A stretch of 64,000 bases of DNA from Gemmatimonadaceae bacterium (lineage in GTDB: Bacteria > Gemmatimonadota > Gemmatimonadetes > Gemmatimonadales > Gemmatimonadaceae). The stretch is from the NCBI GenBank assembly GCA_025934775.1, contig JAICWO010000015.1, positions 1 to 64,000 of the forward strand, read 5' to 3'. The notes under the pieces were generated by a model. That model was not told where the DNA came from and did not search any database. It was given only the letters and a program-made list of their open reading frames with translations. Of the stretch, positions 1 through 64,000 are shown in pieces (position 1 is the stretch's first letter; every line of letters begins with the position of its first letter). The position numbers were made by a program, and so were the translations under genes.

Positions 1-239
1 GACCACCTCCGCACCGAGACCCACGCTTGGACGACACGTGCTAATCATGCTCGCACCAGAATTCAGTGGCGGTTCACGCGAAAGGACGCACGACGCAAGT
101 TCGGCTATCAAACGAAACTCTCTACTCGGTCAAAGACCTAGGCGGCGTCGGCGCGTGGCGTGTGTGAATCAACCGCGCCGCGGCTGACCGCGAGCCGCTG
201 CGTGGACGCAGGACTGGCAGTAGGATTCGGTGAACACTC
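1..239. other. Intergenic stretch at window edge
   Basis: No convincing coding region or RNA gene is visible. Short reading frames here lack start signals and family resemblance. It holds the upstream region of the acetyltransferase that starts at 240, where only a weak AGGA-like ribosome site is seen. A gene running in from the left edge cannot be excluded. Confidence 0.5.
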
Positions 240-818
240 ATGAGCTTGGTGATCGTCCGCCAATCCGCCGAGTGCCTCGCCGAGTACTCACAAATCCCAA
301 TCGGCTTCACGGTGGCCGAAGTGCTGGACGACGCCGCCATCGATGCCGCGCTTCACGGCGCCGCATTCGCCGCGATACCCACCGCGGCGCCCTACTGGAA
401 GGATTACGATAGCTATCCAGGCGCGCATCCGACGGACTGGGCCGAACGCTTCGACGTCGCAGCGTGGAAATTCTTCACCGCCTTCCTGAACGGCCAGCGC
501 GCCGGCGGCGCTGCGCTGGTACCATGCGGCTGTGCGGACCTCCGGCGCATTGGCGAGCGCGCGGACTCTGCACTACTATGGGATCTTCGGGTCGCACCAG
601 CGCTGCGGCGCCGGGGAGTTGGCGCGGCACTTCTCGAGCAGGTGATTCGCGAAGCAAGGCTTGGCGGGGCGACGCAGCTTCGCGTCGAGACACAACAGAT
701 CAACGTCCCCGCGTGCCGTTTGTACGCTGCGTGCGGGTTTCGATTGGCGCGAGTGCGACGGCACGCATATCCGGCGCTTCCCAGTGAAGTGCAGCTCGTC
801 TGGTCGAAGCGCCTCTGA
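240..818 (+). CDS. GNAT family N-acetyltransferase
   Basis: Cytosolic 192-residue protein of the GNAT fold, expected to transfer an acetyl group from acetyl-CoA to an amine. The acetyl-CoA loop (motif A) is at about residues 118-132 with RRRGVGAALL. Near 150-167 comes ETQQINVPACRLYAACGF, a pattern shared with streptothricin-acetyltransferase-like members (E/DTQ-x-IN-x-x-A-C-x-F/LY). That resemblance suggests, but does not prove, a drug or small-amine substrate. The ATG at 240 is preceded by only a weak purine stretch. It stands alone; the next genes are two small membrane proteins. Confidence 0.85.
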   Translation: MSLVIVRQSAECLAEYSQIPIGFTVAEVLDDAAIDAALHGAAFAAIPTAAPYWKDYDSYPGAHPTDWAERFDVAAWKFFTAFLNGQRAGGAALVPCGCADLRRIGERADSALLWDLRVAPALRRRGVGAALLEQVIREARLGGATQLRVETQQINVPACRLYAACGFRLARVRRHAYPALPSEVQLVWSKRL

Positions 819-858
819 CCACCGAACTTCGATGCTGGTCCTTTGAATGGAGGCAGCA

Positions 859-1026
859 GTGAGAGGCAACGCGGGAACAGCCCTCTACGTCCTCGTGATG
901 ATTGCTCTGATCGTCGCGGTCGACGTGTTGTTCTTCAAGAACCACTTCTGGCCACGCTTGATCGTGAACCTTGGGATCGTGGTCGTGTTCGTTGTGTTCT
1001 ACTTTGGAGTTCTGAAACGCCCGTGA
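859..1026 (+). CDS. Small membrane protein, 55 residues
   Basis: Small hydrophobic protein with two likely membrane segments: about residues 7-23 (ALYVLVMIALIVAVDVLFF) and about 31-48 (RLIVNLGIVVVFVVFYF). The start chosen is GTG at 859 because a strong GGAGG lies at 849-853, five bases upstream; an in-frame ATG at 847 is possible but overlaps that site. It ends KRP-TGA, and the next gene starts inside its stop (GTGA overlap), so the two are probably cotranslated. Function unknown. Confidence 0.7.
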   Translation: MRGNAGTALYVLVMIALIVAVDVLFFKNHFWPRLIVNLGIVVVFVVFYFGVLKRP

Positions 1027-1292
1027 CCAATGCCAAGTCAGGGCTCCTCTCACTCGGATTGATCTCGTTCGGCGCCACGCTGGCCGGCGATGTCCTGCAC
1101 TGGTTCCTGACCTCGGCCCGGCACCACGTCCACGCCGTCGACGTGGTGCTGATGTGCGTGGGTGGTGCGGTCGGCGTACTCGCGTTCGTCTACGGCATGC
1201 GCCTGCAGCGACCAGCCACGGCGGCGACTCGCGATGCCCGCTCCGTCTCACAACGCCGCCCGCACCCACTTCGCGAACCGGCTGATGAGTGA
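1023..1292 (+). CDS. Small membrane protein, 89 residues
   Basis: Starts at GTG 1023, overlapping the stop of the preceding small membrane protein by four bases, which supports the start and coupling. Two hydrophobic stretches (about residues 7-30 and 38-60, the latter DVVLMCVGGAVGVLAFVYGM) suggest an inner-membrane protein with a short hydrophilic tail rich in Arg, Ser and Pro. No family recognised. Its last 45 bases overlap the 3' end of the convergent phospholipase-like gene, so the tail sequence is constrained by two genes or the true product is shorter. Confidence 0.6.
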   Translation: MTNAKSGLLSLGLISFGATLAGDVLHWFLTSARHHVHAVDVVLMCVGGAVGVLAFVYGMRLQRPATAATRDARSVSQRRPHPLREPADE

Positions 1293-4286
1293 CGACTGCC
1301 GCGGCAGCAGAGCCTCCAGCTCCGCAGGCCGGTCGACCCACGTCGTGCGCGCCATCATATAGAAGAGGTCCACCAGGCCAGCCGCCGCCTGCGGCCCGGA
1401 CACGATCAACGTCGCCTCGCCATCCGATACCAGCCCGCGATCGTCCATGTTGTGCGAGCCCTCGGCGAAGTAGAAGCTCACGCGCTTGCGCTCCGCCTCC
1501 GGGATGCTCGCCTCGTAGGCGCGCATCATCTGGTCGGCCCGCCGCGTCGCGGCCGTGTCAACGGCGGGATGCGAGTTTCCTAATTGCTCCGCAAAGCTCG
1601 TGCTCTGACTCGATTGTACGCGCATCGCGTCCGCCAGCACCTCGTCCCATCCCGGCTGGCGCAGCAGCGCGGCGATCGCGCTCGCCCGCGCGACGACCTG
1701 CGTCTTGCGATGCGGCTGCGGCGCATGCGGCTTCTCGTTCGTCGCGAGCTGCGTCGCGTCCGGACGGCCGCCGCTCGCGATCTCGCGCTCCACGCGATCG
1801 AGCACCGAGAGCGTTTTGTCGTCGAACGGAATCACCGCGCGAATCCACGGATAGCGCGCGAGCCCCGCCCGCACTTCGCGCAGCCGGCCGGCCGCGTCGT
1901 CGGCCTGCGCGTGCGCCGCGAAGAGGCCGATGTGCAGCTCGCCGCCACTCTCGCGCATCGCCGGCGCCATGCTGTCGCGCAGCGCGAGCATCCGAAGCAG
2001 CACGTCGTGCGCGCGCGCCATCGCCGGAGCATCGGGGATTGGCGCGTTCGCCAGCGCGGGCGCGATGATCTCCACGCGCGCGCCTCGCGCCGCCGCTCCG
2101 GCGAGCATGCCCGCCCACGTCTCGCTGAACCAGAGTTGGTCCGGCACGATGATCACTGCGCCCGGCTGCGCGAGATTGTAGAGCATCGCCCGTGCGATCG
2201 AGGAGCGCTTGTTGCCAAACCCCACCTCGTTGTGCACTTGCAATGCGCGGCCGACGAACTCGCCCAGGTTCGCCTTCTGCTCCTGCGCGCGCTTGCTGGC
2301 GACCGCGCGCAGCGGCGCGGGGATCTCGCTCTCCGAAAAGCCGTTCTCGCGGAGCGTCTGCCGGAGCGCGGCGCGCGCCTCCAACGTCGCCGGACCTCGT
2401 ACGCGAAATCCGCGGTCCTCCCACGACGCACTCGAATAGGTCTCACCAATGCCGATGCCCATGACGAGCACAGCGCCGCGGCTTGGATCGGCCTCGTTCA
2501 CATCATAGATCACTAATTTGCGGTGGTCGCGCATGACGTTGTCTGGCGTGAACGGGATCCCCGGGATGATGCGACCACTTCGGAACGAGAAGTCGGACTG
2601 ATTCCCGACGTCCACGTGCACCTTGATCGTGTTCCGCAGCCATCGGCCCGCATCGCCCGACGCGCGCGCATCCTGCTGCAGCCGTCGCGAGCCGGCGACC
2701 GCCGCCCGCAACTCCGCTTGTCGCTCGCGCAGATGGCGCTCGCGCGTGCCGTCGTCGCCTTTGATGCGCATCGAGGCGTTGAGCGGATCCTCGAGGATCG
2801 TGAGCCAGAGACGTCCGTCCGAGGTCTCGTAGAAGTACTGATCGTGCAGGATCATGTACACCGGGAACACGCCGGTACTGTCGTAGCGGCGCACGGCGGC
2901 GGTGAGCGCCGGGAAGTACGCGTCCGCCACCATCGTGTAGCCCACGTTGTCGATCGCGCGCGTGTACCAGGCGCGCCCCATGAACTCGTGCGTCCAGAGC
3001 ACGTGGTACTGCCGAGCGGCGAGAATGGAGCGCGCGACCTCGAGCGTGAGATCCGTGCTGCGCAGGTAGGTCAGCGCGTTGCCGTCCGTGAACGGATGGC
3101 CGACTACGCGGCCAATCAGGGAGTCCACCTGGAGCTGTTCGTCGTACTGATCGAAGGTGAGCGCAAGATCCATCGGGAGCCAGATGAGGCGCGAGTCGCG
3201 TTGATGTGCGACAATGGCGCGCATCGGCGGCGTTACGGCGTCGATCCAGGCGGCGAATGACGACGCTGCGTTAGCTCGCTTGGCCATCGCGATGCCGGAG
3301 GAGTCGCTGAGCCATCGCTCGAAATCCGCCGCGGCGCCGCCCGCGAGTCGATCGAGATCGACGCGCTTCGCGCGTCCGAACACCGAGTCGACCGGGATGA
3401 TGATGCGATCGAGCACGGCGGCTCGCGCGCGTCGCGCGGCGATCGTCGCCTCCGCACTGTCGAGCCCCGCGGCGAAGAGCTGCTCGAGCGCGGTACGCGA
3501 TTCGTCCATCGCCGCGCGGTAGCCGATCGCGTGCGTCGCGCGAACGGCATCGTCCGTATAAAGATTTGAATAGGCGGCAATCGCCGTCGACGCCGAGTCG
3601 ATCTCGCGCGCGAGGCGCCGTGTAATCGGATCACTCGCGGCCTGCACCGCCGTGGCGGGCTTCGGTGGATCGGGAATCCTGACGCTCGTCGCGCGCGGAC
3701 GTGTGCGTCCGGCGAGCGGATCGAACAGCGGCGCGGTGAGCCCCACTCGCACGGTCTGTCCGCGCCCTGGAATCCAGTCGATGCGCAGCATCGAGCCGCG
3801 TCCGAGCAGCCCGCCGCGGCGGATCGCGCTCTGCCAGCTCACGATCGCGTTCACTCGGCCGTGGCGAACGTCCCAGTCGCCGCCGACACTCGTCGCCAGC
3901 AGTCGCGATGTCGCCATCGCGCGCACGCCTTCGTCGCCGATACCGCCGATCGTCCCGTACCCTTCGAGCGTGCCCCCGATGAGACCAAGCAGAGGATTGA
4001 ACGCTTCGATCGGCGGCTTGTTGAACGCGTGGAACACGCCGTAGCTGAACGTCGCGCCGGAGCGGCTGCCCTGCGTGTACGCCGTGGCTTGCGCCGAGAT
4101 CTGCTGTCGCCAGATCGGCGGCTGCCCGATCGAGAAGACCGGACGCGGTGGCGCGAGCGAAGAGCGCGCGACCGCCGTGTCCGCGACCTGCCCTTGCAGC
4201 GCGCCGGCGTTGGTTGCCGCAACTGCCACGGTGAGGACGCTCGCGGTGAAGGGGCGGATCATGGCCGGCTCGAGGGCAAGCTTCAT
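1248..4286 (-). CDS. Secreted phospholipase D-like protein
   Basis: About 1012 residues with an N-terminal signal peptide (MIRPFTASVLTVAVAATNAGA; an alternative start is ATG 4262). The PLD superfamily signature is visible twice. HKD-1 is at about residue 588 (DHRKLVIYD, exact H-x-K-x4-D). HKD-2 is at about 859 (PHRKTQVVA, with Ala where Asp is expected), followed by GSHNMDDR at about 944. The family cleaves or exchanges phosphodiester bonds, commonly in phospholipids. Residues 1-550 form a large helical N-terminal part with no recognised domain. Location should be periplasmic or extracellular. It is divergent from the helical protein at 4365. Substrate is unknown, and the degenerate second motif may affect activity. 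Confidence 0.75.
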   Translation of the reverse strand: MKLALEPAMIRPFTASVLTVAVAATNAGALQGQVADTAVARSSLAPPRPVFSIGQPPIWRQQISAQATAYTQGSRSGATFSYGVFHAFNKPPIEAFNPLLGLIGGTLEGYGTIGGIGDEGVRAMATSRLLATSVGGDWDVRHGRVNAIVSWQSAIRRGGLLGRGSMLRIDWIPGRGQTVRVGLTAPLFDPLAGRTRPRATSVRIPDPPKPATAVQAASDPITRRLAREIDSASTAIAAYSNLYTDDAVRATHAIGYRAAMDESRTALEQLFAAGLDSAEATIAARRARAAVLDRIIIPVDSVFGRAKRVDLDRLAGGAAADFERWLSDSSGIAMAKRANAASSFAAWIDAVTPPMRAIVAHQRDSRLIWLPMDLALTFDQYDEQLQVDSLIGRVVGHPFTDGNALTYLRSTDLTLEVARSILAARQYHVLWTHEFMGRAWYTRAIDNVGYTMVADAYFPALTAAVRRYDSTGVFPVYMILHDQYFYETSDGRLWLTILEDPLNASMRIKGDDGTRERHLRERQAELRAAVAGSRRLQQDARASGDAGRWLRNTIKVHVDVGNQSDFSFRSGRIIPGIPFTPDNVMRDHRKLVIYDVNEADPSRGAVLVMGIGIGETYSSASWEDRGFRVRGPATLEARAALRQTLRENGFSESEIPAPLRAVASKRAQEQKANLGEFVGRALQVHNEVGFGNKRSSIARAMLYNLAQPGAVIIVPDQLWFSETWAGMLAGAAARGARVEIIAPALANAPIPDAPAMARAHDVLLRMLALRDSMAPAMRESGGELHIGLFAAHAQADDAAGRLREVRAGLARYPWIRAVIPFDDKTLSVLDRVEREIASGGRPDATQLATNEKPHAPQPHRKTQVVARASAIAALLRQPGWDEVLADAMRVQSSQSTSFAEQLGNSHPAVDTAATRRADQMMRAYEASIPEAERKRVSFYFAEGSHNMDDRGLVSDGEATLIVSGPQAAAGLVDLFYMMARTTWVDRPAELEALLPRQSSLISRFAKWVRAAL

Positions 4287-4364
4287 GCGCCGAGCCGCTG
4301 CCGATTGGCGCGCTCGTCGTCACATTGCCTCGGCCATCGCTCGCGGCGAAGTTCTCTGGACGCT

Positions 4365-4727
4365 ATGACAACACATCGGTCGTCGGACGATGACGAGCTC
4401 GAGCGCGCACTTGCCGCGGCGGTCGCTGCCGAGGCGCAATTGCGAGCGCTCAAGGCGAGTCTGATTCCGCGCGAGCGCGCCGAAGCGCTCAATCAACTCA
4501 TGCGCGCGGAGCTCAGAGCGATGATCGCGCGAGAGACGGCGCGCTTTCAACCCGCGATGAATGCGGCCGCGACGCCCGACGAAGCGCGCGCCGTGTTGGC
4601 GCAGATCGCCGACGCGCTCGTGGCGGGAACAGAGCGCGTGAAGAATGAAATTCTCTCACAGGCACAGGCCTGGACGATTGCCGCGCTCGAGGATCGAGCC
4701 GCCGAGGAGAAGGAGCCCGATGAATAA
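4365..4727 (+). CDS. Helical hypothetical protein, 120 residues
   Basis: Ala-, Glu- and Arg-rich protein predicted to be almost all alpha helix, with heptad-like spacing of Leu/Ala. No signal peptide, membrane segment or recognised domain. The ATG at 4365 was chosen because the upstream part of the frame is antisense to the phospholipase-like gene. Its end overlaps the VOC gene by eight bases, and its last codons (GAGGAGAAGGAG) supply that gene's ribosome site, so the two are cotranscribed and probably coupled. Function unknown. Confidence 0.65.
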   Translation: MTTHRSSDDDELERALAAAVAAEAQLRALKASLIPRERAEALNQLMRAELRAMIARETARFQPAMNAAATPDEARAVLAQIADALVAGTERVKNEILSQAQAWTIAALEDRAAEEKEPDE

Positions 4728-5112
4728 TCTCTATGCGCGATGCGTGTTCTTCGTACGGGACGCCGACGAGTCGCGCGCCTTCTACACTGAACGCCTCGGC
4801 TTCTCGCTGGACTGGGACTTCCGCGAAGACGGCCGCACGGAAGTCTGCCAGGTCAGCCTGTTCGGCTTCGAGCTGATTCTCAATCGAGTCCACGACCGCA
4901 CGAGCGATCGCGCCGGACATGGTCGCGCGTTCGTTGGTCTCGACGACGGGCAGCGCGAGCCGCTGCGGGAGCATCTCTCTTCAAGGAGCATCACGGCGCG
5001 GCGCGTCGACTGGGGACGTCCGACGCTCGTGCTCGAGGATCCCGATCGCAACGAGCTGTTTTTCTGGCTGCCGGGCGATGACCTGAGCGGCTTCGAGCTC
5101 GCGTCCAGCTAA
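4720..5112 (+). CDS. VOC (glyoxalase/bleomycin resistance) family protein
   Basis: 130 residues with the vicinal-oxygen-chelate pattern: NNLYARCVFFVRDADESRAF at the start, then FYTERLGF, and a C-terminal VLEDPDRNELFFW typical of the last strand pair. Members bind a divalent metal or small ligand and include glyoxalases, dioxygenases and drug-binding proteins; the substrate cannot be deduced here. The start at 4720 has a strong GGAGAAGGAG site. It is convergent with the YkgJ-type gene, and the two stop codons overlap at 5109-5112. Confidence 0.85.
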   Translation: MNNLYARCVFFVRDADESRAFYTERLGFSLDWDFREDGRTEVCQVSLFGFELILNRVHDRTSDRAGHGRAFVGLDDGQREPLREHLSSRSITARRVDWGRPTLVLEDPDRNELFFWLPGDDLSGFELASS

Positions 5113-5501
5113 CCGCCCGACTCGAGCTCCTCGGCCGCGGGAATCGCGCGGTGCGCTTCGATCAGCTCGGGGCGCAGCTCGAACTCGCCGCAGATCATCA
5201 CGTCGTACTCGTAGCGCGCGCCGGTCTCCGGATCGGTCCACGGGAAGGCCTGGCACTGCACGGGGTAATACGCGCGATCGTGAATGGTGCAGGAGCCGTT
5301 TCCGTAGAAGACGCAGCGCTTGTTTCGAACGCGCGTACGCCACTCGCCCCATCGTGTTCGGTACACGAGCTCGGCACCGTGCGTCTGCACGATCTGCTCG
5401 GCCTCTTCGTCGGTGAGAGTCGTTCCGTACGCGCAGCACGACGCGTCGTGCGGACACGGATAGCAGGGCAGCGTCGGCAAGGGCGCTCGAGGTGGGCGCA
5501 T
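5109..5501 (-). CDS. YkgJ family cysteine cluster protein
   Basis: 130-residue cytosolic protein with the zinc- or iron-binding Cys cluster of the YkgJ/CxxCxxCC family. Cys13, Cys16, Cys22 and Cys23 lie in LPCYPCPHDASCCAYG, and further cysteines in KRCVFYGNGSCTIHDR, VQCQAF and MICGEF. The ATG at 5501 was taken as start because the longer frame runs antisense through the DinB gene. The molecular role of the family is not established. Confidence 0.85.
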   Translation of the reverse strand: MRPPRAPLPTLPCYPCPHDASCCAYGTTLTDEEAEQIVQTHGAELVYRTRWGEWRTRVRNKRCVFYGNGSCTIHDRAYYPVQCQAFPWTDPETGARYEYDVMICGEFELRPELIEAHRAIPAAEELESGG

Positions 5502-5579
5502 ATGGTCGGTGAAAATACGTGTAAATGCACCGCGCGGAAGACCGCATCGCCGTTGCCCGGGCGTGGTAGCTTTTCCCAC

Positions 5580-6089
5580 ATGGCAAATACCGAATGGTGG
5601 CAGCGCGGCCCGGTCGACGGCGTGCCCGCTCTCTTGCAGCCCGTTGCGCATATCCTCTTACAAGTTCGCGAAAGCGTCGACGAGCTCGCGGCCGGGCTGA
5701 CCGAGGCGCAGTGGAATGCGCGGCCGGGCGGCGCCGCATCGGCGGCGTTCCACATCCGGCACATTCCGGGCGTGATCGACCGGCTCTTCACCTATGCGCG
5801 CGGCGAGAGCCTGAGCGAAGCGCAGTTCTCCGCCCTGCGCGCCGAGGGCGAGCCGCTGCGCCTCGACGAGGTGCCTCAGGCGCTCGAGACGCTGCACAGC
5901 CGCGTCGACGCCGCCGTGAACGAGCTCCGCTCGATCGACGTCTCGACGCTCGGCGATTTCCGGCCGGTCGGCCGAGCGAAGCTCCCGTCGACGGTGATCG
6001 GCTGCCTCGTGCACGGCGCCGAGCATTCGATGCGTCACGTCGGACAGCTCGTGGTCACCGCGCGCGTCGTGAAAGCCGGGATCGTGTGA
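5580..6089 (+). CDS. DinB family protein
   Basis: 169-residue four-helix-bundle protein of the DinB/YfiT superfamily. The candidate metal ligands are visible as a histidine near residue 58-61 (FHIRHIPG) and the pair in HGAEHSMRHVGQL (145-153). Members bind a divalent metal and often act as thiol-dependent S-transferases; the substrate is unknown. ATG 5580 is the first start after the divergent YkgJ-type gene. DUF488 follows 16 bases later on the same strand. Confidence 0.85.
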   Translation: MANTEWWQRGPVDGVPALLQPVAHILLQVRESVDELAAGLTEAQWNARPGGAASAAFHIRHIPGVIDRLFTYARGESLSEAQFSALRAEGEPLRLDEVPQALETLHSRVDAAVNELRSIDVSTLGDFRPVGRAKLPSTVIGCLVHGAEHSMRHVGQLVVTARVVKAGIV

Positions 6090-6105
6090 ACGCGCGGGCG
6101 GCCGC

Positions 6106-6627
6106 GTGGCGCTGACCGTCTGGACGATCGGACATTCGACGCGTTCGATCGAGGAGTTCGTCGCGATCGTCGAGCAGTATGACATCGAGCTGGTCGCCGA
6201 TGTACGCCGCTTTCCCGGATCGCGCCGTCTGCCTCAGTTCATGTCCGCCACGCTCGCCGACTCGCTCGCCGGGCACGGAGTGGGTTACGTCTGGATCCCG
6301 GCGCTCGGCGGACGACGCCGGCCCAACTCCGATTCGCCCAACGTCGGTTGGCGACATCCCGCGTTCCGCGCCTACGCGGACCACGTCGCGACCGATGAAT
6401 TCGCCGACGGATTGTTCGAGCTGCTCATGTTCGCCGAGGGGCTGCGGACCGCGATCATGTGCTCGGAGGTGCTCTGGTGGCGCTGCCATCGCCGTCTCAT
6501 CGCCGACGTGCTCACGTCGCTCGGCGCGGATGTCGTCCACATTCGCGACGCGCGCCACTCCGAGCTGCATCGGCTCTCGCCGGCCGAAATGCTGCCGTTC
6601 ACTCGCGCCCGGCGCCGCGCGCGTTAG
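6106..6627 (+). CDS. DUF488 family protein
   Basis: 173 residues beginning at GTG 6106. The family pattern is clear: WTIGHSTRSIEEFVAIVEQY at the N-terminus, LVADVRRFPGSRRLPQF, and later MCSEVLWWRCHRRLIADVL, where conserved Cys and His lie close together. DUF488 proteins are small cytosolic proteins of uncertain role. It sits in a compact run DinB, DUF488, DUF2007, RuvC-like with gaps of 6-16 bases, so cotranscription is likely. Confidence 0.85.
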   Translation: MALTVWTIGHSTRSIEEFVAIVEQYDIELVADVRRFPGSRRLPQFMSATLADSLAGHGVGYVWIPALGGRRRPNSDSPNVGWRHPAFRAYADHVATDEFADGLFELLMFAEGLRTAIMCSEVLWWRCHRRLIADVLTSLGADVVHIRDARHSELHRLSPAEMLPFTRARRRAR

Positions 6628-6636
6628 GTTAGGCAA

Positions 6637-6888
6637 ATGACGTCACACCTCGTCAAACTCGTGAACCTCGGCTCCGCGTTCGAGGCCGACATGCTCGTGG
6701 AGCAGCTCCACGCCGCCGGGATCGATGCCGTCGCGCAAGGGAACGACATCGTCGGGATCTTCGGTCCGGGCTTTCAAGGGGTCACCGCGCGTGGAGTGGA
6801 CGTGCTCGTGCCTGACTACGAGCTCGATCGGGCCCACGAGATTCTCGCCGCCTTTCAGGAGCCGCTCGACGACGAGGAATCGCACTGA
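6637..6888 (+). CDS. DUF2007 domain protein (putative signal-transducing)
   Basis: 83-residue protein matching the DUF2007 pattern: LVKLVNLGSAFEADMLVEQL, then an AGIDAVAQGN segment and a C-terminal VLVPDYELDRAHEIL. This ferredoxin-like small domain is annotated as putatively signal-transducing and resembles PII-like folds; no partner is known. Nine bases separate it from DUF488 and six from the RuvC-like gene. Confidence 0.8.
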   Translation: MTSHLVKLVNLGSAFEADMLVEQLHAAGIDAVAQGNDIVGIFGPGFQGVTARGVDVLVPDYELDRAHEILAAFQEPLDDEESH

Positions 6889-6894
6889 GCGGCG

Positions 6895-7362
6895 ATGGCA
6901 TCGCTCCTCGCCGTCGACGTCGGCGTACGCACCGGTCTCGCGTGCTTCGGTGATGATGGGCAGCTCCGCTGGTACCGCTCGCGCAATTTCGGGAATGCCG
7001 CACGTCTGCGCCGCGCGCTGCCGGCGCTGCTGGCCGATCCGCGCGACTTGACGCGCGTGGTGCTCGAGGGCGGCGGCATTCTCGCCGACGCGTGGGAGAG
7101 TGCGGCGGAGCGCAGTGCGTTGGACGTCGTGCGCGTCACGGCCGAGACGTGGCGGCCAGTGTTCATGCTCTCGCGCGAGCAGCGTAGCGGTGTACAGGCC
7201 AAGGAGGTCGCCGGCCGCATCGCGCGACGCGTGATCGCATGGAGCGGCGCGAAGCGGCCGACCTCACTCCGGCACGACGCCGCGGAGGCAATCCTCATCG
7301 GGTTGTGGGGTGTGCTCCAGGCGGGATGGCTTCGCTCGCTTCCGCCGGAGCTCGTTCGCTGA
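6895..7362 (+). CDS. RuvC/RNase H-fold hypothetical protein
   Basis: 155 residues with the acidic-residue pattern of RNase H-like nucleases: Asp8 in LLAVDVGVRTGLA (strand 1), Glu58 in RVVLEGGG, and His127-Asp128 in RHDAAEAILIGLW near the C-terminus. This is the topology of RuvC-type resolvases and YqgF-like proteins, but no specific family name fits. Inferred role is structure-specific nucleic-acid cleavage or a non-catalytic relative. It is cotranscribed with DUF2007. Confidence 0.6.
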   Translation: MASLLAVDVGVRTGLACFGDDGQLRWYRSRNFGNAARLRRALPALLADPRDLTRVVLEGGGILADAWESAAERSALDVVRVTAETWRPVFMLSREQRSGVQAKEVAGRIARRVIAWSGAKRPTSLRHDAAEAILIGLWGVLQAGWLRSLPPELVR

Positions 7363-7390
7363 CCACAAGGCGCGCCGTATATTGCGGCTC

Positions 7391-8725
7391 ATGACTCCGC
7401 TCACCACGCGCGCACGTGCCGCGCTCCTCGTCGCGGCGAGTGTCGCTCTCGCACCAACGCTTGCCGCAGCGCAATCGACGCAGTCGTCACTCGACGCGAC
7501 CGAGCGCGCGATCGCGTCGTCGGTCGACTCGCATAACGCCGATGCGCTCGCATTGCTCGAGCGCCTCGTGAACATCAATAGCGGAACGCTCAATCTCGCC
7601 GGCGTGCGGCAGGTGACGGACGTGCTGCGTCCGCGGCTCGACTCGCTCGGATTCACCACCCGCTGGGTCGACGGCGCGGCGTTCCACCGCGCGGGACATC
7701 TCGTCGCCGAGCACCGCGGGCCGGGCCCCAAGCTGCTCCTCATCGGCCATCTCGATACGGTCTTCGAGCCGAGCAGCCCGTTTCAGCGCTTCGAGCGCCT
7801 GAACGACTCGACGGCGCGCGGCCCCGGCGTGATCGACATGAAGGGCGGCGACGTGATCATTCTCGCCGCGCTGCGCGCGCTGAAGGACGCCGGCGCGCTC
7901 GATCGTATGAACGTGACGATCGTCTACGACGGTGATGAAGAGGAGCCCGGCGCGCCCCTCTCCGCCGCGCGCAAAGCGCTCGTCGATGCGGCACGTGGCG
8001 CACACGTCGCGCTCGGATTCGAGGATGGTGCCGGCGATCCGAAGACGGCGATCATCTCGCGCCGCGGCGCCGCGTCGTGGACGCTCACCACCACGGGCGT
8101 GCCGGCGCACTCATCACAGATCTTTCAGCCCGAGGTCGGCGCCGGTGCCGTATACGAGGCCGCGCGCATCCTGAACGAGTTCTACACGCAGCTCTCGCGG
8201 GAACAGTACCTCACGTTCAATCCAGGCTTGGCCGCGGGCGGCACGCTCGTCGCCGTCGACACCACCGGCACACAGGGCACTGCGGCTGGCAAGCGCAACG
8301 TCGTCGCCGAGCACATGACGGTGACGGGCGATCTGCGCGCGCTCTCGCCGCAGCAGTACGCGGGCGCCAAGCGCACGATGGAAGGAATCGTCGCGAAACA
8401 CCTTCCCCGCACCTCGGCGAGCATCGCGTTCGATGACGGCTATCCGCCGATGGCTCCGACCGCCGGCAACCGCAAGCTCCTGTCGATGTACGACAAGGCC
8501 GCGCGCGATCTGGGTACGGGCGCCGTCGTCGCCGTCGATCCATCACGCGCCGGTGCTGCCGACGTGGCGTTCGTCGCGCCGTTCGTCCCGATGATCATCG
8601 ACGGCATCGGCCTCTCGGGGCACGACGATCACTCGGAGAAGGAGACCGCGGATCTCCGGATGCTGCCGGTGCAGACCAAGCGCGCCGCCGTACTGCTCTA
8701 TCGCCTCACGCGCACGCTGCAGTAG
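7391..8725 (+). CDS. Secreted M20 family metallopeptidase
   Basis: 444 residues with a Sec signal peptide (residues 1-28, ending LAAAQ). The M20 zinc site is complete: LIGHLDTVF (His120, Asp122), GVIDMKGG (Asp149, bridging), DGDEEEP (catalytic Glu183 and ligand Glu184) and a C-terminal GHDDHSEKE histidine. The arrangement is closest to glutamate-carboxypeptidase/CPG2-type members, which remove C-terminal residues from peptides or folate-like compounds. Expected in the periplasm. ATG 7391 was chosen because it gives the signal peptide. Confidence 0.88.
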   Translation: MTPLTTRARAALLVAASVALAPTLAAAQSTQSSLDATERAIASSVDSHNADALALLERLVNINSGTLNLAGVRQVTDVLRPRLDSLGFTTRWVDGAAFHRAGHLVAEHRGPGPKLLLIGHLDTVFEPSSPFQRFERLNDSTARGPGVIDMKGGDVIILAALRALKDAGALDRMNVTIVYDGDEEEPGAPLSAARKALVDAARGAHVALGFEDGAGDPKTAIISRRGAASWTLTTTGVPAHSSQIFQPEVGAGAVYEAARILNEFYTQLSREQYLTFNPGLAAGGTLVAVDTTGTQGTAAGKRNVVAEHMTVTGDLRALSPQQYAGAKRTMEGIVAKHLPRTSASIAFDDGYPPMAPTAGNRKLLSMYDKAARDLGTGAVVAVDPSRAGAADVAFVAPFVPMIIDGIGLSGHDDHSEKETADLRMLPVQTKRAAVLLYRLTRTLQ

Positions 8726-9346
8726 TCACTCGCCCTCGAGGGTGTGAATGTCCTCGATGAGCCGGCTGACGTCGTACGGCAGCGAGCCGTCGTACAGGCC
8801 GCGGATGTGGCCCGCTCGATCGACGAGCGCGAACGTCTCCGTGTGCAGCAGCCGGCCGAGCGTCTTGCCGCCGGTGTCGCGCAACTCGACGTAATACTCG
8901 TCGCGCGCGAGGTGCTCGATCTCCGATTGCTTCCCGGTGAGCAGAAGCCACTTCGTCGAATCGAGATGATTCTCGGCGGCATAACGCCGGAGCACCGCGA
9001 CGCTGTCCGCTTCCGGCGCAATGGTGTGTGAGAGAATCATGACATCGGTGTCGCGGCTGAACGACGCTTGCACACGTTGGAGCTGCGACCGGAGCTTGGG
9101 ACAGAGCTGCCGGCAGCCCGCGTAGAAGAAGCTCGCGACGTACACGCGCCCGGCCACCGTCGCGCGCGTCACTGCCCTGCCGCGCTGGTCAACGAGATGA
9201 AAGTCGCCCACACGATGCAGCGTGTCGGCGGACGCGTGCGCGCCCAGCCACTCGGGCGTGAGCGTGCGATCGGCGTAGTACGGCAGCGTGCGCGGCCCGG
9301 CGCACGCGCCGGCGAGCAGGAGCGCCAATGCCCAACGCGCGCTCAT
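8726..9346 (-). CDS. SCO1/SenC family copper-chaperone-like protein
   Basis: 206-residue exported thioredoxin-fold protein. The SCO copper site is present: GCRQLCP (Cys78, Cys82) and His168 in LLHTETFALVDR. SCO proteins deliver copper to the CuA centre of cytochrome c oxidase or act as thiol reductases. The N-terminus (WALALLLAGAC) looks like a lipoprotein or Sec signal. It is the last gene of a three-gene operon, with its ATG overlapping the stop of the MORN protein (ATGA). Cytochrome oxidase genes are not in the window. Confidence 0.85.
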   Translation of the reverse strand: MSARWALALLLAGACAGPRTLPYYADRTLTPEWLGAHASADTLHRVGDFHLVDQRGRAVTRATVAGRVYVASFFYAGCRQLCPKLRSQLQRVQASFSRDTDVMILSHTIAPEADSVAVLRRYAAENHLDSTKWLLLTGKQSEIEHLARDEYYVELRDTGGKTLGRLLHTETFALVDRAGHIRGLYDGSLPYDVSRLIEDIHTLEGE

Positions 9347-9765
9347 TGGCTCGCCTCCGCCGTGTCGGTCTGGATGCAGCCCTTGGCGCCGAGGAGGCCG
9401 TAGCGCCGCCCGTCGCGCACGACGTAGCTCGCGCGCAGCGTGCCGTCGGGCCACCACATGCGCTGAAGGCCTTCCTCCTGCCCATGCCGATATGCCACGC
9501 TCCGATAGAGCCGGCCGCCCAGGTACCACTCGCGCGCCGGGCCTTCCATGAGTCCTTTGGTATAATGAAATACGAACCTCACCGAGCCGTCCTCCCACCA
9601 GCCGATCTCGAGTCCGTCCTCGCGCCCGTTCACGTAGTGGCGCTCGTACGACGGACGGCCGTCGTCGTAGTAGCCGCGCACCGTTCGCTCCGCCGGCCGG
9701 TGGAACGCCGCGAGCGCGAGCGGCATCGCCACCGCGAACACCGCCGCGAATCGCGCGACGATCAT
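9343..9765 (-). CDS. Secreted MORN-repeat protein
   Basis: 140 residues with an N-terminal signal or anchor (MIVARFAAVFAVAMPLALAA). The rest is MORN-like repeats of about 20-24 residues: GYYDDGRPSYERHYVNGRE, EIGWWEDGSVRFVFHYTKG, REWYLGGRLYRSVAYRHG and RMWWPDGTLRASYVVRDG. Such repeats form beta-hairpin platforms of the YwqK/MORN-2 type. It overlaps the YHYH gene upstream and the SCO1-like gene downstream by four bases each, so the three are translationally coupled. Function unknown. Confidence 0.75.
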   Translation of the reverse strand: MIVARFAAVFAVAMPLALAAFHRPAERTVRGYYDDGRPSYERHYVNGREDGLEIGWWEDGSVRFVFHYTKGLMEGPAREWYLGGRLYRSVAYRHGQEEGLQRMWWPDGTLRASYVVRDGRRYGLLGAKGCIQTDTAEASQ

Positions 9766-10505
9766 CGGCCGACGGTCCCCGGCGTGCCGTAAAATCCCGC
9801 GCCGTTGATGTACGGATCGTCGGCGGTCACGTGATAGTGATAGATGCCGTTCGGGTAGTCCGCGGTCGGACCGAAATGGCCGTGCAGCTCGTCGAGATCC
9901 GCGTCGGTGAGCCGCTTTCCGTTCTCCACCGGCCCATACACCGGGTAGCCGTCGAGCAGAAAGCCGATCAGCGCCGACGATCCGTACTTCTGCGTCAGTG
10001 CGAGCGGCTCGACGTGATAGTGGTACTGCCCGGTCATCTGCGGATGCCCGTTGTACTGATCGAACGAGTTGATCTCGACCGTGAGCGGCCGATTCTGGCC
10101 GTTGTATTGATTGAAGATCGGCACGCCGTTCAGCGCGATGCCGATCGGGCCGAGCGGCGTCGCCGGGTGATTCGACGACGCGGTGGGATGCAACGGGATT
10201 CGGAACGTGAGCTGCTGCGCCATGATCGTGAACCCGTTCGCGTTGAAGTTCGGATTCGCGCCGTTGTACGCCTCGTAGCGCGGATCGCTCTTCGCGAAAT
10301 ACGCGCTCTTGTGATCGGGAACTCCGTTGGAGGTGAGCACGACGTGGTCGCCGTCGAGCGAGACCGACACGCCGTTCGTGAACTTCGAGAACACGGCCGG
10401 CACTTCGGACGTCGTCGTCGCGGCGGTGGGGTTCGCTGCGGCGCAGGCGGCGACGGTGCCGATGGCGAGTGCGCCGGTGACGGCGATGAGAGCGCGGACT
10501 TGCAT
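9762..10505 (-). CDS. Secreted YHYH domain protein
   Basis: 247 residues. The signal peptide ends ATVAACAA, with a possible lipobox Cys. The YHYH signature occurs twice: GQYHYHVEPLAL in the centre and GIYHYHVTADDPYINGAG near the C-terminus, separated by FLLDGYPVYGP. YHYH proteins are extracytoplasmic and of unknown function; their clustered histidines suggest metal binding. It is first gene of the YHYH-MORN-SCO1 operon, which hints at a link to copper handling (inference). It is divergent from the ECF sigma gene at 10648. Confidence 0.85.
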   Translation of the reverse strand: MQVRALIAVTGALAIGTVAACAAANPTAATTTSEVPAVFSKFTNGVSVSLDGDHVVLTSNGVPDHKSAYFAKSDPRYEAYNGANPNFNANGFTIMAQQLTFRIPLHPTASSNHPATPLGPIGIALNGVPIFNQYNGQNRPLTVEINSFDQYNGHPQMTGQYHYHVEPLALTQKYGSSALIGFLLDGYPVYGPVENGKRLTDADLDELHGHFGPTADYPNGIYHYHVTADDPYINGAGFYGTPGTVGR

Positions 10506-10647
10506 GGAGGCCTCGATCGGAGCAGGGTTGTGCGATACGTCTCCCCCTATCGACAACGCGATGCCGCCGCCCATTCCATGGAATGAACCGCGCGATCGCG
10601 TTGTCCATGGTTCGTCGCTCGCGGTCTTCCGCCGACGGGATCTCTGA
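10506..10647. promoter_or_regulatory. Divergent promoter region, YHYH operon / ECF sigma
   Basis: A 142-base non-coding gap between two divergent operons must hold both promoters. No confident -35/-10 pair or operator could be read by eye. ECF sigma factors often drive their own operon, so this is where an autoregulatory ECF promoter would be expected. Confidence 0.45.
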
Positions 10648-11238
10648 ATGGCCGACACGCCGCACTCCGACGCCGAGTTGATTGCCCGCGCCCGCGCGGG
10701 CGACGATCGCGCGTTCGCGATGCTCGTGGAACGCCACGAGGGCGCCGTCGCGGCCGCCGCGATCGCGATGCTTGGCCGCGGCGACGACGCCGAAGACGTG
10801 GGCCAGGAGACGTTCATTCGCTTCCACCGCGCGCTCGCTGAATTTCGCGGTGAATCGTCGCTCAAGACGTACCTCGTGCACATCGCCATGAATCTTTCCC
10901 TCAACGCCCTTCGCCGGCGGCGCCGTTCGCTGCTCCGATTCGTGAGCCGCGATCAGACGCCGATCGAGCACGTGGAGCCGCGTCCCGGGCCGGACCGCGC
11001 CGCCGATACCGCGGAGCTCGAGCACGTCGTCCGCTCGGCCGTCGCGCGCCTCGGCGAGAAGCACCGCGCTGTCGTGGTGCTGCGGCTCCTCCACGACTGC
11101 TCCACGCGCGAGACCGCCACGATCCTCGGCGTGCCCGAAGGCACCGTGTTGTCGCGATTGTCTCGAGCGCTCCGGGAGCTCGAGGCCGAGCTCTCACCGT
11201 ACATGCTTGGCGGCTCGATCGCGGAGGTGGCAGGATGA
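10648..11238 (+). CDS. ECF RNA polymerase sigma factor
   Basis: 196 residues. Region 2 lies at about residues 10-85 (DAELIARARAGDDRAFAMLV, then DDAEDVGQETFIRFHRAL) and region 4 at about 125-180 (HRAVVVLRLLHDCSTRETA, then GVPEGTVLSRLSRALREL). This is the two-domain ECF layout without region 3. It directs transcription of a small regulon in response to a signal transmitted by its anti-sigma factor. The following gene overlaps its stop by four bases and is the likely anti-sigma protein. Confidence 0.92.
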   Translation: MADTPHSDAELIARARAGDDRAFAMLVERHEGAVAAAAIAMLGRGDDAEDVGQETFIRFHRALAEFRGESSLKTYLVHIAMNLSLNALRRRRRSLLRFVSRDQTPIEHVEPRPGPDRAADTAELEHVVRSAVARLGEKHRAVVVLRLLHDCSTRETATILGVPEGTVLSRLSRALRELEAELSPYMLGGSIAEVAG

Positions 11239-11561
11239 CGAATCGTGAATTGGAGATCGCTGTACTCGTGCGCGAGCACGCCGAGGCGCGCTTCACGCCG
11301 GGCTTCGCCGAGCGCGTGATCGATCGCGTTCATCGCGAGCGCGCGACGTCGCTCACCGCCGCGCTCCAGCGGCAGTTCGTTCGGATCGTGCCGCTCGCCG
11401 CTGCGGCGTCGATCGCGCTCGCCGCCTACAACGTGTGGTCCTCGCGTCGCGCCGGCACGGGTGCCATCGACGCGATGCTCAACCTGCCGCAAGTCACTCT
11501 CGCCGCCGCGTATTCGCCCGCCGCGTTGTTCGGTCAGGGCGGCAACGTGGAGACTCCATGA
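11235..11561 (+). CDS. Probable anti-sigma factor, membrane anchored
   Basis: 108 residues: a cytoplasmic N-terminal part (about 1-50), one membrane segment (about 50-66, IVPLAAAASIALAAYNVW) and a short periplasmic tail. Size, topology and the ATGA overlap with the ECF sigma gene support an anti-sigma role. No HxxxCxxC zinc-binding motif is seen, so it is not a ZAS-type factor. It overlaps the next gene by four bases. Confidence 0.65.
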   Translation: MTNRELEIAVLVREHAEARFTPGFAERVIDRVHRERATSLTAALQRQFVRIVPLAAAASIALAAYNVWSSRRAGTGAIDAMLNLPQVTLAAAYSPAALFGQGGNVETP

Positions 11562-12013
11562 CCGCCAACATGAAATCGCTCGTGCTGCTCGCGGTGACGT
11601 TGATCGTGGGCTTCTCGCTCGGGCTCTTCGCCGACGCGACGCTGGTGCGCGGACGTCGCGCGCGACTCCGCGACCTGCGCCGTCCGCCAGGCTTCGTGGC
11701 GCACATCGAGCAGGTGATCGGGCCGCACTCCGGTGCGCAGAGCGACTCGTTGCGGCCGATCATCCAGACGACGGCCGATCGCAACGACGGGATCATTCGC
11801 GCGGCGAACGATCGGCTGCGGGCGAGCATGGACTCCATGCGCCTCGCGCTCGCGCCGATGCTCGATGCCAACCAGCGGTCGCGACTCGAGCGCGAGGTCG
11901 GTCGACAGCCGAATCCATTCGGGCCGGGTGCGGAACGCGGACGTGGCGGCCCGCCGCCGGATGGTGCGCCCTCGGGCGGCCCGCCCCCCGGAGGACCGCC
12001 ACCGAGGGAGTGA
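11558..12013 (+). CDS. Periplasmic protein, heavy-metal-sensor-like
   Basis: 151 residues: an N-terminal membrane anchor or signal (LVLLAVTLIVGFSLGLFA), a helical middle, and a Gly/Pro-rich tail from about residue 120 (GRGGPPPDGAPSGGPPPG). The helical part, with MDSMRLALAPMLDANQRSRL, resembles Spy/CpxP/CnrX-type sensors that pair with ECF systems. It is third gene of the sigma/anti-sigma operon (ATGA overlap), so it may act as the periplasmic sensor arm; that is inference. Confidence 0.55.
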   Translation: MTANMKSLVLLAVTLIVGFSLGLFADATLVRGRRARLRDLRRPPGFVAHIEQVIGPHSGAQSDSLRPIIQTTADRNDGIIRAANDRLRASMDSMRLALAPMLDANQRSRLEREVGRQPNPFGPGAERGRGGPPPDGAPSGGPPPGGPPPRE

Positions 12014-12135
12014 CACGTCTAGCGGGAGCATGCCACCGGGAGCAGAATCAGGAATCGCCAACGACCGCGACGGTCGGCGCGTTGGCATACTGACGAACGG
12101 TTGGTTCTTCGACCTCGACCCTCCCAGAGGTTTTC
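12014..12135. other. Intergenic gap with hairpin
   Basis: A GCCAACG / CGTTGGC inverted repeat at 12057-12086, with a GC-rich core, lies between the ECF operon and the S9 peptidase gene. There is no T-run after it, so it is at best a Rho-assisted terminator or a leader structure. Confidence 0.35.
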
Positions 12136-14508
12136 ATGCTTCTGCTTCGCACGCGTCTCGCTCTTGGCGCACTCACGTTCGCGACGGTTCCGCTCGCGGC
12201 GCAGGTGCGTCCCGTCGCTCGAATCACGGCGTCAGGCTCACCGAATTTCGCGTCGCCATATACCATTGCCGAATTCCTCTCGCCCGCGTCGCCACTCGAA
12301 CTGACGGCGGCGAAGAAGGCGGACCGCATCGCGTGGGTGACGTACGAGCGCGGAATGCGCAACGTCTACGCCGCCGCGGCGCCGGACTTCAAGGCCGTCC
12401 GCCTCACGAAGTTTCTCGAGGACAACGGCGTCGACGTCACCTCGGTGCAGCTCTCGGACGACGGCACGATCGCGACCTTCGTCCGCGGCTCGGCGCAGAA
12501 TCGTGAAGGATGGGTGGCGAATCCGTCGCACGACCCGAGTGGCGGCGAGCGCGCGGTGTGGGCCGCGAAGACCGACGGGAGCGGCGCGTGGCGCCTTGCT
12601 GTGATCACCGGTGACGAGCTCCCCGGCTTTGGCCGCGGCGGCAGCGGCCCGGAGCTCTCGCCCGACGGGAAGTACGTCGCGTTCGTCAAAGACGGCCAGA
12701 TCTATCGCGCGCGCGTTGCGCGCAACGTCACGTCGCCGATGGACACGGGCGGCGTCGCGTTCATTCGCGAGTGGGGCCGGCAGAGTGATCCCGTCTGGTC
12801 GCCGGATGGATCGAAGCTCGCCTTCGTCAGCATGCGCGAGAATCACTCGCTCATTGGCGTGTACGACATGAAAGCGCGGACAGTGAAGTTCCTCGCTCCG
12901 AGCGTGGACTTCGACGGCAGTCCGACGTGGTCCGCCGACGGCAAGCAGATCGCGTTCATCCGCCGGCCAGGCACTCCGTTCGCGCAGCAGACGCAGCAGG
13001 GCAGCGGCGGCATTGGTAATCCGGCCGGCGCGGGCGCGGCGCGTGGCGGACGAGGTGGTGCGCCGGGCGGCGGCCGCGGTGGATTCGGCGGTCGAGGCTT
13101 CGGCAACGACACCACCCCTCGCGTGATCGACGGGCTGCACAACGCGGCGTTCCCCGGCGGCTACACGCTGGCGTTCATGGTGGCCGACGTCGCGACCGGC
13201 AACGGACACGAGTTCTGGCACAACAAGCCGAATGACCGCACGTTCGGCGCGATCAACGCCATTCGCTGGGCCGGCGATCGCGTGGTGTTCACCGCCAACC
13301 GGCCCAACGACGAGTGGGATCGCTATTTCTCGGTGAGCGTGACCAATCCCGAAGCGGAGCCGGTGCTGCTCACGCCGACCGACGGCTTGATCAATGACAG
13401 CGTCGACGGCCGCACGTTCGTGACGACGTCGGTCTCGCCCGACGGAAAGACGTTCTACTACTGCACGAACGCGCAGGACATCGAGAAGCGGCACATCTGG
13501 GCGGTACCGCTCTCCGGCGGCACGCCGCACCAGCTCTCGACGGACGACGGCGTGGAGGTCTCGCCCACGCCGCTGCCGTCGGGCAAGCAGATGGCGGTGC
13601 TCTACTTCAACGCCGCGCAGCCGGCGTCGATCGGCATCGTGCCGACCGCGGGCGGCTCGACCAAGGTCGTCTACCCGCAGCTCCCCAAGAGCTTCCCGCA
13701 GGCCGCGCACGTGACGCCGCAGATCGTGATCACGCACGCCGCCGATGGATTAGAGATTCATAATCAACTATTCCTGCCCAAGGATCTGAAGCCGGGCGAG
13801 AAGCGGCCGGCGATCATCTTCGTGCACGGCGGTCCGTCGCGCGAGATGCTCCCCGCGTACCACTACATGCAGTTCTACCACTGGGCGTACGCGTTCAACC
13901 AGTGGCTCCAGACGCAGGGCTACGTCGTAATGTCGATCAACTACCGGAGCGGCGTCGGCTACGGCCGGTCGTTCCAGCGCGCCGCCAACACCAACGCGCG
14001 CGGCAACTCCGAGTACCAGGACGTGGTCGCGGGCGCCAAGTATCTCCAGACGCGCCCCGACGTCGATCCCTCGCGCATCGGCATCTGGGGCCTCTCGTAC
14101 GGCGGCCTACTCACCGCCGAGGCCCTCGCGCGCAACTCGGATATCTTCGTCGCCGGCGTCGACCTCGCCGGCGTGCACCTGTACGGCAACTCCGTCGACT
14201 CGAGTAGCCTCGCATTCCAGTCGTCGGCCGCGGGCCACATCGGCACGTGGAAGTCGCCCGTGTACCTCGAGCAGGCGGACGACGATCGCAACGTCGACTT
14301 CTCGCAGATGATCGGCCTCGTCGACCTGCTCCGCGCGCATGGCGTGTACTTCGAGCTCACGGTCAACCCGGACGACGTGCACGAGCCGCTGATCCACCAG
14401 CGCTGGATCGACATCTTCAACCACAGCAGCGATTTCCTGCACCGGTTCGTCTGGGACAAGCAGGCGCCGCCGGCGATGACGACGAGCAGCAGCGGCGGCG
14501 GGCGCTAG
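12136..14508 (+). CDS. S9 family (prolyl oligopeptidase-like) peptidase
   Basis: 790 residues, exported (signal MLLLRTRLALGALTFATVPLAAQ). The N-terminal two thirds is a WD40-like/TolB-type beta-propeller with repeated blades (LSPDGKYVAFVKDG, WSPDGSKLAFVSMR, WSADGKQIAFIRR) and a Gly-rich insert at about 294-318. The C-terminal catalytic domain has the nucleophile in GLSYGG (Ser654) and downstream acidic and His residues (DVHEPLIHQRW). It should cleave oligopeptides in the periplasm. A second, larger S9 enzyme is encoded at 21726. Confidence 0.9.
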   Translation: MLLLRTRLALGALTFATVPLAAQVRPVARITASGSPNFASPYTIAEFLSPASPLELTAAKKADRIAWVTYERGMRNVYAAAAPDFKAVRLTKFLEDNGVDVTSVQLSDDGTIATFVRGSAQNREGWVANPSHDPSGGERAVWAAKTDGSGAWRLAVITGDELPGFGRGGSGPELSPDGKYVAFVKDGQIYRARVARNVTSPMDTGGVAFIREWGRQSDPVWSPDGSKLAFVSMRENHSLIGVYDMKARTVKFLAPSVDFDGSPTWSADGKQIAFIRRPGTPFAQQTQQGSGGIGNPAGAGAARGGRGGAPGGGRGGFGGRGFGNDTTPRVIDGLHNAAFPGGYTLAFMVADVATGNGHEFWHNKPNDRTFGAINAIRWAGDRVVFTANRPNDEWDRYFSVSVTNPEAEPVLLTPTDGLINDSVDGRTFVTTSVSPDGKTFYYCTNAQDIEKRHIWAVPLSGGTPHQLSTDDGVEVSPTPLPSGKQMAVLYFNAAQPASIGIVPTAGGSTKVVYPQLPKSFPQAAHVTPQIVITHAADGLEIHNQLFLPKDLKPGEKRPAIIFVHGGPSREMLPAYHYMQFYHWAYAFNQWLQTQGYVVMSINYRSGVGYGRSFQRAANTNARGNSEYQDVVAGAKYLQTRPDVDPSRIGIWGLSYGGLLTAEALARNSDIFVAGVDLAGVHLYGNSVDSSSLAFQSSAAGHIGTWKSPVYLEQADDDRNVDFSQMIGLVDLLRAHGVYFELTVNPDDVHEPLIHQRWIDIFNHSSDFLHRFVWDKQAPPAMTTSSSGGGR

Positions 14509-14510
14509 CC

Positions 14511-15053
14511 GTGACCGCCGTGCCGACCCCTCGCGCGCCGGACGCCCCCGTCCGCGGCGAGGGCGTCGGCCGCTGGGCGCCGTATGCGGGACTCGCGGCG
14601 CTAACTATCATTCTGATATTACAGAACACAAAACAAGCGATGCTCCCGCGCACCCAGACGAACACCGTCTGGGGCGCTGTGATCGCTACCCTCGTCGCGA
14701 CGCTGCTCCTCCGATCCGGCCGCTGGCGCGATGCCGGATGGCGCGAGGAACAGGAGCGCCTCGGCACGATCGCCAACAACTACTACCCGCCGCGCCGCGA
14801 GGCGCTCACGAACGGCTTCGCCGTCGCCGGCGGCGTCTTTGCCGCCCTCTGGTGGGGGCTCGCCACGTGGAGCGTCGTGCTGGTCGGCCTTCGCCGCGGC
14901 GTCGTGACGCGTGGTCTCGCCGACTTCGAGGTCGCCACTGTGTGCGGCGCGATTGCCGGCGCCACGATCGGCGCGGTGATCGGGCTCGGCGTCGGCCAAT
15001 GGTGGGAAATGACGCACCGCCGCCGTCGCCGCGCACGCTCGAGCCGTGCCTGA
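14511..15053 (+). CDS. Membrane protein, unknown function
   Basis: 180 residues from GTG 14511, two bases after the S9 peptidase stop. Three or four membrane segments are visible: about 26-40 (YAGLAALTIILILQ), 52-67 (WGAVIATLVATLLL), 102-128 and 145-165. The C-terminus is Arg-rich (HRRRRRARSSRA). No family recognised. It overlaps the next gene by eight bases. Confidence 0.6.
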   Translation: MTAVPTPRAPDAPVRGEGVGRWAPYAGLAALTIILILQNTKQAMLPRTQTNTVWGAVIATLVATLLLRSGRWRDAGWREEQERLGTIANNYYPPRREALTNGFAVAGGVFAALWWGLATWSVVLVGLRRGVVTRGLADFEVATVCGAIAGATIGAVIGLGVGQWWEMTHRRRRRARSSRA

Positions 15054-15585
15054 TCTCTCCGTTCGCATCAAGAAGAAGACGGACGGCTCCGCGGCGCTGA
15101 GTTGCACACGCGCCGACGGCTCCGTCACCTGGCAGCGGCAGGACGGACAGCTCGGCGCGATCTTCCCGCTGCACGATCTCACCCACTACGCCGTCGAGAC
15201 GACGCTTGGTCTTCGCGAGGCGTTCTTCGGCCTGCTCGCGTCCGGCTGGGACATCTCCGACTTCGCGCGCGCGGAGATGAAGCCGAAATTCACGACCGAA
15301 GCGCTCATCGCTGAGGCGATCGTCGGGTACTTCGATCTCGAACGCATGACCGGAGAGCGGCCCGACGCCGCCGAGCTGAATCGGCGGCTCGCCGAGTACT
15401 GCGCGGAGCGCGGCCTCGGCGCTCCGCTCGAGCTCACCGAGCCGATGGTCGCGACCATTCGCGCGACACGCGCGGCGTTGTTCGAGCGGTGGCGTGCACT
15501 CCCCGCTGGCGAGTCGATGGAGTTACCATTCGACCGCACACCAATGCCGACCTCCGAATCCAACATCAGCGGCGAGCGCCCGTGA
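15046..15585 (+). CDS. Hypothetical protein, 179 residues
   Basis: Starts at GTG 15046 inside the end of the membrane protein gene. It is soluble, with no signal peptide. A distinctive HDLTHYAVETTLGLREAFFG segment (about 44-63) follows an N-terminal beta-rich part, and the rest is helical. No named family recognised. Overlaps the NUDIX gene by four bases (GTGA), so it belongs to the operon S9 peptidase, membrane protein, this gene, NUDIX. Confidence 0.6.
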   Translation: MPDLSVRIKKKTDGSAALSCTRADGSVTWQRQDGQLGAIFPLHDLTHYAVETTLGLREAFFGLLASGWDISDFARAEMKPKFTTEALIAEAIVGYFDLERMTGERPDAAELNRRLAEYCAERGLGAPLELTEPMVATIRATRAALFERWRALPAGESMELPFDRTPMPTSESNISGERP

Positions 15586-16052
15586 GCGCGCGCGCCTCCG
15601 TCAGCGCCGGGCTGCTCCTCTTTCGCCGTACCCGCGGCATGCTCGAGATCTTTCTCGCCCATCCCGGCGGCCCGTTCTGGGCCAATCGTGACGTCGGCGC
15701 GTGGACGATACCCAAAGGCGCGGTGAACGAAGGCGAAGATCTGATCGACGGCGCATGCCGCGAGTTCCGCGAGGAAACGGGCATCGTCGCGTCGCCGCCA
15801 TTCATCGCACTCGGGTCCATTCGCCAGAAAGCCGGCAAGGTGGTGCACGCGTGGGCTTGGGAGGCCGACGCGGATCCGGATCGCATCGAGAGCAATCTCA
15901 CGCGCAGCGAATGGCCGCGTGGCTCGGGACGATGGCTCACGTATCCCGAGGTCGATCGTTGCGCCTGGTACGCGGCCGCCGCCGCGCGGGAGAAGATCAA
16001 TCCCGCGCAAGCGGCGTTCATCGACCGGCTCGAGTCCGAGCTGGCGCGCTAA
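15582..16052 (+). CDS. NUDIX hydrolase
   Basis: 156 residues with a complete NUDIX box at about 46-68 (G-x5-E-x7-REEETGI form: GAVNEGED, then CREFREETGI). It is preceded by WTIPKG, as in diphosphoinositol- or dinucleotide-polyphosphate-type members. The enzyme should hydrolyse a nucleoside diphosphate linked to another moiety using Mg2+. GTG 15582 overlaps the previous stop. It is convergent with the outer-membrane protein gene, stops overlapping at 16049-16052. Confidence 0.88.
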   Translation: MSARASVSAGLLLFRRTRGMLEIFLAHPGGPFWANRDVGAWTIPKGAVNEGEDLIDGACREFREETGIVASPPFIALGSIRQKAGKVVHAWAWEADADPDRIESNLTRSEWPRGSGRWLTYPEVDRCAWYAAAAAREKINPAQAAFIDRLESELAR

Positions 16053-16798
16053 CGGCCGCCGAGCACCACGTTGCCGCCCACCTCGAGCTGCGCGTTGGCG
16101 ATCGACACGTACTGCACGCCGACGCTGAACGAGAACGAGCTCGATGGGTTGTAGAATCCCAGGCCGCCGCCGATCATGAATCGCGACCCGCTGAAGGTCT
16201 GGTTGACGCCGTCATCAAAAGTCTCATTACCATATCCGAATGCCGGCGTCACCCATGGCACGATCCGCATCGCGTCGCGGGCCATGGTGCCGGGGAGGAG
16301 CGAGAGCGGGAGCCCCACCGCCAGGCTCACGACGTGTTCGTCGATGTCGTTCTCGCGCGGCTTGCCGTAGCCGAGCTCGCCGTTCAGGCCGATCCCGAGC
16401 CGCGAGCCGCCGGCGCTCCCGAACGGGAGTGACGTGATCCGCGTGTCTCCGCCGATCGAGAGCATCAGCGAGCTGCTCCCGTTGCTGATCGCCGCGACGC
16501 CGCCGGTGAGCGAGACCGTGGTGCCGATACCGAACGGCAGAATCGCCGTCGCGCCGAAGTTGTTGAGCGACGACAGATTGTCCCCGCCGCCGACGTAGCC
16601 GTAGCGCACCGCGAACGCGACGCCGGATTGTACTTCGCCCGTGATCGTGCTCGTCGCGATCGGCGGCAGCGCGCCGACCGGCGTGAGCATCAGCGCGCGA
16701 TAGGCCGAGATGTCATCGGCGCTCACACCGACTTGCGCGGCGAGTGGCGCGGCGGCAAAAAGGGCCAGCACGGCGATATGCCGAACTGCTAAACGCAT
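16049..16798 (-). CDS. Outer-membrane beta-barrel protein
   Basis: 249 residues with a signal peptide (MRLAVRHIAVLALFAAAPLAAQ). The body shows alternating hydrophobic strands rich in Gly, Ser and aromatic residues (SGVAFAVRYGYVGGG, GTTVSLTGGVAAISNG, SRFMIGGGLGFYNP) and ends in a strand, VGGNVVLGGR. No enzyme motif. Probably a small barrel or porin-like protein. The TonB-like gene lies 66 bases upstream on the same strand. Confidence 0.65.
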   Translation of the reverse strand: MRLAVRHIAVLALFAAAPLAAQVGVSADDISAYRALMLTPVGALPPIATSTITGEVQSGVAFAVRYGYVGGGDNLSSLNNFGATAILPFGIGTTVSLTGGVAAISNGSSSLMLSIGGDTRITSLPFGSAGGSRLGIGLNGELGYGKPRENDIDEHVVSLAVGLPLSLLPGTMARDAMRIVPWVTPAFGYGNETFDDGVNQTFSGSRFMIGGGLGFYNPSSSFSFSVGVQYVSIANAQLEVGGNVVLGGR

Positions 16799-16864
16799 GA
16801 GTTCCTCGAAGTGCGAATCGCCGGCCGCGGGTGCAAGAAGCGCGCACAGCCGGCGTGACGAGAC

Positions 16865-17575
16865 TCACGGTTTCTTTTTCGGCAGCGCCGCGATGGTCGT
16901 ATCCTGCGGCGTGATGCGGAAGGTGAACTGCTGCTCGACGAGCTGCCGCACCTTCATCGCGCCGATCTTCGCGGGGCTGAAGCGCATGTAAGGAATCGCG
17001 GCGCGCACCGCGTCGACGAAGGCGTCGTTCGTCGCCGTGATCACGTGGAACGACGATGAATCGGCGAAGCCCGTCGTGTCCACCACGTACTGCGCCGCGA
17101 CCGCGCCGGTGATGTTCTTCTCGAGCATCGACAACGGATACGCCGGCGCGGCGCTGTTGGCCTGCCGCACCACCGCGGTGTCGACCTCCAGCTCGGAGAA
17201 CACCGAGTCTCGTCCGACCGACGGCGGGACGGCGGGTGCCGTGACGGTGTCGGCGTTCGCGCGGCCAAGTCCCTCGAGAGGATTCGTCGGCCGCACGTCG
17301 CCCATCATGCGCGGCCCATCGCCCATGCCGGTGCCAAAGTGCGTGACATCGATGTAGTGCACCGTCTCACGCTGCGGCGGTCCGCTCCCCATCGACCGAT
17401 CCGGCGGCGGGATGTAGTACGGACGGTTGGCGATTCCGTCCGGCGGCAGCATCGACGGCGGAAGCGTCGCGACGACCGACACCGCGATGACCGCGACGTG
17501 GACCACGACGCTCAAGCCGGCGCTCGTGAATACCATCGAGCGCTTTGCATAGGAGTCCACCCAGAGCCGCATCAT
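16865..17575 (-). CDS. TonB-like energy-transducer family protein
   Basis: 236 residues: a short cytoplasmic start, one membrane anchor at about 17-38 (SAGLSVVVHVAVIAVSVVATL), a Pro-rich periplasmic linker, and a C-terminal TonB-type domain from about 135 (AYPLSMLEKNITGAVAAQYV, then AIPYMRFSPAKIGAMKVRQL). TonB proteins couple the proton gradient to outer-membrane receptors; no exbB/exbD genes are nearby. A receptor-like protein is encoded at 26492. Confidence 0.75.
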   Translation of the reverse strand: MMRLWVDSYAKRSMVFTSAGLSVVVHVAVIAVSVVATLPPSMLPPDGIANRPYYIPPPDRSMGSGPPQRETVHYIDVTHFGTGMGDGPRMMGDVRPTNPLEGLGRANADTVTAPAVPPSVGRDSVFSELEVDTAVVRQANSAAPAYPLSMLEKNITGAVAAQYVVDTTGFADSSSFHVITATNDAFVDAVRAAIPYMRFSPAKIGAMKVRQLVEQQFTFRITPQDTTIAALPKKKP

Positions 17576-17587
17576 ACCGTTCGCATC

Positions 17588-18118
17588 CTATTGCGACAGG
17601 TATCGTTCGCGCACCAGCTGCGTGTGGTGCCGTTCGTGTCCCGCCACGATGTAGAGCAGCGCGCGCACGGTGACCGGATTTCCGCTCGCCGTGCCGCGGC
17701 GCGTCAGCATCTCGGGATCCAGGTGCTTCGCGAGATGCACCGTCGCCGCGCGAACCACTTGGAACTCCTCGACGAGATCGGCGAGCGTACGCCGCGCGAA
17801 GTTCGAGTTGGCGACGAACACCTTCTCGTCGAAGCTGGCGAGCGGCGTCGTGTCGGCGCGCGAGATCCGGAGCGCGCGATACGTCATCACGCGCTCGGTG
17901 TCGATGATGTGCCCGAGCACTTCCTTGATGCTCCACTTCTCGGGCGCGTACGCGAAGTTTTCGCGTTCCGGCGCCACGCCGCGCAGCAGCGCCGTCGTCT
18001 GCTCCGCCTGCTCGCGCAGCACGGAAATGAGATCACCGTCGGGGACTCTGGCGACGTATTTCTCGTAATACGGCGCATGCTCGTCCGCGGCGGGACGGTC
18101 GATCAGTCGAGTGGCCAT
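17588..18118 (-). CDS. DinB family protein
   Basis: 176-residue four-helix-bundle protein. Candidate metal-binding histidines are in EVLGHIIDTERVM (about residue 69) and AGHERHHTQLVRERYL (about 158-163). It has the DinB_2 layout found in S-transferase-like and unknown members. A good promoter lies just upstream. Partner genes on the minus strand are the TonB-like gene 12 bases downstream and msrB upstream. Confidence 0.85.
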   Translation of the reverse strand: MATRLIDRPAADEHAPYYEKYVARVPDGDLISVLREQAEQTTALLRGVAPERENFAYAPEKWSIKEVLGHIIDTERVMTYRALRISRADTTPLASFDEKVFVANSNFARRTLADLVEEFQVVRAATVHLAKHLDPEMLTRRGTASGNPVTVRALLYIVAGHERHHTQLVRERYLSQ

Positions 18119-18156
18119 GGCCCGGTGCCGGTTGTTTCGGACTCAATCTCTTACTG

Positions 18157-18186
18157 AGATAACTCCCCGAAACCGCCGCGTGTCAA
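18157..18186 (-). promoter_or_regulatory. Promoter of the DinB gene
   Basis: Read on the minus strand: -35 TTGACA (18181-18186), an 18-base spacer, then -10 TTATCT (18157-18162), about 40 bases before the ATG at 18118. An ATCTC-N5-GAGAT inverted repeat at 18146-18160 overlaps the -10 and start site. A GTGTCA-N6-TGACAC repeat (18180-18197) overlaps the -35. Either could be an operator. Confidence 0.5.
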
Positions 18187-18227
18187 CATCCTGACACTTC
18201 GTGAACAAAAATGGCGCCGGGCAGCCG

Positions 18228-18629
18228 CTACTTGGCCTTTGGCTCGAGATCGAGCGACGCGCTGTTCACGCAGTACCGCATCCCGGTCGGCTTGGGGCCG
18301 TCCGGAAACAGGTGCCCGAGATGGCAGCCGCACTTCGCGCAATGGATCTCCGTGCGATGCATGCCATTCGTCGTGTCCTCTTCCGTCTCGATCGCACCGT
18401 TCTCGATCGCGGCGTAGAAGCTCGGCCACCCGGACCCCGATTCGAACTTGGTGTTGGAATCGAACAGCGGCGTCCCGCAGCACGCGCACTTGTACGTCCC
18501 CGGCGTGTGCTCGTCCCAGTACTTGCCGGTAAAGGCGCGCTCGGTGCCCTTGCGCCGCGTGATCGCGAATTGCTCGGGGGTGAGCTCCTTCGCCCACTCC
18601 TCGTCGCTCTTCCGGCTCGACCCGCTCAT
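18228..18629 (-). CDS. msrB: Peptide-methionine (R)-S-oxide reductase MsrB
   Basis: 133 residues. It reduces methionine-R-sulfoxide in proteins. The catalytic Cys120 is in [12 protein letters not shown], and the structural zinc site is CACCG (Cys48, Cys51) plus CAKCG (Cys97, Cys100). The conserved GSGWPSF is at 65-71. The absence of a signal peptide puts it in the cytoplasm. The catalytic residue is Cys, not selenocysteine. The ATG overlaps the stop of the upstream 58-residue gene by one base (TAATG). Confidence 0.95.
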
Positions 18630-18805
18630 TAGAACTCCCGCTTCTTCATGATCTCGAATAGCTCGGCGGCTTCGTCGTCCTTCTCGTTGGTTGGCCGGCG
18701 TGTGACGTCGAGCGTGGAATCGTACGTCTTCCGCGGCTGCGACTTGGGTTTGGAGGCTTTCGCAACCGTCTTCTTGATCAGCTTGGCAAGCTGCTTCTCG
18801 TCCAT
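18629..18805 (-). CDS. Small charged protein coupled to msrB
   Basis: 58 residues, starting [20 protein letters not shown] and ending EIMKKREF. A strong GGGGAG ribosome site sits five to six bases upstream of ATG 18805. The TAA stop overlaps the msrB start, giving a two-gene unit. It is highly charged, Lys-rich at the N-terminus and acidic in the middle, with no Cys. No family recognised; a role with MsrB is suggested only by coupling. Confidence 0.65.
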
Positions 18806-18890
18806 GTGGACTCCCCGGGCAAGGTGAGCGAACCAAAGATACTTAAGCTATTGTTCAGCGACCCGTCCACACCAGGTTCAGCATCGATTC

Positions 18891-19808
18891 ATGGCGTCCA
18901 CCCCAGAGCCGAGCCGAGCTAACATAGCGCTCCGCGGCCTGCTCGAGCGCGGTTTGCGCTTTGAACAGGCTGGCGCGCTCGAGCGGGCGCTGGACGTCTA
19001 CACCCAAGCGCTCGACGACGCCGCGACTCCCGTGAGGGAAGCCGAAGTGCGTGTGGCGCTCGCACGCGTGTACCGCGCCATGGCGTCGTACGAGGAATCG
19101 CACCGCGAGGCCGTAGCGGCTCTCGAGCTTGCCGACTCCGCGGAGGCCGACGACGTCGCCGCCGAAGCGATGAACGTCGACGTCGGCGCGCTCCAGATGC
19201 AGGGGTTCTTCGATGCCGCGGAGCTCATCGCCCAGAAGGCACTCGCCCGCGCGCGCTCGCCGCGGATTCGTGGCATCACGCTGCAGAACCTCGGCAAAGG
19301 CGCCGCCGAACGCGGAGAGTTCGCCACGGCGGAACGCTACTTCAACGAGTCAGTCGCCGCATTCCGCGAGGCGGACTACGAGTTCGGGCTCGCCGTGGCG
19401 TTGTGCAACAGCGCGAAGGCGGCGCTCGACCAGAACAACGCCGCTCGCTCGCTGGCGATCGGCGAGGAAGCGATCGCGATCGCGCGGCGGCAAAACGCGC
19501 TCGACTTGCTTCTGACCGCGACGCAGAACCAAGCCGCGGCCTACTCCGCGATCGGTCAGTTCGACGCCGCCGAATCGCTGCTCACCGAAGCACTCGGACA
19601 CTTCACGAGCGCGCACAACGCCACGCGCCAGGCGGAGTGTCTGGAGCTGATGGGCCAACTCAGCGAGAAACGCGGCGGCGACCGCGACACCGCGCTGCGA
19701 TGCTACCGCCGCGCGCTCGACCTGGCGGAGTCCGCGAAGGACCGTCCGCTCACGACTCGGTTGAGCGCGCAGATCGACGCGCTCATGGAGCGTGCGGAGC
19801 GCGAGTAG
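18891..19808 (+). CDS. TPR-repeat protein
   Basis: 305 residues made of tetratricopeptide-like helical pairs throughout (GLRFEQAGALERALDVYTQA, ATAERYFNESVAAFREADYE, FDAAESLLTEALGHFTSAHN, DTALRCYRRALDLAESA). No signal peptide, membrane segment or enzymatic domain. TPR proteins scaffold protein-protein contacts; the partner is unknown. It is transcribed divergently from the msrB unit. Confidence 0.8.
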   Translation: MASTPEPSRANIALRGLLERGLRFEQAGALERALDVYTQALDDAATPVREAEVRVALARVYRAMASYEESHREAVAALELADSAEADDVAAEAMNVDVGALQMQGFFDAAELIAQKALARARSPRIRGITLQNLGKGAAERGEFATAERYFNESVAAFREADYEFGLAVALCNSAKAALDQNNAARSLAIGEEAIAIARRQNALDLLLTATQNQAAAYSAIGQFDAAESLLTEALGHFTSAHNATRQAECLELMGQLSEKRGGDRDTALRCYRRALDLAESAKDRPLTTRLSAQIDALMERAERE

Positions 19809-19835
19809 ACTCGCGCTCCGGTGCCACCGCGGCCG

Positions 19836-20063
19836 CTACGGCTGCTTGGCGGCGAGCGTCTGCTGCTGCTGCTGCACCGCGTTCGAATCCGGAGCGCAGT
19901 ACGGATTGCCATTCGAGTCGTACGCAATCACGTATCCGCTGCGGCACTCGAAATCGCGAGCGGCAGACGACGGTGCGCGCCGTTGGGCGCTTGGTGCGGT
20001 GGGCGATTCCGCGCACGCGGTCATCGTGACCACTGCCCCGACAAATAACAGGATCTTCTTCAC
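19836..20063 (-). CDS. Small lipoprotein
   Basis: 75 residues. The start is GTG 20063, supported by a GGGAGG site six bases upstream. The signal peptide KKILLFVGAVVTMTAC contains a lipobox Cys. The mature part (ESPTAPSAQRRAPSSAARDF) contains two Cys and a YDSNGNPYCAP segment, and ends in a Gln-run (QQQQQTLAAKQP). Probably anchored in the inner or outer membrane. Function unknown. Confidence 0.65.
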   Translation of the reverse strand: MKKILLFVGAVVTMTACAESPTAPSAQRRAPSSAARDFECRSGYVIAYDSNGNPYCAPDSNAVQQQQQTLAAKQP

Positions 20064-20093
20064 AGCAACCTCCCGCGGACTACTGCCCTGCAC

Positions 20094-20286
20094 AGTGTGA
20101 CCATAGCACAGACGATCCGGGACTGCTGTGCGTTAGCCCACAACGCGCCAGCCGACACGACCGTTCCCTCCTCGAGCACAAACCGTGCTCGCCCGCCGAG
20201 GCGGGTGTGCCGCAGTATACCGGGGTGGGCACGGTGAGGCCACCTGATGTATTGTTCATCGACAACCGCGTCGAGAGCGGAGTGAG
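20094..20286. other. Intergenic region with two hairpins
   Basis: About 190 bases without a gene. Two perfect hairpins lie side by side: GAGCAC/GTGCTC at 20174-20190 and CCCGCC/GGCGGG at 20192-20205. No T-tract follows, so intrinsic termination is uncertain. The right part should contain the promoter of the gene at 20287, which has a GGAGTGAG ribosome site. Confidence 0.4.
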
Positions 20287-20640
20287 ATGGCACGACAGGG
20301 ACGGAAGGGCGCTCGCCCCCCGCAGAGACGGCGGCCGGCGACAGCGAAAATCGATAAATCGGACTACTTCACCCAGCCGGGTAAGCGCGGCTCGGTCATC
20401 GTCTTACGTAAGCCGATCGGCAACCGCGCCACGGCAAAGGTGTGCGGTGTCATGCCGAGCCGCGTGCACGCGAACATGCTGATCAACCAACTCGAGCGCG
20501 CCGAGTCCGTTGTAAAGGATCTTTTCATGGAAGCCACCGACGACGGCATCGAAGCGCTCGAAGCCGTTCTCGCGGCGTGTTGTAAAGAAGTGCTCGAGAA
20601 GGGGCCGAAGGTGGCGGAAAGAGTCGAGAGTGGCGAGTAA
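20287..20640 (+). CDS. Hypothetical protein, basic N-terminus
   Basis: 117 residues. The first 25 are very basic (ARQGRKGARPPQRRRPATAK), followed by a beta-strand-like segment (SVIVLRKPIGNRATAKVCG) and a helical C-terminal half with a CC pair at about 99-100. The basic start could bind nucleic acid; no family is recognised. A good ribosome site (GGAGTGAG) precedes ATG 20287. Convergent with the potassium channel gene. Confidence 0.6.
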   Translation: MARQGRKGARPPQRRRPATAKIDKSDYFTQPGKRGSVIVLRKPIGNRATAKVCGVMPSRVHANMLINQLERAESVVKDLFMEATDDGIEALEAVLAACCKEVLEKGPKVAERVESGE

Positions 20641-20661
20641 ATTGAGGAGGCTGGAGGCGGG

Positions 20662-21678
20662 CTACTCTCTCTCTGCCTTCGGCGGCGCGTACCCCGCAAA
20701 ATGCCCGGTATGATGCCAGGTCGACGTGTGTGCGTAGTCGTCGACTTCCGCGGGCTCCAGGTCGCTCAGTTTGCGGACGTTGATGCTCACCACGCCCGAG
20801 TCGTCGACGGGATTGTAGATGTTGCCGAACCGGTGCCCGAACACGATCTCGTCGGCCTTGTACGATGAGCGCGCGTGCACGGTCTGCGAGAACGTCTCGT
20901 CGATGCCCGTGAGCAGGATCATGAATTCGGCATCTTTTGCTACTAATTCGTCGTGCTCCACGCCGAAGAGCGGGCTCCGCTCGTCGATCGGGTGCACCAC
21001 GGTCCAGCTCAACGGATAGAACACGACGCGCGTGCGCTCGAGCACGAGCTGGTCGTACCGGCGCGCCGCGCCCTCGATCCGGCTGAACAGCACGATCGCC
21101 TCCAGCTGGACGAGCTGGTTGCTCCGCCCGTTCGCCGTCCGGAACATGAACGCGGTTTTTCCGCGGTACGGCGCGATGACCGCCCGATCGCTGAACATCA
21201 CCGCCGCGGTGGGGCGCGAGAAGCGCGCGAAGAGAATGCCCGTGCCGAGCGCGAAAATGAGCAGGCCGACGAGCGATTCGATCGTCATCACCAGATGCGG
21301 GAGCACGCCGTTCGGCGTGACGTTGCCGTACCCGATCGTCGCCAGCGTCTCCACGCTGAAGAAGAATGCGCGGCCGAACGCGCCGCCCATCTGCGCGCTG
21401 CTCATCGCCAGCAGCGAGTTCACGCCGAGCGACAGGTAGGCGAGCGCGAACACGAGGTTCGCCGCCAGATAGCCCGCGATCATGAACAGGAAGAAGCGCG
21501 GCCAACTGATCGTGAGCATGTAGTGATACAGGCTCAGCGACTTGAGGAACGGCAGCCCAACGCGGCGCGACGTGAACGTCCCGTCGCGGTTGAGCAGCCG
21601 CTTCTCGTTGGCGCCCCCGACGATGGAGCCGAACCCGAGGTCTTTCGGTTCTTCGAGCTGGAGCTGCGGATTCGTCAT
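20662..21678 (-). CDS. Inward-rectifier (KirBac-type) potassium channel
   Basis: 338 residues. Two membrane segments flank a pore loop: M1 at about 62-82 (FFLFMIAGYLAANLVFALAY), selectivity filter TIGYG at 114-118, M2 at about 127-150 (LVMTIESLVGLLIFALGTGI). The C-terminal 185 residues are the cytoplasmic immunoglobulin-like Kir domain, including FSDRAVIAPYRG, FYPLSWTVVHPIDERSPLFG and HARSSYKADEIVFGHRF. It forms a tetrameric K+ channel in the inner membrane. Confidence 0.92.
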   Translation of the reverse strand: MTNPQLQLEEPKDLGFGSIVGGANEKRLLNRDGTFTSRRVGLPFLKSLSLYHYMLTISWPRFFLFMIAGYLAANLVFALAYLSLGVNSLLAMSSAQMGGAFGRAFFFSVETLATIGYGNVTPNGVLPHLVMTIESLVGLLIFALGTGILFARFSRPTAAVMFSDRAVIAPYRGKTAFMFRTANGRSNQLVQLEAIVLFSRIEGAARRYDQLVLERTRVVFYPLSWTVVHPIDERSPLFGVEHDELVAKDAEFMILLTGIDETFSQTVHARSSYKADEIVFGHRFGNIYNPVDDSGVVSINVRKLSDLEPAEVDDYAHTSTWHHTGHFAGYAPPKAERE

Positions 21679-21725
21679 GCTCTACGTCTCGTGACCTGGG
21701 AAGAGTCCAACACGTTCAACCTGTG

Positions 21726-24700
21726 CTACGGAACAATGGATCCCGCTTGCTGCGCTTTGAGCTGCTGCCAGTACTCGTCCATCTTGATCCGCGGAATGCC
21801 GTTCGTCATCCAATCGGGCGCCGGTTTGCCCTTGAGGTAGTGGTCGAACCAGTCCTTCTGCCGCATCGCGTAGTCCTTCTGGTTGATCGAACGCGCGAGG
21901 CCGTGATTCTCGCCGACGTACGTCAGCAGGATCACCTGCTTGCCGAGCTGCCGCAGTGTGTTGAAGTACGTGACGCCCTGATTGAAATCGACCGCGCCGT
22001 CCTTGTCATCGGAGAGGATGATCAGCGGCGTCGTCACGTTCTTCGCGTGGAAGTTGGGCGAGTTCCGAATGTACGCTTCGTAATTATCGATGTAGTTGCC
22101 CTTGAAGCGGCCCTGACTCGACTCGAAGATCGCCTGATCCGCGCCGCCGGTGTTCCAGTAGATCGAGCCGTACATGCTCACCATGTCGGTGAGCGGCGCG
22201 CCGGCGATCGCCGCCTTGAAGATGTGCGTCTGCGTCACGAGGAACGCCGTCTGGTAGCCGCCCCACGAGTGGCCCCACAGCCCCACGTTCGCCGAATCGA
22301 TCATCCCCGTCGCGATCGCCGCCTTCACGGCGGGAATCACGCACCACACCGCCGACATCCCGGGGTCATTCACGCGGTAGACGATGTCCGGATCGAGCAC
22401 CGCGTAGCCGCGGCTCGTGTAGATGCTCCGATTCGGCGTGCTCGTCTCGTTCGGCGTGACGTACGAGTGCGCCAGGTTCGAGCGCTTCTCGTAGATCGTC
22501 ACGAGCAGCGGGTACTTCTTCCCCGGCTCGTAGTTGGCCGGCAGGTACAGCGCACCCTGCAGCTTGTCGCCTTTGGCGCTGGTGTAGTTGATCAGGCGCA
22601 CCCCGCTCGTCCACGCGAAATCCTTCTGCTGCGGATTCGCGTCGGTGATCTGGCGGCCGCCTTTCAGATCCGCGCTCGCGACATAGTAGTTCGGGAAATC
22701 CGACGCCGTCTGCCGCGTGTACACGAAGACGTCGGCGTTTTTCGCCTTCTCATATGAGAACTTCGCATCGTCCCACACCAGGCGCTGCGCGCCGGGCTTG
22801 TTCGGCTCCACACGCGACACGCCTTCCTTCTTCGTCCACTCGCCGTACGCCGCGAAATACAGCGGCTTGCTCAGATCGATGCCGTCGGCGAACGATCCGC
22901 CGCCGCCGCGCCCGCCGCGGCCGGCAGCCGCGCCGCGCGTCGTCTGTTGCTCGAATGGGTAGAGACGCTGATACCGGATCTGATCGCGCTTGCCGTCGAC
23001 GGTGAGATTCGTCGCGGCGCCGCCGCGCACCGGAACCTTCCACGCGTCGAACGCGTCTGACACGATCACGGCGCTGCCGTCCTTGGTCCAGCCGAATACC
23101 TGATCCGGCGGCGTGACGATGTTGTTGTGATCGTCCGACGTGTCGGCGAACACGGTCGGCACGCCTTTGGAGATCTCGTGCGTGTCGCCCGTCACCACGT
23201 CCATCACCGCCCACTGCGCGTTGTCGTCCCAGTACAGCAGCTCGCGCCCGTTCGGCGACGCGACGATCGCTGATGCGATGTGCTTCTCGAGCACACGCTT
23301 GCGTGCTCCCGTCGCGAGATCCACCGCGTAGAGATCCTGGTACCGCCGGCCGCTGTAGCTCTCCTGATTGTCGTACTCGCGCGTGTCGACTCCGTACGCA
23401 TAGTGCTCGTGTCCGACGAGCGCGATCGTGCGCAGTGCGTCATCGGCGAGGCGTACGAACTTCTGATCCGCGAACCGGTACTCCGAGAGGTAGCTGTACG
23501 CCTTGTCCTGGGCTTCCTGCACGATCTGCTGCGACTGCAGGCGCGGATCCTTGTAGTGCCAGAGGATGAGCGAGGGATTCTCTTCCTGCGATTCGTTCAC
23601 GCGCGGTTGATTGATCGTGCCGCCCATGCCCGGCGCGCCCGCCTGCACCAGCCCGATGCCGCGGCCGGCGGCCATCATCTGCGGCTTCTTCGCCTCGCGA
23701 ATTCCAAAGAAGATCGTCGAGAGATCGCTCGAGAAGCGCGGCGCCTCGTTGACGGAGACGGCCATGCCGGGCGTGAAGTCCGCGTGCTGCTTCGGATCGA
23801 AGACGACCTTGCTCGGCGACGCGGACGCGAGATTCGTGACGCTCACCACCGAGTACAGCGTGTCGTGGAGAACGGAGTCCGGCACGCCGCGCAACACGGC
23901 GAGCCCCGGTGCGCTGTCGGCCCACACGAGGTGGCGATACAGCGCGCGCTCCGTGTCGAGCGGACGCACGACGTCGGTGCGCATGTTCCGAAGCTGAACG
24001 CCGTTCCCGATCTCGTCGTGCGCGTCGATGGTGTACGCCAGCCATTCGCCGCTCTCGTCGAAATCGAACTCGGCGACGTTGCCGATGTTCACCATCGACT
24101 TGCCGGCGAGATCGTAGAGCAGGAGATCGGTGCCCGTGGAGCGTGACACGGTCGCCGCGGCGCTCGGAGCGGCGCCGCGCGCGCCCATCGCCTCCGGAGC
24201 CGCGGATACCTGTTCCGGATAGCTCTGCATCGCGATCCACATTGGCTTGTCGCCATCGAACGCGAAGCGGCGCACGTGGTCGAACTCGACCTTCTCGCCC
24301 GTCGAGAGATTCACGAGACCGAGCTTATTCTGCTGCGGTCCGCTGCCGCTTGCCGCGGCTCCGCCGGCGCCGCCCCGGCCACCGCGCCCTGCGCCGCGAC
24401 CGCCGGTTGGCTGGGCTTTGGGATAGATCGTGAACGCGACCCACTTGGAATCGCCGCTGATCGCGAGCGCGCTCGAGCCGCCGCCTCCGAACGCGGCCGC
24501 GCCTCCGCGCCCACCCGGGCCGCTCGCGTTGCCGATCGGGAATCTCATCTCCTTGCCGTCAGCCGCGGTCGAGCGAATGACGACGTTCGCGTCGCCTTCA
24601 TTCGGCGCGAGGACATACGCGAACCACTTGCCGTCGTCCGAGAGCACGGGCTGGCGAATCGTCTTCCACGCCTTGAGATCGGCGGGTTGCATCTGCCGAG

Positions 24701-24803
24701 TGGCGTGCGATGCCGGCTGCTGCGCGGCAACGGCTTGGGCGACGATCAAAATCGAGAGCGGTGCGCCGATAATCGAAATGCGGCGCCGAGCGCGAGCAAA
24801 CAT
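21726..24803 (-). CDS. Large S9 family peptidase
   Basis: 1025 residues, exported (signal RISIIGAPLSILIVAQAVAAQ). A long beta-propeller part contains two Gly-rich inserts (about 100 and 155). The C-terminal alpha/beta-hydrolase domain has the nucleophile GHSWGG (Ser846), an acid in LSDDKDGAVDF and a His in VGENHGLARS. Such enzymes resemble prolyl oligopeptidases and acylaminoacyl-peptidases. ATG 24803 has a GGAG site five bases upstream and gives the signal peptide. Much larger than the typical 650-800 residues because of the extended N-terminal domain. Confidence 0.9.
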   Translation of the reverse strand: MFARARRRISIIGAPLSILIVAQAVAAQQPASHATRQMQPADLKAWKTIRQPVLSDDGKWFAYVLAPNEGDANVVIRSTAADGKEMRFPIGNASGPGGRGGAAAFGGGGSSALAISGDSKWVAFTIYPKAQPTGGRGAGRGGRGGAGGAAASGSGPQQNKLGLVNLSTGEKVEFDHVRRFAFDGDKPMWIAMQSYPEQVSAAPEAMGARGAAPSAAATVSRSTGTDLLLYDLAGKSMVNIGNVAEFDFDESGEWLAYTIDAHDEIGNGVQLRNMRTDVVRPLDTERALYRHLVWADSAPGLAVLRGVPDSVLHDTLYSVVSVTNLASASPSKVVFDPKQHADFTPGMAVSVNEAPRFSSDLSTIFFGIREAKKPQMMAAGRGIGLVQAGAPGMGGTINQPRVNESQEENPSLILWHYKDPRLQSQQIVQEAQDKAYSYLSEYRFADQKFVRLADDALRTIALVGHEHYAYGVDTREYDNQESYSGRRYQDLYAVDLATGARKRVLEKHIASAIVASPNGRELLYWDDNAQWAVMDVVTGDTHEISKGVPTVFADTSDDHNNIVTPPDQVFGWTKDGSAVIVSDAFDAWKVPVRGGAATNLTVDGKRDQIRYQRLYPFEQQTTRGAAAGRGGRGGGGSFADGIDLSKPLYFAAYGEWTKKEGVSRVEPNKPGAQRLVWDDAKFSYEKAKNADVFVYTRQTASDFPNYYVASADLKGGRQITDANPQQKDFAWTSGVRLINYTSAKGDKLQGALYLPANYEPGKKYPLLVTIYEKRSNLAHSYVTPNETSTPNRSIYTSRGYAVLDPDIVYRVNDPGMSAVWCVIPAVKAAIATGMIDSANVGLWGHSWGGYQTAFLVTQTHIFKAAIAGAPLTDMVSMYGSIYWNTGGADQAIFESSQGRFKGNYIDNYEAYIRNSPNFHAKNVTTPLIILSDDKDGAVDFNQGVTYFNTLRQLGKQVILLTYVGENHGLARSINQKDYAMRQKDWFDHYLKGKPAPDWMTNGIPRIKMDEYWQQLKAQQAGSIVP

Positions 24804-24994
24804 GGAATCTCCGCGTCGAACGGACGGAAGGGCGAGGGTGAATGCGAGGCTCAACAACGTACCGGGCGTGCACTTACCTGTCCACCGACGGACACTGCTC
24901 AAGTTCCGGCTGCGGCTATCCGATACTCTCTCACGGAAGGTCTTGTCCGGCGATGCGCCGGGTACCTGAACGGCCGGAGCGGAGGGAGCGCAGG
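24804..24994. promoter_or_regulatory. Divergent promoter region
   Basis: A 191-base gap between the divergent S9 peptidase and PrcB-like genes. It must carry both promoters, but no confident -35/-10 pair was read. Confidence 0.4.
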
Positions 24995-25558
24995 ATGCGG
25001 AAGACGATCATCGGAGCCGCGGTGCTGAGCGCGGCGATCATTGCGTATGGCTGTCAGCATTACGTGCATCCGTCGCACACGCCGGACGAGCACGGGAATG
25101 CCGCGCCGATCAAGCAGGTCGCGACCGAAGCGCACGCCGACGACATCAGGCTCGAGCCGTACGAGTCGGTCGATCATTTATATAGAAACGCGAAAAGCCA
25201 GCTCCCGAACTCGGTGCGGCTCGCGATTCTCGACACCGCCGATTGGGACGCGATCTGGAAGCGCATCGTCGGCGCGAGCTCGAACGCACCAGCGCCGTCG
25301 GTCGATTTCTCGCGCGAGATGCTGCTCGTCGTCGGGATGGGCCAAGCGCCGTGCATGGGCTATCAGATCAACATCGACACCGTGTTTCGCGACAAGGACA
25401 AGCGGGTCTACGCGGTGGTGCGCGAGCGCGGACACGGCTCGCGGTGCGGATGCTTGAACGAGGTGGTGTCGCCGGTGGACGTGATCCGGGTGCCGCGGAC
25501 GATCCGACCGGTGACGTTCCTGGAGCGGAAGGAGACCAATGTGTGCGAGGAGCGGTGA
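24995..25558 (+). CDS. PrcB-like lipoprotein
   Basis: 187 residues. A GGAGGGAG site precedes ATG 24995. The signal peptide IIGAAVLSAAIIAYGC supplies a lipobox Cys. The C-terminal part matches the PrcB C-terminal domain: VDFSREMLLVVGMGQAPCMG, then YQINIDTVFRDKDKRVYAVV and VDVIRVPRTIRPVTF. In spirochaetes PrcB is part of a protease complex with PrtP/PrcA; here no partner is adjacent, though an S9 peptidase is divergent from it. Cysteines near residues 130-165 may form disulfides. Confidence 0.65.
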   Translation: MRKTIIGAAVLSAAIIAYGCQHYVHPSHTPDEHGNAAPIKQVATEAHADDIRLEPYESVDHLYRNAKSQLPNSVRLAILDTADWDAIWKRIVGASSNAPAPSVDFSREMLLVVGMGQAPCMGYQINIDTVFRDKDKRVYAVVRERGHGSRCGCLNEVVSPVDVIRVPRTIRPVTFLERKETNVCEER

Positions 25559-25602
25559 GTATTCCGAATTGCTGAAGCAGGACGCCGAGTGCTGGAGGCG
25601 GG

Positions 25603-25887
25603 GCTGACAGCAGAGCTATCAGTTCCCGGCTCGGCTGTTCGCTATCAGCGACAGCTATCGGAGGGATTCGGAACGAAGCGTTGAATGGGAGCGCGGGGCG
25701 GGGCCTGCGTGCTCCGTTCGGCGTCAATGCGAGAACGGGCGATCTGTGAGCGTGCGCCGTCGTGCGTCGATTCGCGTACGCCGCTTCCGGAAGCCGATTC
25801 CCGATCCCATGCACCACTTCCACTTCCCTCTGATAGCTGTCGCTGATAGCGAATAGCCGAGCTGGGATCTGGCAGCTCGCTGTCAGC
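25603..25887. repeat. 285-base inverted-repeat element, copy 1
   Basis: Arms of about 63 bases at each end (25603-25666 and 25825-25887) are reverse complements with about six mismatches and one gap. They begin GCTGACAGC and contain CTATCAGCGACAGCTATC. The centre (about 158 bases) has no credible gene. A second copy is at 46161-46437: arms nearly identical, centre partly conserved (GGAACGAAGCGTTGAATGGG in both). No transposase, so it is a MITE-like or other palindromic element. It ends eight bases before the first BlaI operator. Confidence 0.85.
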
Positions 25888-25894
25888 TCCCTGA

Positions 25895-25912
25895 CTCCTA
25901 AAGATTTAGTTG
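25895..25912. promoter_or_regulatory. Upstream operator of the BlaI-type gene
   Basis: CTCCTAAAGATTTAGTTG is an imperfect copy (left half identical, right half 6 of 8) of the perfect operator at 25938. It overlaps the -35 hexamer, so bound repressor would block polymerase. Confidence 0.55.
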
Positions 25913-25937
25913 ACATCGTCCCCTCACTTCGTATCTT
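25910..25937 (+). promoter_or_regulatory. Promoter of the BlaI-type gene
   Basis: -35 TTGACA (25910-25915), a 16-base spacer, -10 TATCTT (25932-25937). The expected start of transcription falls inside the downstream operator, fitting autorepression. Confidence 0.65.
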
Positions 25938-25955
25938 CTCCTAAACCTTTAGGAG
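25938..25955. promoter_or_regulatory. Main operator of the BlaI-type gene
   Basis: CTCCTAAACCTTTAGGAG is a perfect 8-base inverted repeat around CC. Its right half also supplies the ribosome site (AGGAG, seven bases before GTG 25963), so operator and Shine-Dalgarno are the same bases. Confidence 0.7.
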
Positions 25956-25962
25956 TAGATCC

Positions 25963-26361
25963 GTGCCCGTCGCATTCACCGACCGCGAGCTGGACATCAT
26001 GGCCGTGCTCTGGGAGCACGGGCCGTCCACCGTGGCGGAAGTCCGCGAGCGGCTGCGCGACGCGCTGAGCCACAACGCGGTCGCGACGATGCTCACGATC
26101 CTCGAGAAGAAGAAGCACGTGGGGCACACCGAAGAAGGGCGCGCGTTTCGCTACCGCGCGCTCGTCGCGCGTGAGGAAGCAGGCCGCAGCGCGTTCACGC
26201 GTATGATCGACACGATCTTCGGTGGATCGGCCGAGGCGCTGCTGACGCATTTCGTGCGCGATCGGAAGCTCGAGCCGGACGAGATCGCGCGCATCCGTGC
26301 GTTGCTCGACGAGCAGCTCGAGAAGCGCGAGCGCGTGCACGCGCGGCGTCGGCGCTCGTGA
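25963..26361 (+). CDS. BlaI/MecI/CopY family repressor
   Basis: 132 residues: a winged helix (about 5-75: TDRELDIMAVLWEHGPSTVA, then NAVATMLTILEKKKHVGHTE) and a C-terminal dimerisation helix set. Family members repress by binding inverted repeats and are released by a membrane sensor protease (BlaR1/MecR1, M56). No M56 gene is adjacent; instead a TonB-dependent-receptor-like gene follows 130 bases downstream. The GTG start has an AGGAG site. Two CTCCTAAA-type operators upstream imply autoregulation. Confidence 0.88.
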   Translation: MPVAFTDRELDIMAVLWEHGPSTVAEVRERLRDALSHNAVATMLTILEKKKHVGHTEEGRAFRYRALVAREEAGRSAFTRMIDTIFGGSAEALLTHFVRDRKLEPDEIARIRALLDEQLEKRERVHARRRRS

Positions 26362-26491
26362 GGCCGCGGCTGCCTGCAACCCTCCTTGCCAACGTCGTGT
26401 CGAACTCTCCAGGCCCCGCTGCGTTGGTCCGTGCTCGTTCCATTGGCTGACGTCATTCACGACTCCCACACCGCGTGACGAGAAGCGACCG

Positions 26492-29400
26492 ATGACACGC
26501 TCGATACACCGTCCGAGGGCACGACACCTCCTCGCGGTCCTCCTCTGCCTCGCGCCCCCCGCCGCCGCCCGCGCGCAGCGGCCGCAGGTCATCCAGGGCC
26601 GCGTCACCAGCGACAGCGGCGCCGCCATCGCGGGCGCCGACGTCATCGTCACGGTCGCGCCAACCGCCGAGACGATCTCGGGCAAGTCCGACTCGAGCGG
26701 CGCGTACCGCGTGGTGATCGCCAAGCCCACCGGCGAGTACATCCTCTATATCGGCGCGCTCGGCCGCAAACCGTTCCGCCAGCGCGTCACCATCAAAGCG
26801 CCCGACAGCGTCGCGGTGGTGAATGCCAAGCTCGCCCCGACGGTGACGCAGGTTGCAGGCGTACGGGTGCAGGCGCGCAAGGCGCGGCCGCAGCGGACGA
26901 TCGGCAACGAAACGGGCTTCGGCACCGACGCGACCGACAAGACGTTCGATGGCGTGAACGGCGCGCTGCCGCCGGACCTCCAAGGCAACCTCGACGCGAT
27001 GGCATCGCTCATCCCCGGACTCTCGACGTCGCCAAACGGCGTCTCCGCGTTCGGCTTGGGAGCGGACAATAATTCAACAACGCTCAATGGCCTCGCGTTC
27101 AGCGGCGGCGATCTGCCGCGCGACGCGCGGACGACGACGCGCTTCCGCACCTCGCCGTGGGATCCGACGGTCGGCGGCTTCAACGGCGTGCAGACCGCGG
27201 TCACGCTGCAGTCCGGCGGCAACATCTCGCGGCGCAGCGGGCACGTGACGCTCGATGCGCCGGCGATGCAGTTCTCCGATCCGGTCGCGAGCCGCGCCGG
27301 CCAGAAGTTCACGAACATCGCGCTGGATGAAGGCGGCCAGGGCGCGTACAAGCTCGACGCCATCTGGTACAATTTCGGCGCGCACTTCGCGCGGCAGACG
27401 GCGTCGACGGCGTCGCTGCTCGACTTGGACCCCGGCGCGCTCGTGCGCGCCGGCATCTCGCCCGACTCGGCGGCGCACCTCATCGCACTACTCCAGAGCA
27501 TGCACGTGCCGGTGACGATGGGCGGCATCCCCGACGACCGCACGACGACGACGGCATCGTTCATCGAGCGCGTCGATCGTGCGCCAGCCTCGCCGACGAA
27601 ACCGAACGGACCGCCCGGCGCGTCGCTCGCGGTGACGGGGTTCGGGCGCTACTCGCTGTCGCAGGCGGCGTCGCTCTCGCCGACGGCGCTGCCGGCGTTC
27701 TCCGGCAAGACGACGACCGCGATGGCCGGTGTGCAGGGCCTCTACTCCACGTATTTCGGCCACGACGGCGACTACGTGAGCGAGACGACGACGAGCGTCT
27801 CGGTGAACGACAACCGCGGCACGCCGTACCTCGAGCTGCCGAGCGGCAGCGTGCTCGTCGCGTCGGACCTTGGGAACGGCGCGTCGGGGCTCGGCTCGCT
27901 CGCGTTCGGCGGCAACAGCACGCTCCAGAGCAACTCGAGCACCTGGACGTGGGAAACGATCAACCAGACGGATTTTCTTCTGCGCGGCAAGCAGAATTTG
28001 CCGATGAAGATCTATCTGCAGTCGCGCTTCGACGGCTTCGACCAGACGGTCGCGGCGAACCGGCTCGGCCGCTACAGCTTCGCGTCGCTTGCCGGCGTGG
28101 CGAACAACACGCCGACGAGTTTTTCGAGAACGCTCAACGCGCCGTCGCGGTCGGGCGGCGAGTGGATCGGCGCCGGCGCGTTCGGCGGCGACTTCAATCT
28201 TGGCAAGGTGACGCTCACCGGCGGGGTGCGTGTCGATGCCAACGCGTTCACGGCGGCGCCGGCGTACAACAGCCAGGTGGACCAGCTCTTTGGCGCGCGC
28301 ACCGACCACACGCCGGGCGGCGTTTCCGTGAGCCCGCGGCTCGGCTTCACCTGGCTCATGAAAGGACAGCGCGGCTACTCCGTGCTGGCCACGCCGATGT
28401 CGATCGTCTCGTCGGGACCGATTCAGGTTCGCGGCGGCATTGGCAAGTTTCAGAGCACGTTCCGGCCAACGCTCCTCGCCGACGCGATCTCGTCGACTGG
28501 CTTGCCGGGGAGCACGCAGCAACTGCTCTGCATCGGCGCCGCGGCGCCGGTTCCCGACTGGCAGGCGTTCGCGAATGACGTGAGCGCCGTTCCCAACCAG
28601 TGCACCGGCGGCACGGGCAACCTCGCGGACACCGCCCGCGCCGTGACGCTGTTCGACCGAAACTTCGCGCCGGCCGAGAGCTGGCGCGGGAACCTCGGTG
28701 TCACGACCGACATGCTCTTCACCCACTGGTCGATCGACGGCACGTACTCGCTGAATCTGCACCAGCCGGGGACGGTCGACCTCAACTTCGCGGGCACGCC
28801 GCAATTCTCGCTCGCGAACGAAGGGAATCGCCCGGTGTTCGTCGCGCCCACGAGCATCGTCGCGTCGACTGGCGCGGTCTCGGCGGTCGAGGCGCGGTCG
28901 CACGCCGAGTTCGGCCGTGTGGCCGAGCAGGTCTCGGATCTGCGCGGCGACGCGAAGCAGCTCGCGGTCTACGCGATTCCGAACCTTCCCTTTCGCTTCG
29001 GCATTCTACTTCTTGGATATACATACTCTGATGCGCGCGTGCAGGGGCGCGGCTTCGACCAGAGCACCGGCGGCGATCCGCGCGCCGTCGAATGGTCGAT
29101 GGCGCCGTTCACGCCGCGCCACCAGTTCACGGCGCAGCTCGCGCGAACGTTCATGCAGGGCCACCTCGGCGCGTCGGGGCTGGTCAAGGTGCAGTCGGGT
29201 TTCCCGTTCACGCCGATCGTGGGCGGCGACATCAACGGCGACGGCAGCTCCAACGACCGCGCATTCGTATTCGATCCCGCGACGGCGGATCCGACGGTCG
29301 CGAGCGGCCTGCGCGCGCTGATGCAAAACGGGCCAGCCGCCGCGCGCGACTGCCTGAGCGCGCAGATCGGCGAGATCGTCGGCCGGAACAGTTGCGTCGG

Positions 29401-30166
29401 TCCGTGGAGCGCGACGGCCAACGCGAACTTCGCGTGGCTCCGAGTGCCGCACACGAACGACCGCGCGAACCTCTTCATCAGCTTCGCGAACATCACCGGC
29501 GGATTGGACGAGCTGCTGCACGGCGAGAACAACCTGCACGGGTGGGGCACGTTCCCGCTCCCCGATCAGTTGCTGTATCAGGTGCGCGGCTTCGACCAGA
29601 ACGCGAAGCGCTTCATCTACGAGGTGAATCCGCGCTTCGGGAGCACGAGCCCCGCAACGACGACGCGTCGTTCGCCGTTCCGGATCACCCTCGACCTCTC
29701 GCTCACGCTCGGCCGCTCGCCGCAGGAGCAGCAGGTCGAGCAGAACATTCGCGTCAAACCGCATCTCGTCGGCACGCGCGCGACGGCGGACTCGATCCAG
29801 GCCCGGTTCATGAAGCAGCAGTTCTCGGACATCTACGCGATCATGCTGCACTTCGCCGACTCGCTCGCGTTGTCGCGCGATCAGGTGGAGGCGATGCAAG
29901 CCGAGCAGAAGGTGCTCAAGGCAGAAGCGGACAGCATCTACGCTGGACTCGCGGCGTACCTCGTCGCGCTGCCGGCGAACTTCGACGTGCCCGAAGCGGC
30001 GAAGCACGTGACCGACGCGGGGAACGCGATGTGGAACAAGGTCTATGCGGAGAAGGCGTTCCTCGTGAAGACGCTCACGCCGGGACAGCTCCGGCTGCTT
30101 CCGGGACCGCTCCGGAACATGGTCGAGGTGCCGAACTTCAAAGGCCGGTTCTTCTTCGGCTTCTGA
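26492..30166 (+). CDS. TonB-dependent-receptor-like outer-membrane protein
   Basis: 1224 residues. Signal peptide (HLLAVLLCLAPPAAARAQ), then a carboxypeptidase-regulatory-like beta-sandwich at about 30-110 (IQGRVTSDSGAAIAGADVIV). A plug-like region follows at about 160-260 (LDAMASLIPGLSTSPNGVSA, then NNSTTLNGLAFSGGDLPRDA). A long series of barrel strands leads to FRITLDLSLTLGRSPQEQQV. Unusually, about 130 further residues of helical sequence follow before the aromatic end GRFFFGF. The family imports large substrates using TonB; the substrate is unknown. It is downstream of a BlaI-type regulator. Confidence 0.75.
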   Translation: MTRSIHRPRARHLLAVLLCLAPPAAARAQRPQVIQGRVTSDSGAAIAGADVIVTVAPTAETISGKSDSSGAYRVVIAKPTGEYILYIGALGRKPFRQRVTIKAPDSVAVVNAKLAPTVTQVAGVRVQARKARPQRTIGNETGFGTDATDKTFDGVNGALPPDLQGNLDAMASLIPGLSTSPNGVSAFGLGADNNSTTLNGLAFSGGDLPRDARTTTRFRTSPWDPTVGGFNGVQTAVTLQSGGNISRRSGHVTLDAPAMQFSDPVASRAGQKFTNIALDEGGQGAYKLDAIWYNFGAHFARQTASTASLLDLDPGALVRAGISPDSAAHLIALLQSMHVPVTMGGIPDDRTTTTASFIERVDRAPASPTKPNGPPGASLAVTGFGRYSLSQAASLSPTALPAFSGKTTTAMAGVQGLYSTYFGHDGDYVSETTTSVSVNDNRGTPYLELPSGSVLVASDLGNGASGLGSLAFGGNSTLQSNSSTWTWETINQTDFLLRGKQNLPMKIYLQSRFDGFDQTVAANRLGRYSFASLAGVANNTPTSFSRTLNAPSRSGGEWIGAGAFGGDFNLGKVTLTGGVRVDANAFTAAPAYNSQVDQLFGARTDHTPGGVSVSPRLGFTWLMKGQRGYSVLATPMSIVSSGPIQVRGGIGKFQSTFRPTLLADAISSTGLPGSTQQLLCIGAAAPVPDWQAFANDVSAVPNQCTGGTGNLADTARAVTLFDRNFAPAESWRGNLGVTTDMLFTHWSIDGTYSLNLHQPGTVDLNFAGTPQFSLANEGNRPVFVAPTSIVASTGAVSAVEARSHAEFGRVAEQVSDLRGDAKQLAVYAIPNLPFRFGILLLGYTYSDARVQGRGFDQSTGGDPRAVEWSMAPFTPRHQFTAQLARTFMQGHLGASGLVKVQSGFPFTPIVGGDINGDGSSNDRAFVFDPATADPTVASGLRALMQNGPAAARDCLSAQIGEIVGRNSCVGPWSATANANFAWLRVPHTNDRANLFISFANITGGLDELLHGENNLHGWGTFPLPDQLLYQVRGFDQNAKRFIYEVNPRFGSTSPATTTRRSPFRITLDLSLTLGRSPQEQQVEQNIRVKPHLVGTRATADSIQARFMKQQFSDIYAIMLHFADSLALSRDQVEAMQAEQKVLKAEADSIYAGLAAYLVALPANFDVPEAAKHVTDAGNAMWNKVYAEKAFLVKTLTPGQLRLLPGPLRNMVEVPNFKGRFFFGF

Positions 30167-30192
30167 CCGGCGGCTTCTGACAATTCCCATAC

Positions 30193-30221
30193 TTGCCCAC
30201 TATATCCGTTACGGATATAGT
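30193..30221 (+). promoter_or_regulatory. PadR gene promoter, probably leaderless
   Basis: -35 TTGCCC (30193-30198), 17-base spacer, -10 TATAGT (30216-30221). The ATG at 30227 lies only five bases after the -10, so transcription should begin at or next to the start codon. No ribosome site is present. Confidence 0.6.
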
Positions 30222-30224
30222 GGG
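30196..30224. promoter_or_regulatory. Palindromic operator of the PadR gene
   Basis: A perfect 13-base inverted repeat around TTA: left arm CCCACTATATCCG, right arm CGGATATAGTGGG. It covers the whole spacer and the -10 hexamer. PadR proteins bind such ATAT-containing palindromes, so this is probably the autoregulatory site. Confidence 0.7.
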
Positions 30225-30226
30225 TC

Positions 30227-30586
30227 ATGGCACACGACGACCCCCGAGCGCACCTGCCGCTCACGCCGATCGTCCTGCACATCCTGATCGCGCTCGGCGA
30301 CGGCGAGCGTCACGGCTACGCGATCGCGCAGGAGATCGAGATGGAGTTCTACGGCGCGATCCGCGTGGGGCCGGGCACGATGTACGGGTCGATCCAGCGG
30401 ATGCTCGGCGCCAAGCTGATCGAGGAAGCGCATCCGCGGAAGCGGGACGATGCGGACGCGCGCCGGCGCTACTATCGCGCGACGGCACTCGGGAACAAGG
30501 TCAAGCAGCTCGAGCTCGAGCGCCTCGAGACGCTGCTGCGCTACGCCAACGTCCGCCGGGCGGCGCATCGACCGGGCATCGCATGA
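30227..30586 (+). CDS. PadR family transcriptional regulator
   Basis: 119 residues, a winged helix with a short C-terminal dimerisation helix: LTPIVLHILIALGDGERHGY, then the recognition part GPGTMYGSIQRMLGAKLIEE and the wing with DARRRYYRATALGNKV. PadR proteins repress stress- or efflux-related genes and respond to small ligands. Its stop overlaps the ATG of the ADOP permease (ATGA), a pairing well known for ADOP systems in Acidobacteria and Gemmatimonadota. Confidence 0.92.
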   Translation: MAHDDPRAHLPLTPIVLHILIALGDGERHGYAIAQEIEMEFYGAIRVGPGTMYGSIQRMLGAKLIEEAHPRKRDDADARRRYYRATALGNKVKQLELERLETLLRYANVRRAAHRPGIA

Positions 30587-33249
30587 TTCGCGCGCTGCTA
30601 TTCCGAACATACCGGCTCTCGCTGCGACTCTATCCGCCAGCGTTCCGCGAGCGCTTCGGCGATGAGATGGTGGATTTCGCCGAGTCGCGGATGCGCGACG
30701 CGCGCGGCACCGCGGCGTCGATGCTCGCCGTCTGCCGAATCGCCGTAGATCTCTCGGCGAGTGTGCCGCGTGAGTGGCGCAACCTGTTTCGCGAGCGGCG
30801 CGCCGCGCGCCTGCTGTCGGCCGCCAACCCCTTTGCTCCGAGGAGTGACATGGACATCCTGCGGCAAGATCTCCGCTTTGCGCTGCGCAGTCTCGCACGC
30901 CGGCCCGCGTTCGCGATCGTCGCGGCGCTCACGCTGGCGCTGGGCACCGGCGCGAACACGGCGATCTTCTCGCTCGTGAACGGCGTGCTCATTCGTCCCC
31001 TGCCGTATCCCGACCCCAGTCGCGTGATGATGGTGAGCGGGACGCAGAACGGACACGGCGCGCAAGGCGTGGTCTACGCGGACTACGTGGATTGGGTTCA
31101 GCAGAATCGGAGCTTCGCCGAGTTGGGCGTGTTTCGTCCGCAGAGCGTGAACATCACGGGCAGCGATCATCCGGATCGCGTCATCGGCTCGTTCGTGTCG
31201 GCGAGCTTTCTCCGCGTGATCGGCGCGAAGATGACGCTCGGCCGCGGGTTCACGGATCGCGAGACCGACCCGCGGACGAAGGCGCCGGTCGCGATCGTGT
31301 CGTACGAGGCATGGCAGTCGCGCTTCGGCGCCGACTCGTCGCTGCTCGGTCGCACGCTCGTGCTCAACGGCACGCCGTTCACCGTCGTCGGCATCACCGT
31401 CCCCAACACGCCCGCGGTCTATGGCAGCGTCGACGTGATGCTACCCGTCGGCTATTACCCGAATGCTCATGGGCTGGATCGCGGAACTCGCGGCGTGTTG
31501 GTGGTTGGCCGGCTGAAGCCGGGCGTGACCGTCGCGGCCGCACAGCACGATCTGTCGGCGATCGAAGACCGACTCGCCGCGCTGTACCCTACCACGAACA
31601 AGGGCACCGGCGCGGAAGTGCAGCCGCTCCGCGACGCGCTCGTTGGGCCGAGCGACCGCACGCAGTTGCTGATTCTGCTGGCGGCGGTCGGTGTCGTGCT
31701 GCTGATCGCGTGCGCGAACGTCGCCAACCTCCAACTTGCGCGCGGATCGTCGCGTGCGCGCGAGCTCTCGGTGCGCGCGGCGCTCGGCGCGGGACGCGCG
31801 CGGATCGCTCGACAGTCACTGACGGAGAGCGTGGTGCTCTCGCTCGTTGGGGGCGCCCTCGGCGTAGCGCTCGCGGTTCCGCTCCTGCACTGGCTCGTCT
31901 CGCTCGTTGGTCCGCAGCTGCCGATCGACGCGTCGACGATTCAGCTCGACACGCGCGTGCTCGCGTTCGCGCTGGCGGTGTCGATCGCCACCGGGCTGCT
32001 GTTCGGATTGCCGGCGGCGTTCAAGGCATCGCGCGTCAGTATCGGTGACATGCTGCGCGTTCGCGCGGGCGCGAACTCGCATGCGCGCACGCGGAACATC
32101 TTGCTCGTCGTACAGCTCGCGCTCTCGATGACGCTGCTGGCATCCGCGGGGCTGCTCGTTCGGTCGCTCATCGCGCTGCAGCGCGTCGATCCGGGGTTCG
32201 ACGGCGACGACGTGCTCACGGCGCAGTTCCGACTTCCGGCCTCGAAGTACGACTCGCCCGACAAGATCACTGCAATGTTCGATCAGACGATCGCCGCGAT
32301 TCGCAGCGTACCCGGCGTGCAAGCAGCGGCGCTGGTCCGCGCGTCGCCGCTGAGCGGAAACGGCGAACAGTACCCGTTCTCCATCGACGGCCAGGCCGCG
32401 GACACGTCGGCCGGCGCGCCGTCGATGCTCATCAACAGCGTGACGCCGCAGTACTTCGCGACGATGCGGATTCCGATTCTCGCCGGACGCGACGTCGCGC
32501 CAAGCGACCGCGCGGGCGCGCTGCCGGTGATCGTGATCAACGAGCTCGCGGCGAAGCAGCTCTGGCACGGCGAGTCGCCAATCGGGAAGCGCGTGCAGTT
32601 CGGCGAAGGCTGGTGGACGGTGATTGGCGTCGCGGCGGACACGCGCCACTTCACGCTCGGCGAGAAGCCGCTGCTCCAAGGCTACGTGCCGCACGCGCAG
32701 CGTCCGCAGGTCTTCACAAGCGTGGTTGTGCGCACGAACGGCGATCCGCTCCGATACGTGAACGCCGTGCGCCAGGCCATCTGGTCGGTCGATCGCGATC
32801 AGCCGGTGTGGCGATTCCGGTCGATGGAGCAGGACATGAGCGCCGCGGTCACCGCGCCGAAGACGCTCATGTGGCTCGCGAGTCTGTTCGCGTTCGTCGC
32901 GCTCGCCGTCGCGGCGGTGGGGGTATACGGCGTGCTGAGCTACACGATCTCGCAGCGCACGCACGAGATCGGCGTTCGCATCGCGCTCGGCGCGGATGCG
33001 CGGCGCGTGCGGGCGATGGTCGTGGGCGAGGGCGCGCGGCTCATCGCGATCTCACTGGCGCTCGGGGCGGGCGTGGCGTTCGCCGCCGCGCGGCTGATGC
33101 GGAGCCAGCTCTTTGGCGTTGGCACGACGGACGCGGTCACGCTGCTCGCGGCGGTCGCGGTGCTGAGCGGGGTCGCGCTGCTTGCGTGCTATCTTCCCGC
33201 CCGTCGCGCGAGCCGGGTGGATCCGATGGTGGCGCTGCGGATGGAGTAG
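30583..33249 (+). CDS. ADOP/FtsX-like duplicated permease
   Basis: 888 residues. An N-terminal segment of about 80 residues typical of ADOP proteins (LSLRLYPPAFRERFGDEMVD) precedes two MacB-type periplasmic core plus FtsX permease units. Membrane helices are near 105-128 (FAIVAALTLALGTGANTAIF), 363-383, 415-435, 460-480, and four near the C-terminus. The conserved RAALGAGRARI and RIALGADARRVRAM coupling segments are present. The permease part usually works with an ABC ATPase; no ATPase gene is adjacent. Regulated with PadR. Confidence 0.9.
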   Translation: MIRALLFRTYRLSLRLYPPAFRERFGDEMVDFAESRMRDARGTAASMLAVCRIAVDLSASVPREWRNLFRERRAARLLSAANPFAPRSDMDILRQDLRFALRSLARRPAFAIVAALTLALGTGANTAIFSLVNGVLIRPLPYPDPSRVMMVSGTQNGHGAQGVVYADYVDWVQQNRSFAELGVFRPQSVNITGSDHPDRVIGSFVSASFLRVIGAKMTLGRGFTDRETDPRTKAPVAIVSYEAWQSRFGADSSLLGRTLVLNGTPFTVVGITVPNTPAVYGSVDVMLPVGYYPNAHGLDRGTRGVLVVGRLKPGVTVAAAQHDLSAIEDRLAALYPTTNKGTGAEVQPLRDALVGPSDRTQLLILLAAVGVVLLIACANVANLQLARGSSRARELSVRAALGAGRARIARQSLTESVVLSLVGGALGVALAVPLLHWLVSLVGPQLPIDASTIQLDTRVLAFALAVSIATGLLFGLPAAFKASRVSIGDMLRVRAGANSHARTRNILLVVQLALSMTLLASAGLLVRSLIALQRVDPGFDGDDVLTAQFRLPASKYDSPDKITAMFDQTIAAIRSVPGVQAAALVRASPLSGNGEQYPFSIDGQAADTSAGAPSMLINSVTPQYFATMRIPILAGRDVAPSDRAGALPVIVINELAAKQLWHGESPIGKRVQFGEGWWTVIGVAADTRHFTLGEKPLLQGYVPHAQRPQVFTSVVVRTNGDPLRYVNAVRQAIWSVDRDQPVWRFRSMEQDMSAAVTAPKTLMWLASLFAFVALAVAAVGVYGVLSYTISQRTHEIGVRIALGADARRVRAMVVGEGARLIAISLALGAGVAFAAARLMRSQLFGVGTTDAVTLLAAVAVLSGVALLACYLPARRASRVDPMVALRME

Positions 33250-33266
33250 TGCGCGCCCGGGCCGAA

Positions 33267-33416
33267 TCTACCGCGGGGGGCGCGGGGGAGCGCGGAGGAA
33301 CTGCGTGGGCCGGCGTGCTCGCCGAGGGCAGTCTCTAATTCTCTAATTCTTTAATTCTTTAATTTCAAATATTGAATCGCAGTTCCCCCCGCGCTCCCCG
33401 CGACCTCCGCGGTAGA
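33267..33416. repeat. 150-base inverted-repeat element with AT-rich core
   Basis: Arms of 38 bases (33267-33304 and 33379-33416) are imperfect reverse complements, starting TCTACCGCGG and ending GGAACTGC. The 74-base spacer contains a run of TAATTCT-type heptamers (four units, 33335-33365), striking in this GC-rich region. It lies between the convergent ADOP and MFS genes. It could end transcription from both sides or be a mobile palindrome; no gene is inside. Confidence 0.75.
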
Positions 33417-33433
33417 ATCGACCGAGGCGCGCT

Positions 33434-34663
33434 CTACCCCCCGAACACGACGCCCCGCCGCTCCCGCCCGGCCGCGGCCGCGATCGCCCCGAGCACGAAG
33501 ACGGTGATCGCGGCGAGCGACATCGCGTTGGCGTACGACGTGTGCTCGGCGAATACCGCCTCGAGGTACGCCACCGAGCTCGCGATGAGCACGCCGCACT
33601 GATAGGCGAAGCCCGGCAGGAACCCGCGGACGTTGTCGGGCGACAGCTCGTTGATGTGCGCCGGGATCACGCCCCACGCGCCCTGCACCATGAACTGCAT
33701 CACGAACGCGCCGAGCATGAGGAGCGGAACCGACGGCGCGAACGCCCAGAGCGGAATCGAGACGATCGCGAGCACGAGCGCGATCACGATCGCCTTGCGC
33801 CGGCCAATGCGATCGGAGTAGTGGCCGAAGAGGATGCCGCCGATGATCGCGCCGACGTTGCCGATCGCCGTGACGACGGCGCGCCGCTGCGGATCGAAGT
33901 GCCAGTCGCGCTGGAGGAACGTGGGATACATGTCCTGCGTGCCGTGCGAGACGAAGTTCATCATCGCCATGAGCACGACGAGATAGGCGAAGAGCTTCCA
34001 GTGCGACGCGATGCCGCGGCCGTACTCGGACCAATTCTTGTGGCGCGTGCGCTCCCAGACTTCGGACTCCTTCACGTGTGAGCGCACGTAGAGCGCGAGC
34101 AGCGCCGGCAGTCCGCCGATGAAGAACATCGGCCGCCAGCCCCAGCGCGGAAATATGAAAAAGAAGCAAACCGCGGCGAGCAGGTTGCCGCAGGCGTAGC
34201 CTTCCTGGAGGAAGCCGGAGAAGATGCCGCGCCGGTTGGCGGGCGATTTCTCCATGGCGAGCGACGCGCCGACGCCCCACTCCCCGCCCATGCCGATGCC
34301 GAACAGCGCGCGCAGGATGAGGAACGACCAGTAGGTGTGCACGAGACCCGTGCACACCTCGACGATCGAATAGAAGATCAGGTCGATCATCAGCGGGAGG
34401 CGGCGGCCGTAGCGATCGGCCATGAGCCCGAAGATGAACGCGCCGACCGGGCGGAACGCGAGCGTCAGCGTGATCGAGAGCGCGATCGCCTTGTCGGTCT
34501 GACCAAACTCTTTCGCGATCGCCGTGAGCGTGAAGCTCACGAGAAAGAAGTCGAACGCGTCGAGGGTCCAACCGAGGAAGCTGGCGATCACCGCCGCCCG
34601 GTGCCCGTCTTCCGGCGGGCTGCCGGGCGCCAACGTCGCGGACTGCGCGGCCGTGGCCGTCAC
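33434..34663 (-). CDS. MFS transporter, carboxylate (SHS)-like
   Basis: 409 residues with about twelve membrane segments. The MFS loop motif is GLMADRYGRR (79-88), repeated in the second half as GHYSDRIGRRKA. The early segment GWTLDAFDFFLVSFTLTAIA resembles the sialate/lactate-type (SHS) subfamily. Expected substrate is a carboxylate such as lactate or sialic acid, by resemblance only. The ATG overlaps the stop of the upstream secreted-protein gene (ATGA). Confidence 0.8.
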   Translation of the reverse strand: MTATAAQSATLAPGSPPEDGHRAAVIASFLGWTLDAFDFFLVSFTLTAIAKEFGQTDKAIALSITLTLAFRPVGAFIFGLMADRYGRRLPLMIDLIFYSIVEVCTGLVHTYWSFLILRALFGIGMGGEWGVGASLAMEKSPANRRGIFSGFLQEGYACGNLLAAVCFFFIFPRWGWRPMFFIGGLPALLALYVRSHVKESEVWERTRHKNWSEYGRGIASHWKLFAYLVVLMAMMNFVSHGTQDMYPTFLQRDWHFDPQRRAVVTAIGNVGAIIGGILFGHYSDRIGRRKAIVIALVLAIVSIPLWAFAPSVPLLMLGAFVMQFMVQGAWGVIPAHINELSPDNVRGFLPGFAYQCGVLIASSVAYLEAVFAEHTSYANAMSLAAITVFVLGAIAAAAGRERRGVVFGG

Positions 34664-35367
34664 TTGATCTCTTCGACTTTGAAGCCCGACACGTGCACGT
34701 CGAGATTGTGGTTCATGCGAATCCCGGCGACGCCTTCGGGGAACATGCCGTGCAGCCCGGCTTTAGAGAATCCTTGCAGCAGCTTTCCGTTGGCAAGGAA
34801 GTGGATCGAGTCGCCCGCGCAGTGAATGAGCAGCGTATTCGTCGTGCTGCCGTCGGCGGCGACCTTGTTGACGGCCGGTGATTCGGTCCACTGCACGATG
34901 GTGTGGAGCTGCGTTTTGTCGTCGGGGCCGGCGCGGTGGCGGATCATGTAGCTGCCGTCCTGCCGGACGATGAAGTACAGGTACTGCGCGTCAGGCGAGT
35001 CGAGGTTGGAGCCGCCGACGACGAGGCCGTACGCTTCGCCGTGGTCGCCGTGGCCGACGTTCTTCTTGGTCTGGTGGAACGTCGCGGTCACCTGGTACGC
35101 GCCGCTCGTCACGTCCTTCGCGCGATAGTAGATCGCGGCCGGTCCCGTGGTGAAGTGATAGCCGTCGCCCATCGTGACGAACTTGACCATCGCCGGCGTC
35201 GCGCTCTTCGCGATCTCCTTCGGATCGAGCGCGATGGACCAGCCGGCGGGCAGCGCCCCACCGCCCTTCGCGGCGATCGTCGGGTCCTTGTCGTTGCCCT
35301 GCTGCTGTTGAGCCGCGAGCGGTGTCGCGACAACCATGGCCGCGATGGCGATCAGTGTTCTGCGCAT
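34660..35367 (-). CDS. Secreted hypothetical protein, lectin-like fold
   Basis: 235 residues with a Sec signal (MRRTLIAIAAMVVATPLAAQ) followed by a Gln-rich stretch. The pattern of strands (GAYQVTATFHQTKKNVGHGD, YLYFIVRQDGSYMIRHRAG, TLLIHCAGDSIHFLANGKLL, IRMNHNLDVHVSGFKVEE) resembles concanavalin-like/DUF1080-type sandwiches, which bind or act on sugars. No catalytic residue can be assigned. Cotranscribed with the MFS transporter. Confidence 0.55.
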   Translation of the reverse strand: MRRTLIAIAAMVVATPLAAQQQQGNDKDPTIAAKGGGALPAGWSIALDPKEIAKSATPAMVKFVTMGDGYHFTTGPAAIYYRAKDVTSGAYQVTATFHQTKKNVGHGDHGEAYGLVVGGSNLDSPDAQYLYFIVRQDGSYMIRHRAGPDDKTQLHTIVQWTESPAVNKVAADGSTTNTLLIHCAGDSIHFLANGKLLQGFSKAGLHGMFPEGVAGIRMNHNLDVHVSGFKVEEIK

Positions 35368-35429
35368 GCTGTTCTCCCCGGATGGCGTTCGGGGGAGATT
35401 ATACGGCGGGCGGGAAGCCGGGAGTAGGG

Positions 35430-36203
35430 TCAGCGCAGCTTGATGACCGTCCCCACCCGCAACCGGCTCGACGACAGACCGTTGATCTGCTTCAGGCGCT
35501 CGACGGTGGTGTTGTGAACGCGCGCGATGTTCCAGAGGTTGTCGCCCGCGCGGACCCTGTACGTCTTGCTCTGGTCCGACGACGCGCTCGCGACTTCACC
35601 ACCGGACTCGGTCGTCGTCGTCGTGGCCGCTTCATGGTGCAGCGCGGCGAGCACCGTCCGCGGCTCGGGCGCCTGCTTGAGCACCGCGACGTGGAAGTGC
35701 GGCGGATGATGCTCCTCGGTCGCTTCGATGACGTGCTTGTCCTCGAGTGCGAGCAAGTTGGTCCGCAGCCACTTGAGGCACACGGGGTTGCTCGGCTTGT
35801 GAAAGTCGACCGCCATGCCCGTTGGATGAACCGACTTGGGCGACGCGTTCGGCGGCTGCTCGTCGATGGGGCGGGCACCGCTCGTCACGACGAGGCGCTC
35901 GCCGCACGCGATGTGATATTCGTGCGCCAATGAGTCCGCGAACGCGAGCGTGTTCGGCAGCACGAACGGATACGTCGCATCATCGAGGGTGAGATCCTCG
36001 TTGACCGTGATCAGCATGAGGCCGCCGGCCATCGCCGCCTCGTAGATGTCGTTCTTGGTCTGCAGGAACGCGAGCTCGTGCGACTGCGCGTCGCCGTACA
36101 TGAGGTCGACGCTCGCCGGCGATCCGCGCAGCGACTGCGCCTGCGCCCCCGCGGCCGCAAGCAAGCCGATCAAGCTGGGTATGAGAACTGTGATGCGCCG
36201 CAT
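35430..36203 (-). CDS. DUF5715/M15-like protein with LysM domain
   Basis: 257 residues: signal peptide (1-22), an M15-like metallopeptidase core with SGARPIDEQPPNASPKSVHP (108-127; His126), GMAVDFH (Asp133) and PPHFHVAVL (His169, His171), then a Thr-rich linker and a C-terminal LysM domain (about 214-257, YRVRAGDNLWNIARVHNTTV). Both parts point to peptidoglycan: LysM binds it, and the M15-like H...D...H site fits an endo- or carboxypeptidase. Starts at ATG 36203. Confidence 0.7.
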   Translation of the reverse strand: MRRITVLIPSLIGLLAAAGAQAQSLRGSPASVDLMYGDAQSHELAFLQTKNDIYEAAMAGGLMLITVNEDLTLDDATYPFVLPNTLAFADSLAHEYHIACGERLVVTSGARPIDEQPPNASPKSVHPTGMAVDFHKPSNPVCLKWLRTNLLALEDKHVIEATEEHHPPHFHVAVLKQAPEPRTVLAALHHEAATTTTTESGGEVASASSDQSKTYRVRAGDNLWNIARVHNTTVERLKQINGLSSSRLRVGTVIKLR

Positions 36204-36235
36204 GTATGATGCGTAGTGCAGTCCTCGTTCCGTTG

Positions 36236-36324
36236 TGGAGAGGAGAGACTGGAGAGTGGAGAGTCGACCCGGCACGGTCGGGCCCGCACGCGCGACTCTC
36301 CGCTCTCCACACTCTACTCTCCGC
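36236..36324. repeat. Purine-rich inverted repeat
   Basis: Left arm at about 36236-36266 (GGAGAGACTGGAGAGTGG, then AGAGTCG) and right arm at 36293-36324 (CGACTCTCCGCTCTCCAC, then CTCTACTCTCC) are imperfect reverse complements of about 30 bases around a GC-rich loop. It lies between ggt and the LysM gene on the minus strand. No T-tract; it may be a Rho-assisted terminator or a repeat element. Confidence 0.55.
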
Positions 36325-36327
36325 CGT

Positions 36328-38007
36328 TCAATATCCCGCCGCGTGCCCGTCCTTCCGCGGATCTGATCCGGCGACGTAGCCGCGCTTGAGCTTGATGATC
36401 GCCTGGCTGCCGCCGAACTCCGACGCGGGAGCGATTCGAACGTCGTGGCCCATCGCGCGCAACTGGGCGATGACGCTGTCCGCGATGACCGGCTCGACGA
36501 GCACACGCGTGCCCGACATGTGGCGGAATCGGCCCTCGTCCATCGCCTGCTGCACGTTGTAGCCGAAGACCAGCAGGTTGAGCAGGAACTGCGCGTGCCC
36601 CTGTGCCTGCATCGCGCCGCCCATGAGGCCGAAGCTCATCCATGGCTCGTCGCCCGTACCATCGGGCGCCGAGTTGGGTCCGGGGATCGTCACGAATCCG
36701 GGAATGAGCGTGTGGAACGGACGCTTCCCCGGCGCGACGGTGTTGGGGAGGTTCGGCTCCATCGTGAATCCCGCGCCGCGATCTTGAAGCGAGAAGCCGG
36801 TGCCCGGCACGACGACGCCCGACCCGAACTCGTCGAACTGGCTGTTGATGAACGACACCATGTTGCCGTCTTTATCGGCCACGGTGAGGTAGATCGTCTC
36901 GCTCGCGGTGCGACCCGGGCCCGGATCGACCTGCACCTGCGCCTTGTGCTCGTCGATGTGACTCCGCCGCTCGGCGATGAATGGATCGGAGAGCAGATAG
37001 CTCGGCGGCACGGTGAGATGATCGGGATCGCCGACGTATCGCGCGAGGTCGGCGTAGGCGAGCTTCTTCGCCTCGATCAAATGATGCAGGTACGCAGCGG
37101 AGTTGTGGCCCATCGCTTTGAGGTCATACGCATCGAGAATCTTGAGCATCTCGAGCGTCGCGACACCCTGGTTGTTCGGCGGCAGCTCCCAGATGCGGTA
37201 GCCGTGAAATGGGATCGAGATCGGCGTCACCCACGTCGGCTGATTCTTCTTCAAGTCCTCGAGCGTGAGATAGCCGCCGAGCTTGCGCACGTGGTCCACG
37301 ATGCGCTGCCCGAGCGGGCCGCCGTAGAACACGCCGGGTCCATCTTTGGCGATCTCCCGGTAGGTGTTCGCGAGATCGGGATCGCGGAACCAATCCCCGG
37401 CCTTGGGCGACTGGCCGTTGATGAGAAAAGTGGTACGTCCGCCTTCGTCCGCCGCGAGAATCTTCGTCTCCGGCGCCCAGTCACCGGCGATCACCGGCGT
37501 GACCGGATAGCCATTTTCGGCGTAGCCGATCGCGGGCTGCAGCGCTTGGGCGAGCGAGATCGTGCCGTACTTCGCGAGCAGCGTGCTCCATCCGGCGAGC
37601 GCGCCCGGCACCGTGATCGTCTCCGGCCCGCGCGACGGCATGCGGGTGTGGCCGCGGCGGATCAGCTCCTCGCGCGTCATGAGCGAGCCCGCACGCCCGC
37701 TGGCGTTGAGCGCGACGAGGTGCTTCTCCTTGGCGCTCCAGACGAGCGCAAACATGTCGCCGCCGATACCCGTCATCATCGGCTCGACGACCGAGAGCAC
37801 GGCCGCCGCCGTGACCGCGGCGTCGATCGCGTTCCCGCCGTGCTCGAGGACGTTGATCGCGGCGGTCGTGGCGAGCGGCTGGCTCGTGGCGGCAATGCCG
37901 TTCGGGGCGTACACCGGCGAGCGGCCGGCCATGGTGGCGGCGCGCTGCGCGCCAATCGGAGCGAGCGCCGCGCTGAGCGCGAGCGCGACGGCGAGGAGAC
38001 GCTTCAT
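36328..38007 (-). CDS. ggt: Gamma-glutamyltransferase family protein
   Basis: 559 residues with a signal peptide (MKRLLAVALALSAALAPIGA). The fold matches GGT: NAIDAAVTAAAVLSVVEPMM and TGIGGDMFALVW near the N-terminus, the autoprocessing nucleophile Thr371 in SETIYLTVADKDGN, and MGGAMQAQGHAQFL in the small subunit. It should self-cleave before Thr371 and hydrolyse or transfer the gamma-glutamyl group of glutathione in the periplasm. ETIYLT rather than the classical TTHxS places it nearer the YwrD-like branch. The ATG overlaps the stop of the acyl-CoA ligase gene. Confidence 0.88.
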   Translation of the reverse strand: MKRLLAVALALSAALAPIGAQRAATMAGRSPVYAPNGIAATSQPLATTAAINVLEHGGNAIDAAVTAAAVLSVVEPMMTGIGGDMFALVWSAKEKHLVALNASGRAGSLMTREELIRRGHTRMPSRGPETITVPGALAGWSTLLAKYGTISLAQALQPAIGYAENGYPVTPVIAGDWAPETKILAADEGGRTTFLINGQSPKAGDWFRDPDLANTYREIAKDGPGVFYGGPLGQRIVDHVRKLGGYLTLEDLKKNQPTWVTPISIPFHGYRIWELPPNNQGVATLEMLKILDAYDLKAMGHNSAAYLHHLIEAKKLAYADLARYVGDPDHLTVPPSYLLSDPFIAERRSHIDEHKAQVQVDPGPGRTASETIYLTVADKDGNMVSFINSQFDEFGSGVVVPGTGFSLQDRGAGFTMEPNLPNTVAPGKRPFHTLIPGFVTIPGPNSAPDGTGDEPWMSFGLMGGAMQAQGHAQFLLNLLVFGYNVQQAMDEGRFRHMSGTRVLVEPVIADSVIAQLRAMGHDVRIAPASEFGGSQAIIKLKRGYVAGSDPRKDGHAAGY

Positions 38008-39698
38008 TCGTTCACCACGTGGACGTTGGCGGTTTCGGCAGGGAGGGATGCGGCAGCGGCGCGCGTGAAGTATCCGTCGTACATCTCGCGAATCGCGCGC
38101 TTGTTGAACTTGCCGACGCTGGTGCGCGGGATCGCGGTCGCAAACTCGAATGCGTTCGGCATCCACCATTTTGGAAAGTGCGGCATCAAGTGCGCGGTGA
38201 GCTCCTCGCTCGTGCACACGCACCCCGGCCGCGCGACGACGAGCGCGAGCGGGCGCTCGTCCCACTTGGGGTGCTGGAGTCCGACGACGGCGGCTTCGGC
38301 GACGTTCGGGTGCTTCATGAGCATATTCTCGAGCGCGACGGAGCTGATCCACTCGCCGCCGGACTTGATCACGTCCTTCGCGCGATCGCGAAGCGTGATG
38401 TAGCCGCGCGCGTCGATTGACGCGATGTCGCCGGTCTTGAACCACCCGTCGTCGGTGAAGCGGTCCGCCGAGTCCGACGAGCCGTAGTACGCGCCGGCAA
38501 CCCACGGACCGCGCACCTCGAGCTCGCCCATCGCGTCGCCGTTCCATTCAACGAAACCGGATTCGCCGCGCACGCGCGTTTCGACGAACGGCACCGCGCG
38601 CCCTGCGCTGTTGCGATACGCCCACTGCTCGGCATCCGCCGCGTCGCGCAGATCGTGCGTCGGCGTCGCCATGCTGCCGAGCGGCGACGTCTCGGTCATC
38701 CCCCAGGCCTGCTGCACCAGAATGCCATGACGTTCGTAGCCGCGCATCAGCGAATCCGGCACCGACGCGCCGCCGCTCACCATGAGCCGCAGCGCGGAGA
38801 GATCCCAGCGCGCCGGCGCGGCGTCGAGCGCGTCGAGCACGGCCATCCAGATCGTCGGCACGCCGGCAGCGACGGTCACGCGCTCGCGCTGCATGAGATC
38901 GAGAATGCTGCGCGCATCGAGCGCCGGGCCCGGAAGCACCTGCGACGCGCCGTGCAGCAGCGCGGCGTATGGAAGACCCCACGCATTGGCGTGGAACATC
39001 GGCACGACGGCCAGGATCGAGTCGGATTCCCGGACGAAGTTGACATCGTGCAGCCCGAGCGCGAGCGAGTGCAGCGCGTTCGAGCGGTGCGAGTACACGA
39101 CGCCTTTCGAGCGGCCGGTCGTCCCGGAGGTGTAGCACATCGCCGCGGCCTGCCGCTCGTCGATGCGATCGTCGAACGGCGCCTCGCCGTGCGCGGCTAT
39201 TAGCGTTTCATAATCGTGCATCCCTGCCGGCGTGTCGGCTCCGCCGTCGACGACGATCACATGCGCGAATGGCACGTCGCGCCGGAACTTCTCGAACTGC
39301 GGCAGGAGGACGCGATCGACGATCGCCACGGAGTCGCCCGCGTGGTTGGCGATGTATGCCAGCTCCTCGGCATGCAGTCGAACGTTGAGAGTATGCAGCA
39401 CCGCGCCCATGCTCGGGACGCCGTAATAGGCCTCGAGATGCTGATGATGATTCCAGCAAAACGTCGCGACCCGGTCGCCTGGCTCGACACCCAGCGCACG
39501 CAGCGCGCCGATCAACCGCCGCGCGCGCGCGAGCACCTCGCGATACGTGGTACGATGCACCAGCCCGTCGGCGCCCCGCGCGACGATCGCGCGCGCCGGA
39601 TGAAAAGCCTCCGCGCGCCGCGCCATGGCGGGGATCGTCAACTGGTAGTCCATCATGAGGCCGTGCATCGGCAGGTCCGGTCGCGGAGCACCTACCAT
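38004..39698 (-). CDS. AMP-binding acyl-CoA ligase
   Basis: 564 residues of the ANL superfamily. P-loop-like motif YTSGTTGRSKGV (189-200), then WGMTETSPLG, DGWFKTGDIASID and, near the C-terminus, RTSVGKFNKRAIRE with the catalytic Lys. It activates a fatty or other acid as acyl-AMP and transfers it to CoA. The long-chain/medium-chain type FadD3-like layout is likely. Overlaps ggt (ATGA). An in-frame ATG at residue 11 or 15 is an alternative start. Confidence 0.9.
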   Translation of the reverse strand: MVGAPRPDLPMHGLMMDYQLTIPAMARRAEAFHPARAIVARGADGLVHRTTYREVLARARRLIGALRALGVEPGDRVATFCWNHHQHLEAYYGVPSMGAVLHTLNVRLHAEELAYIANHAGDSVAIVDRVLLPQFEKFRRDVPFAHVIVVDGGADTPAGMHDYETLIAAHGEAPFDDRIDERQAAAMCYTSGTTGRSKGVVYSHRSNALHSLALGLHDVNFVRESDSILAVVPMFHANAWGLPYAALLHGASQVLPGPALDARSILDLMQRERVTVAAGVPTIWMAVLDALDAAPARWDLSALRLMVSGGASVPDSLMRGYERHGILVQQAWGMTETSPLGSMATPTHDLRDAADAEQWAYRNSAGRAVPFVETRVRGESGFVEWNGDAMGELEVRGPWVAGAYYGSSDSADRFTDDGWFKTGDIASIDARGYITLRDRAKDVIKSGGEWISSVALENMLMKHPNVAEAAVVGLQHPKWDERPLALVVARPGCVCTSEELTAHLMPHFPKWWMPNAFEFATAIPRTSVGKFNKRAIREMYDGYFTRAAAASLPAETANVHVVNE

Positions 39699-39728
39699 AC
39701 TCCCGCGCGCCGACCAGTGCGAGGGGTC

Positions 39729-40301
39729 TTACTCGGCGAGCCGCGCCAGATCGGACGCGACGTCGACGTCGAGCGGCGGCGGTTGGTCCACGTCCACGTA
39801 CCGAACGCGCGATGGCTCGCGCTCGATCACCGGCTTGGCGCCCACATCGCCACGCAACTCCGCAAGCTCAGGAAAGAGCGAGCGATCGAAGAGCACCGGA
39901 TGTCCGCGAACGCCCTGATACCTTGCCGCGACGATCGCCGAACGCTCGTGTCGCCATGTCGCGACCACTGCGTCGATGACGTCAGCGCCGATCGCGGGCT
40001 GGTCGCCGAGCGCAATGATGACGGCGTCCGTATCGTGCGGTAGCGCGGCGACTCCGGCTCGAACCGATGCGGAGAGTCCCTCGGACCAATGCGCGTTCGC
40101 GACGATCTCGCAACGCATGCCGTCGAGCGCACGCCGCACGAGCTCCGATTCATGCCCGACCACGACGAACAGCGCGTCGGTGGAGAGCGCCAGCGCATCG
40201 GCCGCGTGCCGAACGAGCGCTTTGCCGCGGAGTGGTTGCACGAGCTTTTGCGCGCCGAAACGGCGCGAACCCCCGGCGGCGAGGAGTAGTCCCGCGATCA
40301 C
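39729..40301 (-). CDS. MobA/MocA-like nucleotidyltransferase
   Basis: 190 residues from GTG 40301. The nucleotidyltransferase signature LLLAAGGSRRFGAQKLVQPL is at 4-23, followed by VVVGHESELVRRAL and the acidic IIALGDQPAIGADVID. This matches molybdenum-cofactor cytidylyl/guanylyltransferases (MocA type), which add a nucleotide to molybdopterin for xanthine-dehydrogenase-family enzymes. It overlaps the SufU-like gene by four bases (GTGA), in an operon with XdhC. Confidence 0.85.
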   Translation of the reverse strand: MIAGLLLAAGGSRRFGAQKLVQPLRGKALVRHAADALALSTDALFVVVGHESELVRRALDGMRCEIVANAHWSEGLSASVRAGVAALPHDTDAVIIALGDQPAIGADVIDAVVATWRHERSAIVAARYQGVRGHPVLFDRSLFPELAELRGDVGAKPVIEREPSRVRYVDVDQPPPLDVDVASDLARLAE

Positions 40302-40669
40302 GACGTGCTCGCGGAATCGAGCGCGCGATGCAGCGTGTCCACCGGAAGTGATGCACACTTCGCGCGCGCCGGCGGCGGTGCGCCGTCGAGCGCACGATGC
40401 ACGTGCGCGACGCTCACCTGGCGTGCCTCGGTGCGCGTCATTCCGCGCACCTGCTCCGTGAGCACCGACGCCGCCGCGATGCAAATCGCGCAGGCGTCGG
40501 CGGTGAACGCGGCGGCGCGAATCACGTCGTCATCGATGCGAAGCTGCACGCGGACGCGATCGCCGCAGAGCGGGTTCGCGCCATCGGCCGCGGCGTTCGC
40601 GTCCTCGAGCGCCCGGCGATTTCGCGGCCGCCGGAAGTGCTCGAGCACCGCCGCGCGGAACGCCGTCAC
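40298..40669 (-). CDS. IscU/SufU-like iron-sulfur scaffold protein
   Basis: 123 residues from GTG 40669. The scaffold signature is present: HFRRPRNRRALED, NPLCGDRVRV (Cys35, Asp37), then DACAICIAAASVL (Cys60, Cys63) and KCASLPVDTLHRAL (Cys105). These Cys and the Asp bind a nascent Fe-S cluster or zinc. It lies between xdhC and the MocA-like gene and overlaps both by four bases. That context suggests dedicated cluster delivery to a molybdenum hydroxylase. Confidence 0.8.
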   Translation of the reverse strand: MTAFRAAVLEHFRRPRNRRALEDANAAADGANPLCGDRVRVQLRIDDDVIRAAAFTADACAICIAAASVLTEQVRGMTRTEARQVSVAHVHRALDGAPPPARAKCASLPVDTLHRALDSASTS

Positions 40670-41631
40670 GCACGCTTGCCGTGCAGCACCGCGACGATCT
40701 CGGCGATGATCGACAGCGCGACTTCCGCCGAGCTCTTGCCGCCGAGGTCCAATCCAATGGGCGAGTGCACGCGCGAGATCTCCGCGTCGGTGAATCCTTC
40801 CTCGCGCAGCATGTCGCGAATCGCCCCGCCGCGCTTCTTGCTGCCGAGCAAGCCGACGTAGCCAACGTCCGATCGCAGCACGTGTCGCAGCACCGGAAGA
40901 TCGTACTTGTAGTCGTGCGCCACGAGGACGATCGCGTCGCGGCGGCCGAGCGGCATCGCGCTCACGATGTCCGACGGCATGCCGATCTTGATCTCGCTCG
41001 CGTCGGGAAAGCGCTCCGGCGTCGCATATCGTTCGCGGCCGTCGACGATCACGGTGCGCAACTCGAGCTCGCGCGCGAACGCCACGAGGGAGATCGCGAT
41101 CTGGCCGGCGCCGACGATCACGACGGTCGTGGGCGGCGCGATGCGATCCATGAAGACGCGGCCGTCGGCGTTCCATCCGGCGAGCTCCGACTCAGCGATA
41201 GTGAACGGGGCGCCCGCCGGCTGTATTGGCGTCACGATGACCGCGGTTTCGCCGCGTTCGACGAGCGACGTCGCGGCGCGATGGGCCGCGATCGTGGCAT
41301 CGCAATCGTCGCTCGGCTGCACGCGCTCGAGCAGCAGCTCCACGTTCCCGCCACAGGTGAGCCCGATCTCCCACGCTTCATCATCGTCGAGGGAGATCGA
41401 CAGCAGCCGGCGGCCGCCGCTCGCGATCAACGCGTCGGCTGCCTCGATCACCTGCGCGTCGATGCAGCCGCCGATCGTCACGCCGCCGATCAAGCGACCG
41501 CTCTCTCCAACGAGCATCTTCGCGCCAATTTTTTTCGAGCTGCTGCCGGTCGCGGCGATCAGCGTCGCGAGAACGAGTGACTTCTCGCCGCGCACGGCAT
41601 CGCTATCGAGACGAATGAGATCGTGCGTCAT
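40666..41631 (-). CDS. XdhC family protein
   Basis: 321 residues from ATG 41631 (a longer 334-residue form from 41670 is possible). The N-terminal XdhC/CoxI domain has LATLIAATGSSSKKIGAKM and GGVTIGGCIDAQVIEAA. The C-terminal Rossmann-like XdhC_C domain has TTVVIVGAGQIAISLVAFAR and YVGLLGSKKRGGAIRDML. XdhC binds the molybdenum cofactor and promotes its sulfuration and insertion into xanthine-dehydrogenase-family enzymes. No structural xdh/cox genes are in the window. Confidence 0.9.
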   Translation of the reverse strand: MTHDLIRLDSDAVRGEKSLVLATLIAATGSSSKKIGAKMLVGESGRLIGGVTIGGCIDAQVIEAADALIASGGRRLLSISLDDDEAWEIGLTCGGNVELLLERVQPSDDCDATIAAHRAATSLVERGETAVIVTPIQPAGAPFTIAESELAGWNADGRVFMDRIAPPTTVVIVGAGQIAISLVAFARELELRTVIVDGRERYATPERFPDASEIKIGMPSDIVSAMPLGRRDAIVLVAHDYKYDLPVLRHVLRSDVGYVGLLGSKKRGGAIRDMLREEGFTDAEISRVHSPIGLDLGGKSSAEVALSIIAEIVAVLHGKRA

Positions 41632-41710
41632 GTGCGAAGCTTGATGGTACCGTAGTCTCGCCGCCGGCATCGCTAGAGTCCAGCCGCATCATCCGCCCCC
41701 TCGCGACTGA

Positions 41711-42478
41711 CTACGGCAGCTCACCGGCGGCGCGCAGCGCATCGAGCCACGCGTGCCGGATCTCGCTCGCGCCGCGGGCGTTGGGTTCGACCAGCGAGCG
41801 GCGCCAGTACCAGCGGTCCTCGTCGGGTACCGCGGCGCCGTGCCCGAGGAAACGCTCGTAGACGTCGGCGAGCAGAACCTGCGGGGTTCCGCGCGCCAGC
41901 GTGCGGATGTGGTCGTTCAATCCATCGAGCACGGAGAGCGGCAGCGGCGCGTCGTCATATACGCCCGGGATGCGCGCGGTCCGGTCCGACGGATCGTAGA
42001 TCGTCGTCAGGACGAGCACGCCGTTGCCGAACCGGCCGCGCAGCGTGTCGATGAGAAAATCATAGGCCTCGGCCACGTCACGGCCAATGCGCTCGACGAG
42101 TGAACGCCGCGGCCGGTTCCCGAACGCGCTCAGGAGATCGTTGCCGCCGATCGTCAGCGTGATGAGCATGCGCTCATCAGAGTCTTCGAGCTGCGGGAGC
42201 TGCTCGCCGAACACGTCGCCGAGGGTGGCCCCATCGCCCGCGAGATTCTGGTATTCGATTCCCGGGCAGAGCGACGACAGGTCCTCGCCGATGTCCTCGG
42301 GCCAGCGCTCTTCAGAATTCTGGAACAAGAGCGACGCCGCGCCCAGCGGGGCGACGCGTCCCACGCTCGCCTGCCGCTCGAGCGCCACGGCGACGTCGAC
42401 TTCCCCGGCGTCGAGGGCCGGATAGAGGTCGATCGACATGGAATCGCCGAGGGCGATGTAGCGCGTGAAGTCGCTCAC
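41711..42478 (-). CDS. SGNH/GDSL hydrolase family protein
   Basis: 255 residues from GTG 42478, overlapping the ispH stop (GTGA). Block I is IALGDSMSIDLY (nucleophile Ser), the Gly block is in YQNLAGDGATLGDV, the Asn block is TIGGNDLLSAFG, and a C-terminal EIRHAWLDAL supplies a candidate His. It should be an esterase or acyl-hydrolase; no signal peptide is seen, so it may be cytosolic. Substrate unknown. Confidence 0.8.
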   Translation of the reverse strand: MSDFTRYIALGDSMSIDLYPALDAGEVDVAVALERQASVGRVAPLGAASLLFQNSEERWPEDIGEDLSSLCPGIEYQNLAGDGATLGDVFGEQLPQLEDSDERMLITLTIGGNDLLSAFGNRPRRSLVERIGRDVAEAYDFLIDTLRGRFGNGVLVLTTIYDPSDRTARIPGVYDDAPLPLSVLDGLNDHIRTLARGTPQVLLADVYERFLGHGAAVPDEDRWYWRRSLVEPNARGASEIRHAWLDALRAAGELP

Positions 42479-43695
42479 ACCGGGACGGCGAGTCCGCGCG
42501 TCGCGAGAATCCGCGAGATGGCGTCGCCGATCTTGTTGTTCGGCGTGCTCGCGCCCGCCGTGATGCCCACGCGCACGGGGCCGGCGGGCAGCCACTCGGC
42601 CGCGTCGGCCTCCGCGTGCTTGACCGCGGCGACACGGTAGTGGATCGAGCGCCTCTCCGGATCGATGGCGCCGGCACTCTCGACATGATACGTCGGCACG
42701 CGCTCCGCGCAGAGCGCCGCGAGCGATATCGTGTTGCTCGAGTTGAAGCCGCCGATCACCACCATCACGTCGACGCCGGTCTCGAGCAGCTCGCGGACGG
42801 CGTCCTGGCGCTCCTGCGTCGCCGAGCAAATCGTGTCGAAGCTGCGGAAATCGCGCGCGCGCGCGTCGGCGCCGCGGGCGCGCTCGATCGCGTCGCCGAC
42901 TTCGGCCGCGATGGCGAGCGACTCGCGCGCCAGCATCGTGGTCTGGTTCGCGACGCCGATTCGGCGCAGCTGCCGCGACGGCACGAAGCCCGGCGAGGCC
43001 GCGTGCGCGAACCGATTCATGAAATCCTCATCACTCGAGCCGCCCTCGACGTACGCGCAGACGAGCTTCGCCTCGTCCATGTTGCGCACGATGAGATAGT
43101 GACCGTCGGCGTACTTGCGAACCTGCGACGCGGTCGCGCGCGTCTCCTCGTGCGCGTACTTGCCGTGGATCAGCGCCGTGAACCCGTCGCGCGCGTAGCT
43201 CTCGACCCGTTTCCACACGTTCAGCACCGAGCCGCACGTCGTGTCGACGAGCACGCAGCCGCGATCGCGCAGCGCCGCGAAGTCGTCGATCGTCACCCCG
43301 AACGCCGGCATGATGACCACGTCCTCGGCCGTCACGCGCGAGAAATCGAACGAACCGGTCGGCTCCGGGCGGAGCAGGATCTCGATTCCCATCTCGCGCA
43401 GCCGGCGGTTGACCATCGGATTGTGGATGATCTCGCCGACCAGGAAGATCCGACGATCGGGAAATTTCTTGCGCGTCTGATACGCGTAGTCCACCGCGCG
43501 CTCGACGCCGTAGCAGAAGCCGAATTCGCGCGCGAGCCGGATCGTGACGTCGCCCAGCGTCAGCGCGAAATCGCTCTCCTTCAGCAGATCGACGATTCGA
43601 CCGTCGTAGTCGCCGGCGAGCTCGTCCTGGACCTCGGCTTTGAGGCCGAAGCCCTTTCTGAAATACGTGGATGGCTCTGGAGGGGGAGACGACAT
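42475..43695 (-). CDS. ispH: 4-hydroxy-3-methylbut-2-enyl diphosphate reductase IspH
   Basis: 406 residues. It reduces HMBPP to IPP and DMAPP, the last step of the MEP isoprenoid pathway, using a [4Fe-4S] cluster held by Cys61 (EFGFCYGVERAVD), Cys154 (DTTCGSVLNVWK) and Cys290 (DTICSATQERQDA). Family residues HNPMVNRRL and SNTISLAALC are present. It is longer than the E. coli enzyme (316), with an N-terminal extension of about 45 residues, as in the cyanobacterial/plant-like group. It is divergent from the LD-carboxypeptidase gene. Confidence 0.95.
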   Translation of the reverse strand: MSSPPPEPSTYFRKGFGLKAEVQDELAGDYDGRIVDLLKESDFALTLGDVTIRLAREFGFCYGVERAVDYAYQTRKKFPDRRIFLVGEIIHNPMVNRRLREMGIEILLRPEPTGSFDFSRVTAEDVVIMPAFGVTIDDFAALRDRGCVLVDTTCGSVLNVWKRVESYARDGFTALIHGKYAHEETRATASQVRKYADGHYLIVRNMDEAKLVCAYVEGGSSDEDFMNRFAHAASPGFVPSRQLRRIGVANQTTMLARESLAIAAEVGDAIERARGADARARDFRSFDTICSATQERQDAVRELLETGVDVMVVIGGFNSSNTISLAALCAERVPTYHVESAGAIDPERRSIHYRVAAVKHAEADAAEWLPAGPVRVGITAGASTPNNKIGDAISRILATRGLAVPV

Positions 43696-43736
43696 GATGG
43701 TTGTGAATTTAGCGGGCCGTCTCTAACCTTGCGGCG

Positions 43737-44702
43737 ATGAACCCGCCCGCCTCGCCGCCACCACTGCTCCGCCCTCCGGCGATCCAGAAGGGCGATACCA
43801 TCGGCGTCGTCTCGCCGTCGTACGCGCCCAAAGTCGCTTGGCTGCAGCGCGGCGTGCGCGCGCTCGAGCGTGCAGGCTTCGTCGTCCGGCTCGACCCCGA
43901 GGTTTACACGCAGCCGCGCTTCACGCGCGCCGAAGACGTGCGTCGCGCGGACAGTCTCATGCGCATGTGGGTCGATCCGTCGGTGAAAGCGATCATCGCG
44001 AGCACCGGCGGCTACGGCGCCGTGCGCCTGCTGCCGCACCTCGATCCGTCCGTCTTTCACGACACGCCCAAGGCGCTGGTGGGGTATTCCGACATCACGG
44101 CGCTGCATCTCTGGCTCATGCGCCGCGCGGGCCTTCGCAGCTTTCACGGCCCCACGGTCGACGATCTCACGCCGAGCTTGCGCGATCCGACGATGGCGTC
44201 GCTCGTCACCGCGTTGACGACGCCGTGTCCGCCGGCAAAGCTGGGACGCGAGCTCGCGCGCGGTGTGGTCGCGGGGCGCGCCGCCGGGCGCCTCGTCGGC
44301 GGGAACATGTCGCTCGTGCAGCAGACGATCGGCACGTCGTATCAGATCGACATGGAGGGTGCGATCCTGTTCATCGAGGAGACGCGCGATCCGATGTCCG
44401 TCGTCGACGAACGGCTGGTGCACCTCCGCGCGGCGGGATTGCTGGAGCAGGTGTCGGGGATCGTCTTCGGCCAACTGTCGCTCGATCGCTCGGAGGAAGA
44501 CGAGTTCGAGGATTTTCTGCTCGATCTCATCTCGGATCTCGACGTTCCAGTGCTCATGGACTTTCCGGCCGGTCACGAGAACCCTAATTTGACGCTGCCG
44601 TTCGGCACCGAAGTGGAGCTCGTGGTCGAGGAGAGCCGCGGCTGGCTCGCCTATCGTGAAGACGCGCTCCTCCCATCCCCGGACCGAGAGACCGGAGGCT
44701 GA
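43737..44702 (+). CDS. LD-carboxypeptidase (S66 family)
   Basis: 321 residues with the S66 catalytic triad: Ser118 in LVGYSDITALHLW, Glu214 in LFIEETRD and His280 in DFPAGHENPN. The enzyme removes the terminal D-Ala from tetrapeptides during murein recycling; no signal peptide supports a cytoplasmic location. It overlaps the transhydrogenase gene by one base (TGATG). Confidence 0.9.
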   Translation: MNPPASPPPLLRPPAIQKGDTIGVVSPSYAPKVAWLQRGVRALERAGFVVRLDPEVYTQPRFTRAEDVRRADSLMRMWVDPSVKAIIASTGGYGAVRLLPHLDPSVFHDTPKALVGYSDITALHLWLMRRAGLRSFHGPTVDDLTPSLRDPTMASLVTALTTPCPPAKLGRELARGVVAGRAAGRLVGGNMSLVQQTIGTSYQIDMEGAILFIEETRDPMSVVDERLVHLRAAGLLEQVSGIVFGQLSLDRSEEDEFEDFLLDLISDLDVPVLMDFPAGHENPNLTLPFGTEVELVVEESRGWLAYREDALLPSPDRETGG

Positions 44703-46153
44703 TGCACTACGACCTGGTCGTGATCGGCGCCGGTCCGGCCGGTGAGAAGGGCGCCGCACAAGCGGCATACTTCGGCAAGCGCGTCTGCATCGTCGAGCGC
44801 GCGCCGAAGCCGGGCGGCGCCGCCGTGAACACGGGCACCATCCCATCCAAAGCCCTCCGCGAGACGGCGCTCTACTTCTCCGGCCTCCGCCAGCGCGGCC
44901 TCTACGGCGTCGACTACCACGTCAAGCACGACATCACCGTCGGCGACTTCATGTTTCGCGAGCGCTTGGTGATCGAAGCCGAGTGGAAGTTGATCGACGA
45001 CAACATCAAGGCGCACGAGATCGAGCAGATCCAGGGCGCGGCGAAGTTCATCGACCGGCACACGATCGAGGTGGCGCGCTACGGCACCGAGCCGCGGCAC
45101 ATCACCGGCGACGTCTTCCTCATCGCGACCGGATCGCAGCCGCAGCAGCCCGACGGCATCGAGGTCGACGGCACGATCATCCTCGACAGCGACACGCTGC
45201 TCACGCTCGACAAGATTCCCGCGTCGATGATCGTAGTCGGCGGCGGCGTGGTGGGCTGCGAGTACGCGTGCATCTTCGCCGCGCTCGGCGTGCGCGTGAC
45301 GATCGTCACGTCGCGGGCACGGCTCCTCGCCCATCTCGACGCCGAAGTGAGCGAAGCGTTCCGCCAACAGGTGACCGCGCGACTCGGCGTGGCGGTCTAC
45401 GTCGACACCGACGTCGCGCGCCTCGCCGTCGAGAACGACCGCGCGGTCGTGACGCTGGGCGGCGGAGTGGAACTGTCCGCCGACTGCGCCCTCTACAGCG
45501 CGGGACGCATCGGCGCCTCCGCATCGCTCGCGCTCGCGCAGATCGGCGTGGCCACGAACTCGCGCGACTTCATTCTCGTCGACGATCACTATCGCACCGC
45601 GGTGCCGCACGTCTACGCCGCCGGCGACGTGATCGGCTTTCCCGCGCTCGCCTCGACGTCGATGGAGCAAGCGCGCGTCGCCGTCTGTCACGCGTTCGAT
45701 CTCAAGTACAAGCAGGCCGTCGCCGAGGTGATCCCGTACGGCGTCTACACGATTCCGGAGATCGCGACCGTCGGAATGACCGAGGAGCAGTTGGCGCTCA
45801 AGGGCATCGACTACGAGATCGGGCGGTCGTGGTTCCGCACCAATCCGCGCGGACAGATCATCGGCGATCTCGAGGGATTCGTGAAGCTGCTCTTCAGCCC
45901 CAGCGATCAACGACTCCTCGGCGCGTCGATCGTTGGCGAGAATGCGAGCGAATTGATTCACACCGCGATGGCGTGCCTCACATTCGGCGGCACGATCGAC
46001 TTCTTCATTCAGAGTGTGTTCAACTATCCGTCGTTGGCCGATGCGTACAAGTACGCGGCGTACGATGGTCTCCAGGCGATGGCGCGGCGAGTGGCGAAGC
46101 AGGCGGGGATGCCGGCGAGTGGGGGATACCGAGCGGTGGTCGCAGAGAGTTGA
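44702..46153 (+). CDS. sthA: Soluble pyridine nucleotide transhydrogenase SthA
   Basis: 483 residues of the flavoprotein disulfide-reductase family, with FAD motif VIGAGPAGEKGAAQAA (7-22) and NAD(P) motif VVGGGVVGCEYACI. The redox disulfide of lipoamide dehydrogenases is missing: GGAAVNTGTIPSKALRE has Ala41 and Thr46 where Cys would be, which marks Si-specific transhydrogenases. It equilibrates NADPH and NADH. The C-terminal dimerisation domain is complete. Confidence 0.93.
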   Translation: MHYDLVVIGAGPAGEKGAAQAAYFGKRVCIVERAPKPGGAAVNTGTIPSKALRETALYFSGLRQRGLYGVDYHVKHDITVGDFMFRERLVIEAEWKLIDDNIKAHEIEQIQGAAKFIDRHTIEVARYGTEPRHITGDVFLIATGSQPQQPDGIEVDGTIILDSDTLLTLDKIPASMIVVGGGVVGCEYACIFAALGVRVTIVTSRARLLAHLDAEVSEAFRQQVTARLGVAVYVDTDVARLAVENDRAVVTLGGGVELSADCALYSAGRIGASASLALAQIGVATNSRDFILVDDHYRTAVPHVYAAGDVIGFPALASTSMEQARVAVCHAFDLKYKQAVAEVIPYGVYTIPEIATVGMTEEQLALKGIDYEIGRSWFRTNPRGQIIGDLEGFVKLLFSPSDQRLLGASIVGENASELIHTAMACLTFGGTIDFFIQSVFNYPSLADAYKYAAYDGLQAMARRVAKQAGMPASGGYRAVVAES

Positions 46154-46160
46154 GAGCTGG

Positions 46161-46437
46161 GCTGACAGCAAGCTGCCAGTTCCCAGCTCGGCTATTGGCT
46201 ATCAGCGACAGCTATCCGAGGAATGTGGAACGAAGCGTTGAATGGGAGCGCGGGGCTGGGCCGGCGCGCTCGTTCGCGTATCCACTCAATGAAGACAGCG
46301 CTGTCAGCTTGCCGTCGTGCTCCGACCGGCATACACCGCCACCGGAAGCCGACCTCCGATCCCACTACACACTTCCAAATCCCTCTGATAGCTGTCGCTG
46401 ATAGCGAATAGCCGAGCTGGGATCTGCGGCTGTCAGC
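46161..46437. repeat. 277-base inverted-repeat element, copy 2
   Basis: Same family as 25603-25887. The left arm (46161-46222) starts GCTGACAGCAAGCTGCCAG and the right arm (46381-46437) ends GGCTGTCAGC; they are imperfect reverse complements. The centre keeps the GGAACGAAGCGTTGAATGGG block and a CCACCGGAAGCCGA block. It lies between sthA and the DUF84 gene, both of which end there, so it fills the whole convergent gap. Confidence 0.85.
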
Positions 46438-46469
46438 TCCGCCGTCAGCCTTCAGCTCCGCCGTCAGCC
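46432..46469. repeat. 19-base tandem repeat
   Basis: Two copies of a 19-base unit, TCAGCTCCGCCGTCAGCC plus one variable first base (46432-46450 and 46451-46469), differing at one base. It joins the right end of the inverted-repeat element to the 3' end of the DUF84 gene and encodes that protein's last residues. Confidence 0.8.
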
Positions 46470-47023
46470 CTGTCGGTGTAGTACTCCCCCATAACAAACG
46501 GCGCCGCCGCATACGCAACGAGTATCTCGTACGCCCGCTGTCGATCCACCAATCCGTTCGTGAGAATTCCGACCGCGCCTTTGCCGTGCTTCGTGTTGTC
46601 CTCACCAATCAAGCGATCCATCGCATGGCCGAGCTCGAGTCCCGCGCGAACCATTGCGGCCACGCGCGCCGGGAGCGGCATGGCGAGCGATCCGCCGACG
46701 CCGACTCGTCCGTGCGCATCGACGATCACCGCCCACGCACACGTGCGCATGCCGCCGTCGGGCTCCTCCACGCATCCGCCTTCGATCCCGACGCCCAACT
46801 CCGCCTCGACCGCGGCGCGCGCGGCGTGCGCGCGCGTCGTCGCGCCGCGAATCGTTTCCTCATCGCCCATCGGCTGATCGGCGACACCCGACGCGACGCT
46901 CATGCCGTCGATGCGCGCCCTCGGCGCGAGTGGGCCGAGCACGGCGCGCACCGCCGCGAGCTTCACCGGATTCGCTGAACCGACGGCGATCGTGCGCACG
47001 TCGCGCAGCTCGGAAGCGCGCAT
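46445..47023 (-). CDS. Inosine/xanthosine triphosphatase (DUF84/YjjX-like)
   Basis: 192 residues: IAVGSANPVKLAAVRAVLGP at the N-terminus, then GMSVASGVADQPMGDEETIRGA, GIEGGCVEEPDG, and the Lys-Asp-rich DNTKHGKGAVGILTNGLVDR. This matches the non-canonical purine NTP phosphatase family that clears ITP/XTP from the nucleotide pool. The last residues (ADGGAEG) are encoded by the 19-base tandem repeat, so the C-terminus has been reshaped by it. Confidence 0.88.
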   Translation of the reverse strand: MRASELRDVRTIAVGSANPVKLAAVRAVLGPLAPRARIDGMSVASGVADQPMGDEETIRGATTRAHAARAAVEAELGVGIEGGCVEEPDGGMRTCAWAVIVDAHGRVGVGGSLAMPLPARVAAMVRAGLELGHAMDRLIGEDNTKHGKGAVGILTNGLVDRQRAYEILVAYAAAPFVMGEYYTDRADGGAEG

Positions 47024-47186
47024 TCAAATAAGTAGCATTATGTAATTAATTCGCATCGCGAGTGCGGGCAAACGTACGTCGTAACCACCGGGAGCGGTTA
47101 GATGCCGCGTCAAGTGTCGTGCGGAAAACCGCTCGCTTGCTGCCTGCCGCGCCGCGCCGTATGCTTGTCGTCCCTCGGGGCCGACG
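47024..47186. promoter_or_regulatory. Divergent promoter region
   Basis: A 163-base gap between the divergent DUF84 and CGNR genes. The left end is AT-rich (AGCATTATGTAATTAATTCG), unlike its surroundings, and probably holds the DUF84 promoter. No operator was recognised. Confidence 0.4.
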
Positions 47187-47855
47187 ATGCTGACACTCAC
47201 TCCATCATCCGATTCTGCCGCGGTGACGCCCTTCGCGCCGCCGCGCGCGTTCCACGAACGATCGCCCTTCGTCTTCGTCGGCGAACGACTCTGGCTCGAT
47301 TTCGTCAACTGTGAGTTCGGCATTCGTCGGTTCGACTCACTCCGCGACTTCGAGCATCTCGTGCGCTGGCTCGAAGCGGCCGGCGTGCTCGACACGGAGC
47401 GCGCGAACGGAATTCGCCGCCGCGCGCAGCAACAGCCCGCAGGCGCCGCCGCAGCGCTCGTCGATGCGCGCCGCGTCCGCGCCGCGTTGCGCTCGCTCGC
47501 CGAGCGCGGCCCCGCCAGCGAGCGCGTGCGCGCCGAGGGGCTCATGGAGATCAATCGCGTGCTCGGCCGGAGCGCCGGCACGCGTCGGGTCGAGCTCCGC
47601 GGCGACGGTGCGTTCATTCGCACATTCGTGCCCGTCGGCGATGCGTTCGCCGGACTCGTGATCCCGATCGTCGAATCCGCCGCCGACGCGCTGATCCTCG
47701 GCGAGCTCTCTCGCGTGCGCCGCTGCGCCGATCCGCGCTGCCAGCGCGTGTTCTACGACAACACCAAGAACGGACGCCGGCGCTGGTGCGACATGGCCAC
47801 GTGCGGCAATCGCGCCAAGGCCGCGCGGCATCGAGCAAAGCTGAAAGCCGATTGA
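47187..47855 (+). CDS. CGNR zinc-finger (ABATE domain) protein
   Basis: 222 residues. The N-terminal ABATE-like part has FVGERLWLDFVNCEFGIRR; the C-terminal CGNR zinc finger has RRCADPRCQRVFYDNTKNGR, then RWCDMATCGNRAKAARHR (four Cys). Members are putative stress-response or transcription regulators. The finger's basic end fits nucleic-acid binding. The GNAT gene starts inside its stop (TTGA). Confidence 0.88.
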   Translation: MLTLTPSSDSAAVTPFAPPRAFHERSPFVFVGERLWLDFVNCEFGIRRFDSLRDFEHLVRWLEAAGVLDTERANGIRRRAQQQPAGAAAALVDARRVRAALRSLAERGPASERVRAEGLMEINRVLGRSAGTRRVELRGDGAFIRTFVPVGDAFAGLVIPIVESAADALILGELSRVRRCADPRCQRVFYDNTKNGRRRWCDMATCGNRAKAARHRAKLKAD

Positions 47856-48364
47856 GTCCCGTCGTCGAGGTCGTGCGCACGTATCTGGAGCTCCGTCCGC
47901 GCGATCAGCTTCGCCCCGCGTACATCGACGACCCGCGTGTTCGGTTCATTCGACGCGATGATATCACGCCAACCGAGTATCGCACGCTCTATCGTGCGGT
48001 CGGCGATCGATGGCACTGGCACGATCGCAACGCGTGGTCGGACGAAAAGCTCGCGGCCTATCTCGCGCGACCGCCGGTGAGCGTGTGGATATGCCAGGTC
48101 GACGACGATCGCGCCGGCTACTTCGAGCTCGAGCGCGGCGACGATGGCGCGGTCGAGATCGCGTACTTCGGACTCGTCCCGGAGTTCGTCGGCCGCGGAC
48201 TCGGCAAGGCGATGCTCACCCGCGCCGCCGAGGAAGCGTTCGCCGGCGGCGCGACTCGCGTCTGGCTGCACACGTGTACGCTCGATTCACCCGCCGCGCT
48301 CCCGAATTACACGGCGCGCGGCTTTGAGGAAACTCGTAAGGAGACGTACGTGATGCAGATTTGA
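47852..48364 (+). CDS. GNAT family N-acetyltransferase
   Basis: 170 residues if started at TTG 47852, which overlaps the CGNR stop by four bases; GTG 47873 is an alternative. Motif A is LVPEFVGRGLGKAMLTRAAE, and motif B includes ATRVWLHTCTLDSPAALPNY. It transfers an acetyl group from acetyl-CoA to an unknown amine. A terminator-like hairpin follows directly. Confidence 0.85.
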   Translation: MSPVVEVVRTYLELRPRDQLRPAYIDDPRVRFIRRDDITPTEYRTLYRAVGDRWHWHDRNAWSDEKLAAYLARPPVSVWICQVDDDRAGYFELERGDDGAVEIAYFGLVPEFVGRGLGKAMLTRAAEEAFAGGATRVWLHTCTLDSPAALPNYTARGFEETRKETYVMQI

Positions 48365-48366
48365 GC

Positions 48367-48406
48367 ATCTGGGCGCGTGGAGGACAGGTGCCCAACGCGC
48401 CCAGAT
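48367..48406. terminator. Terminator hairpin after the GNAT gene
   Basis: A perfect 11-12-base stem, ATCTGGGCGCG (48367-48377) with CGCGCCCAGAT (48396-48406), around an 18-base loop, between the convergent GNAT and DEAH helicase genes. Only a short T-poor tail follows, so it may act from both sides with Rho. Confidence 0.55.
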
Positions 48407-48444
48407 TCCTCGACTCCGCCGCTTCGCGGCTCCGCTCGGAATGA
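48403..48444. repeat. REP-like extragenic palindrome
   Basis: A 42-base unit (AGATTCCTCGACTCCGCC, then GCTTCGCGGCTCCGCTCGG) with an internal GCCGC-TTC-GCGGC hairpin. Its reverse complement matches the unit at 57215-57259 at most positions. Copies of this kind are common intergenic repeats. Confidence 0.6.
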
Positions 48445-48446
48445 CT

Positions 48447-51179
48447 CTAGCGCCGGCCCCGCCGTCCCTTGCCCTTCCCTTTCGGCGGCCGGAAGCCTCC
48501 GCGTGGCTTTTTTCGCCGCCCCTCGAACCCGTCCCGCTCTACCGCGCGTTGATCCTTGAGCGCGTCCCCGGCCTCGCGCGAGCGCCGCTGATGCTTGCGG
48601 TCGTGCCGCTCGCGCCGCCGCTCTTCGTACGCGCGCTCGAGCTGCGCGATCTCGTCGGGCGTGAACGGCCGCTCGAGCTCATCCTGGAGCTCGCCGAGCG
48701 TGTTGGCGCGCGCCGCTCCGCGCGCGCCGCGCATCACGATGAACCGCAGCGGCCGATCCAGCGTGGGCAGCTCCTGTGGCGCCAGCGTGCGCGCGAGCTT
48801 TTCGGGAAGGCGCAGTCGCGCGACGCCCGTCGGGCCCTCCGGCGTGTCTTCCACGTCGTAGTGAATCTCGACGTCGCGGTCGCGCACCGTCACGGTCGAC
48901 GGCAGCGACGCGTAGCGCTCGCGCACGTCCGGCGCAACGATCGCATCCGCGTCGACGTACACCGGCGCATGTCGGAATTCGGTCAGCGACGATACCGACG
49001 ACAGTTGCGTCTCGTACAGATTCGTCAGATCCGCGAAGCTGAGACGCGGCGTCGTTCCGCCCGAACGGCGGTAGGTCTCGCGGATGGTGTCGATCGCGTC
49101 CTGGTTGCGCCGCGCGCCGGGATGCCGCGCTTCGCCGCGGGCCAGCGCCTCCGCGAGGACGTGGCGCGCGCGGTCGGCCAGCTCGGGCGGAAAGCGGTCG
49201 ATGGGTTCGATCTCGCGCTCGAGCTCGAAGCCGTGATACCGCACCCGACGCCGCAGCACGAGTGGCGCACGCCGGCTGTCTGGATCATAGACGAGCTCCC
49301 CTTCCGTCACGACGGCGTGCGGACGCAGCAGGTCGTACGGAATCTGCGTCCCTTCGATCGACGCGCGCGGCCGCCCGAATTTGTCGGCGAAGTAGCGAAT
49401 CTCTCCGGCGATCGGTCCCCAGCTTCCGCACACGCTCGTCTTGGACACGCGCACTTCGTCGCCCGCGGCGTTCTGCTCGTCGATCACGAGCGTGAACGGC
49501 AGGTACGCGGCGAGCAGAGACTGGAAGCCGCGGAGCACCTCGTCGCCGGCGTTGTCCATGTGCTGCGGCAGCGGCAAGCCGACCGCGCGATAGATGCTCG
49601 CCATGCCGAGCGCCGCGTCCTCGATCGACTTCACGAGCGCGCCGCGCCGCGCCGCCCACCGTTCGATCCGCTCCTCGTCGAACAGATGCCGCGGCAGGCC
49701 GTAGACCTCGCCCATGCGGCCGGCGTACGCGTACGCCTCCGCGTACAGGTTGTACGCCGTGAGATGGTCGCTGCCCGGCACGATCAATCCGTCCAGGTCG
49801 CGCTCCTCGCGCGTCATGCGGTGCAGCGACTCGATCGACGCCATGACCGCGAGGAACGGGACCAGATCGTCATTTGAGTTCACTAACAGCTCGGCCCACG
49901 CGCGCTCGACCGGCATCGCCTCGACGGCGCGGCCGTAGCCGGTGAGCCGCCCGCGCTCCACGATCCCGCGCTCCTCGAGCAGCGCCAGCGCCTGCCGGTA
50001 CGCGAGCGTGTCGAGCGGCACGGGCAGCTCGAGCTCGTCGGCGCGTACGCCGAGCGCGGCACAGGTGATGGCGACGCGCTCCGAGTCGCCCGCGAGCTGG
50101 AACTCGGGCTCGGTCGGCTGCAAGCGGCTGAACTGGATGTCGCGGTCGGAGAGAATGAACACCCGGCCGCCCGGCACGCGGCCGTGCACGCGCCCCGCCA
50201 TCTGCAGGATCTCGTTCGCGCCGAGGTGCTCCTGCGTGAGCACGTTGCGGCCGCGATCGATGACGTTGAAGAACTTCACGTCGTCGATGATCACCGTGTC
50301 CAGGCCCCGCACGTTGAGCGCGCTCTGGCCCGCCGCGGTCATCGCCAGGAAGTACGGCTTCCGCTCGCCGCCCTCGAGAAAGGGCCGGATGATCCGGATC
50401 GGCTCGCCGCCGTGATAGAACGCGGTGTTGACCCGCGGCGCCAGCCGGCGCACGTGCTCCGCCGCGTCCTCGACGCCGCGGCGCGTCGGCACGAACAGCG
50501 CCACGCCGCGCTTCTCCTTCACGAGGTGGCGTAGAAAACCCTCATCAAGAAACTGTAACGGCTTCTTGTCGACGACGCGCACCTGCGCCGCCTTGTTCGG
50601 ATCGAAATCGTAGACCTCGAGGACGTCGGCCGAATCGAGATAGCGCGCGTAGAACGACGGATTCACCGTCGCCGACAGCCAGACGAACCGGCAGCCCACG
50701 CGCTTGCCCAGCGCCAGGCAGAGCTCCAGCTCCGCGGAGGTCTGGTGGATCTCGTCGACGACGATCGTGTCGGTCTGAAGGATGTCGCCTTCCTCGAACC
50801 AGCGCCGCGCGATGCCCGTCGTGACGATGATGAGGTTCCACGTCGGCGTCTCCGGCGTCGCCTCTCGCTCGCGATTCACGACGCCGACCTTCAACTCGGT
50901 CGTCGATAAGATCTCTTCGACGATCGGACGGATCGCGAGCGTCTTCCCCGTCCCCGTACCGGCGACGATCCCGAATCCGCGGCCGCTCCGCGCCAGTGCA
51001 CGCACCGTCTCGCCGTGATGCGTCTCGAGATAGGTATCGATGTGGAGCCGCACCGCGAGCTCGATCGTCTCGCAGGCCGCGCGCGTCGGCGCGATGACGA
51101 TCACCCGGCCGGTCGATGGCTCCCGCTCGACGAACGAGGCGTGATCCGGGATGTAGGGATCGCGGACGGTTCTGGTCAC
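48447..51179 (-). CDS. DEAH-box helicase, HrpA-like
   Basis: 910 residues. Walker A GTGTGKT (74-80), DEIH (142-145), SAT (169-171), and motif VI QMAGRVHGRVPGGR. The C-terminal half is a long domain without recognised motif, ending in a tail of about 60 residues rich in Lys/Arg (RRKKPRGGFRPPKGKGKGRR) that probably binds RNA. DEAH helicases unwind RNA or RNP with NTP hydrolysis. An unusual N-terminal part of about 70 residues precedes motif I. Role is inferred from motifs only. Confidence 0.85.
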   Translation of the reverse strand: MTRTVRDPYIPDHASFVEREPSTGRVIVIAPTRAACETIELAVRLHIDTYLETHHGETVRALARSGRGFGIVAGTGTGKTLAIRPIVEEILSTTELKVGVVNREREATPETPTWNLIIVTTGIARRWFEEGDILQTDTIVVDEIHQTSAELELCLALGKRVGCRFVWLSATVNPSFYARYLDSADVLEVYDFDPNKAAQVRVVDKKPLQFLDEGFLRHLVKEKRGVALFVPTRRGVEDAAEHVRRLAPRVNTAFYHGGEPIRIIRPFLEGGERKPYFLAMTAAGQSALNVRGLDTVIIDDVKFFNVIDRGRNVLTQEHLGANEILQMAGRVHGRVPGGRVFILSDRDIQFSRLQPTEPEFQLAGDSERVAITCAALGVRADELELPVPLDTLAYRQALALLEERGIVERGRLTGYGRAVEAMPVERAWAELLVNSNDDLVPFLAVMASIESLHRMTREERDLDGLIVPGSDHLTAYNLYAEAYAYAGRMGEVYGLPRHLFDEERIERWAARRGALVKSIEDAALGMASIYRAVGLPLPQHMDNAGDEVLRGFQSLLAAYLPFTLVIDEQNAAGDEVRVSKTSVCGSWGPIAGEIRYFADKFGRPRASIEGTQIPYDLLRPHAVVTEGELVYDPDSRRAPLVLRRRVRYHGFELEREIEPIDRFPPELADRARHVLAEALARGEARHPGARRNQDAIDTIRETYRRSGGTTPRLSFADLTNLYETQLSSVSSLTEFRHAPVYVDADAIVAPDVRERYASLPSTVTVRDRDVEIHYDVEDTPEGPTGVARLRLPEKLARTLAPQELPTLDRPLRFIVMRGARGAARANTLGELQDELERPFTPDEIAQLERAYEERRRERHDRKHQRRSREAGDALKDQRAVERDGFEGRRKKPRGGFRPPKGKGKGRRGRR

Positions 51180-51213
51180 GCGACCCGGAAGCGCAAGGAG
51201 TATGCGGAGTACG

Positions 51214-51573
51214 CTACTCGGGCTTGCGCACCACCGGCGTCGTGATGTCCGTGAAGCCCTTCACGCCGGGCGGGAGCCTGGTCTTGTCGCTCGCCTTCTT
51301 CGACGTGTCCACGAAGTCGTCGCCGAAGATCACGCGGCCGTTCGCCGGCCGGTTCTTGACCGCGGTCGGGCAGTCGGTGGCCGCGGGCTGCTGCGCGGCC
51401 GGCACACCGTCGACCCAGATGCGGCACATGCCCTTTGGCGGGCGCGCGTCTGCCGGGATCGCCGCCGCCTTCTTCGCACTGTCCTTCGCGCCGCCATCCC
51501 GCCGCTGCGCCATAGCGGGCGCGGCGGCGGCGAGACACAGCCCGACACTCAATGCAACGCTCAACCCCTTCAT
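51214..51573 (-). CDS. Small secreted protein
   Basis: 119 residues: signal peptide (MKGLSVALSVGLCLAAAAPAMAQ), then a Lys/Ala-rich stretch and a segment with two Cys (GMCRIWVDGVPAAQQPAATDCP) that may form a disulfide. No family recognised. It is oriented like the helicase and 35 bases upstream of it. Confidence 0.6.
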   Translation of the reverse strand: MKGLSVALSVGLCLAAAAPAMAQRRDGGAKDSAKKAAAIPADARPPKGMCRIWVDGVPAAQQPAATDCPTAVKNRPANGRVIFGDDFVDTSKKASDKTRLPPGVKGFTDITTPVVRKPE

Positions 51574-51776
51574 CCAGCCTCCGATCAGCGACCCGGACGT
51601 CGAGCCGCGCCTCTCTCAATGGCAGAGGGAGTGCCAGCCACCGACACCAGCGGCGCAGTCGGAAGAGTAACGATTTCAAGGACTTAGAGGAAACACTGTA
51701 TACATATCACGCCCCGCGATGTCCCGTGTGCCGGAAATTTCTGTCCTAAACATAGGACCGTACTCGGCGGCCCCGC
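51574..51776. other. Intergenic region
   Basis: About 200 bases between the small secreted protein gene and pfkA. It holds a GTCCTA-AACA-TAGGAC palindrome (51743-51758) near the pfkA 3' end, possibly a terminator or operator. No gene was seen. Confidence 0.45.
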
Positions 51777-52856
51777 TCAATCGCCGAAGCTCACGCCGAG
51801 CTCCCGTGCGGTGCGCACGATGTCATGGTTGGGATCGACGCGCTTGGGCTGCTTGAGCGCTTCCTCGATGGGAATCGTCACGATGTGCGGCGATTGCAGC
51901 GCCACCATGTGCCCCCACTTCTGCTCGGCGACCGCGCGCACCGCCGCGCCGCCGAAGCGCGTTGCCAGGAGCCGATCGTAGCCCGTGGGCATGCCGCCGC
52001 GCTGGAGATGGCCGAGCACGAGCGAGCGCGTCTCCTTGCCCGTGACACGCTGGATCTCGCGCGCGATCGGCTCGCAGAGACCGCCCACCCGCCGCGCCTG
52101 CCCGGGCAGCGATTCGCCGATCAACGTGACCGTGCCGCCCTTCGGGAACGCGCCCTCCGCCACGACGACGATCGAGAAGTGCCGGCCCGCACGGTCGCGC
52201 GCCGCGATCTTCTCGCAGACTTTAGCGATGTCGTATGGTATTTCTGGAATGAGGATCACGTCCGCGGTGCCGGCGAGCCCCGAGTAGAGCGCGATGAAGC
52301 CGGCGTCGCGCCCCATCACCTCCATCACGATCACGCGGTCGTGGCTCTCGGCGGTCGTGTGCAGCTTGTCGATCGCCTCGATCGCCGTGTTCACCGCGGT
52401 GTCGAAGCCGAAGCTCGTGATCGTGCCGCTCACGTCGTTGTCGATCGTCTTCGGCACGCCGACGACGTTCATGCCCTTGTCGCAGAGCAGCTTGGCGATC
52501 GTGAGCGACCCGTCGCCGCCGATCGAGATGACCGCGTCGATCCCGAGCTGGCGCGCGTTGGCGAGCAGCTCGTCGGAACGGTCCTCCTCGACGATCGAGC
52601 CGTCGGGCTGCAGCCGTGGATAGTGAAAGGGGTTGCCGCGGTTCGTCGTCCGGAGGATCGTCCCGCCCAGGTGCGCGATCCCGCGCACGGCATCCTTGGT
52701 GAGCGGAATGACTTCGTCTTCCCCCATGAGTCCCGCGAAGCCGCGCTTGATCCCGAGCACGTCCCAACCGCGGTTGATCGCCGTCAGCACCGCGGCGCGG
52801 ATGACGGCGTTGAGTCCGGGCGCGTCGCCGCCGCCGGTGGAGATCGCGATCCTCAT
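51777..52856 (-). CDS. pfkA: 6-phosphofructokinase
   Basis: 359 residues. It phosphorylates fructose 6-phosphate in glycolysis. Motifs: GGGDAPGLNAVIR (8-20), GGDGS (113-117), PKTIDND (135-141), then EVMGRDAGFIALYS. Gly in GGDGS together with Lys in PKTIDND is the combination found in ATP-using group III enzymes of actinobacteria; PPi-dependent enzymes have Asp at the first site. Assignment to ATP is therefore likely but not certain. The SelW-like gene ends 49 bases upstream on the same strand. Confidence 0.93.
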   Translation of the reverse strand: MRIAISTGGGDAPGLNAVIRAAVLTAINRGWDVLGIKRGFAGLMGEDEVIPLTKDAVRGIAHLGGTILRTTNRGNPFHYPRLQPDGSIVEEDRSDELLANARQLGIDAVISIGGDGSLTIAKLLCDKGMNVVGVPKTIDNDVSGTITSFGFDTAVNTAIEAIDKLHTTAESHDRVIVMEVMGRDAGFIALYSGLAGTADVILIPEIPYDIAKVCEKIAARDRAGRHFSIVVVAEGAFPKGGTVTLIGESLPGQARRVGGLCEPIAREIQRVTGKETRSLVLGHLQRGGMPTGYDRLLATRFGGAAVRAVAEQKWGHMVALQSPHIVTIPIEEALKQPKRVDPNHDIVRTARELGVSFGD

Positions 52857-52905
52857 TCAGGGCGAAGAGTTCGGGAGCATCCTGCGCAAACCGCGGAGAC
52901 GAGTG

Positions 52906-53136
52906 TCAGGTCGGCCGCCGCTCGAGCGCCGCGACGACTTCGCCCGGGTGTGGAAACCGATCGAGCTTCGACTTCTCAAAGATTGGCGCGCCGTCGGCCG
53001 AGATCTCGAACCGGCCGCCTCTCGATTTGACGAGATTCACCGTCGCGTCGGGAAAACGTTCACGAATCTCAGCCGCCAACCTGACGGCTCGAGGTTCGTA
53101 GCTTCACATCGTGCAGTATTCGATCGTGATCGTCAT
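52906..53136 (-). CDS. SelW-like (Rdx family) selenoprotein with in-frame UGA
   Basis: 76 residues: M-T-I-T-I-E-Y-C-T-M-U-S-Y-E-P-R-A, then the Rdx-type LAAEIRERFPDATVNLVKSR and GGRFEISADGAPIFEKSKLD, ending RRPT. Residue 11 is a TGA codon (53104-53106) exactly where the Rdx redox motif C-x-x-C/U has its second residue. Cys-containing relatives read IEYCTxC. Rdx proteins are thioredoxin-like redox proteins. A hairpin with bacterial SECIS geometry begins three bases beyond the UGA. ATG 53136 is the first start after an in-frame TGA at 53158. No strong ribosome site. The lipoprotein gene ends 39 bases upstream. A nonsense mutation or sequencing error is the main alternative; Sec machinery genes are not in the window. 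Confidence 0.75.
53063..53098 (-). promoter_or_regulatory. Candidate bacterial SECIS element
   Basis: On the minus strand, starting five bases after UGA: CGAA pairs with UUCG, then C/A mismatch, CUC pairs with GAG, one bulged G, AGCC pairs with GGCU, closed by an 11-base loop GUCAGGUUGGC. The loop G-G-U is 23-25 bases after the UGA, inside the 16-37 window known for bSECIS, and resembles the fdhF AGGU loop. Folding by eye, no energies calculated. Confidence 0.6.
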
Positions 53137-53175
53137 GATGCCGTTGCTGGAGACCAGTCAAAGATAGTGCTCCGG

Positions 53176-53436
53176 TCACTGAATCGGCACGCCGTTCACG
53201 GCGGCAATGCGCCTGATGAGCGTATCCTGATGCGCGACGACGAGCTTCAGCGAATCGACATCGGACTGGAGCTGCGCCACGTCGCTCTTCAAGCCACCGA
53301 TCTCGTCGGCGGCGTCGCTGAGCTCCTGGGCGATCGTGGCCTGTTGCCGCGGCGTGATGCAGCCGGCGGCCCCGAGCAGCGCGAGCGACAGGACGGCGCG
53401 TCGCGCCGTTCGACCTGCAGTGGAAATGGTGATCAT
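53176..53436 (-). CDS. Small coiled-coil lipoprotein
   Basis: 86 residues: signal with lipobox (VLSLALLGAAGC), then heptad repeats (QELSDAADEIGGLKSDVAQL, QSDVDSLKLVVAHQDTLIRR) indicating a coiled coil. Probably a periplasmic lipoprotein of the Lpp-like kind. ATG 53436 was chosen for the signal peptide. The SelW-like gene follows 39 bases downstream. Confidence 0.7.
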   Translation of the reverse strand: MITISTAGRTARRAVLSLALLGAAGCITPRQQATIAQELSDAADEIGGLKSDVAQLQSDVDSLKLVVAHQDTLIRRIAAVNGVPIQ

Positions 53437-53485
53437 GCGCGCAAAATGATGCCGCATGGCGGCGGCGTCGAGGTTTGGTTGTGGC

Positions 53486-53908
53486 ATGCGCCGCGCCGCG
53501 TACTCGCTCCTCGAGCTCACCGTTGTTCTCGCGATCGTCGGCCTCCTCCTCGCGCTCGTCGCGCCTCGGTTTGCCGCGTTTCGCGACGGCGCTTCGGTGC
53601 GGTCGGCGGTGACCGATGTCACCGGCGCATTTTCCCTCGCGCGCGAGACCGCGATCATGCGGCGCACCCTGGTGACCGTCGCCCTCGACACCGCCGCGGG
53701 GACGGTCGAGCTCCGCACGAATGGCGCGGCGCTGCTCCGGCGCTCGCTTCGCGCCACCTACGGGATCGTTCTCGGCGCCAATCGGGATTCAACCGTGTAT
53801 GACCCACGCGGGCTGGGATACGGTGTCTCCAATCTCACCATCACCGTTCGGCGAGGCGCGATTGTTGACACGTTGACCATGTCCCGATTGGGACGGCTCA
53901 GGTGGTGA
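53486..53908 (+). CDS. Type IV pilin/GspH-like pseudopilin
   Basis: 140 residues (alternative start ATG 53456). The N-terminal prepilin-type segment is RRAAYSLLELTVVLAIVGLL, with Glu at position +5 after the cleavage site, but Ala-Tyr replaces the usual Gly-Phe. The C-terminal GspH/FimT-type domain contains SLARETAIMRRTLVTVALD. It should be processed by a prepilin peptidase and assembled in a pilus or type II secretion pseudopilus. No other pilus gene is in the window. Confidence 0.7.
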   Translation: MRRAAYSLLELTVVLAIVGLLLALVAPRFAAFRDGASVRSAVTDVTGAFSLARETAIMRRTLVTVALDTAAGTVELRTNGAALLRRSLRATYGIVLGANRDSTVYDPRGLGYGVSNLTITVRRGAIVDTLTMSRLGRLRW

Positions 53909-54124
53909 TGGGCGCGATCCAGCGGCGTTCTTGGGCGGCGCGGAGACGAGAGTCGTAAATTTCTTGCGCAGCCGAATTGAGCAGCTCAATGGTGGATTCA
54001 TGGCTGATCGCATCGGCAACTCATTCGTATTTCGATACTTCTGATCGCTGATCCCGGATCGGTGCCGGTTTCGGCGATAGCCGATGTGACCCTCGCCGCA
54101 GGGGGGTGGGTTATAACAAAGGAC
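53909..54124. other. Intergenic region upstream of ECF sigma
   Basis: 216 bases without a gene. A perfect ATTGAGC-A-GCTCAAT palindrome is at 53976-53990 and could be an operator. A weak AAAGGA ribosome site precedes ATG 54125. Confidence 0.45.
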
Positions 54125-54664
54125 ATGAGCGACGATGCCGCCGACGTTCAACGCGTCTTAGCGGGGGACGTTGACGCATACGCCGCACTGGTCGACCGCT
54201 ACTACGATCGATGCGCACGGTTCGCAGTCCGGATGTTGGGGAACCGGGACGACGCGGAAGATGCGTTGCAGGCGACCTTCCTCCGGGCGTACCGGGCGCT
54301 CGATCGGTATCAGGAGCGTGATCGATTCAGCGCGTGGTTGTATCGGATTCTGGTGAATCAATGCCGGAGCATCGCCGCGCGTCGTGCCCATCGCGAGCGG
54401 GTGTTCGTTCGCGAAGAAGCGCTGCTGTTGAACGCGCCGGATCGCTCGGTTGGTTGGTCGGGTGAGGATGAGGAATTCGTTCAGCGCGTCCTGAGTGAGC
54501 TGGACCCGTTGTTGCGGGAAGCGTTTCTCCTGAAGTACATCGAAGAGATGAGTTACGAGGAGATGTCGGCCTTGACTGGTGTCGGTGTCTCCGCGTTGAA
54601 GATGCGTGTGAAGCGCGCATGCGATCGGCTGCGCGAGCGGTGGGAGCGGATCAAGCATGATTGA
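54125..54664 (+). CDS. ECF RNA polymerase sigma factor
   Basis: 179 residues. Region 2 (about 10-75: RVLAGDVDAYAALVDRYYDR, DDAEDALQATFLRAYRAL) and region 4 (about 120-172: REAFLLKYIEEMSYEEMSAL, VSALKMRVKRACDRLRERWE). It overlaps the following anti-sigma-like gene by eight bases. It drives its own operon and perhaps other envelope genes, by analogy with related systems. Confidence 0.92.
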   Translation: MSDDAADVQRVLAGDVDAYAALVDRYYDRCARFAVRMLGNRDDAEDALQATFLRAYRALDRYQERDRFSAWLYRILVNQCRSIAARRAHRERVFVREEALLLNAPDRSVGWSGEDEEFVQRVLSELDPLLREAFLLKYIEEMSYEEMSALTGVGVSALKMRVKRACDRLRERWERIKHD

Positions 54665-55238
54665 CTCGGAGCAGCATACCTACATCGACATGATCGCCCG
54701 TGAGGCGCGCCGTCCAGTCGCGACGGACCGCGCCGCGCGCGAGCGCATCATGACGCTGGTACGCTCCGAGCCGGCGCCGCATCGCCGCTCCTCCGTCTGG
54801 GCCGCGATCTTCCAGCCGCGCTTCTCTCTCTCCCCCGCCGTGAGCACGCTGCTCGCCGCGGGCCTCGTCGGCATCGGCGTGATCGCCGGTGCATTCGCCA
54901 TGAACCGGGACGGCCATCAGGTCGGGCAACCGCGTTTTGCTGCCGCTCAGCGGCTCCCGGTTTCTGACACGGTGGTCAAGTTCGTCTTCGTCGCGCCGCA
55001 AGCGGAGCACGTATCGCTCGTCGGCGATTTCAACGGCTGGGACGCATCCAAGACCCCCATGGTCCGCTCCGAGCACAGCGGCCTCTGGACCGTGACGCTC
55101 CCCCTCCCGGAGGGGCGGCACCTGTACGCGTTCGTGGTCGACGGGAATTCCTGGTCCGCTGATCCGAACGCGCCGTTCGCGCCCGATGATGGGTTCGGCC
55201 ACGCGAATTCCGTCAGGATCGTCAATCGAGGATCATAG
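54657..55238 (+). CDS. Anti-sigma-like protein with CBM48-type domain
   Basis: 193 residues: a cytoplasmic N-terminus (1-60), one membrane segment at about 59-80 (VSTLLAAGLVGIGVIAGAFA), and a periplasmic domain at about 105-190 with VKFVFVAPQAEHVSLVGDFN, GWDASKTPMVRSEHSGLWTV and RHLYAFVVDGNSW. This is the AMPK/isoamylase-N-type glycogen-binding sandwich. Overlap with the sigma gene and topology suggest an anti-sigma factor whose sensor is a sugar-binding domain; inferred. Confidence 0.65.
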   Translation: MIDSEQHTYIDMIAREARRPVATDRAARERIMTLVRSEPAPHRRSSVWAAIFQPRFSLSPAVSTLLAAGLVGIGVIAGAFAMNRDGHQVGQPRFAAAQRLPVSDTVVKFVFVAPQAEHVSLVGDFNGWDASKTPMVRSEHSGLWTVTLPLPEGRHLYAFVVDGNSWSADPNAPFAPDDGFGHANSVRIVNRGS

Positions 55239-55240
55239 TC

Positions 55241-55873
55241 GTGAAGCGCTCGTCGCTCCGATCACTCCCGTTGCGCGCCGGCGCGCTGCTGTGCTTGGCG
55301 GCCGTGCCGGCCGTCGCACAAGAGACTGATCCATTCAATAAGCTCGATCCAAACAATCGCTTTTCGATCGAGCTGATGATCGACTCGGCGCGGAACGCCG
55401 GACTTCCCTCCGATGCGCTCCGCTCTCTCGCGCTCGAAGGGATCGCGCTCAAGATCGATGGCAAAAGGATCGTGGATCGCGTGCGCCGCGAGTTCACGCT
55501 CCTCAGGACCGCGCGCACTACGCTCGGTCCCGTGAGCGACGAGGAAGTGAAAGCGGCCGCCGCCGTGCTCAACGCCGGCGCCAAACCCGCACAGCTCGCC
55601 GCGTTCAAGACTCGCGAGCAGGGACGAAGCGACCTGCAGGCGTTCACGATCTGGGCGGATCTGATCACCCGCGGCGTCCCCAGCGAGGAAGCCTCCTCAG
55701 CCATATCCAAGCTCTGGGAGGACGGAGCGGACGATGCGATCTTCTATGGGTTGTGGAAGAGCGTCCAGACCGATATCTCTCAAGGGTTGAATCCAGGTGC
55801 TGCACTGCAGAATCGGATTCGGGAGACGCCGGTTCGGACGCCGCAGAGCAAGGGTGCGCCGCCCGAGGGATAG
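55241..55873 (+). CDS. Secreted hypothetical protein
   Basis: 210 residues from GTG 55241, two bases after the anti-sigma stop. Signal peptide (LPLRAGALLCLAAVPAVAQ), then a helical protein with LKIDGKRIVDRVRREFTLLR and DEEVKAAAAVLNAGAKPAQL. It occupies third place in the sigma/CBM48 cluster. Function unknown. Confidence 0.6.
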   Translation: MKRSSLRSLPLRAGALLCLAAVPAVAQETDPFNKLDPNNRFSIELMIDSARNAGLPSDALRSLALEGIALKIDGKRIVDRVRREFTLLRTARTTLGPVSDEEVKAAAAVLNAGAKPAQLAAFKTREQGRSDLQAFTIWADLITRGVPSEEASSAISKLWEDGADDAIFYGLWKSVQTDISQGLNPGAALQNRIRETPVRTPQSKGAPPEG

Positions 55874-55897
55874 CACGGTACCAACGCTCGAGATGCC

Positions 55898-57166
55898 ATG
55901 AACGAGCAGAAGGTCGCAATCCTCGCCGTTTTGACTGCAGCGCTGCTGGTTCCCGCGCACCGGGAGCTTGCAGCGCAGATTGCTTCCAAGCTCGATGCGG
56001 GGCAGTTCACGGTGAACGATGGCACCGTCCCTTCCAGCGCGCTGCGCCTCGCCCCCACCTTCGAGTACCAGACGCCGTACGCCACGCTCACGGCGCACGG
56101 ATCCGCCTTCGTCACCGAACAGTCGCTTCAGATCGCGGACGGCGTCCTCTCCGGCACGTTCACCTCGCCCACCGTCTACGGCGTACGCGCCGAGATGATC
56201 GGCAACGCCAGCCGAGCGGTCGATGAGCGCTCGCTCGGCACCGATCAAGTCGACGTGCAGACGCGCGTCCACGTGCTCTTCCATCAGCGCGGTGGGCTCT
56301 GGCTCGGCGGCGGCGTCGCGCGTCCTTGGCGCGTGGCCGTAATCTCCTCGGCCGACGTCGCCGACGCGGGCGCATGGACCAAGGTTGGCGGAGCGACGTT
56401 CACCGCGACGTTCACGAACTTCTCATTCACGAAGGTTGCATCGGTCCACGACACCGCGAGCAGCGCGCTCTCGTGCGCCGTCGCGACGAGCGGCACGGTG
56501 CCCGGCGCCGCCAGCGCGATGCGCTTCGTCGCCGACGACGCCGCGGCGTCCAGCGCATGCGAGCGGCAGTCGCGCTTCAGCGATCTCGAAGGCTCGGTAC
56601 ATTGGGAGCTCGGCGCGCTCGAGCTCAACGCGCAGAGCGGCTACCGCTTCGGCGACTCCTACGATGTCACGCCCGATTCGCGGCGCTGGAGCTCCGCGAC
56701 GGCGACGGTCTGGCTCAGCGACCGCGTTGCCGTGATCGGCGGCGGCGGCCGGCAGCCGGCGCTTCCGCTGCGCGGTCTTCCCGCGCGCACGTTCTTCATG
56801 GGCGGCCTCGAGCTCGCGTACTGGCCGATCTCGCACAACACGATTCCTGTCTCGCTGCCGCACGCCACGCTGCTCAAGAGCTTCGATCTGCGCCCGGCGG
56901 AGCAAGGACTCGAGAAAATTGTGATCCACGTCGGCGGCGTGGAGACCGTAGAGGTGATGGGCGACTTCAGCGATTGGACGCCGCTCACTGTGACCCGCCA
57001 CGGCCGCGATCTCTGGGAGCTCGCGCTGCCGCTCTCGCCCGGCGTCCATCAGATCAACGTCCGCGTCGACGACGGCCCATGGATGGCGCCCCCGGGGCTG
57101 CCCACCATGCACGACAGCTACGATCGCGACGTCGGCCTGCTGGTGGTGAAAGACAACAAGTCCTGA
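55898..57166 (+). CDS. Outer-membrane barrel with C-terminal CBM48-type domain
   Basis: 422 residues with a signal peptide (VAILAVLTAALLVPAHRELA). About 40-310 is beta-strand rich (TAHGSAFVTEQSLQIADGVL, GGLWLGGGVARPWRVAVISS), ending in YWPISHNTIP. The last 90 residues (IVIHVGGVETVEVMGDFSDW, TPLTVTRHGRDLWELALPLS) form a glycogen-binding sandwich like that of the anti-sigma-like protein upstream. Probably surface-exposed or periplasmic and carbohydrate-related. Fourth gene of the ECF cluster. Confidence 0.65.
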   Translation: MNEQKVAILAVLTAALLVPAHRELAAQIASKLDAGQFTVNDGTVPSSALRLAPTFEYQTPYATLTAHGSAFVTEQSLQIADGVLSGTFTSPTVYGVRAEMIGNASRAVDERSLGTDQVDVQTRVHVLFHQRGGLWLGGGVARPWRVAVISSADVADAGAWTKVGGATFTATFTNFSFTKVASVHDTASSALSCAVATSGTVPGAASAMRFVADDAAASSACERQSRFSDLEGSVHWELGALELNAQSGYRFGDSYDVTPDSRRWSSATATVWLSDRVAVIGGGGRQPALPLRGLPARTFFMGGLELAYWPISHNTIPVSLPHATLLKSFDLRPAEQGLEKIVIHVGGVETVEVMGDFSDWTPLTVTRHGRDLWELALPLSPGVHQINVRVDDGPWMAPPGLPTMHDSYDRDVGLLVVKDNKS

Positions 57167-57175
57167 ACGCGCGGC

Positions 57176-57259
57176 GTGTCATCCCGAGCGACGGAGCGCA
57201 GCGACTCCTCCCTCGTGTCATCCCGAGCGACGGAGCGCAGCGACGGAGTCGAGGGATCT
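57176..57259. repeat. Tandem GTCATCCCGAGCGA-type repeat
   Basis: Unit A at 57176-57206 and unit B at 57215-57259 share GTGTCATCCCGAGCGACGGA and the following GCGCAGCGAC. Unit B continues GGAGTCGAGGGATCT, the inverse relative of the 48403-48444 unit. It lies between the ECF cluster and the helicase terminator. Confidence 0.65.
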
Positions 57260-57352
57260 GGGCTCGTTGCGCAGCCGACGACTTTTCCGCGGTCGGCTCA
57301 AACCACGTAAACGCACTGTTTGAACGCAGCCGCGCGGAAGATCCCGACGGCA

Positions 57353-57385
57353 GCAAAAAAATCCCGGCCCTCGCGGACCGGGATT
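57353..57385 (-). terminator. Intrinsic terminator of the RhlE-type helicase gene
   Basis: On the minus strand: AATCCCGG / CCGGGATT stem (57360-57367 with 57378-57385), loop of ten bases, then a run of seven T residues (57354-57360 region). It lies 25 bases after the helicase stop. Confidence 0.8.
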
Positions 57386-57409
57386 CTCACATCTGAGCGC
57401 TGGCGACCG

Positions 57410-58603
57410 TCAGTCCGCCGCGACCGTTCCGAAGTCGAAGCCGGGAACGGAAATGCGCGGAATCGGCTGGCCGATCACTCGCTCGATCGAGCGCACCATT
57501 GCGATCTCGTCCGGGGCCATGAACGTGAACGCATCGCCTTCTTTGGCCGCGCGCCCCGTGCGTCCAATGCGGTGCACGTAATCCTCAGCTTGCTGCGGCA
57601 CGTCGTAGTTGATCACGTGCGTGATGCCGGTGATGTCGAGACCGCGTTGCGCGATGTCCGTCGCGACGAGCACGCGCACCTTTCCGCTCTTGAAGTCGTC
57701 GAGCGCGCGGGTGCGCTGCGCCTGGGTCTTGTCGGCGTGCATCGCCGTCGCGTTCATGCCTTCACGCTCGAGATGGCGCACGACCCGGTCGGCTCCATGC
57801 TTGGTGCGCGTGAAGACGAGCACCGAATCCAACCGTGCCTCGCCGAGGAGCTGCGCGAGCAACGCGCTCTTGCGCTCGCGCGGGACGGGATAGACCGCAT
57901 GTGAGACCGTGTCCGCGCTCTGCGACCGTCGGCCCACCTGCACCACGACGGGCTTGCGCAGATACTTGCGCGCCAGCGCTTCGACTTCGGGCGGCATCGT
58001 GGCGCTGAAGAGGAGCGTCTGCCGGTATTTCGGAATCTCCGACACGATGCGGTTGATCTGCGGCGCGAAGCCCATGTCGAGCATTCGGTCGGCTTCGTCG
58101 AGCACCAGCACCTCGAGGTCGTCGAAGACGACGTTCTGGCGCTCGAGATGATCGATCAGGCGGCCTGGCGTCGCGACCACGATGTCGACGCCCGAACGCA
58201 GCGCTCGTTGCTGCGGATCGAGCGGCACCCCGCCGTAGACCGACGCCACATTCAGCGGAGCGTGCTCCGCGTAGCGGTGAACGTTCTCCTCCACCTGCAC
58301 GCAGAGCTCGCGCGTCGGTGTGAGAACGAGGACTCGCGTGCGGCGCGGGCCGTCGAGCAGCCGGTGGATGATCGGCAGCGTGAACGCCGCCGTTTTTCCG
58401 GTGCCGGTCTGCGCGAGTCCCATGACGTCGCGCCCTTTGAGGATGAGTGGAATCGCCTGGTGCTGGATCGGCGTCGGGGTCACGTATCCCGCATCGCGGA
58501 CCGCCTGCATCACCGGCGTGGAGAGTCCGAGCTCCTCGAACGTATGCGTCTCGGACTCGGCGTCGTGCTCTACTTCAATTGTCTCTGTGATCATGATTCC
58601 CAT
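57410..58603 (-). CDS. rhlE: DEAD-box RNA helicase, RhlE-type
   Basis: 397 residues (or 394 from ATG 58594). Q motif TFEELGLSTPVMQAV and PTPIQHQAIPL, Walker A AQTGTGKT (64-71), DEAD in VLDEADRMLDMGF, SAT in LFSATMPPE, motif VI HRIGRTGRAAKEG. The core is close to RhlE and ends after a short tail. It unwinds short RNA duplexes in ribosome assembly or mRNA decay. A hairpin terminator follows, and the leader of about 250 bases upstream is GC-rich. Confidence 0.9.
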   Translation of the reverse strand: MGIMITETIEVEHDAESETHTFEELGLSTPVMQAVRDAGYVTPTPIQHQAIPLILKGRDVMGLAQTGTGKTAAFTLPIIHRLLDGPRRTRVLVLTPTRELCVQVEENVHRYAEHAPLNVASVYGGVPLDPQQRALRSGVDIVVATPGRLIDHLERQNVVFDDLEVLVLDEADRMLDMGFAPQINRIVSEIPKYRQTLLFSATMPPEVEALARKYLRKPVVVQVGRRSQSADTVSHAVYPVPRERKSALLAQLLGEARLDSVLVFTRTKHGADRVVRHLEREGMNATAMHADKTQAQRTRALDDFKSGKVRVLVATDIAQRGLDITGITHVINYDVPQQAEDYVHRIGRTGRAAKEGDAFTFMAPDEIAMVRSIERVIGQPIPRISVPGFDFGTVAAD

Positions 58604-58853
58604 CGCTGCGCACCGGGGCCGCGCTCCAGGGACCTTCCCAGGACCGGTGTCTTCGAAAACGTGCCGGCGAGCAGAGGGCGCACCGGCGAGAGCCGTGAAG
58701 ACTCCGCTTCACGTGTTCGCGAGGGGCCGTTGCGGCCCGCGCTTGTCATGCGCGTCGACCCTCGCTCCCGCGACATTCCTGGCGGCCCCAACGGGGGACC
58801 CCTGCCGCGGTGTCTGACCCATCAATTTAACTCATTGTGAGACTTAATGCTAG
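58604..58853. other. Long leader region of the helicase gene
   Basis: 250 bases between the helicase and alpha/beta hydrolase genes, both on the minus strand. Several GC-rich inverted repeats are visible, such as GGGGCCG...CGGCCC. The hydrolase end of the region is AT-rich (AATTTAACTCATTGTG) and probably holds the helicase promoter. No gene was seen. A structured 5' leader, as in other cold-induced helicase genes, is possible. Confidence 0.4.
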
Positions 58854-59693
58854 CTACCGGAGAAAACCGCCAATCAGCCGATACACGTCGCTTGGATACT
58901 CCTCGTGCGCGCAGTGCCCGCCTTCGACACTGATCACCGTCGCACCTCGCAAGCGTTCGGCCGACCGTCTGGCGTTCCGAATCAGACGATCCTGCGCGCC
59001 GAGGATCACGGCCGCCGGTACGCGAAGCGAACCAGCCTCTGCGTCCGACCAGACGCGCCAATCGAACTCGGCGAGGCATGCCTGCGCCGCGAAGACCCAG
59101 CCCGGCAGTTGAGTCGGGGACCAGTATTCGTCCACGTCGCGCTCGGTCACACGGTCGGGGTCGCCGTAGGCGGCGTAGCGCAGAATCATCTCGATGACCC
59201 ATCGCGGCGCGAGCGCGCGGCCGAGCGCGCGCACTACGCGTCCGGGCGCGATGCGCACCGGCGGCAGCAGCGTCGGACGTGCCGTTCCCGTTGGATTGAT
59301 CAGCACGAGCTTGGTGATGCGCGCGGGATTCTGGAGCGCGTAACCCAGCGCGACGCCGCCGCCCATGGAATGCCCGACGAGCGCCGCCGACGGCAGCTCG
59401 AGGACATCGAGCAGCGATTCCAGATCTTTTATAAAAGTTTCAACACCGTAGCGGCCGTTCACCGGCGGCTTGTCGGAGAGGCCGAAGCCGCGCAGGTCGA
59501 CGGCGATCACGCGAAGTCCGAACGACGGCAGCAGGCTGAACGCGTGGCGGAAGCTGTAGATCGACGCGCCCCAGCCGTGGAGCATGACCACGGGCGCCCC
59601 ACGCGCGCCGACGCACTCCGCGACGCGCACGCGTACGCCCGTCGGGAGCGACACCAGCCGTGTGGCGATGGTGTCGTTCCCGCTCGGGAACAT
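58854..59693 (-). CDS. Alpha/beta hydrolase
   Basis: 279 residues from ATG 59693; TTG 59720, overlapping the previous stop by four bases, is an alternative. The fold markers are VVMLHGWGASIYSF (oxyanion site), the nucleophile Ser109 in LVGHSMGGGVALG, Asp in VILGAQDRLI and His in VEGGHCAHEEYP. No signal peptide. It should hydrolyse an ester or a related bond. Confidence 0.88.
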   Translation of the reverse strand: MFPSGNDTIATRLVSLPTGVRVRVAECVGARGAPVVMLHGWGASIYSFRHAFSLLPSFGLRVIAVDLRGFGLSDKPPVNGRYGVETFIKDLESLLDVLELPSAALVGHSMGGGVALGYALQNPARITKLVLINPTGTARPTLLPPVRIAPGRVVRALGRALAPRWVIEMILRYAAYGDPDRVTERDVDEYWSPTQLPGWVFAAQACLAEFDWRVWSDAEAGSLRVPAAVILGAQDRLIRNARRSAERLRGATVISVEGGHCAHEEYPSDVYRLIGGFLR

Positions 59694-59716
59694 CTCGATC
59701 GGTGTAAGGGCGCGGC

Positions 59717-60871
59717 TCAAGTCGAATCGATCGTCCGCCCGAGCAGCCGTCCAATCAGTCCGAGGCGGAACGTCACGTCGGTCCAGCGTTCCTCGCCGCT
59801 CATGTGGTCCTCGAGCGGATACATGGGCCACAAGAACGGATTCGAGGTCCTGGGCACGATCGTGCCTTTGTGCGGATGCCAGACACCGTCGGCGTCGCGA
59901 TCGTCGAGGAAGCGGTCGTACAGCTTTACCCAATTCTCATTCTTCTTCAGAAAACCAAGCCGCGCCATCAGCTCGAGCCAGCCGATCGCGAAAACGACGT
60001 CCTCGTCCGCGGCATTGCGATTGGGGAGCATGTCGCCGAGCACGAGATGCGGCTGCGCGATGGCCTTCTTGCCGCAGAGCTGAATCGCTTCCTGCCGCGG
60101 GAGCGCCTGCGCGACGTGACGGTAGATCAAGGCAACCGCATCGTGATGCTCCGTGCGGAACAGCGGCATGTACGCGAGCATCTGGAGCGCGTAGATGGAC
60201 GGCGGCGCGGCTTCCGGCGGGAGCACGTGCTGATTCCCCACGCGAACGAACGGCTTTGCCGCGTGCGGGGAGCGAAGCCAGGAGGCGACGCGCTCGAGAA
60301 TGCGCCGCGCCGCGCCGCGCAGCCGCGGATCGCCCTCGTAGCCGGCCTGCGCGAGCGTGGCCGCGGCGGCCTCGCGCAGGATAGCGCGGCCGCGGCGGCT
60401 CGCGTCCTCGTCGACCGTCTTACCAGCAAACTCGAATAGGTATTCCCGGTCGTCGTCTTCGGCGAGCAGACGGAAGAGGATGCGTCTCGCGCGCACGAGC
60501 GGCGGCGTGTCTCGGTCCCAACCGTACTCGAGCAGTCGGCGTACGGCGGTGATGGTCCCGATCCCGTCGAAGCGCTCGGTGCGGCTGTTTGGGAGCGCGA
60601 GCATCGCCTCGCTCCACGTGCCGTCGAGGCGCTGCGAGATTGCCAACGCCAGCGCGGGGCGATGCGTAAATGGGAGAGATGAAACCTGGGCGGGAATCGG
60701 TGCGCCAGGCTTCGCGACGTCGGTGATCGCGCGGTACTTGATCGGCGCCGCGGCGTGATCCATCAGCCAGACGAGCGGGAACGCGACGGATGGTGACGGC
60801 GGCGGTGCCGCCGGGGTCAGAGGCGAAGCGACTGGCGGGGTACTCGAGGGAGGCGTCGGTGGAAGGGTCAC
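59717..60871 (-). CDS. Hypothetical protein, 384 residues
   Basis: The first 35 residues are a Pro/Ser-rich, low-complexity start. The rest is helical and reminiscent of an alpha/alpha-toroid (DGIGTITAVRRLLEYGWDRD, HHDAVALIYRHVAQALPRQE, KLYDRFLDDRDADGVWHPHK). No enzyme motif is certain. It is cotranscribed with the hydrolase downstream. Confidence 0.6.
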   Translation of the reverse strand: MTLPPTPPSSTPPVASPLTPAAPPPSPSVAFPLVWLMDHAAAPIKYRAITDVAKPGAPIPAQVSSLPFTHRPALALAISQRLDGTWSEAMLALPNSRTERFDGIGTITAVRRLLEYGWDRDTPPLVRARRILFRLLAEDDDREYLFEFAGKTVDEDASRRGRAILREAAAATLAQAGYEGDPRLRGAARRILERVASWLRSPHAAKPFVRVGNQHVLPPEAAPPSIYALQMLAYMPLFRTEHHDAVALIYRHVAQALPRQEAIQLCGKKAIAQPHLVLGDMLPNRNAADEDVVFAIGWLELMARLGFLKKNENWVKLYDRFLDDRDADGVWHPHKGTIVPRTSNPFLWPMYPLEDHMSGEERWTDVTFRLGLIGRLLGRTIDST

Positions 60872-61131
60872 TGAGGCGCTCGGTGCGAGCCCTGTCGGGC
60901 AATCGAGCTCGTCGCTGGTGAATGCGTCCAGAGTTTCGGGCGGGTAAGGTTAGCGTTTTTGAGTCTTTGCGCTAGAGGGCCGCAACTAAGCCGTTGCGCC
61001 CTTGGAAGTTGTCGTTTGCGATGGGTCTGGCGCACCCGAGGCTGATGTCGCAGTCCTGCGGTAATGGTGCCGAAGGATGCGCCTGATGCACGAACGGCGA
61101 GTCGTTTCAACCTTTTTTGGGGGCAAATGCA
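60872..61131. other. Intergenic region before the Spy-like gene
   Basis: 260 bases between the divergent hypothetical gene and the Spy-like gene. Several short inverted repeats suggest a structured leader, but no known riboswitch consensus was matched. It must include the promoter for the Spy-like gene. Confidence 0.4.
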
Positions 61132-61518
61132 ATGAAGAAGATGATGCGCATGGCAGTGATGGCCGCCGCGATGTTCGTCGCCGTGACGACGGTCGCGCGG
61201 GCGCAGGATCCGCAGCAGATGGGTGGTCGTCGTGGCGGTGGCCGCGGCCCGAACGTCGTCTCGCTGCTCAAGGATTCGCTCCACGTCTCCGACGCCGTTG
61301 CGGCGAAGGCTGACTCGATCGTGAAGGCCTCGCAGGCCGAGATGCAGGAAGCGCGTCAGTCGGCGGGTGACGATCGCCAGGCCGCGATGCAGAAGATGGG
61401 CGAGATCCGTCAGAAGCAGAACGAAGCGATCAAGGCGCTCCTCACGGACGAGCAGAAGGCGGCCTTCGACAAGATCATGGAAGGCATGCGCGGCCGTCGT
61501 GGCGGCGGCGGTCGTTGA
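61132..61518 (+). CDS. Periplasmic Spy/CpxP-like protein
   Basis: 128 residues: signal peptide (MRMAVMAAAMFVAVTTVARAQ), a Gly/Arg-rich stretch (GGRRGGGRG), then two helices with KADSIVKASQAEMQEARQSA and the LTxxQ-type motif LLTDEQKAAFDKIMEGM. It ends in a Gly/Arg tail, GRRGGGGR. Spy-like proteins are periplasmic chaperones or sensors. A strong terminator follows. Confidence 0.75.
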   Translation: MKKMMRMAVMAAAMFVAVTTVARAQDPQQMGGRRGGGRGPNVVSLLKDSLHVSDAVAAKADSIVKASQAEMQEARQSAGDDRQAAMQKMGEIRQKQNEAIKALLTDEQKAAFDKIMEGMRGRRGGGGR

Positions 61519-61547
61519 TCCGATCTGCCATTAGCAATCGCTGATAA

Positions 61548-61586
61548 ACGCGGGCCGTCACGATCGTGGCGGCCCGCGTTGTTTTC
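61548..61586 (+). terminator. Intrinsic terminator after the Spy-like gene
   Basis: A ten-base perfect stem (ACGCGGGCCG at 61548-61557 with CGGCCCGCGT at 61570-61579), with an inner CACGATCGTG palindrome, then GTTGTTTT. Confidence 0.8.
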
Positions 61587-61663
61587 CGACCGGTTTGCCC
61601 TGGCGGTGCACGCCGCCCACGCGCATCTTGCGCGGCCAATGCGCTCCTCCCACCCAGCGATCC

Positions 61664-62494
61664 GTGCGCGGTGAGTTCCTGGACCTCGCCGACGCGCGAG
61701 TCTACTACTACGCCGCGGGTACGCGCGGCGCCGGCGAGCCCGTCATCTTTCTTCACGGATTCCCCACCTCGGGGCATCTCTGGAGCGAGGTCGTGCCGCT
61801 CATTCCCGCCGGCCATCGCGTCGTCGTCCTGGACCTCCTCGGCTACGGCCGCAGCGATCGGCCGCTCAGGCGCCGCGTGGACATTCGCGCGCACGCCGCG
61901 CGCACGATCGCGGTCATGGACGAGCTGCGCATCCCCGCGGCGTGCGTCGTGGGCCACGGCCTGGGCGGCGGGATCGCGCAGTCGCTCGCGGTGCACCACG
62001 CCGATCGCGTGTCGCGCCTCTGTCTCATCGACAGCGTCGCGTTCGGGGAGTGGCCGACCCTCGAGGCGCGCGCCGTCCGCGCGCTGCTGCCGCTCATCCG
62101 GCTCCTGCCGCCCGAGGTGCTGACGTCGGTGCTGCGCCGCGACGTGCTGCGCGGCTACTCCAACCAGGACCACGCCGCGCATTCGATCGACCAGTATCTG
62201 CGCCAGTTCGCGAGCAACGAAGGCCGCGCCGCGCTGGTGGCCCACGTGCGCGCGCTCACGAGCGGCGAGACGACGGCGATTGCATCAGCATTACGGAATA
62301 TCAGAATTCCAACAGCAATCGTCTGGGGACAGCAGGACCGCGTGACGCCGCTCGGGACGGCCAGGCGCCTGCAGGCGGCCATTCCCGGCGCGACGCTCGA
62401 CGTGATTCCGGACGCGCGGCACTTCACGCCGGAGGAAGCGCCGCGGCAGGTAGCCGAGGCGGTGGGGCGGCTGCTGGGGAGAGGGGTGGCGTAG
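61664..62494 (+). CDS. Alpha/beta hydrolase with altered nucleophile
   Basis: 276 residues from GTG 61664 (a longer frame from 61595 would overlap the terminator). The hydrolase fold is intact: VIFLHGFPTSGHLWSEVV, LDLLGYGRSD, then VVGHGLGGGIAQSL, where Gly99 replaces the nucleophile Ser of GHSxGG. The acid WGQQDRVTPLG and the His PDARHFTPEE remain. The protein may be a non-catalytic relative or use another nucleophile. Confidence 0.8.
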   Translation: MRGEFLDLADARVYYYAAGTRGAGEPVIFLHGFPTSGHLWSEVVPLIPAGHRVVVLDLLGYGRSDRPLRRRVDIRAHAARTIAVMDELRIPAACVVGHGLGGGIAQSLAVHHADRVSRLCLIDSVAFGEWPTLEARAVRALLPLIRLLPPEVLTSVLRRDVLRGYSNQDHAAHSIDQYLRQFASNEGRAALVAHVRALTSGETTAIASALRNIRIPTAIVWGQQDRVTPLGTARRLQAAIPGATLDVIPDARHFTPEEAPRQVAEAVGRLLGRGVA

Positions 62495-62728
62495 GGTCGG
62501 CGGCTTCGCCGCCTGTAGGGTCGCTGCGCTGTAGGGTCGCGTCGGGCCCGTAGCGGGCCCTCGCTGTAGTGCGTCGCCTTCGGCGACTGGAGCCTCGTGA
62601 CGCCGTGACACGGCCGAAGGCCGTACATCAGCGAGGCGGCGAAGCCGCCGATGCGACCCTACAGTCGCGCGCCGTGCGCGCACAACCGTACCGCGAGCGC
62701 AGCGAGCACCCTACAGCTTCTACAGCTT
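62489..62728. repeat. Mosaic of GTAGGGTCG-type hairpins
   Basis: Units of GTAGGGTCG followed by short hairpins, e.g. GGCGGCTTCGCCGCC (62499-62513) and GGGCCCGTAGCGGGCCC (62544-62560), are mirrored by inverted units ending GCGACCCTACAG (62652-62663) and CACCCTACAG (62707-62716). It lies between the convergent hydrolase and kinase genes. A 9-base tandem repeat (CTACAGCTT, 62711-62728) covers the kinase stop codon. No gene. Confidence 0.7.
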
Positions 62729-64000
62729 CTTCAATTCCTCCGCCGCCCCGATCACATGCCCGATGTCCCGCGACAGCGCCCGCGCCTCCTGGGTCGCGCT
62801 CGTCACGTCCTCGATCGCCGAACCGATCCCGGACGAGCGCAGCTTGAGCAAATCCAGTTTCAAGGTCTGTAACATCAGCGACGCGCTCTCGAGTTGGTTC
62901 GCCAGCATCCGCCGGCGCTCGAGGAGATCGTGCAGCGTCGAGCGCTGCCGCTGAAGCAGGGACAGCCGCCGCTCGCGCTCGGCCGTCGCCGGCTCTGTCC
63001 CGAGCGCCGCGATGCGCTGGTCCAGCGCGCCGAGCGACGCGCCCGAGACGTCGGCGTCGAGGCGGTGCAGCGTCGTCGCAACCGACCCGACGCGCTGCGC
63101 CAGGGCGTCGATCGTCGGGCCGACGTCCGGGATCATCTCGCGCTCCACTGGCCGGAGCGCGGCGACGATGTCGCGCATCAGCGCGCGCTCGGACGCGGCA
63201 CGGCGCACCGATTCGCCGTGCGGACCGGCGAGTACATCCGGCGGCGCGAGCTCGGCGGCGAGTTGATCGGGGGTGAGAACGGGTTTGGGCGCGGCAACGG
63301 ACGACTGCGGTGATGCCGCTGCATCGGCCGCGCGCAGCTTCGCGCGGATCCCCTTCTTGAACGCGTCGATCGGGCCGATCCCGTCGGGCCAGATCGAACC
63401 GAGCTTGCGCAGCGCGTTGATGAACAAGAGTCCGCTCGGAATGAAGAACCACGGCGGACCGGCCATCGCGGCGTTCACCCCGAACAGCACGGTGCTCCAG
63501 ACCGCCCAGCTGATCACGCTGCGCCGAAACGAAGTCACGCGCTGTTCGAGCGGACGGTCGTCGAAGTGTCGATACGGCGTCGGCCACACCACGCGATCGT
63601 GCATCACCAATCCCACACCGCCGACCTGCTCGAGCTGCTGACGCACCGCGAGCCTCCGCTGCGTACGATGCCAGTCGCGCAGCTCACGGCCGCTCAGGCC
63701 AATCGGCGGCGCTGGAAAGGGCGCGGGCACCGGCGCGGGCGAATGCGGAATGCTCGGCATCGGCGGCACGAACGGCTGCGGCTCCGAGCGAAACCGCTTG
63801 CCGCGCGACGGAGCCGCCGCGGCGTCGAGGGCATCTCGGAATTCCGCGGCATCGCTCCACCGATCCTCGGGCCGCTTCGCGAGCGCGCGGTCGATCGCCA
63901 CCGCGAGATACGCCGGAATCTCCGGGCGCACGTCGCGGATCGGGCGCGGCCGCTCCGACACGTGCTTCACCAGCATCGCCGGTGTGTTCGCGGCCTTGAA
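62720..64000 (-). CDS. Ser/Thr protein kinase, 3' part
   Basis: Partial gene, continuing beyond the right edge (frame F-K-A-A-N-T-P-A-M-L-V-K-H-V). The end of the bacterial Ser/Thr kinase domain is visible (VSERPRPIRDVRPEIPAYLA, then RALAKRPEDRWSDAAEFRDA). It is followed by a Pro-rich linker, a two-helix membrane domain at about 145-200 of the visible part (VISWAVWSTVLFGVNAAMAG, then FFIPSGLLFINAL), and a C-terminal coiled-coil region. The kinase phosphorylates Ser/Thr; the membrane and coiled-coil parts may carry the signal. Confidence 0.85.
   Translation of the reverse strand, partial: FKAANTPAMLVKHVSERPRPIRDVRPEIPAYLAVAIDRALAKRPEDRWSDAAEFRDALDAAAAPSRGKRFRSEPQPFVPPMPSIPHSPAPVPAPFPAPPIGLSGRELRDWHRTQRRLAVRQQLEQVGGVGLVMHDRVVWPTPYRHFDDRPLEQRVTSFRRSVISWAVWSTVLFGVNAAMAGPPWFFIPSGLLFINALRKLGSIWPDGIGPIDAFKKGIRAKLRAADAAASPQSSVAAPKPVLTPDQLAAELAPPDVLAGPHGESVRRAASERALMRDIVAALRPVEREMIPDVGPTIDALAQRVGSVATTLHRLDADVSGASLGALDQRIAALGTEPATAERERRLSLLQRQRSTLHDLLERRRMLANQLESASLMLQTLKLDLLKLRSSGIGSAIEDVTSATQEARALSRDIGHVIGAAEELKKL

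Follow-up and report, generated by a model that had tools for sequence, protein, structure and literature searches.

A predicted SelW-like selenoprotein gene in Gemmatimonadaceae and its occurrence across Gemmatimonadota

The selW-like locus and its product

The window analysed here is a stretch of 64,000 nucleotides, positions 1 to 64,000 of contig JAICWO010000015.1, from a Gemmatimonadaceae bacterium (GenBank assembly GCA_025934775.1). On its minus strand, positions 52906-53136 hold a selW-like gene of the Rdx family (PF10262) that runs from an ATG start to a TGA stop and encodes 76 amino acids, with one predicted selenocysteine (Sec), U11. The frame is interrupted by a single TGA, at 53104-53106 on the minus strand, and translation of 52906-53136 with this codon read as U gives the protein MTITIEYCTMUSYEPRAVRLAAEIRERFPDATVNLVKSRGGRFEISADGAPIFEKSKLDRFPHPGEVVAALERRPT. 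A full-length Rdx/SelW protein read through one TGA had been proposed in a sequence-only reading of this DNA, and profile searches bear this out: the product scores 73.5 bits against Pfam Rdx PF10262 (cut-off 22.6), 65.8 bits against NCBIfam CXXU_selWTH TIGR02174 (cut-off 34.2) and 95.5 against SelTWH_Campy NF041051 (cut-off 88). One minor correction applies to where that reading placed the TGA: within C-T-M-U the codon specifies the second of the two redox residues, and U occupies the fourth position of CxxU. The partner residue C8, encoded at 53113-53115 (minus strand), forms an invariant column in an alignment of 39 sequences, where C8, U/C11, A17 and F43 are the only strictly invariant positions. 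The ATG start is backed by a conserved M1 among relatives, and no obvious Shine-Dalgarno sequence was seen at this start. A table 11 ORF listing contains no ORF of at least 60 amino acids in this frame at the locus. The gene would therefore probably escape ordinary ORF calling, in agreement with the earlier claim that standard calling splits or drops it.

Two minus-strand genes flank selW. An upstream ORF at 53176-53757 matches no Pfam family and is kept in close relatives; it possibly encodes a small lipoprotein whose translation begins at an internal start codon. Downstream by 49 nt lies pfkA (51777-52856), encoding a phosphofructokinase (PF00365, 345 bits in Pfam). This enzyme carries GGDGS together with PKTIDND, a combination that we take to mix features separating ATP-dependent from PPi-dependent phosphofructokinases. 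Elsewhere in the window, at 54062-55238, an ECF sigma factor gene overlaps one whose product carries a CBM48/AMPK glycogen-binding domain, and a second such domain stands at the end of the protein encoded at 55898-57166.

An AlphaFold2 model of the selW-like product (mean pLDDT 94.6) is predicted to adopt a SelW/thioredoxin-like fold, in which strand 2-8 is followed by a loop and a helix (14-27) and the C8-T-M-U11 redox motif sits after the first strand. The top Foldseek matches to this model are SelW-like proteins (E 5e-7, TM 0.88). The best of them are 2FA8, 2OBK, 2OJL, 2OKA, 2P0G and 3DEX, followed by MIEN1 and mouse SelW (2NPB), and sequence searches return the same list of proteins. A phage or plasmid origin of the gene was considered and rejected: there was no phage match, and the plasmid matches were rhizobial and Thermomicrobium Rdx proteins at 38-42% identity.

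A SECIS-like hairpin and the Sec machinery of the host

The sequence-only reading also described a hairpin with a GGU loop past the UGA, at a spacing suited to a bacterial SECIS. We located such a hairpin on the minus strand at 53071-53089, corresponding to transcript positions 18-36 when the U of the UGA is numbered 1, with an 8-bp apical stem and the GGU loop at 53079-53081, 22 nt past the UGA. In the predicted fold, outer pairing extends the structure to about 53061-53100. The 57 nt comprising the UGA and downstream sequence fold at -23.5 kcal/mol (z = -3.8, equalled by 1 of 200 shuffled sequences), and the apical hairpin alone at -12.1 kcal/mol. Loop, spacing and stem length all agree with published rules for bacterial SECIS elements (PMC13188914).

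The same geometry fits 91 of 92 distinct UGA-type sequences, a set made up of 90 from Gemmatimonadota and two from other phyla. The sequences in this set are related, so that counts over them are not independent events. As the loose geometric rule is satisfied by 64.6% of synonymous versions too, geometry is weak on its own, and stability and conservation carry the weight. In each of the 92 sequences, the apical hairpin exceeds half of its synonymous versions in stability (median p 0.012; p<0.05 in 63/92), with a median of -14.0 kcal/mol observed against -7.9 for the synonymous versions. The whole 48-nt region, by contrast, is not clearly better folded than its synonymous controls (p<0.05 in 10/92). 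Across the stem columns, 607 of 644 cells are paired, compared with at most 393 of 644 when slid, and at several positions the pairs have changed on both sides (GC/AT/CG; CG/GC/TA). The hairpin is also retained in the copies from Desulfobulbus and Bacillota, where its sequence is quite different.

The host genome is a 4.88-Mb draft of 47 contigs, 99% complete. The closest named relative of the selW-like gene comes from a Gemmatimonadaceae MAG (77% identity), in keeping with the family of the host. The earlier reading had suggested looking there for selA, selB, selD and tRNA-Sec, and all four were found: selA at 560 bits, a full-length selB at 356 bits, selD at 380 bits and, adjoining selD, a tRNA-Sec scored at 74.5 bits by Rfam and called tRNA-SeC with anticodon tca by ARAGORN. 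A six-frame profile search of this genome returned one Rdx match, with one TGA inside. Two further selenoprotein genes are present. selD itself has an in-frame TGA (FARCAGUAAKLG), presumably at the usual SelD active-site position as judged by E. coli SelD, and an FdhA-type molybdopterin oxidoreductase gene on another contig has one (VDSCNRTUHAPS) at what we take to be the usual FdhA position by E. coli FdhF.

We are highly confident that the gene at 52906-53136 is functional and encodes a SelW-like selenoprotein of the Rdx family, with Sec incorporation itself inferred from sequence and genomic setting. A ribosome would reach the UGA at codon 11, where the downstream mRNA hairpin, acting as a SECIS, would recruit SelB with selenocysteyl-tRNA-Sec, which SelA would have made from selenophosphate supplied by SelD. 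Selenocysteine would then go in at the UGA in place of termination. The product is expected to be a protein of ~8.5 kDa with a thioredoxin-like fold and a C-x-x-U pair in the loop past the first strand. This pair would most likely cycle between selenol/thiol and selenenylsulfide, with the protein serving as a thiol-dependent reductase or redox partner.

Conservation of the UGA, linkage to pfkA and competing explanations

Profile searches of 395 Gemmatimonadota genomes identified an Rdx gene in 193 and selA in 282, and every one of the 193 Rdx carriers was examined for stops in the gene. A copy with exactly one in-frame TGA is present in 189 of the 193. Among these 189 genomes, 174 have selA, 13 more have selB and the last 2 have tRNA-Sec, and none lacks all three together. 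The four remaining genomes (G195, G052, G129 and G320) have a stop-free copy only; in G052, G129 and G320 the Rdx codon is TGC, and selA, selB and tRNA-Sec were not found at the thresholds used. The TGA falls at the identical codon in 92/92 distinct TGA-type sequences. TGC stands at the Sec column in the aligned Cys homologues (L027, L028-L032 and L076), and this sole alternative occurs either where the genome has no Sec machinery or where the gene is a second paralogue of the Cys type. Cys-type Rdx copies of a rhizobial kind were seen in five genomes (L028-L032), and G363, G212 and G071 have such a copy alongside the UGA-type one. Two individual copies depart from the usual form: one (L084, in G013) keeps the UGA, the hairpin and the pfkA overlap with ~25 middle residues missing, through either deletion or an assembly fault, and another (L079, in G025) has a frame break past about residue 50.

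The Cys copy of G129 (L076; LCVGCNYQPRAAAL...) directly precedes the same pfkA (74% identity), which makes it a positional orthologue of the UGA-type gene. G129 is a single contig rated 100% complete, and TGA is found in the Rdx genes of its relatives within the genus. This arrangement points to an in-place replacement of Sec by Cys, with parsimony favoring that direction, and would provide a clean case of such a change in a genome without Sec machinery. SelW-like proteins do not figure among the Sec-to-Cys events that Zhang et al. (2006) listed for their set (PMC1794560), and the replacement in G129 has apparently not been described before.

Of the 54 UGA-type loci examined for their neighborhood, 34 have pfkA directly downstream. 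In many order-level relatives the two genes overlap by 1-10 nt, in some cases as GTGA. Such an arrangement suggests that selW and pfkA are co-transcribed and perhaps coupled in translation, and any role in regulation is speculative. One idea is that the UGA doubles as a regulatory switch, with low selenium causing early termination and so uncoupling translation of the downstream, often overlapping pfkA, which would tie glycolysis to selenium supply. The frequency of the linkage and the short overlaps are what this idea has to offer, and we consider it improbable, because small overlaps are frequent in compact operons, the window and its nearest relatives have a gap of 7-49 nt and no overlap, most class-level relatives examined show no linkage within 1.5 kb, and the Cys orthologue of G129 retains its neighboring pfkA as well. 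The broader proposal that in Gemmatimonadales phosphofructokinase synthesis depends on Sec decoding in selW, such that selenium supply or SelW redox state would control entry into glycolysis, is a similarly long shot.

A pseudogene, or a Cys codon (TGC or TGT) mutated or misread to TGA, fares worse still than the switch. TGA is one nucleotide from TGC and the source assembly is a draft of 47 contigs, which would allow for such an error. However, the single in-frame TGA recurs in 188 other Gemmatimonadota genomes, at the same codon across genera and families. The sequence-only reading had named stops at unrelated positions in homologues as the mark of a pseudogene; none was seen, TGC (Cys) being the only substitute at this codon. 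Conservation extends to both sides of the UGA, and downstream of it the ratio of nonsynonymous to synonymous change is 0.29-0.57 in comparisons with five close relatives, which indicates purifying selection. Together with the conserved SECIS-like hairpin, these observations effectively exclude a pseudogene or sequencing error. General readthrough at UGA codons, or their reassignment to Trp, Gly or Arg, would also leave the frame open, whatever residue is inserted, but is scarcely credible given that the gene itself terminates at TGA, that the other internal TGAs found sit at known Sec positions in SelD and FdhA, that the residue aligned with the UGA in homologues is Cys and that the TGA form co-occurs with Sec machinery.

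Relation to known SelW-like proteins

A Sec-decoded SelW-like protein accords well with earlier work on bacteria. By 2006 the recognized families of bacterial selenoproteins included the SelW-like one (PMC1794560). In the GOS marine survey no family was more abundant, with 427 sequences and a CxxU motif (PMC2398784), and the table of a 2026 review gives the family as PF10262, CxxU and 'predicted with high confidence' (PMC13188914). Epsilonproteobacterial SelW proteins have been predicted, their genes having been entirely overlooked by annotation (PMC4607533). Neither a Gemmatimonadota host nor linkage to pfkA is mentioned in PMC1794560, PMC2398784 or PMC13188914, and both SelW and Gemmatimonadetes are absent from the main text of Peng et al. 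(2016). Our literature search, covering mainly the main texts of openly available papers, found no paper describing SelW-like selenoproteins in Gemmatimonadota and none joining Gemmatimonas with selenoprotein. The phylum-wide occurrence in Gemmatimonadota and the often overlapping linkage of selW to pfkA thus both appear to be previously undescribed.

The present analysis extends the SelW-like selenoproteins by a set on the scale of a phylum (189 of the 395 genomes sampled), which ordinary gene calling would probably leave out, and the distribution of selA indicates that the Sec trait is common in Gemmatimonadota. The conserved linkage to pfkA gives a first clue to what bacterial SelW may do in the cell.

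Comparison with characterized proteins helps to place the Gemmatimonadaceae gene. Cys-type bacterial Rdx proteins (2FA8, 2OBK, 2OJL, 2OKA, 2P0G, 3DEX) share its fold (TM ~0.9) and sequence family; they have no Sec, and the Cys homologues aligned here have CxxC where the Gemmatimonadaceae protein has CxxU. Mammalian selenoprotein W (2NPB) has both the CxxU motif and the fold family in common with it (Foldseek TMq 0.67), although the two are distant in sequence, at 19% identity. The eukaryotic SECIS, moreover, is located in the 3' UTR, unlike that of the bacterial selW-like gene. A further counterpart is SelW of Campylobacter jejuni (the CJnc60 ORF), which is likewise small, UGA-containing and missed by annotation; the NCBIfam model SelTWH_Campy matches the Gemmatimonadaceae protein above its cut-off. 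Its full-length UGA readthrough product was confirmed experimentally in 2025 by Ribo-seq and mass spectrometry (PMC11955535), while the full-length Gemmatimonadaceae product is a prediction. The bacterial SelW-like selenoproteins of Geobacter, Desulfotalea, Symbiobacterium and marine metagenomes (PMC1794560, PMC2398784, PMC13188914) belong to the same family and have the CxxU motif, with the UGA at the same residue, a SECIS directly downstream and Sec machinery in the genome, as in Gemmatimonadota. The Gemmatimonadaceae SelW is a member of this well-known bacterial family of CxxU SelW-like selenoproteins.
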